From Parelaphostrongylus tenuis (taxonomy: Eukaryota; Nematoda; Chromadorea; Rhabditida; Metastrongylidae), in NCBI GenBank assembly GCA_019055375.1, contig JAHQIW010000451.1, forward strand, positions 310,001 through 374,000: a DNA stretch of 64,000 nt. The letters run 5' to 3'. Numbering within the stretch: the stretch's first letter is position 1; each line of letters begins with the position of its first letter. The notes below the pieces were generated by a model. It saw nothing but the letters and a program-made list of their open reading frames with translations. It did no database searches and had not been told where the DNA came from. The translations under genes were made by a program, and so were the position numbers. This document shows, piece after piece, positions 1 through 64,000 of the stretch.

Positions 1-88
1 ATAAAACTTTGTCCCTCTCAAACATTTCTCGCCAACAATGCTATTTCTTTGAACTTTCATAAAGTGATCTGTAAGAATCCAATAATGT

Positions 89-188
89 AGAGTGCACCCT
101 TCACGGCTTAGCACACGCTCCCGGAAAGATCTGGGTTTGAATACCGGCTGACGCAGGTGTTTTTGCGCACCACTCTACGTTATTGGGT
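89..188 (+). repeat. tRNA-derived SINE (short family B)
   Basis: This is a pseudo-tRNA with a recognisable B box (GGTTTGAATACC, 129-140) followed by the tail shared by the other family B copies: a GCTGACGCAG junction, a TTTTGC run and CACTCTACGTTATTGG. No acceptor stem closes it, so it is a SINE and not a functional tRNA gene. Confidence 0.6.
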
Positions 189-267
189 TTATTATAAGAT
201 CATACCACCACAATACGCGGTCAAAAAAAGGATTCTGATTGATTTGTGTGAATGCTTAAAGCCTTAC

Positions 268-345
268 CGAGGTTGTTAAGTCAGAGCCGTACACGTTTAT
301 CGGAGGCATAACCTTCTTCATCAGTGGCCCACGCCCCACAGAGCC
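268..345 (-). ncRNA. degenerate hammerhead-ribozyme-like motif
   Basis: On the minus strand CUGAUGA lies at 324-318. An imperfect stem II follows (AGG/CCU with a UUAU-type loop), then GAUAAAC, which is the conserved GAAAC with an inserted U, and then GUGUA. The bases flanking the core can form stem I: GGGCC before CUGAUGA pairs with GGCUC after GUGUA, with one G-U pair. The inserted U and the weak stem II suggest a decayed copy. It is related in layout to the cores at 41.1 and 24.8 kb. Confidence 0.4.
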
Positions 346-499
346 CTACTTTGTAACAGGAGGGGAAGGGATGAGATGTATGTAGTGGTTGCACAACGTA
401 CAATGACACAGTCTTATCGCCACTTTTTCAATCGATGGACTGCGGCTGGTAGATACGAATTGATCCATTTCATCGGCTGTTTTTGATGTGCTTTTTAAT

Positions 500-960
500 G
501 TCTATAGCGCGGTTTCAGAACAGTCGACGGGTTTCAACAACTTTCGATAGATAAAATCCCAAGGCCTTCTATGATGTATTTAGTTTTTCAAAAAAATTTG
601 TTGCGCTGTAACAGCTAAAAGAAGGTTGGGTTTAGTAAATTCAGATCACTTTCGTCATTCGCACCTTTGTTCGATCACTTGACAATAACGCGCCTTCTGC
701 TTTCCAACAATTATCTAGAAGCACACATCTAAAGATTTCAACGGTGTACTTGCTTTCAGTATGGCTTTATTATTACGCTACAACAGCAAATGTAAGGCTG
801 TGTTTCTCATTACATATTTTTCGCTTAACAAAGCTTTTGCTATTAACGTTTAGCAATCACTCAATTGCTTAAATCTCGTCGATTCCATTGTAATACTTGG
901 TTTTTAATAAGAACTCTTTAGTGCGCTATAGCAGCTGAAAGAATGTTAAGTTTAGCTCAA
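500..960. repeat. dispersed repeat, family F
   Basis: Two blocks begin with a GCGCTGTAACAGCTAAA-like phrase (603 and 923) and carry pieces such as TTTTTCGCTTAACAAAGC. The same phrases recur near 6.5, 14.4, 16.7, 57.3, 59.4 and 60.2 kb. It is probably a MITE-like family, because the copy at 57.2 kb is a complete palindrome. No coding capacity is seen. Confidence 0.5.
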
Positions 961-1387
961 CGCAGCATTGACATCAGAACACATATTGGTTTGCTGGTAT
1001 GTGTATAGGGATATCGTAACATGTCCGCTAAGGTACCCCTGCTTTTTCAGTGCCAAATTTGCGAAACTCAATCTTTTGTCGATCGCTACGGCCCAACAAG
1101 AAGTCGCCTTCAAAAGCCAACTACATTGTTGGAATCAGCAAGATTTAAGCTGTCGAATAATCAGTGAAAGTCTGAAAGGAAAAGTTTTTGGTTAGCGAGA
1201 AATGTTTGAATGAGAAACATAATCTTACTTCTGCTGATATAGCGCAATATCAAAGCCATTTTGGTAATACATTTCACCATTCAAATTGTTTTAATTTGAA
1301 CTATCAAGTGACTACTCAAACTTTGCAAATAACCAAAAAACGTTTTCTTCAAGGGCTCAGAGCAGGGTACGGATAACGGAAAAGTAC

Positions 1388-1412
1388 CACGTATATATAT
1401 ATAGTATATAAA

Positions 1413-1449
<37 letters not shown>
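1388..1449. repeat. TA microsatellite
   Basis: An almost pure (TA)n tract. A shorter TATA/TATG tract follows at about 2840-2900. Confidence 0.9.
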
Positions 1450-1452
<3 letters not shown>

Positions 1453-4207
1453 GCATGATATATGTATACTGAAAATTTTGCGTATCCAGACGAAAAGCGC
1501 GATGCATATCCATAGATTTCAAACCCAAAAGTGCGTGCCTAACGCAACATTAGAGATGCCCGTCAGTAATGTGGACAAAGTTATAAATGGTTTTACCCAG
1601 AGTGGGCCAATGAAGCTTCCGGTGTCGCTAGATTGGTGCCAAATTTCTCTTGGACGAGCTAGCTTCATTTCACAAACGATTGATCTTGCTTATGATGAGG
1701 ATCCGCGATTGCCTTAGCACGGTTGTTCCCAAAAGAGGTACGAACTCGACTAGCATTTGATAACATTCGTGTAGAATATGAAAATTCCGCAATCAACAGT
1801 TAAGCTCACACACTGATTGATCTTTGACTGATTATGAATGAGGGAAGATCAATTGAAGAACAGATGAGGCCACTTCATACTGCGTATGAATATGGTCATG
1901 TAAAATAAAAATGACTAGGAAAAAATTAGCGATGTGCCATATGAGGCAAAAATGATTAGGAAAAAAATAGCAGGACAATTTTAGCAATCAGTTGTTGTGC
2001 TACGTTCTCAGCATGTTATACTCACTATCTTTTATGTTTGTTTTGCCATTTGTTTTCCAATAGAAGACGTGTTTCAAAAAACTAACTGACTTTCTTAGCT
2101 TCGTTGTACCAACGCGGAATACGTGAATTTTCCGAGTTTTTGATAGATCTTTCCAGAACGTCACCAGTGTTGTGTTCATTTCCTTGTCAGAAAACAACAA
2201 TATAATTAGAGGACGCACTGGAAAAGAAAACAGATAGAACTTTTTATTCTTCAGAAACTCGCTCGTCAAGGAATAAGTAAAGCGCTTTATATCAAATTTT
2301 GAGCAATAAGGATATTTCAAAGACTTTAAGAGTGTGCAGCCTAATGTTCCCCGTACTTTTTGAGTAACTAATGCAACATTTGTTACCTACCGTGTCTTCT
2401 TCGCATTATTTCACTTGTTACCATATTTAGATAGCGTTCGTAGTTACCATCAACAGATTCCAGCGTCGTTGTCAAATTGTTCAGGTTCTAAGGAATACCT
2501 ACATTCATGAAGAATAAAGGTACAAAAGCAAATAAAGCTCGCTTTTATGGATGTTTTTTTCCAATCACACTAGGATTGCAGCTTAGTTTTTACATAGAAG
2601 GACAGACAAACACGCTTGAAATCAGTGTTGGACTTTTTAAGAAGGAAGTGCCTAACTAATGTGGAAAAAAAACAAAAAAAATAAGGAAGGATTAGGTATG
2701 ACGAAATTACGGAAAAAAGTGTACGCACGCGCCTATTTTCCAGCACTGACTGCTCTTATCCGTGGAATTCAAGGGTATATGTTAGTATAGCTGAAAGGGA
2801 AGGCATTCATAGAAGGTAGACCAACATTTGTAACCCGTGTATATATACACATATATGTATATATATAAATACATATATATGCAGGTATACACATATATCT
2901 TTCAATTTAACATCATTTTTTTCGCTCAAATCCCTATAATAACTGAAGCTCCACATCCATATCCGAACTTCTAGAGCAATTATGTTAGCACTTCATGAAC
3001 TTTTCTCATGTAACGAAGAGTGATTTCGTTTTCCGCAACTCTACGTGACTCGTACTCAACTGGCTAAGAACTGCTAAATACTGACGCGGATCAGTATTTG
3101 ATCAATTGATAAATAAATGATCAAGTAATCGACTCGAGGAGAATCTGATTTCGAAGGAGAGGGGTGCATAGTTCTGCCAAGCCGGAGTCATTGCTTTCTC
3201 TGAATTCTCATCTTCCACGTTGACTCATCGGAAGCGTACAGTAAAGCTAATGAGAAATGGTGAATAAGGCAGCAACAATAGACGAAATTACAATCAGTTA
3301 AACCTCATTTTTGGCTTGATTCATTTTTTTTAATGAGAAGACGTCGAGGTGTCAGCCGAATAAAGTTTTCATAAACCTAGTGGTCTTAGCTCAATCATCG
3401 CAAAAAATAATTAGTCATGCCGACGTTCAAGAAAGCATACCCTCGCCGGAAACAATTGAAGTTACAAGCCTAAATTCTGGCAGAATTTCAAATGGTTACT
3501 TGACGCTGCAGCGTTAGAAGGAATGATTCAGAAGAAAATGGCGAGATGACGTGTTTTGGAGACTTTTGATGTAGTGATCAACCTGAGTTGAACGTTGTCG
3601 ATCCGCGGACATAACTCCTGCTACTTGCTTTCTATAATCCGCGAGTAACACTACTTTTCAAAACAAATTTCGCAACAACGGAGTAATTTGTGTGGTCGGT
3701 CCTTATACCACTTGAAATTTGCTTATGAATGCCGAGAAATTCCAAATTTAATCATTAAAAATTAGCCTCTAGGATCAAAATAGCGTGAATATTATCGATT
3801 TTTATTGTCTAGCATATTTGTCTCAGCATCACCTGCTTAGTAAGATGAGATGAAGGAACTCCATTTTACAAAGTGGACCCTTTCCGCTGAGGGTATGAGT
3901 GTTGGTGAGATTAACAAAATATGTGATGAATCTTGACGACAAAAGCTGGACGTCAGAAACTTGCTATCTAGTTTCACAGGATATCAATTAAAGATAACTA
4001 GGAGAACTATGATGGCATCAACAAGTTCACTTTATACACGGTACGAATTTTGATTGCGGAGACCCATGTTAATCTTCTTCATACTTCGGAAGCAGAAATA
4101 ACTCAACATATGGCCCTCTCTCGATGAAAATTGTTGATCACTGAGACTTCTGCATAGTAAATACAGTATAATATCATATTTTTTCCATAAATTATAGATG
4201 TGTGTAC
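1450..4207. other. no recognisable gene
   Basis: Apart from the short TA tract near 2.85 kb, I see only AT-rich unique-looking sequence. Open frames here (for example 2000-2320 minus, 106 codons) have no recognisable motif and lack convincing splice context. Confidence 0.5.
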
Positions 4208-4321
4208 CTCAGTCATGATGAAGACGTATGCACCATTCTGACGCCGAACAGCAAGTGATGGTCGTATCCCGCTATCTTTCGGCAATTCGTTCGCCACTTT
4301 TATCGCCCGTGATCGTGATAG
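4208..4321 (-). CDS. orphan coding exon, unrecognised protein
   Basis: A 114-nt exon (38 codons) lies between a good acceptor (GTTTAG, 4327-4322) and a good donor (GAG|GTACAC). It reads with codon use like a real protein, including AIKVANELPKDSGIRPSLAV and NGAYVFIMTE. A 116-nt intron upstream would join it, in phase 0, to sequence ending at 4438 (CDKFVRP|GTGAGG) in an open frame that includes KDWNRYKQSG. I do not recognise the family. It may belong to one minus-strand gene with the orphan exons at 7.7 and 8.0 kb, but no continuous model could be built. Chance is the alternative, though both splice sites and the amino-acid composition argue against it. Confidence 0.5.
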
Positions 4322-4499
4322 CTAAACATTCAAAAAGGACCTTCATTTTCTTGAGATCGCTACTTATATACGTTTATGTAAAATGAATTGCAGCCCAAAA
4401 AAGTCACATTTTGAGCCACATAATTGAAGTTCCTCACCGGTCGTACGAATTTGTCGCATCTTCGCATCCCACTTTGTTTGTATCTATTCCAATCCTTTT

Positions 4500-5900
4500 C
4501 ACTTTATGAATTTCATTCAATGCAAATTTCATTCTGATTAGCCCTGCTATGAACTTGTCTTTTCCCCTTTTGAGAAGCATTTCAAGTCTTGCAATTACCA
4601 TGGATAGTTGTTCTCAGAGCTTTTTCATTTTACGCCTATATTTTCTAGCCAAGAATTCCAGAAAAACAAATAGATAAATAAATAATTCTATGAGTAGATA
4701 GATACAAATGAATAAATGATTGAATAAAAAATAAATAAACATAGTAAATAACTATAGACGAATAAGTGAATGAATAATTTTCTTACCGTGGAATTTCTGC
4801 TAAAATATTTGGAATCCTTATTCGCGGTCAAGATTAACCATCTAATACCTTGTGGTTCTATTTTCCTCATTCAACCAAAGTGTTTCTTATTCTAGAATTT
4901 GGACATAACCAATAACGGATGAGCTTTGCGAGCGTCACCATATTTGAGACAGTGCACCATCAAGGAAAAAGATCGGGAGAAATAATGGATAAAAACCGCG
5001 CTCGGGCTCGCCCAACCAGTGGTCCATTTAAGTATCCATATAAGCAAACTTTTCCAAGGAAAAGATTAATCCTTAACTCGAGTATACTAAGGTAAGAAAA
5101 AGTTGAATAGTGGCAATATGCCAATAGCAACCGTCGCCGTGTCAGCAGCTATGTTCATTGCAGAAAACGGGCAACAATTTTGAAAAAGTCTAAGACGATT
5201 TATGAGACTTTAGTGGAGAAGACTGCATGTAAATGATAAATTATCAATCGAACATCGAGCACATTGTCCGCACCACTTCGCACAGTCCATAGTTACAGGC
5301 CCATGAAGTACTGGGTGTCCTGCAATACGCACGCGCTTTGTGGTTCAAATCTTTATCGTGTGCGGTCCAACCTCTCCGTCCTTCCACAGAAAGGTAATTT
5401 GTGTAAGACTTGACTGAAAAGATGAAATAATGACATACATCAGTAGAACGCCGTAAGCTAATTTATGGTCCAAGTAAGCTAGAGTCACCTACTTGTTCAC
5501 ATTTAGAATTCTTTGTGTGTTCGGAGATATAAGAGTTGCATAGACACTCAGTTAGTAATGGGTTTTTGTCGCAAAAGTAGCTGGAGAATCAGTCGATCGT
5601 TTATATTTGACATCATAGACTATTTGTACAAAAAAGTGTGCTTGTTAAATCACGAAAACGCAAATATAAGTTCCAGTTATTAATCGTTTTTTTGTTTTCG
5701 TCAGAGTACTATCATAGAAATGCTGGAATATGAGAAAATTTGGAAGCTCTGTTAGACATTGAACAATTGATTATCTATTCCGGGTGCTCATGTCCACTAC
5801 ACCTACTCAAACCCTTCTTTTATCTTTCTTCAGATCAAGTTGTTCTCCATGCATAATAATATGTTGTAGAAAAAGTTCTGTCGAATTGCCTAGAAAATGT
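4500..5900. other. no recognisable gene
   Basis: AT-rich sequence with a short TAAA/TAGA-rich patch at 4660-4760. I see no exon, repeat family or RNA motif that I can name. Confidence 0.5.
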
Positions 5901-5939
5901 TCTAACATATGTATTTGTGCAAATTAGAGCTCATCAGAA

Positions 5940-6325
5940 ACCTCGCTTTCATGCGTATCAAACGATTATCACTTGCCCACATCGCCTTCAGAATAGAACT
6001 GTTCAAGAAAGAAATGCGTCTGCTGCTCCAATTCCACTACAAAGTGTATGTCAACGCTTCTGAGGCTCATCGACAAATCTGCAAGACGTCCAGTGACGAA
6101 ATTTGCAATGTTCGTACAGCTCAGGTTGATTTAAGACATTCCGTGAAGAAGGGACGATTGACCGACAAGCCAAGAGAAGGGCGTCACGAGAAGTCGATCG
6201 CCAAGCAGTCGTCAATCTCATTAAAGGAAGATCCATCGATGAGTTGCCGGATGTTGGCTAACGAGTTTGATTGTGATCCGCCGCGGAATCTTTATGCTGC
6301 CGCATATGTGGCTGAATTTTCTTGA
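5940..6325 (+). pseudogene. mariner transposase N-terminal fragment
   Basis: The open frame carries the mariner DNA-binding region in the family order: an EAHRQICK-type helix, a Q-x5-R-x6-GRLTDKPREGR linker resembling the family's SGD-SLED-E-RSGRP segment, then DPSMSCRMLANEFD, matching the family's DP-x-TTRELAEEL helix. The catalytic DD34D domain is absent. After about 6285 the frame leaves the family and ends, so this is a 5' fragment. The first 30 codons are not mariner-like and are probably flanking sequence. Confidence 0.65.
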
Positions 6326-6499
6326 TGTGTAAGGAGACTATTTCGGTCATCAATTTGCCTTTTGTTTGTGTTTGATTGGTGTAAAAATAAATTTTCACTA
6401 TGAATTTTGTAAATACGATGTGGCTTTTCCTGCAACCACTTATTAATCAGACATTTATGTACTTCCACCCATTTAATTAGCCTTTTGACATTCATGTCC

Positions 6500-6950
6500 T
6501 TTCTGTTGTTTTTCTAAGTAATCAGAGATCTCAATAGCTTGAATCTGCAAATCTTCGGTGGTATACTCTTTTCTCGAAAAGGCTTCTATTGCGGTGCAGC
6601 AGCACAAATAAATTGTGCTTCACACTCGGGCATTTTCGTTGTAAAAAGCTTCTACCTTAGATTTTCAATGACCTTCGATAAAAAAAACCTCGGCAACTCT
6701 AATGGTTTGCTTGGTTAACGAAAAGAACACCATATACATTGTAGCAGCTAAAAGAAGATTGGGTTTCACACTCGGCGCAATCGTTGTTTCGCTATAACGA
6801 TGCGATTTAGCAACATGCATCACGTCACCGCGCTTTTGTAACATAACGCTTAATTGATAGCATGAATTTCGATGACTCCAAAGCTGAGAGTGCAAAGACT
6901 TTGTTCTGTGATTCTCTGGGCTTAGATTTCTCATTTATATTTATACTGCC
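6500..6950. repeat. dispersed repeat, family F
   Basis: Shares blocks with 500-960 and 57.2 kb (GCAGCACAAATAAA, TGTAGCAGCTAAAAGAAG, GGTTTCACACTC). It is followed at 6960-7035 by a short tract rich in CCTGAGC/CCTAAGC/TTGAGC units. No coding signal is seen. Confidence 0.45.
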
Positions 6951-7690
6951 ACCCAATAACAAACCAAAGCCTGAGCTCAAGCAATTTAAGCCTAAGTCTT
7001 AGCAGCTTGAGCCGATGCCTGAGCCTAAGCCTATACAGGAAAAGCATATGAACGTGTAGATAAAATTTAATAGTTTCAGAGTCGTATTTCTGGTTAAAGT
7101 TTTTCCAGAGTGGAGCGAAAGACCCTAAATTCGATTTAACAAAAACACAAACCACCTAATGCGCCTCGAGTACGAAATCCACTATTCTTTGGATGCTGCA
7201 GCGCTTGAGAGAATTTTTCAAATAACCAATTATACTAATAAAGATCTAACAAATAATTACCTAAAGTATATGGAAAATTTGTGCAACAGAAAATAACCGA
7301 GTGCATACATGAATCTATTATTGTTGCTACAGTGCAACAGAAAAACATTTGAGGGAAAAAATATACTATCAAAAATTCTTTTTCAGATTTAGGCGATCGA
7401 ATGACTACTGAAACCCTAGAAAAACATAGAAAGGGCTGAATGCCAAGAGGCTAAATATGGGTGGAGATAACAGAAGTGATCCTATAAGCCTATATCAATA
7501 GCAAGCTCCATAGAGTGATTCCCAGAAACTACCAGTGCTGATCAAGTCAAAGTAAAAAAGTAGAAAGGAAACTGAAGGAAAAAAAATGAAATAGCATACG
7601 AAACTGATTTGAGGCCATTGTGAGGCTAAAGATGAAGATATTAACATTGGTCATGCAATGATTGTGATTGTCATGCTCAAAAAATCTTAC

Positions 7691-7805
7691 CTCAGATGAC
7701 GGATCTAGAATAAACAGTACATCAACGCAAGTAAGGACGATGTTTACGAGAACGAAAAACAGCACTGCTTGTAGTGCTGTTCGCATCCTGTTGAACGCAC
7801 ACGGA
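7691..7805 (-). CDS. orphan exon encoding a hydrophobic helix
   Basis: Acceptor CCTTTAG ends at 7806 and donor GAG|GTAAGA follows 7691, giving 115 nt. The only frame rich in hydrophobic codons reads one split codon and then 38 residues, with MRTALQAVLFFVLVNIVLTC in the middle and LDPSSE at the end, a likely transmembrane or signal-anchor helix. The protein is not recognised. The phase does not fit directly onto the exon at 7951-8091, so if both are real an unseen exon or another donor must lie between them. Confidence 0.4.
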
Positions 7806-7950
7806 CTAAAGGCAAAACAAGATAACGTCTGGACGAATCTCGGTTGACAATCTAAGATCGGATAGATCTATCGATGAAAAGACCATTCGATCATTCAAAT
7901 TCAAGATGAAATGAGCAAATGAATGAACGGCTGTGCCGCACACTCAGTAC

Positions 7951-8091
7951 GGATCGTTGTTGAAGATAAAATGCACGAAATAATTCCATATATTTCGAGA
8001 AATCGGAACCAGCTACGCCGATGACATCGCAATCTCGTCCAGTTAGCGCCATTTCTGGTTCGTCATCAAGAGATGATGCAAGCAAGCATTT
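7951..8091 (-). CDS. orphan coding exon, unrecognised protein
   Basis: Acceptor ACTTAG ends at 8092 and a possible donor TCC|GTACTG follows 7951, giving 47 codons in the only open frame. The peptide contains SLDDEPEMALTGRDCDVIGV followed by AGSDFSKYMELF. Acidic, soluble-looking sequence next to a hydrophobic exon is compatible with one membrane-protein gene on this strand. I do not recognise the family, and the donor is the weakest part of the call. Confidence 0.4.
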
Positions 8092-8720
8092 CTAAGTATG
8101 CACGAATAGCGTGATTCAACATTCATGTGTCTCCAGTGAATCTGGCTAAATTTTCCACCGATAACACAGAAATCAAAGAGTTGACTATCATATGAGATAA
8201 AGTTATGATTTACCTAAGTACCCAAGCATTCATTCAGGCAATTAAATTATTATCTTCACTGGGACCAGCATAGAAACAACGAAACAGCAAGACTGCATAA
8301 AAATACGTGAATTTAAGAAGTCAAAGGACTCAATCAGTTATATGTAGTTATCGTTTGAGGTGTAAATCTTTCCCCCATTCATTTTTTTATATCTATTTGA
8401 TCGACTATTTGAAGCGAGCACATTACGAGATAAACTTACTTTTCACCGTCTCATCGTGGCTGAACGATGTTTCTGAGTATCAGGCACCATTTTACAGAGT
8501 ATGCCTTTGCCCTCAGCGAAACTTCCTCCGCTGGGGAAGAGTGCGACGTTTCTAATTGTAAGCTGAACTGAGGGTGAATAGTAAAAGCGGTCACCATCAT
8601 ATTGTTACCAACTAGCCCGATGGTGGTAAATCTCTAGTCACAGAGACTTTGTGGTGACGACATACGGAAGACTTCTTAAGTCAACTTTGGGATCCTAGGG
8701 AACCTGATGTAAACCTCTAA

Positions 8721-8971
8721 AGAGTTCTCGGCGTTGATCAATCGCTATGGGATGCACGATGCATTCGTCTTCGATTCTTAACTTCGTTTGAGGTAATTGA
8801 ATGCATATCTGGCTTTTACAATGACTCACGGTGTCCGTTGTACCGAGTCAGTGCTGGTTATCTCTCAGACAACTCTGAGACCAGTCTGTCACCAATTTAT
8901 CGACTGAGCGCAGGATCGAACCATTTCGTGTGCGACGCAGTGCACCTCTAACCATTGCGCCTTATGTGCTC
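8721..8971 (-). repeat. tRNA-derived SINE (family A)
   Basis: Read on the minus strand it starts with an A-box-like GCGCAATGGTTAGAGGTGC, has a B-box-like GGTTCGATCC, and ends with the family tail (ATGCATTCGTCTT... GTTGATCAACGCCGAGA on other copies). About 85% of a full 290-bp unit is present. Confidence 0.8.
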
Positions 8972-10900
8972 TGGAACCTGATATTACCCAGAGATAAGGT
9001 GCTGGGCAGAGCGATGGCACTGGGACGAATTAATGACGTCACAGACACAATAAACAGCCGATTTTGTGCCTTATGTTAGAAACATATACTGGATGCAGCC
9101 CTGCTTCTAAGGCGCCTCGGACGCTAATACTGAGGGGCGCTCCAATAAGAATCCAAAACTTATGTGGCTTTAGGATTAGCAGTACTTCATCACTCAGATG
9201 GCGACATATTACCGAAAGAACTTTTGTGAGGATACTTCGAGTTTGAAAACGCTCATATGCTTTAGGAAAACTGTATTTTACAATAGTAAAGCTATAACTT
9301 TGGAAAAAGAACATATTACTGCCTTATTGCACTTTTTTCCCAATATAGTAGTGTAATTTGAAAATAAGTTTCCTTCATTATGTGACTTGTAAAGAAGCTT
9401 GTAAGGAGGTACTTTTAGTATGAAGCCGATGTAGACGGAGTGGTAGATAAGAAGCATAATCATCATTGTGTAGATTCTTTCAAAAAATGCACAATCTTAA
9501 TCCATATTTTCATAACATCCTACATATGTTTGCAAAGGCTTCCACAAAATATTCGTCCAGCAATGAACAACTCATACAATCAGCACAGGTCAACAGAAAT
9601 GTGCCTTCATTTATATATCGACACCGATTAACAACTCACCCTATCATATATGATTCGTATTTCTGCTATAGATCAACAGTACGTTTTGAAGTAGTCAGCA
9701 GTTAGCATATTGTTCTACAGTCAAATCGCGAACATCGATGATGAATCGTTCGTATGGTCAGCCTGGCTTCCCGCTCCGAGCATTACGTTGCCTTGAGAAC
9801 CTGCCTTTGTTCATGAAAGGGTAAGGCTTTTGGTGATTACTTTCCTCACCACAGTTACACAATTTTTCTCCTAGCTGAGAATCTACTACATAGAAAAATT
9901 CGCTTGACTGGAGGGTACAGAAATAACAGAATCATATTACAAAGGAAACTCATCCAAGAGGAACTTATCAGGAGCAATGGAGAGCCATGTGGAAAAAGAA
10001 TGATGTATGGTGATAAAATGGGAGAAGAGAGACGTTATTAGTGGCTACCAAGCACACCACTACGCCACCGATCCACAGGCGGACAAATCATGATTGTCCC
10101 GAGTTACAATAGCAGGAGTCGTTCCTGGACTACATCGATCAGGTGAACACGTATTCTTAATATACTAAAAAGCACCTAAGTTCGTTGTACTATAATTTCT
10201 TCCCTATCTAAATTCATGATTTAGGCATATATTCTCGTTATTTAGTCACTGATGAAGATGTTTTATGAAGGCCTGAAGAAACTACAATTTAGTAAACTCA
10301 AGTGTAACGTGTATCTCACCTACCTGAAAGAAAACGTTTTCTCTTATCGAAGATCTCGTCGCATTCTAGAAAAAGTCTCCTTATACTCTACAAAGTCCCT
10401 TTAGAATCTGAAACGTTATGTTGTATGCTACAGAATTTGACAGTGGATGGAAATGCTGTCAATGCTCGAAGGGAAACTAAACGTGGTGAGAATTTCGTAA
10501 TGTATGTTGTTACAGATAACGTTAAAGAATGTCTAAAATAATAATTCTAGGATGTACTACTTGCTGTATGCTTGGAAAAAGTTAACTGCTGATTATATCC
10601 AGAATACAAATTCTATTCAGAAGGTAAAGTGCCGACTGCTGCTAATGTATAAATTGGAGGCAAATCGTAGTTGACTACCTAATTAAATATTTGTACCAAA
10701 GATTTACGATATCCGCAGGACATTATGGAAATAAGGGTTAGAAATAAGAATTTATTCCAGATAAGTACTCTAGACAATGATTGATGCGCGCTCTTTCGAC
10801 ACATACTCCAGCGACATACTAAAAATAGCTTCACATAGATTCTGATAGAAATTGTATATTGCAGAGACATGAGTTTTCAGATGACAATTCCACAGTAAAA
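8972..10900. other. no recognisable gene
   Basis: No exon chain or repeat that I can name. Several 60-90-codon frames occur on both strands without motifs or splice context. Confidence 0.5.
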
Positions 10901-10904
10901 GTAC

Positions 10905-11110
10905 GGAGGATCTCCCGGTAGGCAGCGTCGGGTAGGACGAGTACAAAGAGGGTGCTAAAATCTTATGGCCAAATTAGGTTGGCGAAATCGCGGAGAACTA
11001 AAAGGATAATCTGTACCTATAACGCACGAACACTTGTACGCGAATTTGTTCGGTAAAAGATATCAATAGGAAAACGCAAAACCGGATTTCCTTGGAATTC
11101 GGCAATACCA
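10905..11110 (+). pseudogene. RTE-type retrotransposon endonuclease fragment
   Basis: Near 11012-11047 the plus strand encodes ICTYNARTLVRE. This matches the invariant start (TYNARTL) of the apurinic-type endonuclease of RTE-clade LINEs. It is preceded by the same GTACAAAGAGG/GTGCTAAAATC leader seen at 15.98 kb. Stops and frameshifts follow at once, so only a dead 5' piece remains. Confidence 0.6.
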
Positions 11111-11949
11111 CAATTATACAGTCTGTTATTATACATAATATATTACAAAGTGTTATCAGCAGACAATCACCAATACTAACCACCGTTCTGTATATACGAA
11201 TATTGCCGAGTAAGGTTCATCATTCAAGCGGCGCTCAAACAAATTCGACCAGAACGAAATGAAGACGAAGATTTCAAGGAGGACGAGCGACTGTGGGTCA
11301 TCGATTTGGATTCGAAATCTTTTCTGAACAGATGAAGACGTCGAATCATCAACGGAATGTTTATCAGTGTCGTACTAAGCGCTTGAACAATAAAAGATTC
11401 GCAAGCAACAAGAGTGGGAAAAATGTTCCTTTTCCAGATGTGTTTCTACCATTGGAAAGAAAACGAATTTCTAGCACCCAAATATTTTATTAGCAAAAAA
11501 AGCAATTACGAAAGTCTTACAGGTGATATGCCACGTTTACGTGATGATAAATGCCCTTGAATTTCAAATGAACTGATATCGCATATAATGTGTAGTATCA
11601 TTCTTGACAGGCAACACAAAGTTTTCTAAATTTGGAAAAACCATGGAGACACTGGTATATTATGGGATAAGGAGACATCAAAACTAAGAGATTTATATTG
11701 CCTTATATAAGCAACAAACATTCTGTAGCAATGGTTCCACGGAGCCGTTGCTACTTTTCTGGGCGAGCCCTCATAGCATAGAGAAAAGAACGTAATATGC
11801 TCGTGGAAAATGGTCAACGGGCGTGTCGTCATCGGGGCTCGGGACAATTTCGTAATATGTCCGCTCCGTGAGCGGTCGCTGTTGTCGCCCATCTGTTATG
11901 GTTTGATTAGTTCACTTTTGGTCGTTCCACCTCTCATCATATTCTCATT

Positions 11950-12185
11950 TTACCAGGAGCTAATGAAACTCATAGCATTGTGAGCGGAGCTTGCGGCTAC
12001 GGCGATGGACCAAGTCCTTTGGGATTCTGTTTGGTTCGCCACCGGGAATGGGTCCAGTCCTTGCATATAGATCCCGAGCTTTCCGACATATTTAGTCACC
12101 CACTGGCTCCCACCCTCGGTGTATAGGTCTGGTGGGGCAAGCATAAATGCATCCCGAGGTCCAACTCCTATCAAGCCCCGCAGAC
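11950..12185. repeat. dispersed repeat, family E (copy 1)
   Basis: Shares phrases in the same order with 21410-21620: ATTGTGAGCGGA near the start, TCACCCACTGG with TCCCACC, then a GGGCRAGCATAA block. The divergence indicates an old element of unknown type. Confidence 0.55.
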
Positions 12186-13491
12186 TATCAGTTCACTTCA
12201 CTCACAATCAATCCTCAGTTGATGTCGTTCCACTTTATCATTACGCACTTAGTCGTGTCGCAGTATCACGTATTTATACAGTTATGCGTCATTATTATTA
12301 CTATGTTCTTATTGTGTTATTATTTTATTTATGTATATATTTCAGGTTGTCTTGTTGCTCTCTATAATAAATCTAATATTCACTCGATTCATCACTAACA
12401 CTAGCCGCCAGCGGCAACACTCATCTATCAACTCAATAAAGCAAATTAGTGGCAACGGTGGGCACACCCCGTCGCCATACATTCTTCAGTCTTAGCGCTT
12501 GTGGTGTTATGATGTTGTAGCAATGTTTTCAAGAAGTCCCTTTTATCGCAGAATGATTGGTGGCACAGTAAGGGCATCGGTAGTGTAGTGGTCAGCGCAT
12601 GCACGCGGTAACGGTCATAAGCGGGTTCAACTCCCGCAGGAGTCATTGAGTTTTGCCTATCACTCGGCATCTTTGAATATGCCGCAATATGTGTAATCAG
12701 TAGTGCAATCTGATTATTTGATCAATTATTGAATATTCATGAATTGTACTCATGTGTGAAAAATAAGATGTTGGTAACATATTAAGCAAAGCTGGAATAA
12801 CGAATTACAATTTCGATGAAAATGCACAATAGGAAATGTAAGCTTGTTCATTTCTCAGAAGATGTAGCTTTTTAAGATAAAGTGTGCATTTTCAAAACAG
12901 ATAAGCGTACTCTATTCAAAAACTATTCCCATGAAAACCTTTCTAACATTGTTTCATCTTCTTGGATGTCAAAAGCCCTTGAAATCTTAATTTTACGATT
13001 ATCGTTGGGCGTACCCCGATATTCGTACCGTCTAAATCATCTGCCAGCAAAAACCCGCAAACACGAAGGCTCAAAACATGAAGCGTTGAAGTCATTCTTT
13101 AAATACTCACCCATATCGATAAAGATTGTTAAAGTCATCGTTTGTTGAACTCTACAAGAATGATTTTCATGGGAAACAGCTCATTTCTAACTTCCGACAT
13201 TTATCGGTAATGCTTTAAATAACAAGAATATGAATCAGAGTATTGTTCATAGTAATAACAAATGAATAAACAGTTTGTTATTTCATTACATCCCTTCATT
13301 ACACTCAGGTACTACCCATTTTTTCATTTCTATCCTTTAAATTTTTCCTCTTTTGCTTCATACATCTAGGAAATGAATACTCGAGTACATAGACATAAAC
13401 AAATTACACTGACAATAAAAAAATCATAATTTTGTACAATATATGTTACATTGGGAACGCATATCAGAGTGACCGTTGCTTTTTAAACTAG
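12186..13491. other. gene-free, one short SINE
   Basis: A family B pseudo-tRNA lies at 12565-12665 (A box TAGTGTAGTGGTCAGCGC, B box GGGTTCAACTCCC). The rest, up to the stop codon of the Rab-like gene at 13492, is AT-rich and presumably holds that gene's 3' UTR. I found no convincing AATAAA on the minus strand close to the stop. Confidence 0.5.
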
Positions 13492-24027
<10,536 letters not shown>

Positions 24028-24057
24028 TCTCAAGGCTGTGGAGTGCAATAGTTGTGG

Positions 24058-24072
24058 AAGTTATCTAGAAAA
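24058..24072 (-). promoter_or_regulatory. probable spliced-leader acceptor of the Rab-like gene
   Basis: ATTTTCTAG on the minus strand ends at 24065, 38 nt before the ATG. It matches the nematode 3' splice consensus and has no exon upstream of it. Inferred to be a trans-splice site; untested. Confidence 0.45.
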
Positions 24073-24780
24073 TTTCGTATCAGCACGTGAGCAACAATAT
24101 GAAACATATATGATTCATGTGATATGGAAACAATGACAATTTTTAACTTTAATCTAACAAAACCGAACTTCTAATAAAAGTTTGCACTGAAATCAAAGAA
24201 AGAAGTGAACTGAAAATCAGACAAGGATCTAAAGGTTTCTTTCAGCCAAATAGTTTTTCCACTCTGAAGAAGGTAACTGCAATTTTTGAAGTCCATAAAA
24301 CGCATGTTTAACAGTCCTTTACGGCCACGATCGTATGTCAACATCGGATCAACTAAACAAGGAAGAAATCGTCAGTCAGGACACAGAAGTATACTCCGGT
24401 GTATTGTCACTGTTGGCGTTTATTGCTATCGGAAGAGATATAGATTCTAGCTTCCATTATTCTTTGCAGTCTCAGTTTCACATCAATTTGAAGTTGAAAT
24501 TAAAATTCACAAGAAACTATGTACTAACATAACGACATAGAAAAAGGTTTCCTTTACACGCCTATAAAATTCTCAACTTTTCAATCTATTTCATTGATCG
24601 AAAAATTATCAGCAGTTCCCAAGACCGACTATCAATGAACCTCGGCGTAGTTCGAATAGATCAGTAGTTTTTTCTTCTGAGCAGCTTCGAGGTGTTAATA
24701 GTAGCATTATTTAAATAGTAGTGATCTAATACATCAATACATGTAGTAGTGCAGCATAAATAATACAATATTCGTAGTGG
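24073..24780. other. no recognisable gene
   Basis: AT-rich flank upstream of the Rab-like gene. It presumably contains its promoter, but no motif can be named. Confidence 0.4.
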
Positions 24781-24825
24781 CTCACGTTTCGGCGAGGCTC
24801 GCCTTCTTCAGAGCCTGGAAAGGTA
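24781..24825 (-). ncRNA. hammerhead-like motif
   Basis: The minus strand reads CUGAAGA, which fits the CUGANGA consensus, then A, then a perfect 5-bp stem GGCGA/UCGCC with loop GCC, then GAAAC. These are the left and right halves of a hammerhead catalytic core. There is one extra A before stem II. No GUH cleavage triplet sits at the short distance seen in the other copies. I treat it as a relative of hammerhead motifs known from Penelope-like elements, probably inactive. Confidence 0.45.
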
Positions 24826-25559
24826 AGATTGATCCGCTAATCACTTAGTCAAAACAGCAGAAAACGATATTATGCTTCGCTACTAGTTTGTGTTGTTGTA
24901 TTGCATCACTAATACTCAATAAATTATCAGCAGCTACAGAAAAACCAAAACGGTCGCTTTTGTGATATTGATCGACGTTGCTTTATAAAATATAGACTTA
25001 AATATTATACATTACATTATCCGACACCACATTTATTATACTGTGCGATTTCCAGCACTTCTTTGTTTGATTCGTTTCCTCTCAGCACTTGCCATAGGCG
25101 AGACTTCCAAGGCCCTCTTTGCGGGAAAGTATGGCTCTTGCTTGAACTTGCTCAAATCGATTCACCTAACATCCTTAGATAGCTGTGCTATGGTGTTCCG
25201 ACATGAATTAGTCGGACGAGCGTTTGGGTAGTCTAGGTTGTCCATTAATTAACCGTCCACTACCGCTGCGCTACCCGACCATCACGTAAAATTACTCAGG
25301 CATTTCTTAGGTATCAGTGCCAAGAGCTTACTCTTTTTATAGCAAAATATTGATGTAAACATGAAGAACTGCACCTTTTAAAATAACCGTTGGAACCAGT
25401 TGCAACAAACTTTGATGCGTAGCTGCTTCGTGGTCATGCCCATACAATACTGTATACTGTAAATCGACTTTCCATTAACCTTGACCAAAGCAGTCAATAA
25501 TTGATGAAAATAAAACAAATCATTACCAATCAATCGATTATGCCGAGGTCTAAGGAAAG

Positions 25560-25582
25560 TCCGTTTACATATACATACATAT

Positions 25583-25674
<92 letters not shown>
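25560..25674. repeat. TA microsatellite
   Basis: Long (TA)n tract with two TAATAT interruptions. It creates false reading frames of alternating Tyr-Ile on both strands. Confidence 0.95.
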
Positions 25675-25677
<3 letters not shown>

Positions 25678-28052
25678 GCTCTACGCAAGCTGCCAATAAT
25701 ACCGACTCTGTGGGATAGGTCGTCCAGAGAAAACAAGTGTGTTATTACTTTCAAGGGATGATACAAAACAAATGGCCAGTCAGCATACGACGATTCATCC
25801 TTTATATAATGAGGACGCGGAGTTAAGTATTCATTCGAGCGATGCTCTTCTAAAGAAGATTCAACTCGAGCGAGACGAAGGCGAAAATCCACAGCAAGGA
25901 CGGACGATAGTGGACAATCGACTTAAATCATCTACTGCGAAGCAGACGAAGCGCGTCGAAACGTTAGTCTAATAATCGACTGATTTCATGCTCTATTGTT
26001 GTTAATCCTTTTGACCATTACATTTGCTTGGTCTACTCAAAGTATGTTCTACAAGACTCAGAGTTCATCATCCATGACTCTGATCGAAGCCATGGTCAAC
26101 CCACATCACTCACAACTGTTCCGGTTGTTTTCTACCCGTGTAACAATCTTTTCAGCACGTTACATCTGCGGCGTTCGGTCAACTGGTTTACACTCATCAC
26201 TTCTACCAGTTATTTCATCTATTGCCACCACTGTATTCTTCGGTAGAATTCGTGGCTACTCATTCTCATTTCTCTTGGGAAAGTGATCCTCTCTATTACT
26301 AGCACCAAAATCACAACGAAAACTTCCATACTTTCCATAAATGTATATTAATATTATAAGTGCCTTATCGCATGTGTGATAAAGAACTTTTTCCCTCTAC
26401 CGCCTCACTCTTCGCATTCTATTGAATATAGAAAGAAATACTGAGTCTGTCGATTTTGGCTTGAAATAAATAGTGAAAGTAAAATGCAGGAAAAAAAAAC
26501 TGTGCTACAAATAGCAGATGTTGATGAAGAGCTCATGAAAAGATGACGACATGCCGAAATTCTGAACTGATTTATTCAGAATTTCCACCAGCACGAATTT
26601 ATGCATGTAATGCAGATTAAAGGTCACCGCCTGTTTTGCCAATAAATGTTTTTATCAACGAAAAACAGCCACATACTTGTTCTGAGACACAGAAAACTAC
26701 ATTGAATATGCTTTTACGACCCTGCTACGTAGTAATAGCTTATAGTTTACATGTACACAAGAGCTGAAAGTAAACATTTGAGTGTATACAGATTACACAA
26801 GTGCGTTGTCTACTTCGAAAAAAACGTTATGAGCTACATGAATATTTATCGCTCTCCAAAAACAGTAAAAATGAAAGCTCTCTTATGGAAAAAGCGATTC
26901 TACGTGTCCTTTGAGCGCGAAGTTAGCGACGCATGTAGTTGAATTACTTACGCTTTGTTCTCAATAAATAGCTCGTCAATAGTAGATTTTTTCCAATTTA
27001 TAAAATGTTCTCAGCTTCAAAAAATTCAGGATCAAGCGAGCAAAACAATAACGTCAGCGTGTGAGGCACTGGAAGCTCCACAGATTTCTGGAATAGACCT
27101 CGTCTTACCACTAGAAGGGTTTATGAGATCTTTCCAGATGTTTTCTTTAGCTTTAGATATACTAAATTGGTTTCTAGATCATTGGAAATAAAAATTGCTA
27201 TTCTATGTTCCTAAGGACAGCCCAGCACTGAGATAACATAGTAGTTGCAAAAAGCTCAACCCCCCGTCTCGATGGATAAAATCCAGCTTGCTCAATCTGC
27301 TTCATCTAAGATTGAAGCATTGAAAGAAAAAATGGGAAAGCTATGATTTTTGAGATACAGATATTGGAATCACATTTCGGTGGAACAGGAAAAGTTACAC
27401 TTTACTGTCATTCAACTGAATAAAGTTCACTAAGAATGAGATATGTTCTCATGAACCTAAAGGCCGGAATCAGTTTCACGCACTGGCGCATTGAAGTCAA
27501 TGCGCATCGGCGTTAAAATATTGCTGGAGACGTCCCTTAGACCTGCTCTGAATAACCGAAGGTCGCTAAATACATCAAAATGCACGCAATGAAATGAAAA
27601 ACAAATACCAATCGATTGCTCAATCATTATCACGATACTGAACGGTTCAGGAGATATGAATCATAAGTAAAAAATTGAACAGTATGAGCAATAAAAGAAA
27701 GTTACGGCTCTTCTGAGATACACAAAAGATAGATATTGATCGCTAAATGTAAGGTGATGTTTCGTTCCGGATATGGCTTGAATTCAATGGGTGTCAATAA
27801 GACTAGTGGAGATAGAGCAGAACTCAGAAAACAACGATGTAACGTGATTGGTTTTTTGAAGAAACGCGATAACGAAAATATGGTTCATATCTCAAAGAAC
27901 CCTCAACAAAAACACCCCCTACTTCCATCAACCCTCGACATAAACAATCAATACGTTTCTGGATTACTAAGCAAACACGATGCTGGGGAAAAAAAAAAAC
28001 CGACTGCTTTATACGGTTGACATTTCGGCACCTTTATCTCGGCTATGAGAGC

Positions 28053-28347
28053 GAGCGCATGTGGCGCAGTGGTTAGAGGTGCCCTGCGTCGCACACGAGG
28101 TCAATGGTTCGATCTCGCTCTCATGGCCGACCAAGCCATCCATCCCTCCGGGGTCGGTAAATTGGTACCAGGCAGGTCTCAGACCTGTCTGGGAAGATAA
28201 GCAGCACTGACTCGGTTCAGCGGGAGGCCACCGCGAGTCATTGTAAAGTCCAGATATGCATTCAATCACCTCAAACGAAGTTAGAAATTGAAGTCGAATG
28301 CATGGCGCATCCTAAGGGATTGATCAACGCCGAGAGCTTTATCCTTC
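28053..28347 (+). repeat. tRNA-derived SINE (family A), well preserved
   Basis: The best copy in the window: A box TGGCGCAGTGGTTAGAGGT, B box GGTTCGATCTC, a CCATCCCTCCGGGGTCGG core, and tail ATGCATGGCGCATCC...TTGATCAACGCCGAGAGC. It is a useful reference for the other family A copies. Confidence 0.92.
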
Positions 28348-28974
28348 ATCCTTTTATCTCGGCTATTCAAGATAAATGCTAATTCTTTCCAGTCGGCCGG
28401 AAAAGCTTCAAATTGCATTCGTCTCAAAAAAGGCGAAGCGATAGTGCCGAAACCTTACGCCTATAAATAAATTTTTTTTCACCCATAGCATGTTTGCTTA
28501 ACATATTGGCGACCAACGATTCACAATTTGGCTAACAAGTACATTGAAATCAGAACTGATTTGTTTTTTACAGTTATTTTTACACGATTCGTCATCACGG
28601 TTTTTTGCTCCGATCCCATCACTTCCTGCATTTGATTTGTTCCATCTCACTCACTCTCTACGAAGATCTTCGAACAAACAGAATTCTTCTTTTATTTAAC
28701 CGCTTTTAAGCGGTCGTATAATGCTATAGATATACCGAATGATGTAGAGTGAAGTGCAAAACTTTTGCGTCAGGTGGGAGTCGAACCCGGATTTCACCCA
28801 ATCCGGAAGCAGTAAAATCAATCAAATAAATAAGATGATTTGTTCAAAATTATCCAATACCCAATATCTGTCAGCGTGACAGGGTCCAATGTTGATATTA
28901 ACTACCTAAGCTAAAACATTGACGCTTGGCTGCTGACGAACAGATGCGTTGTAACGTAGAAAGAGTGGCGGTAA

Positions 28975-29090
28975 AACAAGCGTCGATAGTGTAACGGGTT
29001 AGAGCACACGCCCTCGGCTTGGGTGAGATGCTGGTTCGAGTCTTGCCTGACGCAAAAATTATGCACATCACTCTACATTATTAGGTAGAT
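28975..29090 (+). repeat. tRNA-derived SINE (family B)
   Basis: A box GATAGTGTAACGGGTTAGAGC and B box GGTTCGAGTC, with the tail TGACGCAAAAATT...CACTCTACATTATT. An inverted partial copy with B box complement GAGTCGAACCC lies at 28737-28806, so the two flank about 170 bp head to head. Confidence 0.65.
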
Positions 29091-30460
29091 CTTCGAACAC
29101 TTCATATGTTGCTTTGGCTTCAGCTTGAGTATCTCGTCTTCTTCATGAATGACAGAGAATCTTATTCGAGACAATTCTTGCAATCCTGGAGATGACCGAG
29201 CTAAGGCGTCCGCAGTTGACTCACTGCCGAAAGTGTTCGGGTGGGATCTCCAGTGCCTACTTTTTTATCTTATTTCGTGATACGTCCCATCACTAACCGC
29301 TGCGTTTCCTCGCCTCTCAATATTCGTCCAGCAATTAATGATCGGAGCACCGTGGCCGAGTGGCTGTGATGCTTGCAGCGGTGCGCCCGGGGTGAATCTC
29401 CCACAACACTCTCCGGCAGTCGACAATGAACGCTCTATAGAACGCCGTAGCTAGGCTAACCTCTAGATTACAAGGAGACATGCTTGATCAGTATTCTACG
29501 ACGTTCAAGAAGAAGGAGAAAAAAAAAGCGAATTGAATGCTAGAAGTGCTGGGATCAATGAAATCAAAAACACACTGCGTATATAAACAAATTAAAAAAA
29601 AGGGGGAGTAGTGATTAGTTCTGGCGTAGCAAACGAATCTCTTGTGAACACCATTCTTTTTTCGATTAGATGGGAAATGTGCCGAAAAAAATCCGTTTGA
29701 AGAGCTTTAAAAAACAGTTCTGAAAAGCTATCAAAGTTAGCCTATCTATGGAAGTTATAGTGTCCACAAGATAGCCAATGGGGTTAGTAATGCGATAAGG
29801 TATTAAATATGATCTATGGCCATCAGCATAGGATTTGTTGAACTTGATGTACAAATAATGTAATTAAAAAACACGAATGACTCAAAAATGCAATCATTCG
29901 TCTGAATAAATAAGCACTTCACGTTCATATTTACTTCAAAACGAAACTGTCGCTATTGAACATTAATGAGATACACTAAAAAAATAGCCCTAAATTCATA
30001 ATTGTATCGAATTTTTGAGTGACGACGTCAAAAATCTAATATGTTTAGAAACTCCGAGAACTTATGTAACATCTAGCACATAGTGACAAAAATACTGTGT
30101 AAAATAAGAAATCTATTTAAGTATACGAAAATCGATTACTTTTGTCGATTACTGGGTGAACACGAGGATGGTGAAAAAGAAATATTTTTGAAAGAGAGAG
30201 AAATAACGGTATTGAGGATAATTGAGGTATTTGAGAAGAGGCTTGAAACAATCTCATAGACTATAAATTGAGTAGTACCTCTATATTCGAATTGTTCTCT
30301 GAGACTCAAAATAAGTTATCGATAAAACAAGCAATTTTTTCTCAATGTTCGCGCTGTGTAACATCTTCGGCGTCGATTCCTTCAGATGCAGGGTACATCT
30401 CCTTGCAAGGAGTTGACTGGATCGAAAGCGCCCCTGACTAAATGACTGAACAGAAAGTCA

Positions 30461-30506
30461 CCGTGCTACTGATGAGGCCGAAAGGCCGAAACAAGTGTAA
30501 GCCCTT
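30461..30506 (+). ncRNA. hammerhead ribozyme core (type I layout)
   Basis: CUGAUGA at 30469-30475 is followed by a perfect stem II, GGCC with a GAAA tetraloop and GGCC (30476-30487). GAAA (30488-30491) follows. A minimal stem III forms from A-U and C-G pairs closing loop AAGU, ending in the triplet GUA (30497-30499). Every invariant core position is present. Stem I is the weak point: with A468 bulged, UCG (467-465) pairs with AGC (500-502), but little pairs beyond that. The window would cut after 30499. Activity is therefore uncertain. Confidence 0.7.
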
Positions 30507-30709
30507 TAGAGGCGCCATAACAGACCTCATGAAAGTCTCAAAATATGATACAAGATTTATATATTGAATGTTTAAAAAAGTGAGGTTATAAAGGACAATC
30601 AATGAGAGTTAATATTTGAGAACAGCCACAATTTTTCTGTTTTTCATTTCTTAAATTATCTTCGGCTGGTAGACAATTATGGAATATCACAATGCCGTCG
30701 TATACTTAC

Positions 30710-30787
30710 TAGAAACGGGTTACAGTAGGACAGTAAGACCTTGGCAATAATCAATGTTAAGAGAAGCGCAGTGATGCGTTTTAAACT
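30710..30787 (-). CDS. orphan transmembrane-type exon
   Basis: The acceptor TTTTCAG ends at 30788 and donor CTA|GTAAGT follows 30710. The 78-nt exon is open in phase 0 and reads SLKRITALLLTLIIAKVLLS followed by YCNPFL, a classic membrane helix with a basic N-terminal flank. Both splice sites are near-consensus. I could not find its neighbours: a candidate first exon at 30996-30950 (MSDKLRIVQAGDG) does not match in phase. The gene may be a small membrane protein lying between rab-1 and the Rab-like gene, or a relic. Confidence 0.4.
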
Positions 30788-30995
30788 CTGAAAATGAAAA
30801 CAACACCGTTAACGAGAAATGCTGAAATGCACGTAGACGATAGAGCCGACGAAATGATGACTCAGATGCTTCTACAAAACTCAACAGAAAAAAAGCGACC
30901 AGTAAAATAGATAATGACCATTTTTCCCTGTAAGCATCAAGGACTGTTATCGATCCGTTTACCATCCCCAGCTTGAACAATGCGCAATTTGTCAC

Positions 30996-31949
30996 TCATC
31001 AACTACGCGCGGATCTATTTGAACAACTTAGTTGATCCGATTGGTACCATTAGCATCTCAACGGGACATCCACGACCGCAACCGGCTTAGCTGTATGTGT
31101 ACAATCGCGGACGATCTCAGATCCAAAACTTTTACTGAATTAGAATTCTACGACTGTGAGAAAAGGCAAAGTACTACCTCAACTACCAAAAGTTGGAGGG
31201 TTTGTGGGGAAAAACCCAACTAGTAGAGAAAATTCCATATCTAGAGAAAAAGGTCAACCTACGAGCGTTTTTCCTGGGACTACATAAAAATTTCGTATTA
31301 CATCTCTGATTCCTTTACGTTAAAATTAATATCTCTTAGGCAATATTTGCAACCACCAGCCCTTCAAACAATGTGTTATTTCTTAAATGGCTCTAATTTA
31401 GCTTAAATGATATGCTAAAAAGTAGAGAGCTATACACACCACTGAATATTCGTTATTAGTTTATTTTAGTAAAAAAGGGATTGATATCGAGGGTAAAAGC
31501 TCACATGCAAAAAAGCATAACACAACGCTCATTCCTCGGACCACAATCACAAATCACATTTTAGAGGAGAACTGGTCGATAAAACGGGTTGTAAATATAT
31601 CATAAAGACTATATTGACGAAACTGAATATGATGAGACGGGTGAAACCAACTATAGTAACAGCTGTTTAAAATGGCGTTACTGTGTGGGGAAGTGGCCAA
31701 AGACTCTGACTCACAGCAAGTTGAATAGAAAAAAAAATGAACAGTAGCAGATAAATGAATTTAATTTCCACTATCTGCGATAGAGCATCGTAGTTCTTCT
31801 AGCATAGGATTACGGGAATAAATTACGAAGCGAACTGTTGACAATAGAAATGAACATCAACCGTGGGTAAAATCAATGTAGCAGGAAGAGTGGGTGCAAA
31901 TGGAGAAGAAACAGATGTTCAGTTCCTCTAGTCTTATCCGCAATTCCAT
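30996..31949. other. 3' flank of rab-1, no other gene seen
   Basis: Includes the presumptive 3' UTR of rab-1. A minus-strand AATAAA at 31465-31460 could be its polyadenylation signal, 485 nt past the stop. I see no other named element. Confidence 0.4.
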
Positions 31950-39918
<7,969 letters not shown>

Positions 39919-39949
39919 CCTCTCTCTCGATTAACAGTGTGGTGGTAGA

Positions 39950-39962
39950 GAAAACCCTAAAA
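39950..39962 (-). promoter_or_regulatory. probable spliced-leader acceptor of rab-1
   Basis: TTACTTTTAG on the minus strand, its AG at 39958-39957, is 38 nt before the start codon. That is the same distance as in the Rab-like gene. No upstream exon is evident, so trans-splicing is inferred. Confidence 0.5.
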
Positions 39963-40439
39963 GTAACGAGGTTCACACGGCGCAGTGGGTTCGAATTAAA
40001 TCATCACAAAAACCTCAACGAGATTGAACTCTGTCAAGAAAAAGCGACAAGAACTGAAATCAATTGGCAATTGAATCGTTTAAAAAAAGAGGGGATTGTT
40101 CGAGATTTTCATGAAAATTTCTTCAGAGAGAGAAATTTTCGAGAGGATTTTCAACAATATGACGCCACAGACTTCAAAAAGATGACGTCAAAGACTCCAA
40201 AAGGATCGAGAAAAACCCATCAACGAGCCCAAATAAAACGATGACACTGAGATGGCTGGCCGGACGATCAATACTGGTCATGCTCCAGTCACGAACCGAA
40301 CAGATTCCACGTGAGTCTACCGTACCCCGACGCCTGACGGGTGGTCCTTCGACGAAATTCGTCATAAAATCCCCATCCAGAAGGAAGGGGGAGTCTACAG
40401 GAATAGATCGATATCGATCAATAACCGATCAATAATAAG

Positions 40440-40812
40440 AAAGACGACCTTCCGGGGACAGGGAGGATGGGAGGGCGAGCGGCGAAGACGACGTCGACGT
40501 GGTCGAGCCGACGCGTCCTTTAAATGAATCCGAAGCCGCGTCGCGACGCCTCTGCCGTGTTGCGGTCGTTCGGTCGGTGGGTGGTTTTGGCGCGTTGTCG
40601 TCGTCGTCGTCGTCGATTCGTGACGGATCCCCTGGTCCCTTTGTCCCTCTGTCCCTCTGTGTACCGCCCACTTTTCCCACGGTGGAATCCCTGAGAACCC
40701 GGGGTTTATCCGGGATCGGCCGTGGGAATAGTTCCCCCTGATCGTTTCCAGTCGGCAGAGCTACGCCCGCCTCCTAGGACGTCTCAGACCCCGCTAGCGG
40801 CGATTTTCTCGT
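40440..40812. other. GC- and CpG-rich block upstream of rab-1
   Basis: The composition changes abruptly from AT-rich to GC-rich with many CG dinucleotides, including a (GTC)n tract at 40596-40613 and runs such as CCCTCTGTCCCTCTG. It lies 0.5-0.9 kb upstream of the rab-1 start. Frames are open on both strands (about 80 codons) but low in complexity, as expected from GC-rich DNA. It may be a promoter or CpG-rich regulatory segment, a structural-RNA spacer relic, or inserted foreign DNA. The sequence does not decide. Confidence 0.5.
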
Positions 40813-41099
40813 CTTCTCCTTTCGATGCGATCAATAAATTCGATCGATATTTCTAGCATTTTTTTCGTTGTCGTATAGAGCATTAGTATATCGATTTTGT
40901 TCTCTTAAATGTCGATTCGAATAAAAAAAATTAGCTAATAGATTCAAATGTCAGTTTTTCATCTCAATTTTGTTAGGGTTTTTCCATATTTTTTAGAATA
41001 AAATATCATAAAATACCCTTATTTCGAGTGCTTTGTTTAGACCACGCTCAAATTTCAATAGATCCTTTCATTATTATTTGAGCCAACATGTCATGTGGT

Positions 41100-41169
41100 C
41101 TGGTAAGGGCTCTTGTACAGCCCGAGACACGTGTTTCGTCCTTACAGACTCATCAGCCGAGCAGAACCC
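41100..41169 (-). ncRNA. type I hammerhead ribozyme, complete core
   Basis: Minus strand: CUGAUGA (41156-41150), then stem II GUCU-GUAA-GGAC (41149-41138). GAAA (41137-41134) leads into a two-pair stem III (A-U, C-G) closing loop ACGU. Cleavage triplet GUC follows (41128-41126). Stem I pairs UCGGGC (41125-41120) with GCUCGG (41162-41157) over six contiguous pairs, two of them wobble. Pairing resumes at G118-C164, A116-U166 and C115-G167. All catalytic positions match consensus, so self-cleavage between 41126 and 41125 is predicted. The tiny stem III is typical of retroelement type I hammerheads. The motif lies 1.2 kb upstream of rab-1 on the same strand. Confidence 0.85.
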
Positions 41170-41481
41170 GTCGTCTTTTGATATTTTTGAAGTCAGTTCT
41201 CTCGGGAGCTCTGCTCCCTTACAGAGAGTTATCGAAGACGAACGTTTTACACTCTATGTCAAGTGAAAATTTGAGCTAATCCAGAGTTTTGCGCACTCGA
41301 TTGCTCTTTGGCTGGTATTTGGTAAATAAAGGTATAAGATGATAAAAACACCAGCCAGCGAGCACTGGAGTGCAAAAACACTCTGTGTTAGGTGAAAATT
41401 TCGCTTGACATAGAGTGTAAAGCGTTCGTCTTCGATGACTCTCTGTAAGAGAGTAGAGCTCCCGAGAGAACTGACTATGAA

Positions 41482-41552
41482 ATCTGCCACGTTCTGACGA
41501 GTTTGTAAGAACGAAGCACGTGTATCGGGCTATACAAGAGCCCTTACCAGAC
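41482..41552 (+). ncRNA. decayed mirror copy of the hammerhead
   Basis: CUGACGA (41494-41500) is followed by stem II GUUU-GUAA-GAAC, then GAAG in place of GAAA, C, loop ACGU and GUA. Compared with the copy at 41.1 kb, the third stem II pair changed from C-G to U-A on both sides, a compensatory change. The A15.1 to G change leaves a G-U wobble. Stem I next to the core is mismatched, so it is probably inactive. Confidence 0.7.
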
Positions 41553-41594
41553 CACATGACAAGTTGGCTCAAGTAATAATGAAAGTAAAATATC

Positions 41595-42235
41595 GATTTT
41601 GTTTTATTTTACTTTCTCATTAGCCTTTTTGAGACGCGATGAGCAATGCTTTCGAGGACAACGGTCGTTGAGTACAACTTTGACTAGTTTCAGTGCCATC
41701 TGTGAGGGTATCTTCGAAACTATCAGGTCGTCCTTTCCTAAGTGGGTCTATTCGGTTATAAGAACGCAAATGAAAATCCATCTCATTGGCTGGACCGGAG
41801 CTTTTTACAGGATTATTAGTAACGATTCGAAGCTGGGACTTCTGGCTAGAGCCCCACGTCGCCGGTTTCTCAAAACACCCTTTTACAACGCTGTAAAATC
41901 CACAACATATTCTATCTACTGCGTTGCAAAGAAGCGCTCTTCTCAGCATGTGGGCATAGCGTTGAAATCAGCAGCGATTACGCTATCGAATGATTACTTG
42001 TAGTATAAAGAAAGAGCTCTGTTCGGCGAGAATTATGCACGTTTGCAGCACAAGGAATCTCCCTCTATAACAGCGTGAAGAAAAGGCTTTTTTGAGAACT
42101 CGCGACGTGGGGCTATAGCCTGAAGTCTCAGCTTTCAAATAGTTACTAACACTCATATGAGAAGTTTCTGTCCAGCGAATGAGGTCGACTTTTCAGCTGT
42201 CTCCTCATAACCGCATAGAACTCTTTAAGTTTTCG
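41595..42235. repeat. dispersed repeat, family D (largest copy)
   Basis: Two inverted halves. The left (41640-41900) reads ...AAGCTGGGACTTCTGGCTAG and GGTTTCTCAAAACACCC. The right (42070-42200) reads CTTTTTTGAGAACTCGCGACG, then CTCAGCTTTCAAATAGTTAC. The 134- and 109-codon frames across the left half come from this repeat and have no known domain. Confidence 0.55.
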
Positions 42236-42239
42236 CACT

Positions 42240-43012
42240 AGGGCAGTAAGCACCAAATTTATCTACCGAATGTGATTAAACTGCTTGATTTTGGTATCGC
42301 TCAATTGCGCATATCCTGGTGAACATTTTGGTATACGACGTGCTTATAATTGCTCTAAGATGGGGTTGTCGTGGGAACAAATTTGCTTGCTACTCATGCA
42401 CGAATGGCGCGTAGGGGAAAAGTGAAGTGGCTAGTGAAGCGGCGCGCAAGAATAGAGGAGCTCGAGACGATGATACGGTCGTATAAAGGACGGCGAGGAA
42501 GTGCTTCGCGAAGTTTCGAAGCTGGAGAAAATAGTCTGGAGGTTTAGTCGCGCTCGGATCGCCCACAGGAAATTGATGGTTAAGCTGTCCTTGAGATGAT
42601 CGAAGAGAATTCCTCGATGACATGCCAAATGCTAGCCGAAGAGTTCGATTGTTGATTCAAGATCATCGCTAACATTCTGCATGATCTGCGTAGTGTCTGG
42701 AAGTAGTTAAAGTGAGTGTCACATGAATTGGCCGAAGCCCAGAAGCCGACCTTTTTGTAACCCGTATCATCACCCTGAGCTCCATTAGTTTTGCGCCCCG
42801 CTTCACTAGCATTTTCCCCTACGCGCCAGTCGTGCATGAGTAGCAAGCGATTTTGTTCCCACGACAGCCCCATCTTAGAGCAGTTATAGGCAAGTTGTAT
42901 ACCAAAATGCTCTCAAGAAAATGCGCAATCGAACGATACCGAAATCGTGCAATTTTAATTAATTCTAGTTAATATACTTGGTGCTTACTACTCTAGTGCC
43001 AGAACGTACGGA
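42240..43012. mobile_element. head-to-head mariner 5' ends
   Basis: The plus half (42240-42720) and the minus half (42877-42760) both encode the start of a mariner transposase: the minus copy reads MGLSWEQNRLLLMHDWRVGE, and the plus copy has the same codons with frameshifts. Outer ends are inverted (CAGTAAGCACCAAATTTAT versus TTGGTGCTTACTACTC). No catalytic domain remains. Confidence 0.7.
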
Positions 43013-43369
43013 ACGACTTAAGATAGCGACTATCTACATCATGGGTGAATTTTAGACTCTCTGAGCTCTTAAGGACTTATACTGTTTAGCCCACTCGAGG
43101 CCGTAATAGTAGCGGTTCGTACGCTTGACTTAGGGCGATGTGGTCTTTTTCCAGAGCTCTCGGAGATCTGTTTTGTTGCCTTGTCCGCTCTATAAGATCG
43201 CTATCATGCATGTCTAAATAAGCCATCTGACAAGTCGTACGGGACTGAAGTGCACTGGTGGTTAGAAATCTCGCGCAACGCAAACGTGGTCAGTGATTCG
43301 ATCACTCACTCAAGGTGCACCAAACCTAACCTCCGGGGGTCGGAGGATTGGTCAGACTTCTTCTTATTC

Positions 43370-43775
43370 AGTAGGTTGGGCAAAAAGTGCTGGGGAAATG
43401 CTTGTAAAACATTTATTTATGGACCTATCACACCCGAACAAAGACAAAACTAATAGTCAAAGTGCTCCTCTACAACTTCAAGCACTTCTTGAACCACCTC
43501 TACACCGTACTTCTGCCACTGTGTCTTCGCCCCAAGCCAGATTGATGCGTTCACTTGCCACCGTTGCATTTAACCCAACAGCCATTCGTGCATCATCAAC
43601 AACGTAATTCGCTCGCTTGTCAATTTCGTCTTGAAATGAGTGGATAAATAATATACTAATCAACGCAGAGTAGACGGCCTTTCAAATGAGCCCAAAAACA
43701 CAGAAAATGGCCGACACTCAAAAAGTTAGAGCATTTTCTCAGAACTCTTCTTCCAACCTATTAACCGCTTCTAGC
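43370..43775 (-). mobile_element. mariner-derived element (copy 1)
   Basis: The end regions are AAAAAGTGCTGGGGAAATGC and GAGCATTTTCTCAGAACTC, imperfect inverted repeats. Inside, on the minus strand, the frame 43663-43478 contains NATVASERINLAWGEDTVAE, a degenerate mariner helix-turn-helix segment. The whole unit matches 48397-48760, including ATGCGTTCACTTGCCACCG and CAGCCATTCGTGCATCATC. Confidence 0.65.
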
Positions 43776-44059
43776 GTGATATGAGGTTATAAATGCATAC
43801 AGTGATATGCGGGTTCCACTCCCGCCTGACGCATAAGTTTTGCGCCCACTCTACATTATTGATTACATTTTATGTATGTTTCAACAACGTTGATTATTGT
43901 AATTTATCGGAATATTTCGGGAATATTTCCGTTAAGAACTCCCACGATGTTAAGTCTAATAGTCTACGATGAGTCGAAGGAAAAGTACTTAATATCGATT
44001 CGTTGAAAACTCACGCTGTTTCATCAAGACAGTGCCACAACTCATACCACAGAGAAGGC

Positions 44060-44340
44060 TAGGGAAAAGTCTGATGGATTAGAAGGAGCCAAGGTCGTGC
44101 TGGATCCAGTCTACAGTCCAGATGCTTCGCCGTCCGATTTGAAGCCTTCGCTCAATGGGACATTACCTGCGTGGACGCCGATTCGACACATTTGATCAAG
44201 TCGAAGAGGCATGTGAGGAGTTTTTGATTCAAAGCCCAAGAAATGACGATTTCGAGCAGATCCGCTAGCTCAGGGATCAATGGCAGAAGGCCGTGGATAA
44301 TGGTGGTTTTTATTTTGAAGGGTAATAACTGACTTTATCT
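44060..44340 (+). pseudogene. mariner transposase C-terminal fragment
   Basis: Broken frames read VYSPDASPSDL, then FDTFDQVEEACEEF, DSKPKK, and after a stop LRDQWQKAVDNGG. This is the family's order YSPDLAPSDY, F-EEV, F-SKP and RWQKVVDNDG. The third catalytic Asp is kept (SPSD), but stops and frameshifts kill it. Confidence 0.75.
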
Positions 44341-44394
44341 ATAAACTTTGAGTTTTTAGTCGGTGTTAAGGAACTTTGTCCTTGACCTAATACA

Positions 44395-44612
44395 TTCGTA
44401 GACTCAAGGAGGTGATGAAGGGCATATCTGGCCTTTACAACGACCCGCGGTGACTTATCCATCTATCAATTCAGTGCTGCTATCCTTCCAGATGTGGTAC
44501 CACCAGTTTGCCGATCCCGGAGAGATGGAAGATTTGATGAGCTATGAATGCGGAATCGAACCCACCACATCTATTGCAAGGCACCCTTAACCCCTGCACC
44601 ACACGCGCCACT
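44395..44612 (-). repeat. tRNA-derived SINE (family A), truncated
   Basis: Keeps GGTGATGAAGGGCATATCTGG and CGATCCCGGAGAGATGG; the distal tail is missing. Confidence 0.65.
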
Positions 44613-44699
44613 AAGGACATAGCTTTGTTTTTCATGAAGAACCGTTTTGCGGTGAGATATCATGAGATTGACAGACCTGTATTATTATAAACCCTTTTT

Positions 44700-45020
44700 T
44701 TGCTGCTTGGTGACCAATGAATATGTCATGTGGTGTATTTTTTTGGACTGCAATAATTAACTCCTTCCATCTTCCCTCTAATTTGATCCGGAATTATCAC
44801 CAGTTATGGTTCTCCACCATTTGGTTGTACAGATTTTTAAGGCCTATCCCCTACTCTGGACAAGAAATTTTCATAAAGATTGTGAGTAATCAGTTCTCTC
44901 GGGGTACTCTATCCTTACAGAGAGTTCTCGAAGACGTTTACACTCTATGTCAAGTGAATTTTCACCTAACAGAGTGTTGCGCGGTTTTTTTTTGCAAAGA
45001 CCCTTTTGTAACGCTGTAAA
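44700..45020 (+). repeat. fragment of the hammerhead-bearing element
   Basis: AATATGTCATGTGGTGTA (44730) and GTTCTCTCGGGGTACTC to CACTCTATGTCAAGTG (44892-44958) match the arm of the element at 41.1 kb. The hammerhead segment itself has been replaced by unrelated sequence. Confidence 0.55.
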
Positions 45021-45039
45021 AATTGAAATAAAATTGTGT

Positions 45040-45570
45040 CCACATCGGCGGCGCATAAAACTGTTACTTCTCTGGAAGCACGAAAATACATGAGCGTGTA
45101 GAGAAAATTTTCTAGCATCAGAGTCAGACGCTTATTCCGGAATTTCTCTTAAAGCGGATAAACAATTCCTTATCAAATATACCTCACTCAGCGATCGATG
45201 TTCGCGCTGACCCCTCTGCTCGCCCACCCCGCCGCCTGTGAATTTGCCAAAGAACACTTGCTCGCGCGTCTGAATCAGTCTTATTTTCACTTCAGCGTTG
45301 CGGAGAAACGGTCATTTCAGAATATAAGCTCATCATTCGAATCAGTAAATTTAACGTTATCGAACGACTACTAATAGTCTAAAGGAGGAGCTCTATACTG
45401 CGAGAAACATGCACTTGTGAAGCATAATTATTTTTGAATTATCCAGTGTTATGAAAGGGTCTTTTCAACGAACCGGCCACATAGAGCGCTAGCTCGATAT
45501 TTAAGCTTTCGAATGATTACTAACACTCTTTATAAAAATTTCTCGTCCAGCGTAGGAGAGAGGCTTGAAA
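45040..45570. repeat. dispersed repeat, family D
   Basis: Matches 62520-63110 in reverse orientation in part: TTTGCCAAAGAACACTTGCTCG here versus CGAGCAAGTGTTTCTTTGG there. It ends with TTTCGAATGATTACTAACACTC. Confidence 0.6.
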
Positions 45571-45689
45571 ATCTGTGCTACCAAACGCAAAAAGACTCCA
45601 GTTATCATCAGTGTAGTTGGCAATATTTTTTATTAAATAACTGTAATAGTAGTGGTGATCTTTTAAATTTGAATCCAGAGGTGATGAAC

Positions 45690-46060
45690 CATATGCATTA
45701 CTCTGAACTTTGGTCGGGAGTTGAACCCGTATTTCACTTTTCCAAGGGCGCAAACTAACCACTGCTCTATCGAGTCTCCTGTTCTGCTATCGCTCTCTCT
45801 GCTTACACAAGGTAACATTTCTATCGGCAGCTAACCGTCAACGGTTTGACCTGATAAGAACACTAGAACAGTTTGGCTTTGAACCCCAGTTACTATCACT
45901 TATTGAGTATATGTAATTGTCAGGAAGTCGCAGAAACAGTGGTAGCCGAGCTGGATCTGCTTTAGCGTAGTGGTTAGCACGCCGTGCCGGAAGAGGGACG
46001 CGGGTTCAGCTCTCGCCCGGAGGTCAAGGTTTTGCATATCGCTCACCATTATTGAATATA
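45690..46060. repeat. two tRNA-derived SINEs (family B), opposed
   Basis: 45690-45790 is on the minus strand (B-box complement GGGAGTTGAACCC; A box near ACTAACCACTGC). 45950-46060 is on the plus strand (TTTAGCGTAGTGGTTAGCAC; GGGTTCAGCTCTCGCCC). They lie just upstream of the BTBD7-like gene. Confidence 0.6.
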
Positions 46061-46156
46061 CATCAGTGTTATTGTTAATGATGGTTACCGCTGTTGTTAT
46101 TATTGCTATCACTTTTGATTACTAACTGGTTGTCGTTGTTATCGTTCTTCTCACAG

Positions 46157-49100
46157 TGTGAATAACAGTAAAAGTGCGGATTTAGTTCGAGAGTCGGGAC
46201 CATATATGGGTGGAACCTCATCCTCTCCGTGGGTGAAAAGCCGCTCGTTGGCGGATTTAGATCATCTAAAGCCGACAGCTGAACAAAGAGCACCCAAAAC
46301 GAGAAGCCGATTAGCTTCAATGGCACATTCGTCGTCAAAACATCTATCTAGGTTACCATTCAATTTTAAGGTTTGTACAGCCATCTAATCATACTAATAC
46401 TGCTATGATAAATCACGCTTAGGGCTCCTTTAGCCCTTTTGGGGCCGTGTACCAACGGCCTCTCCACTTCTATTTGGCAACTCTGAACGATCTGCTCCAT
46501 GTCCTTAGTATCTCTAACCCTAGTGTGCTGCGTCTAACAATGATACGCTGAGGGTCAGGGATGCAGAGGTGGTGTGGACCTCCCAGAGTTGCCACCTAGA
46601 GGTGCAGAGGTCGTGAGTCGACTATTCCAGAAGGGTAGCGCTTTGGTCAGAAAGTACGACCTCTCATCACGTCCTAAGTGAATTCGCAATTCCAACGGGT
46701 TCACAGTTTGTTACTGAACTTTATTCGAAGCACAGAAGCCTTTCATCTCACTTCGCTGGCCATGTTGAACTCATTGTAAAGGCCGAATATCGTTCAATCA
46801 CGTCAGCAATGCGTAATGCAAAGTCGACTGCACGGCATATTCCTGAGCTGAAGATCAAATAAACGCGGAAGGCCACGTAATCCGTTCCACGACAAGCGAT
46901 GGATGGAAGTCATATAGACTAGATCTCCCGAGATGTCAAGTGCACCACAGGATGGCCACAAACCCGATGATCGTATTTCTTCATGAGAAGCCTAGATATG
47001 ATACTAAACGAATCCCTACGGCGAGAGGGATCCACTGGACTACTTTCGCATGCGATACGGAGAAATGATAGTTCTACTGGTGCTCTCCCGAGTTAATCGA
47101 CTATCAACGATGGGTGGTGACAGGTAGTTCATATACAACGTATAGAAGCGCTATTCTCAGTTTTACTCCCCACAAGCTCTCAGCACTTTTCGTCATTCCT
47201 TTTCGTGTTCCATAGCTCATCAGTGAGCCATGCATGTTTCACAGGTCAACAAAACCCCAGAGGAGTTCTTTTATTTCCGTTGTTATGGCGAGAAAGTAGC
47301 CACGAGCAGTTCTCGGGATTCAGCCATGTCAAGTTCTATTCGTAATTGCTCCTGGGTTGCTAGTCCTGCCTGATCTTGCGTGGTGTGCGACTTTTGTCAC
47401 ATATCACCGTCCGACTTCTATAAAATCCTCGCTACTGTCAGGGAGTTCGAATCATGGGCCTGCTTTCCATCTACTTACTTGCGTATGCGTTTGGCTGTTG
47501 CGTATAGATTCGCCTTCATTATGAACATCGCTTGTTGAGTCAGTTTTCATTCGACTGGCAGCGTATTTTGAGCCTTTCGTGGGACTTGTTATGGCACAAT
47601 GAAGTGCTAGACACGTTTTTGGCCTTACAGCCCCTCTCAGTAGCACGGTGACTTTCGTCTGAGCCAGTCCTTTGTAGGGGAGATTCTTCACGTACAGAGG
47701 AACCTCCTTTACAGGGTTATTCGACTTCTGGAGTAACCGTATTGAAGCTTTCTTGCATAGATCGGAAAGAGCGATGTGATCGTAGAAAAACGTGCTGCCT
47801 ATGTCCCGAGCGCAATGGATTGAGAAGCTTGGTGAGCCAGGTGCGAGGTCAAATCAGTTCCCCTCTGCCTCCTCCTCCTCCTCCTCCCTTTTGTTCGTGA
47901 TGGTACAGCATCAGTGATCACTGCGCGCTTTCGCACATTTCCTTGCAATCTCGGGATGGCCAGGCTAGGGCGTTCGTTATTGATTGAGTACTGGGGTTGG
48001 AGATAATACCCGCGTCGAGCATCACTTCCCTCTCGGCTACTGTCTTCCCCCCCCCCCTCTCTCTCTTTCTCTCTCTCTCTGGAGATAACATATATATCAG
48101 ATCTAAATGTTTTTGAACTGTTCAATGGTCTTGCTGAAATAATTTTTGTTCTCGTTTTCAGCGTAAAAGTGGCAGTCGAGACAAAGTGAAGTCATTTCAA
48201 GACCTTATATCTACGTTGTCTGTCCATGATGTGGAGGCGCTTTACAAGGTCAATAAGCTGATCTTGATTTCTCATCTTTAGCTTTTTTCCCTATTTTCAG
48301 ATATATCCTCTTCTCTTTCAGATATTTCTACTTCTTCCTTACTCGATAATCAAAACAATGTCAATCAAAAATAATAGAAGAAAAAGGAGAAAAAGTTCTA
48401 AAAAAATGCTCGTAACTTTTTTTGGGTTTGGGCATTTCTTGTGTTTTTGGGCTCATTTGAACGCCCGTCTTCTCCCGCGTTGTTTGGTATATTATTGATC
48501 TACTTCCTTGATGCGTTGATGATGATGATGCTGATGCATTTTATGCGTTCACTTGCCACCGCTCCATTTGAACCTAACAGCCATTCGTGCATCATCAATA
48601 ATCTATTTCCTCGCTTGTTAGCTCCATCTTGAAATAAGTGGATAAATTATATACCAATCAACGTGGGAAAAGACGGGTTTTCAAATGAGCCCAAAGACAC
48701 AGAAAATGGCTGGCACCTAAAAAAGTCATAAGCATTTTCTCAAAACTTTTTCCCAAACTATTAGATTCCCTTGCCGGTGCTAACGCTGCTTGTTACGTTA
48801 TCTTTAGGAATTCGACAGCTATTTTTGTGTTGACGGTGCTTTGCATGGCGCTTTTGCGATGCTAATATGATATTCAATAAAGTCGGCAATCGATAGATCA
48901 ACAATATGAGTCGATATAGTGGTCATAATCTCATGGTTTTTCTATAGTGTTAACCATTTTTATCATCTCTTTCTATTCATAGGAACTTGAGACCTCGCGG
49001 ATCTTGTCTGTGCTACAAAGTGAAGCTGATTCTGCAAGACCAACGGTTTTAAGTATCGGAGAGCAACTATATTCAAGCACCAACAAGGATTTCATACTTG

Positions 49101-51051
49101 AGATTGATGTGAAACAACTTCATATTAGATTATTCGTTCCATAAGTTTTGGCAATACGCATCAAATTTATTAAGCAGAAGTAATCAGAAACGCATGATCT
49201 TGGTCTTGTTCAATCATGCATTTTCTTGCAAACATTTTGCTACCCAATTTACCATCACCTTAAGATAGAGCTGTGTTGGGAGCAAATTCGCTAGGTACTC
49301 CTGCACGAATGGCGCTTACGGGAAGATACTTGTGAAGCGGCGCAAGATTAATAGAGTTTTCCTGTGGACGGTGCGAGCTCGACGGGTCCTCCAGACTGTT
49401 CTCTCCAGCTTTGAATTTCGCAAACCACTTCCTAGCCGCCCTTTCTGCAACCGCTTCATTGTCCAAGCTCCATTAATCTTGCCCACCGCTTTGCTGCAAT
49501 TCGTGCATGAATAGCCAGCGAATTTGTTCCCACGACAACTCCATCTGAAATCAAGTATAGGCAAGTTTTATACGAAGTTTTTCCCAAGAATATGCGCAAT
49601 TGAACGATACCAAAATCATACAATTTCAATCAGTTCTGGTTAATAAATTCGGTGTTTATTGCCCGAGTGCCAAAACTTGTGGAACGACCTATTTTATCGA
49701 AGAATTATGCTCTAAAAAAGTTTTCATTGTTAAGGGTGTTTCATATCCTGTTCATCGACGCCTACTCATCTCCCGATGTGATTCAGTGAGAGATTTAGTA
49801 GTAGACAACACAACTACCCCCAAGTTGATGATATCATTTCCTTATGCAAAGCATTTCAGTCATCAGGAAGTGTGGTGAGTTGCAGGTTGTCTTCAATGGT
49901 TTCTTGTTTTGTACGGGTTTTAAACTTTAAGTGAGCCCAGTGATGGTAAAGATGTGGGTAGTCATATGGTCTTTAAAAATGTATTAGGACTATTTCAGCT
50001 CATTTATTCGATATTTGTACACCGATCAATGGGATGGTGATGGTGTCGAAGTTCTGGAATTCTTTCGTGAATGGTTTGGATGTAGACGAAGTTTGTTAGT
50101 CGATCTAAAGAAAGCTAAAGATAATTCGCTTCAAGATGGAGATTTAACAATTGCACTGACCTCAGCGGTTCCTCTGAACGACGTGTCAATTAAATGTAAG
50201 TGCTTCAGCAAACCTGTATATCTTTTTTACAGGATTTGGTGTTATAAAAGTTTGATTTTCATCTACAATGAGCTCCATTAGAAAGCATGTTGCATCACTT
50301 TTATTTTTTTCAGCGCATCTGCCTGACTACAAAATTCGGTGTGACTCTGCAATCGTATCAGCTAGAAGTGTGGTCTTCCAAAGGCTCCTCAAGCATTTTG
50401 GGAACAAAAATCAAATTGTTCTCGATGAAGCTCTACTTCCACGTGGATTTGCTCCTGTTGTCATGCATTTTCTGTACACCGATGAACTGGATTTCTCTAT
50501 GGTTTGTTTCTTACTTGTGATTGAGCGATCTCAGTGCATATTTTCCTTATAAGTGTTGGGAGAATACAATGGATAAATCGGAATGATACATTCACTCGAA
50601 GAGTATTTATATATACATACGTAGATATGCACATTTATGTATATATGTCTATACATATGTATAGTTTTGAGAAAACGGGAACGAGGTAGTGGAATGATTG
50701 GTGATACATTTTTTCAGGAAGGAAGGTGATAAGTAATTCGTTTGTTAATCCTTTCCCTCAATACTTTCTTGTAGTTAGTCAGCAAGCGTCTTAGGAAATG
50801 CCTTGCTCTACTACCCTCAAGATTGTCAAGGGTGATGTCTCCGTCAGTGTTCTACGACATATATAGAGAAGACGCACCCTCAAACTTCCCTTGAAAACGT
50901 GAAATGAGCGACGACCTATGTGGGAACGGATTCGAAGGAACGGATTGAATACACGGCATGCTGAGATCCGTATAGTAAATTGCGATAGTGGGTCTTCTAA
51001 GGGAAAGTAATAATTAAACAAGTTTATTCATACATATATATATTACATATT

Positions 51052-51096
<45 letters not shown>

Positions 51097-51444
51097 TTTA
51101 AATGCACATTTACTACATACATATGTACATGTACAAATGCATATTCAAATTTATGTGTACCTACATGAGTATATATGGGGACTGTGGTAGAGTTAGTGCT
51201 ACTTGGCGCGATCCGACTCGGAGTTGATCTCACAGCTTCTCAGCACTCTCCGTCAAGCAATAACGAACACCCTGCGGAACTTCCCAGGCTGGCTATCCTT
51301 CGAGATTGCAAGGTGACGTGCTCGACCAGTATTTTGCATTCCTGAAGTGGGTTAAATCCTCAAGCGAAGAAGCGAATCGAATACTATAATTGGGACTCGC
51401 ACAGTAGGTAGAAACGGATGTGGGTCAAATAGATTGGGAAGTGC

Positions 51445-51492
<48 letters not shown>

Positions 51493-54400
51493 ATGTATAA
51501 TGTACATACATATATATATATGTATATAATGTATAATGTACATATATATATATATATATATATGTACATTTGTATTACGTATGCATGTACATGATATGTA
51601 TGTGTACATACATGCATAGGTATATACACGTATATATACGTACATATATACATACATATATGCGAATGTATACGTAAATGTATGCATATACACACATATA
51701 TATGTATATACAGTGTATATACGTATGTATTGGGTAGTAATCGGTTATGAAGGGACAAAGAAGAGAAGGGAATAAACTGATCTCATTCGCTGGAGAAGAA
51801 CTTTTCGTAGGAGTACTAGTAACAATTCGAAAGCTGTCACTTCAGGCCACAGCCCCACGTCCCCGGTTCTCAAAGAACCCTTTTCCAAGGTTGCTACAGA
51901 CGGAGATTCTTTTGCTTTGGAAACGCTCATATATCTCACCGGACAGAGCTCTTTCTTTGGGCTATTAGTAATCATTCGATAGCTCAACTGAGTCTCATTC
52001 CAACGCTGTGCTTCTATATTGAAGAGACCGTTTCTTTGAAACGCAGCAGGTAAAATAAGTTGAATTCCTATATGCGATCAAAGAGCTCTCTGACCAATTC
52101 ACATGCCTGTGCTTGAGGCGGTGACGTGAATTGCTGACGCGTTACCTCTGTACGCGTTATATGCACGAAAAATCGATGGTCGTCGCGTCATAGAACGTGG
52201 CCGCCTCACACGCGAGCACGTGAATCCAAAGACTTCGCAGATGGGAATTCAACTCGTTTTACGTATTGCATTGCAGATAAATTGTCGTTTCGGGACATAA
52301 GCACAGCGTTGGAATCATCGTTTGATTATACGTTCAAAATTCATGCATATATTCAGACAACAAACAGCAGCAACCATTCTTCAAAATACATCTCATCATT
52401 ATCCACCACTTTTTACCATCGGTCCGCCAGGTTTCGCATCTGATCGAAGTACCATTCCTTCGGCTTTGCATCAAAGAACTCTAGACATGCTTCTTCAACT
52501 TCATCGAAAGACTCAATTCGGTGATTTTGCAAGAAGTGTGGCATTGATCGGAAAAGGCCGTATTCTGATGGAGCAACGTCCGGGCTATAGGGTGGATGAA
52601 ATAGAATCCTAACTCCTACCAATTCCTCAAACTCTGCCTTGGTCTTTTGGCCGTGTGTGGTTGTGCGTTGTTTTGCATCAACAAACGTTTTTGTTCCCTG
52701 GACAACTCCATTCTGCAACAGATAAGACAAATTATATATCAATAGATGCCCAGGAACTAGACCTCGCAGTTGATATGAAAATCACACATAGTTCATACGA
52801 ACACACGGCATTCCCATCCAAACGATGGAAATTTTTTTCCAACCTAATATTTGCTTCTGCAACGCAAAAATCTTCTTCTGTAGCAACGTCAAAAAAAGGA
52901 TTTTTCGAAAGCCGGTGACGTGGGGCTGTAGTCTGAATTCTCAGCTTTCGAATGGTTACTAGCACTCCTATGGAAACTTTCTGTCCAGCGAATGAAATCG
53001 GTTTTTCATTTGTCTCGTCATAACTGGAAATGAACCTATATGTGTATACACATGTGCATGCATGTGTATATATACGTGCAGTTACATACAATTGTACACG
53101 TATATATGTATATATATGTATTATATATATGTGTAAATATGTATATACGGATGTGTATACATATTCATATGAAATGCGAGGAGCGCATGTGGCGTAGTGG
53201 TGAGAGGTGCCCTAGGACACCGTGGTCGATGATTCGATCGCGATCCCAAGGCTCGTCATACTAGTCTAGGAGGATAGAAGCACCGACTTGATACATCGGT
53301 AGCCCAGCGCTGGTCATTGTGATTGCCAGGTGTGGATTCAGTTGCGTCTGAGGTGCTTGTTGAAGACGAATGCATGACGCATTTCTTGGGGATTGATCAA
53401 CATTGAGAGCTTTGTTCTTTTTTTATACAAGTAATTTATTTATTGTTCACGGCATTATATCGCTACCACTTCAGATATGCGATACATCTATTTCACAGTC
53501 TTCGCTCTCTGAAGCTCGTGCTATTGTAGCTGGTCGGAGTCCTCATTCACCTCTTCATAGAGCGATTCAACTTATCCACATTGCAAAATTTTTTTCGCTT
53601 AACAAACTTGTGCAGTGTGAGTGTGTGCCTAACTGACCTGGAAATTTGCACTTCTCCTATCATTTAAGTCCTTAATTTAGTGTGCGAAGATGTTATCGTT
53701 TCTTCTCTGTGTCAGGAAAGTTGTGTATCCATCCTTAGTTGGGCGTCAGACGGCGGCTCTCAGTATGTTGCACAGTGTGCTCAGAGGTTCGTCCTTATCT
53801 TCTTATCATTCATTAGGATCGATTTTGAGGTTCGATTTACTACTGTTTCATTTTCGCATAGGATTCATAAATCTTGAAGAAGTGATTGAATTATTCTGAC
53901 AAATTCGAGTACCGAGGATGCGTATTTTGAAGCTAATGTTTAATGGTTCTCTTTCAGTTATCTTGAGTCTGAGTTCTCTCAAATCGCATCTTCTCACTGT
54001 TTGTTTGACGTTTCTTTGGAAAGCTTGGTAAAATGTGCTCAAAGTCAATTTACTCAGGTTTGTCGAAAGCTTTCCCACAAGATTTTTAGTATCTATTAGT
54101 TTCCTTCTGTGCATGGAAAGGCGAGAAGTTTGCCTAATGTCGCAGCAGTGATGTCCGCTAAAAACAATGTTTTGAAGTTTTCATCCAAGCTGTATAGTGT
54201 GCGTCATATCGTGTTACCCTCTGAGTACCGGGTGTCCTATTTTGAGTAGGCCGATCGCCTTTGAGTAGACCGATCGCCGCGTCGCGTCTCGGTTCATTAG
54301 AGCTTACTGTGGCTGGTGCACAACCCTATTCAAGTCTTGTGCTTATTTTTTAGACTTTTTTAAGTGTTCTTAATTCTACTTGACTTGATCGAATGTTCTT

Positions 54401-57400
54401 GCAACGTCTACGATCAATAGTAATACAGTACTGTACATGAAATTTATCTTCAATAGCAATGTACTATTGATAATTACTTTTCACAATTATATACACCTAC
54501 TTCAAGAAAATGATTTGCAGTGTACAAATACATTGTGATACAAATTTTGCGCGCAGTGCTAAATATATTTTTTGCAACATTTAATTGTTCTAATGATTTT
54601 TTTTTTTTGAAGCTCTGACGTTGTGTTAACTGAAAATGCTTTTTTGAAGTCAAATATTATTCTATCTTTTACTGATCCCTCAATCACTTCTAGTGACGGT
54701 AAAAGTCTAATATTCCATTAGGAAGCTATAACGTCATGATACGAGAGCACCTCGCCAGCCGGCCGACCGTGCCGCGTGCCAGGCGAAACATCGGCGTGGT
54801 ACCCAGTTATCAAGAAAGTGTGTAGTATACACTGAACTGTTTAGTCACGTGATATTGAGATATCTTTTCATTGAGGCCATTGGAAATGGATCTTCGTTAT
54901 TCAGCCTTTTACCACAGTAATTTGAAAAATTAGTGATTTGCTCTAGATGTTGAGAGATATTTTTGTATCATAACATATCTATGCAGTTTCCAGGCAACTG
55001 AAGTTGAAATCTTGGAGGCGGTCATTCGATGGGGAGAACACGAGTTATTACGTCGAATGGAGGTAATAGCACTCTTTGACATTGTACGACACTAACGAAA
55101 AAGTGAGCGCGTGTGGCGCAGTGTTTGTAGATGCTCTCCGACATACACGTAGTCACGGTCGATGCACATACACATACACACATCCAGACTCAAGACTCAC
55201 AAAGCCTTCCATTTCTCCGAGTTGGTGACTTGGTACCAGACTTTTCTGAGAGCACAGCAACAATGACTTGAAACATCGGTGGGCCCGCGAGTTGTTGTTA
55301 AGGCCGGATATAGATTCAGTCTCTTAAGCGATACTAGATGAAAACGAGTTTATGGAGTATCTTCAGAAGTCCAATCAACTCCGAGAAATTTATCTTTTTA
55401 ACCTTTCAGAGAACTAGTATTTTTTTCTAATTTCTAGGAAAGGGAACCTAACGTCGTGGCTGATACGACACATTCAATCAGTCGACGTGGTATAAAAAGG
55501 GGTGATCTCAGTGGTACAGAATTACGAGCAATTCTTGCTCCGATAACTTCGCATCTTCGCATCGATTATGTTTTGCCACCGTTTCATCAGGTTGGTGCCC
55601 TTTCATCTCGCTTGGTGCTGCTGTATGTGGTTCTCAGTGAATAGGAATTTTGACACCTTTTTGGCTTATTCTAATAAATCACAGAGTCTGAATGCCGCGT
55701 ATTGTCGAGGAATACTCGATCGAGCTCCGCTGCGTTCGGACCTTGTCTGTCCGTCAACGTCGGAGATCAATCCTGATATTCATTGGTTTCGACCAGAACA
55801 AGACGCACCGGGTCCCCGCTACTATATCCCGTATTACAAGGTCGGTCTTTTTCTTTACATTGCGCACAGTATTCTTCTACTTAAAAACTGCCGAAAATAT
55901 ATCCGTAGCGATAGATAATTTGCAGTTTTTGTGAGAGGTAACCCACTTAAATTCCTCTCTTTTTCTGAATATTTCATTTTTCTTCAACTTCCTTTTCTTA
56001 TCATTGCTTTTTGTCGTTTTAGCTAGACTCTGAGGCGTTCAAACGCAAATGCTACCTCTCTTGTCTGTTTTGAGTTTTGAGAAAGATCATGTTCAGCCTC
56101 TGAATAGCTACTTTGTATCCAAAATCGCTATCAGTTTTGACTCTTTTAAAAACAGGTGAATGTGACATTCACGCTGCTGCTTTGAAGTACCATTTTCAGA
56201 TTACAAAGGAACAATTGCGCAGTTTTGGTGAGCGCTGTGAAAGTTATGTAGCCTATACGCCTTTAACCACCAACTGCACTGTTGAAGTTGTATTCGCTAA
56301 TCTCTGGCCTGATTTATTGTGCGAAGAGAAGTTTTGTGAGGTAATTTCGTTATCATATGACATGGTTTATTCTCGTTCATTACATGTTTTCGGCTTTCAT
56401 TGTTACTAATTCAGCGCGAATTAATTTTTTCCATCAACTTTCGTTATCCGGTGTCTCGTTAACGTCGAGAAACAAGTGGCCAGGGCGAGGCACCAGTAAA
56501 GCTTCACTTCTTTCCTATTGTAAAAGGGGTTGGCACACTGGGTTCTTCTCGCTGTAAACATTTGTTGAGTATCGTATACTTCTTCGAAGCTTTTGGGCTT
56601 TTAGATGGAGAAGCACATGGGAAACAAGTGGGAGTCGCGTCCAATAAATAAGTTACTACTTTTCTCTTCAAAAAAGACTGGCAAGCTACATGTGAAATCT
56701 TAGCGGGCACACTGAGCTCAGTATGCTATACGTTGAGTAAAGAAAGGTTAACACAGTAAAGAAGACGGCTTCTCATTTTTCCCATATGGAGAGTGTAGCT
56801 CCAATCTTTTGCTCTGAGCAAATACCTCTCACCTTCAATCACCTGCTTTCTAGACATTGTAGCGAATGCACTGGATTATACAATGTACTTATCGAAAAAG
56901 TATAAGCTTTCTTCATTCCACAGCCATTATGTCCCAATTTCGTAGAGAACAGGCGTTGTATAGCTTTGTCTTTGGTGATTAGGATTGTTGGGCTTAATAG
57001 CAATCTCAATAATATAACCTTCGTTTCTAGTTCTTCAAAAAACTTGACTCTAGTGAATAGTTGGGGTTCCGTCAACTTCTGAAACCTAAGCCTAAACCTT
57101 AGTGTGCTCTCATAGTTTCCCATCTAAAGAAATCAATTCAAAAAATGGTACTGTTCTGTTATGGCGGCGCACTTGAAGCCGTCGGTAAAAACGTATTTTT
57201 TACGTTTGCAAAACGCTTCTGTAGTTTATCGATAGCTCAAATCAAGTGAATTTCAGTGGCATGTTTAAGTTCTTAAATAGATAATTTTTGGCGCCTTGCC
57301 AGTCAATGTAAGATTTTGTTTTTCATTCGAAGTTTTCTCACTGCATAAAAATTCTGCTGTAATGAACTTCTTTTAAATCGATAGATAGGGAAAATTTTTC

Positions 57401-58403
57401 CGATTACAATGGTATATTTGGCTTTTGGAAAGGACTTTATCGAGCTTTGTAATGACCGTACGAATGACTAGAAATGCTCACTGAGTGTGAAACCCAATAT
57501 TCTTTCGATCATTGCAAAGCTCGAAGAAGTCCTTTCCGAGAGCCAAATATACCATTATGATCGAATAGAATTTCTCTATCTAGCAATTAGAGAAGTTCAT
57601 TACAACAAAATTTTTATGCAGTGAGAAATTTCAAATGAGTAACATAATCCTATTTTGACTGGTACGGCGCCAAAAAAAGCTATTTGAGATATCAAACATG
57701 CCATTGAAATTCACTTGATTTGAGCTATCGACAAATTACAGAAACGTTTTGCAAAAGCAAGAAATACGTCTTTACCGAAGGCCTCAAGTGGCGCCTCCAT
57801 AATAGAAGAGTGCCCAAAGAATTCGTAAAAAATTGATAGGACCCCAACTCTCTACAAGGGCCATGAAATCGCTACATAACAGTTTTTAAGTTGCTTTGTA
57901 AAATCTGTCAAAGTTCTTCTCGGAGATCTTGCAGTTCCTGAATTCTTTGAGTAACTGTAATTGAAATTTGTTCAGCAGTCATCCTAAAGCCGGTTTCAAA
58001 TCTTGATTGTCAAACGGTGTTTAGATTCGCACCAAGATCATAACTGCGATTGAAAACGCGGATCGTCAATACCATATTCGTTTATTTCCGCGTCTTTTTC
58101 ATCGTCGAATGGCAATTCAGCTGGTATATTTGGCTTAAATTCTCCTCAGTATTGAAGTTGTCAGCACATATAATAGTACCGTTTTCTCATTCATTGTTTT
58201 AGATTGCATTGCGAGTTTTGAGAACATTGGAAGTTGATCCTGATTGCGTACGCGTCTGCCTCCTCAGTGATTCTCAGAATGAACTAACTACTCCAGAAGA
58301 TGAGGAATATGATGATCCATCTGTTCTTGCTCGACGAGGTCAACACTGGCCGGATATTATGACCGTGAAGAGAATGGAAGTCGTGGCGCAATCGTATGAA
58401 TAG
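46157..58403 (+). CDS. btbd7: BTBD7-like double-BTB protein
   Basis: Fourteen exons: 46157-46370, 48162-48248, 48983-49108, 49735-49874, 49999-50195, 50314-50501, 53475-53616, 53681-53786, 53958-54057, 54994-55062, 55438-55590, 55685-55840, 56200-56340, 58203-58403. All are GT-AG and in frame. From ATG 46206 it encodes 656 aa. BTBD7 signatures occur in order: VHDVEALYK; first BTB (SYPVHRRLLISRC, SFIRYLYTDQWD); second BTB (DSAIVSARSVVFQRLLKHF, VVMHFLYTDELDF); BACK-like helices; IRWGEHELLRRMEEREPNVV; RGIKRGDL. Human BTBD7 is about 1,130 aa, so the proline-rich tail is absent. In vertebrates BTBD7 controls cell-adhesion remodelling during branching; the worm role is inferred only. The MGGTSSS start suits N-myristoylation. 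The exon 1 acceptor (CTTCTCACAG) may be trans-spliced. Confidence 0.93.
46400..48161. other. intron 1 of the BTBD7-like gene
   Basis: GC-richer than its surroundings. It holds a possible worn family A SINE tail at 46740-46860, an unrecognised 79-codon minus frame at 47452-47691, and a C-run followed by (CT)n at 48047-48082. I see no exon. Confidence 0.5.
48397..48760. mobile_element. mariner-derived MITE (copy 2)
   Basis: Terminal repeats are GTTCTAAAAAAATGCTCGTA (48402) and the inverse of AAAAGTCATAAGCATTTTCTC (48723; about 75% matching). The interior is shared with 43370-43775. It lies in intron 2 of the BTBD7-like gene. Confidence 0.65.
49135..49686 (-). mobile_element. mariner element with intact-looking TIRs, internally deleted
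   Basis: Terminal inverted repeats of 19 bp differ at one position: CGTTCCATAAGTTTTGGCA (49135-49153) and the inverse of TGCCAAAACTTGTGGAACG (49668-49686). Between them the minus strand encodes only the N-terminal DNA-binding part (AVAERAARKWFAKFKAGENS and LEDPSSSHRP) with frame breaks, and an outer frame starting like the copy at 42.8 kb. The element lies in intron 3 of the BTBD7-like gene, 48 bases before exon 4. Confidence 0.85.
51020..51180. repeat. TA/TATG microsatellite
   Basis: Pure (TA)n at about 51050-51094, then TACATA-type units. Intron 6 of the BTBD7-like gene. Confidence 0.9.
51230..51390. repeat. dispersed repeat, family C
   Basis: CAGCACTCTCCGTCAAGC, ACGAACACCCTGC, GGCTGGCTATCCTTCGAGATT and GCGAAGAAGCGAATCGAAT parallel the copies at 29.4 and 33.4 kb. 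Confidence 0.5.
51445..51735. repeat. TA/TATG/TACA microsatellite
   Basis: A (TA)n core with extended TATG and TACATA units. False Tyr-Ile frames on both strands. Intron 6 of the BTBD7-like gene. Confidence 0.95.
51770..52345. repeat. dispersed repeat, family D
   Basis: AATTCGAAAGCTGTCACTTC, CCACAGCCCCACGTCCCCGG and AATCATTCGATAGCTCAA match the family. A related inverted piece at 52840-53030 (GACGTGGGGCTGTAGTCTG, TTTCGAATGGTTACTAGCAC) lies on the other side of a mariner fragment. The mariner therefore appears nested between two opposed family D arms. Confidence 0.55.
52370..52742 (-). pseudogene. mariner transposase catalytic C-terminus
   Basis: An open minus-strand frame contains ILFHPPYSPDVAPSEYGLFR, then a F-DEVEEACLEFF helix, AKPKEWYFDQMRNLADRW, a stop, and after it KVVDNDEMYFEEW, the expected mariner end. 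The position of the third catalytic Asp (family APSDY) is Glu here. One stop before the last 13 codons and the missing N-terminus make it a relic. Confidence 0.85.
53035..53165. repeat. TATG microsatellite
   Basis: Degenerate TATG/CATG/TATA units in intron 6 of the BTBD7-like gene. Confidence 0.85.
53178..53417 (+). repeat. tRNA-derived SINE (family A)
   Basis: A box GGCGTAGTGGTGAGAGGTG, tail ATGCATGACGCATTTC and GATCAACATTGAGAGC. It is in sense orientation in intron 6 of the BTBD7-like gene and ends 57 bases before exon 7. Confidence 0.8.
55105..55390 (+). repeat. tRNA-derived SINE (family A), diverged
   Basis: Starts GAGCGCGTGTGGCGCAGTG. The B box is obscured by a CACATACACA insertion. 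Core TTCTCCGAGTTGGTGACTTG. Sense orientation in intron 10 of the BTBD7-like gene. Confidence 0.7.
57162..57811. mobile_element. 650-bp palindromic MITE, family F
   Basis: The two halves (57162-57470 and 57500-57811) are near-complete inverted copies. The ends are TGGCGGCGCACTTGAAG and, inverted, TGGAGGCGCCACTTGAGG, flanked by TA on both sides, consistent with a TA target duplication. Inside are GAAACGCTTCTG/CAGAAACG, TCAAATCAAGTGAATTTCA and its inverse, and GCCAAATATACCAT. It lies in the last intron of the BTBD7-like gene. No ORF. Confidence 0.85.
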
Positions 58404-61400
58404 GGTACGTTGACGATTATTGCAGAAAGTCATTAATGAACCTCCGTGTTTAGGTGTTGGTACTGTTCTATTTGGCTTAATTCTTTTTACACAAGGCCAA
58501 TTCGAAAACTAAACATAGCGTCAAGTCCACAAATTCTAGCCGAGTAAAATATGCACGTCAAGTTTAAAACCTCATTTCTCTTTTGCTGCCACATCGTTCT
58601 AATGAGCCTTTTTTCCGCAAAAAGAGTATAGTTTAGATAATTGAATTCAAGTCATCGTGTGACCATTGGAAGTGTGAGGAAGAACGAAAAGCGCTGTCCT
58701 CAGGGTGTTCAAAAATGTGTCCTTATAACGGTATAATGTATCAATATTTTTCTCATACCAGTCTGCATTCCTTTTTGAAATTTTCTGATTATCCTCGAAT
58801 TTTATTTCACCTCAATAATTCACGCACTCCAATCTATCCATCAGCGTACACAGTAGTAAGTGTTCAACATCTGGTGCCTCTTCTAATCTTTGAATCAAAG
58901 TGCATGTCTTTCCCTAGATCGCGAACTTTTCTCTATCTTTGTGACCCAATTAGAACACGAACAAATGTTCATTGCACAAAATACCAGATTTAGGGAATCA
59001 GGAATTGTTTTTATGATAAGTGGATTGCAGGGTTATGAATGAGTGGATACTTCAGAAAAAAAAACGTTGCTTTGTCGTTCTATGGGTAATAATGATGAAA
59101 TGATAGGCATCCTTTGGTGTTGACCATTCTCTGGAGGGTGCGCAATGCATTTGACTTCATCAGGCGTTGTCTGAGTTAACTTTAATGCGTGTGTGACCTT
59201 TACAATGACTCGCGGTCGCCTGCCATTGTGTCAAGTCAGTGATCGTATTTTCTTAGGCAAGTCTGGTACCAATTAACCAACCTCGGAGGTGTGAAGGCTT
59301 GCTGAATTTTATGCGCGAGATTGAACAAATTGAAGACAATGAATGCGCGTTGAGTGCGCTCAATTTTTTTGTGGGTGCTACACGCAATAAAAAGTTTTTT
59401 TTTTTTGAAAATCCAAGTATATCATTGAAATAATCGAGAGTTGAGCTATCAAACCATTACTGAAAGTTTGGAATAAAGGACTTATTCAACAAGAAATGCT
59501 CGAATTTGAAACATAATATTATTTTTTACTATTGCATCGCATTCGGAAGGCTTTTTTAATGATAAAATAAGCCACTGAAGTTTTCGAGATTTGTGCTACC
59601 GAATGACTCCTGAAGCTCCTAAGCCTAAGTAGAGGAAGCTTTTTTTCCAAATGATTGAAAATGGGTGCGCATAGGGTAAAAGTACCAGTGCTTTTTGTCA
59701 TTGTTATGCGCGAAGAATGCTGTTTTCGCTTCACCCCTGATTTGGTCTATTTTCGGTTATACCTTCCGTTTCGGGCTTGATTAATTGTCTAGTGAATATG
59801 CACTGTGCTAGAGAGAACTGTGGGCTCCATCGAATTCGAAATCCGCATTGTAATGCACACGCGGTGTGTCTAGATGACCCATAATCCACATCTTTTGTAC
59901 ATCTCGGCTAATCTTACATCTGTCTGGTGGCATCCATCATCTACTAAGGTTTTCCATCTTCTAGGTTTGCGTTTTGTTACTGCTCGAGGATTTTCGTCTG
60001 TTATGGCTATGGATCATTTCCGCTGTCCTCACCTTGTTCGCACCCTCTAATTCCTTCTTACTATGTTGTGGCAGTGGAATTAAGTTAACAGCACACTGAG
60101 AAGTCCTTTTCAGAAATTACTCAAACCATTGCAATTATCAAGATTTTTCCCATCGGATGATTACTAGAATTACAGAATAGAAGCTCTGTTTAGCGAAAAA
60201 TGCCAAGTGTGGAACATAATTTTATTCTTACTCGCACAATGTAGTAAGAAAGCCGTTACAAAAATAAAGTACATCGTTCAATTTATCGAAATTTGAGTTA
60301 TCGAATGACTTTGAAATAAAAAAGATACGAATAAAAATCGCGTTTTTCCCAAGGCGCTGTAACTGGGTGAAGATATATATAATAAGAAAAAGTACCTAAA
60401 TATCGTTAAATGTGATCCACTCGATTCTACCTAGAGTCCGAGGATGGCTGCACTAGAGCAATCCCATGTGGACCGGTTGACGTGCGTTATTCCCAGACGG
60501 GTCTTGTACCTTTTTTTTTTGGTCCCGGAGAGATGGGATCCCACTGAGGTCGAAACAAATGTCAAACCAGTGCTGTGCACGTGATGAATTTGGAATTCAT
60601 CGGTACCACTACGCTACCTCTCTCACATAGTTTACCTCATATCAAGCCTCGTTTATCGGGAAAAAGATCATCAAAGTAATTGCTAGTGAAGTACAAGTTT
60701 GTTATCTTTAGTGAGCTTCTGAATTTGTGAATAAAGATTATGTTTGAACAAAAGAACAGAAGTTCGATACAGCAATGGTTATACAGTGTTGACTCGTTGA
60801 ACGATGGAGTTTCTCACTTCTAGATGATAGATGCTAGTCTCAAAAACTGTTGACGATGAATTTTTCTCATTTCTTGATGAAAAATCTCTGTTTTTCAAAT
60901 ACTACGAGGATTCAAGTCTTAGTGGAGATTTCCTGTCGTGTCCAGCCTACTGTCACCACTGTTTGCTGCTTTCATTTTATCCTATCACTCTAAGGAACGT
61001 GATATCCTAGTGAGTAAATGCATCTACGTGAGGTTATATAGTATGATCAAGAGACAAAGCATTTCAAATGTTCAGAGGAGGGGCAGGTTGTTTTTCTTGT
61101 TCCATGTGCCATCCATTCTCAACTTCGCTTGAGGTGTTTTAAAGTTGTAGTCATAATCTCGTGTATATCTTCTGCACGGTCTTCACATCTGCGTTTATTA
61201 ACGTCTTTGTTTACAAATGAAGGTAGCAGTTCCTGAGCTCCATTATTTGAAAAAAAGTTTTCTCGAACACGCAGCTTCTTAGATTAGCGCATAACTGTAT
61301 GTTCGATAGAGGTTTTCTGGCTAGACAATACAAACAATATAGCGAATTGCTGTCGCGCTTTCACATTCAGGTTTGTATTCTCGCAGGCAACGACTGGAAC

Positions 61401-63131
61401 TTACTTTTTTTTTTGAATCCAAAAGCGTATCGCACGCTCTGCTGTCCTAATTCTCGACATCTCGGCGCACAGCACGATATGATCTCGATTTTTTGGCTTA
61501 AGCTGGAGCTTCGGGCTCTCTATCATTTTCGTGGTACGATATTCTTGGTGTTGCTCGTTACTGTGCGTCCGATAGCGACAGTGAACCAGTGTACGCCTGC
61601 TTAGGTACGACTGAATTTTCGCAGCAAACTTTAAAGGCAAAAAGAATTTTAGTGTTGAAGAGGTGTGCCGCGGGAATTCTTCATCCTCCTCGGTTATGTT
61701 AAAAGCTATCAAAGTTGCTCTTTTCTTCTTCTTTGTTTCTAGATAAGTCATCAATTTAGATCATCGCCATGTTCTCACCATTGGGACATATTTACCTCCT
61801 TCAACACGAAAACAACTCGGTTGGTCATGAACGGACTTTCACTCTCACTTTTTAATCGCGTCATATCTTATTTCAGTTTCGCATAGCAAATAGTTATATG
61901 TTATCGCCTTGTCGAACCACTCGCATTCTGTTAATGTGAAATGTAGCGTAGTGGTTAGTGATACTGTTTCCAGAAGCAAAAGAAGTAAGCAAAGCGTTGT
62001 GATCCTGTCTCCAACACCCGCTTCATCAACTAAGTGGGAAAACCCTAGCTCTGTCACCTTCAAGATTGCAGAGAGATTCGTTTTGTCCAGCCATTCGCAT
62101 TCACTGGGGCGACAAAATTCTTAAGCAGCAGCTGAAGCGACTCGTGAAATATTCTAAGGTCTTTGTTGAGGATGAATAGGAGGTAATAAGCTGAATGCAA
62201 GAAGCATTGTGTTCCGCACAGTAAACTGGGGTGATGGGTTGATTTAATGTATAAATATAAATATAAACATGGCTATTTATATACCTATGTATATGTATAC
62301 GTATATATGTATATGTAAATATATGTATATAAATATATATATATATATATATGTATACATATACATATACACATACATATGTGTAGGTACTTTTTCGTTT
62401 GGTAGCAAGATTTTTCAACCCAGTCCTCTGTGTTTGGCAAAAAGTTCATATAAAGAGTGTTACTAATAACTCGAAATTTCAAATCTCAAGCTAGCGCTGT
62501 ACCTGGCCGGCTTTTTCAAAAGCTCTTTTATGATACTCCGAAAATCAAAATAAAATTATGTTTTACACGCACAGATTTCTCGCAGTACAGAGCTTTTTAA
62601 GACTATTACTAATCGTTCGATAGTGTAAAATTTACCGATTCCAACGCTGTGCTTATATCCTAAAAAACCGTTTCTCTGCAACTCAGCTAGGAAAATAAGA
62701 TCGATTTCCATGCACGAGCAAGTGTTTCTTTGGCCAATCCACGGCCGGTGGGGTGGCTGAAAGAGGGCGGATCAGCGCGAATATCTACCGATGGCGCCTA
62801 AGTGAGGTGTTTTGATAAGGAATTCTTTCTACGCTTTGGAGGAAACTCCGGATTTCACATTTGACTCTTACACTAAATTTTTTCTACGCGTACATGGGCA
62901 TTTTATGCTTCCAGCGAAGTTATAATTGAATTGCACGGCCATGTGAAATATAATTTATTTGTAAATTTAAAATGTTATAAAAGAGTTTTCTCAAAAACCG
63001 GCCAAGAACAGCGCTAGATTGAGATTTAAGCTTTCGGATGATTAATAACACTCTTTATGAAAACTTCTTGTCCAGCGTAGGGGATAGGCTTGAGAATATG
63101 TGCTACCCACCGGAAAAGAGCCATATACATT

Positions 63132-63196
<65 letters not shown>

Positions 63197-63282
63197 TGCA
63201 CATATACGTATATGTACATATGCATATACATACATATGTGCATATGTCCGTGTGCATAAACGTGTACATATGTCTACACGTG

Positions 63283-63326
<44 letters not shown>

Positions 63327-63589
63327 TATATGCGCGTACATATACACATGAATATACACACATATACCCACATCTATATGTGGATACATATGTACATGTC
63401 TTCAACCTCTACTTAAGATACTAGATAAATATGTGTGTATATGTATTTACCTATTAAATACATACATACGGATATACATGCATACATACAATTTCCAGTC
63501 ATATTCTAATTGAAGTATTTAAATCGGTGCTCATGTTGGTCCAACAACGTGAATGTTTTTCTCGTCATAAACTATGTATTTTATTCCAG
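58404..63589. other. downstream stretch, repeats and no clear gene
   Basis: Holds a family A SINE (59109-59345, minus), family F pieces (59380-59640, 60090-60380), a tRNA-like SINE (60500-60640, minus), a possible family B piece (61940-62010), TATG tracts (62245-62390, 63130-63400) and family D (62440-63110). Frames at 58715-58993, 61299-61604 and 61401-61754 are open without recognisable domains. Confidence 0.5.
63130..63480. repeat. TA/TATG/CATA microsatellite
   Basis: A pure (TA)n stretch of about 55 bases, then mixed TATG and CATA units. It yields long false frames on both strands. Confidence 0.95.
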
Positions 63590-63664
63590 GTTCCGAGTGT
63601 TATACCCAAAGCGATTCCCGACACTAATTCTACAGAGAAATCCAGCTCACTAAAGATCGTATAA
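63590..63664 (+). CDS. candidate terminal exon (alternative BTBD7 end or next gene)
   Basis: A strong acceptor TTTTATTCCAG ends at 63589. Two frames are open to a nearby stop. Phase 2 gives FRVLYPKRFPTLILQRNPAH, stop at 63651-63653. It would splice in frame from a GTATGA donor inside exon 14 of the BTBD7-like gene (after 58393), replacing its last three codons. Phase 0 gives VPSVIPKAIPDTNSTEKSSS and a stop at 63662-63664. Without transcripts the choice is open. Confidence 0.4.
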   Translation, partial: VPSVIPKAIPDTNSTEKSSSLKIV

Positions 63665-64000
63665 CTAGATGTTTATGACAATACTTATCAACTTAGGGAA
63701 GTAGTTTAACACATTCAATATCAACAATGGAATTCTCAATACAAAGCAACAGTTTCTTGGCATGAGATGTAGTTCGCTTGATGCTCGTTGTATATTGCTT
63801 TTATTGCGTCGAATGGAATTTGAAGCTAAGCAAGTTTCTGTTATTGAATGCTCAAGGTTTCTCATTTGAATTTCTCTCCACTCATTATTCCCATTATTCC
63901 AATTTGTGGTGATAGCGCCATTTTTTACTTTCCTGATCTCCTTTTGATGGAAGCGTTCTGAATGTAGTTCTTTGCTTTTTTTGTAGTTGTACTGTTTGTC

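Follow-up and report, generated by a model that had tools for sequence, protein, structure and literature searches.

By its sequence, the 63-nt stretch called L41 here is a genuine hammerhead ribozyme of type I, with predicted activity, on the minus strand of a 64-kb window, which is the whole stretch of DNA that we analysed. Four related copies are found in this window, at 41.1, 41.5, 30.5 and 47.6 kb; L41 is the best preserved, and it is the one copy of the four in which every feature is retained. An earlier note on this DNA had proposed a nematode ribozyme that is probably repeat-borne, and both points are supported here. We lean towards the view that L41 is the hammerhead of a small dispersed, apparently non-coding, non-autonomous repeat family of the retrozyme/SINE type in a strongylid nematode. 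Most likely, L41 belongs to a mobile repeat and does not serve as a switch of the adjacent gene.

The hammerhead on the minus strand at 41 kb

All the invariant positions of a type I hammerhead are present between 41169 and 41107 on the minus strand (63 nt), in the order CUGAUGA, stem II, GAAA, stem III, GUC and stem I. The core CUGANGA, the GAAA and the NUH site lie in a three-way junction, and the three helices are arranged with stem I open and loops II and III closed. Stem II has 4 bp (GUCU/GGAC, with one U-G pair) and a GUAA loop, and stem III has 2 bp (A-U and C-G) and an ACGU loop. Stem I consists of six contiguous pairs, two of which are G-U wobbles, followed by a one-sided 6-nt bulge, UGUACA (41114..41119, minus), and then by 7 further pairs. 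The earlier note had described on this strand a type I hammerhead with every core position and a minimal stem III, which can be read directly in L41; its six contiguous pairs in stem I are also there, but the bulge and the seven additional pairs had been missed. On the basis of the secondary structure, the bulge is a candidate partner of loop II, and presumably UGUACA and the GUAA loop suit a tertiary contact between loop I and loop II.

The self-cleavage site predicted from hammerhead chemistry falls between 41126 and 41125 (minus), exactly where the earlier note had put it, C17 being at the computed position 41126 and the next base at 41125. Just beside it, the palindrome ACACGUGU (41127..41134, minus) forms in the monomer the 2-bp stem III with its 4-nt loop, and in two ribozymes brought together it could form an 8-bp stem III; the 8-bp duplex of this sequence amounts to -10.3 kcal/mol.

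The Rfam model Hammerhead_1 (RF00163) aligns to L41 from the first to the last position with 31.1 bits, which corresponds to E = 7.5e-06 in a search of 501 bases and to E = 0.00096 in the 64-kb window. The check with covariance models suggested in the earlier note thus had a divided outcome: L41 is significant by its E-value but stays under the curated gathering score of 34, which is a reporting threshold and not a structural feature. Because its score is under this threshold, L41 is absent from the default Rfam scan, in which the sole match is a tRNA (28980-29054, plus strand, 31.9 bits, over the gathering score).

Related copies in the window

The copy nearest to L41, R41 (41488..41530, plus), has the core CUGACGA, a G in place of A15.1, a GUA site and only one of the six stem I pairs. 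Its stem II (GUUU/GAAC) is intact and is preserved despite a change from C-G to U-A. Hammerhead_1 gives this copy 16.8 bits (E = 0.3 in a search of 151 bases). The dispersed copy x30 (30463..30505, plus) came from a sensitive self-comparison of the window and displays CUGAUGA, a stem II GGCC/GGCC, GAAA, stem III and a GUA site. Its core is complete, unlike those of R41, with A15.1 changed to G, and of y47; its stem I, of at most 3 bp, is displaced by a bulged A. The fourth copy, y47 (47604..47646, minus), was then found via x30. Its conserved core is broken and its stem I (GUGCUA/UAGCAC) is fully paired; the stem I sequence differs between L41 and y47, yet all six positions are paired in both.

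The homology between x30 and y47 extends over about 180 nt (30426..30603 on the plus strand, 47685-47504 on the minus strand on the y47 side), with 127 identical columns out of 188 and E = 3e-15, and that between L41 and x30 covers 106 columns at 68%. Direct blast matches connect three of the six pairs of copies (L41-R41, L41-x30 and x30-y47), and none was obtained at E 0.05 for L41-y47, R41-x30 and R41-y47. When the Rfam search was run over the window at E ≤ 5, none of R41, x30 and y47 was reported. The module common to the copies measures about 105 to 180 nt and comprises the ribozyme and a tail of about 45 to 60 nt and more; the GC content of the copy pieces is 39-47%. Family copies are present in both orientations, single or inverted, and the repeat listing of the window contains no head-to-tail tandem array at any of the four.

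We trained a covariance model on L41, R41 and x30, leaving y47 out, and it recovered y47 with 25.5 bits and an E-value of 1.7e-6 under a rough calibration. Its next matches have E = 0.023 (41094-41141, plus strand, the antisense of L41) and then E = 0.024, the latter being a weak hammerhead-like match of 14.1 bits at 284-330 (minus), where the flank profile finds nothing at E ≤ 50. With a profile of the four copies, each member is matched at 2e-24 or better, which is a circular result since the profile was made from them, and the next best match has E = 1.3; on the reversed window, the best E-value is 5.6. Stem II pairs in 12 of the 12 cells over L41, R41 and x30, and both sides have changed at two of its four pairs. 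When the structure is taken as a whole, covariation among these three sequences does not exceed that of shuffles, 69 of 500 reaching the score and 100 of 500 the percentage paired.

A part played by y47 in a protein gene was rejected, its open frame having neither a relative (six candidates, none at E ≤ 0.001) nor a Pfam match. Exact and degenerate family patterns gave 0 matches in viral contigs and in bacterial and archaeal genomes, as expected for a nematode repeat.

The inverted repeat at 41 kb and competing explanations

L41 and R41 are both contained in a 521-bp inverted repeat, or foldback (41065..41585), L41 in the left arm and R41, its decayed mirror copy, in the right arm, and both are directed outward. 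Neither this repeat nor the three other copies appear in the earlier note. The arms share 206 of 249 aligned bases. As RNA, the complete element forms a single, nearly continuous hairpin of -343 kcal/mol, in which the formation of the hammerhead costs 44 kcal/mol; in RNA lacking the antisense arm the cost is 6.3 kcal/mol for the 63-mer, 9.3 for its own arm and 6.9 for the arm with the centre, all of these being equilibrium values and not those of co-transcriptional folding. When RNA crosses the full element in the direction of rab-1, the antisense arm is made first. In an RNA that spans the full element, the arms would zip together and turn the ribozyme off, and in RNA begun inside the element and running outward the ribozyme could fold. 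Since the hammerhead costs 44 kcal/mol in the full-element RNA, this model suggests that read-through RNA entering from the right is probably not cut by the ribozyme; by the same model, RNA started within the element might be cut.

The inner segment of the left arm, unit B (41193..41294), of about 100 nt, is found again in inverted orientation at 41377-41477, and stands alone without a ribozyme at 44887-44982. Because unit B occurs alone at this last place and is absent beside x30 and y47 (no match at E ≤ 50), the 41-kb element looks composite. It looks like a ribozyme copy that was duplicated in inverted orientation and fused to a further piece of repeat, unit B. A reading of unit B as another hammerhead was rejected: CGAUGA and a hairpin are visible by eye, but it is absent from the 16 matches of the family model up to E 5. 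A large dispersed repeat pair is found at 44805-45592 and 62391-63125; at the place where the first member has unit B, the second carries a different sequence that is shorter.

With outer ends that match and a near-continuous hairpin over its whole length, the inverted repeat could itself be a mobile foldback or MITE-like DNA element that captured a hammerhead, moved by a transposase acting in trans, with the ribozymes as passengers or transcript trimmers. Terminal inverted repeats, a feature of MITE and foldback elements, are indeed present, but in the 41-kb copy only, and several other long inverted repeats occur in the window (many of the 25 pairs listed, out of 254, have AT-repeat arms). 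Nevertheless, two of the four copies, x30 and y47, have no inverted partner and lack unit B, the window holds only one palindromic copy, and the ends of the element bear no target-site duplication beyond chance, their longest match being of 4 bases, which is usual at random places. We therefore regard this explanation as unlikely.

We are equally doubtful that L41 is what remains of a terminal repeat from a Penelope-like retroelement (PLE), a class whose minimal hammerheads of type I may work as dimers. The very short stem III would agree with this origin, since the hammerheads of PLEs are described, in the passages of PMC7761336 devoted to them, as minimal type I motifs in tandem that may self-cleave as dimers. 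The same passages present forms without helix III or loop-loop contacts; in L41, by contrast, stem I is extended and includes a bulge that could make such a contact. In addition, no reverse transcriptase or GIY-YIG match was obtained in the 10 scanned of the 15 ORFs of at least 120 amino acids, and the window contains no tandem pair.

We give a low probability to a mobile palindromic foldback with one outward hammerhead per arm that would work as a direction-dependent ribozyme, off in crossing RNA and freed in outward RNA started from the centre. If true, such a foldback would cleave its transcripts close to their end and spare the host transcripts that contain it.

It is also improbable that L41 is a chance or fully dead motif devoid of function. 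Three of the four copies are damaged, and the hammerhead is not the minimum-energy fold of the 63-mer (-15.5 vs -19.7 kcal/mol), as this explanation would have it. An 81-nt stretch containing L41 is no stabler than its shuffles (z = 0.46, 132 of 200 being at least as stable), and two 63-mers left to co-fold freely adopt a structure other than a double hammerhead. Folding-energy calculations disregard the core and loop contacts that stabilise hammerheads. Against chance stand the recovery of y47 by a model made without it, the pairing of stem II in three diverged copies, and the rate in random windows generated by a first-order Markov model, where the full motif (at least 6 bp in stem I, 4 in stem II and 2 in stem III) was found 0 times in 100 windows. 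A looser motif (at least 3 bp in stems I and II) was found 3 times in 100 random windows and once in the real one. A core-only motif without stem I, devised post hoc with the copies known and with G permitted at 15.1, occurs 3 times in the real window, against a single occurrence in each of 13 random windows out of 300 and none in the remaining 287.

Using a Rab1 query sequence, we located rab-1-like exons at 36358..31953 (minus) and a second Rab gene at 23907..15200, whose best protein match (86% identity) is from Dictyocaulus viviparus, a strongylid nematode (Strongyloidea); it is on this match that we base the assignment of the host to the strongylids. The ribozyme is on the same strand as rab-1 and upstream of it, and the earlier note had considered that rab-1 read-through RNA could be cut; we rejected a regulation of rab-1 through cutting of read-through or 5' RNA as extremely improbable, given that the first recognised exon is 4.7 kb away, that family copies lie elsewhere in both orientations and that the upstream antisense arm would mask the ribozyme in read-through RNA by 44 kcal/mol.

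Other repeats are scattered in the window. A family of about 300 bp has at least six copies (28053-28346, 32717-33016, 39234-39516, 37905-38200, 34264-34563 and 18737-19042), of which the first two are 94% alike and those at 32.7 and 34.3 kb sit between rab-1 exons. A long inverted repeat at 57147-57814 is self-complementary over 675 columns at 81%, and an inverted-repeat element of about 780 bp at 42226-43008, near the ribozyme element, has relatives at 49134-49691. Two weak matches below cut-off, to a DDE_3 transposase (52416-52781, minus, E = 0.016) and to a Mos1 HTH domain (5906-6322, plus, E = 0.0053), are possible mariner remnants.

Proposed mode of action and relation to known ribozyme-bearing repeats

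Returning to the dispersed retrozyme/SINE-type repeat that we prefer, we infer that it is, or descends from, a non-autonomous retroelement mobilised by the reverse transcriptase of another element. This reading has to contend with the lack of a head-to-tail array, with 41-kb element ends that bear no clear target-site duplication, with the three copy pairs that blast does not connect, with the three copies that Rfam passes over, with the damage to all copies except L41, with a covariation no better than that of shuffles, and with a minimum-energy fold other than the hammerhead. In the repeat RNA, self-cutting by the ribozyme between 41126 and 41125 would produce ends with a 2',3'-cyclic phosphate and a 5'-OH and would release a unit-length or circularisable RNA. 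With a stem III of 2 bp, cutting would be slow for the ribozyme alone and faster as a dimer, because the stem III region reads as a palindrome of 8 nt. By analogy, the weak stem III together with this palindrome fits the dimer cutting described for hammerheads with a weak or short helix III in passages of PMC7229834 and PMC7761336, although two 63-mers co-folded freely do not form a double hammerhead. Also by analogy, we would describe the repeat family as working like a retrozyme and do not file it as one, since the head-to-tail array is absent from the window.

Among the titles and abstracts that our searches of an open-access library listed, we found no report of natural nematode hammerheads or of hammerheads in DNA transposons, and nematodes and Caenorhabditis are absent, by a term search, from the main text of the hammerhead survey PMC3088659. 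With one intact member, this multi-copy family allows hammerhead-bearing repeats of roundworms to be tested directly, and its inverted layout leads one to ask how a ribozyme can act, or be silenced, within its own antisense hairpin.

Compared with the Hammerhead_1 family (RF00163), L41 is full-length, keeps every core position, has loops II and III closed and stem I open, but it differs by its score under the gathering threshold, by a stem I with two wobbles and by a stem III of 2 bp. Animal retrozymes, as described in the relevant part of PMC7229834, are repeats of 150-450 bp with a GC content below 50% that contain type I hammerheads; they occur in several invertebrate phyla and are recorded in rotifers, flatworms, annelids, crustaceans, insects and others. 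According to this description, the present family resembles the metazoan non-LTR retrozymes by its type I hammerhead, its GC content under 50%, its invertebrate host and the x30-y47 homology of about 180 nt, which falls within their size range; it differs from them in that their usual head-to-tail tandem array is lacking in the window, where one pair is inverted (PMC7229834). The minimal hammerheads of PLEs and Terminons, from the account in PMC7761336, have in common with L41 the type I fold, an almost missing stem III and a possible dimer, but L41 has a long stem I with a bulge, no tandem partner and no PLE gene in the ORFs scanned. Finally, the W elements of Schistosoma, compared here by their description in part of PMC8490949, are satellite-like repeats of a flatworm, but they resemble the present family in being dispersed helminth repeats with a type I hammerhead and an extremely short stem III, some copies of which have mutated conserved nucleotides.
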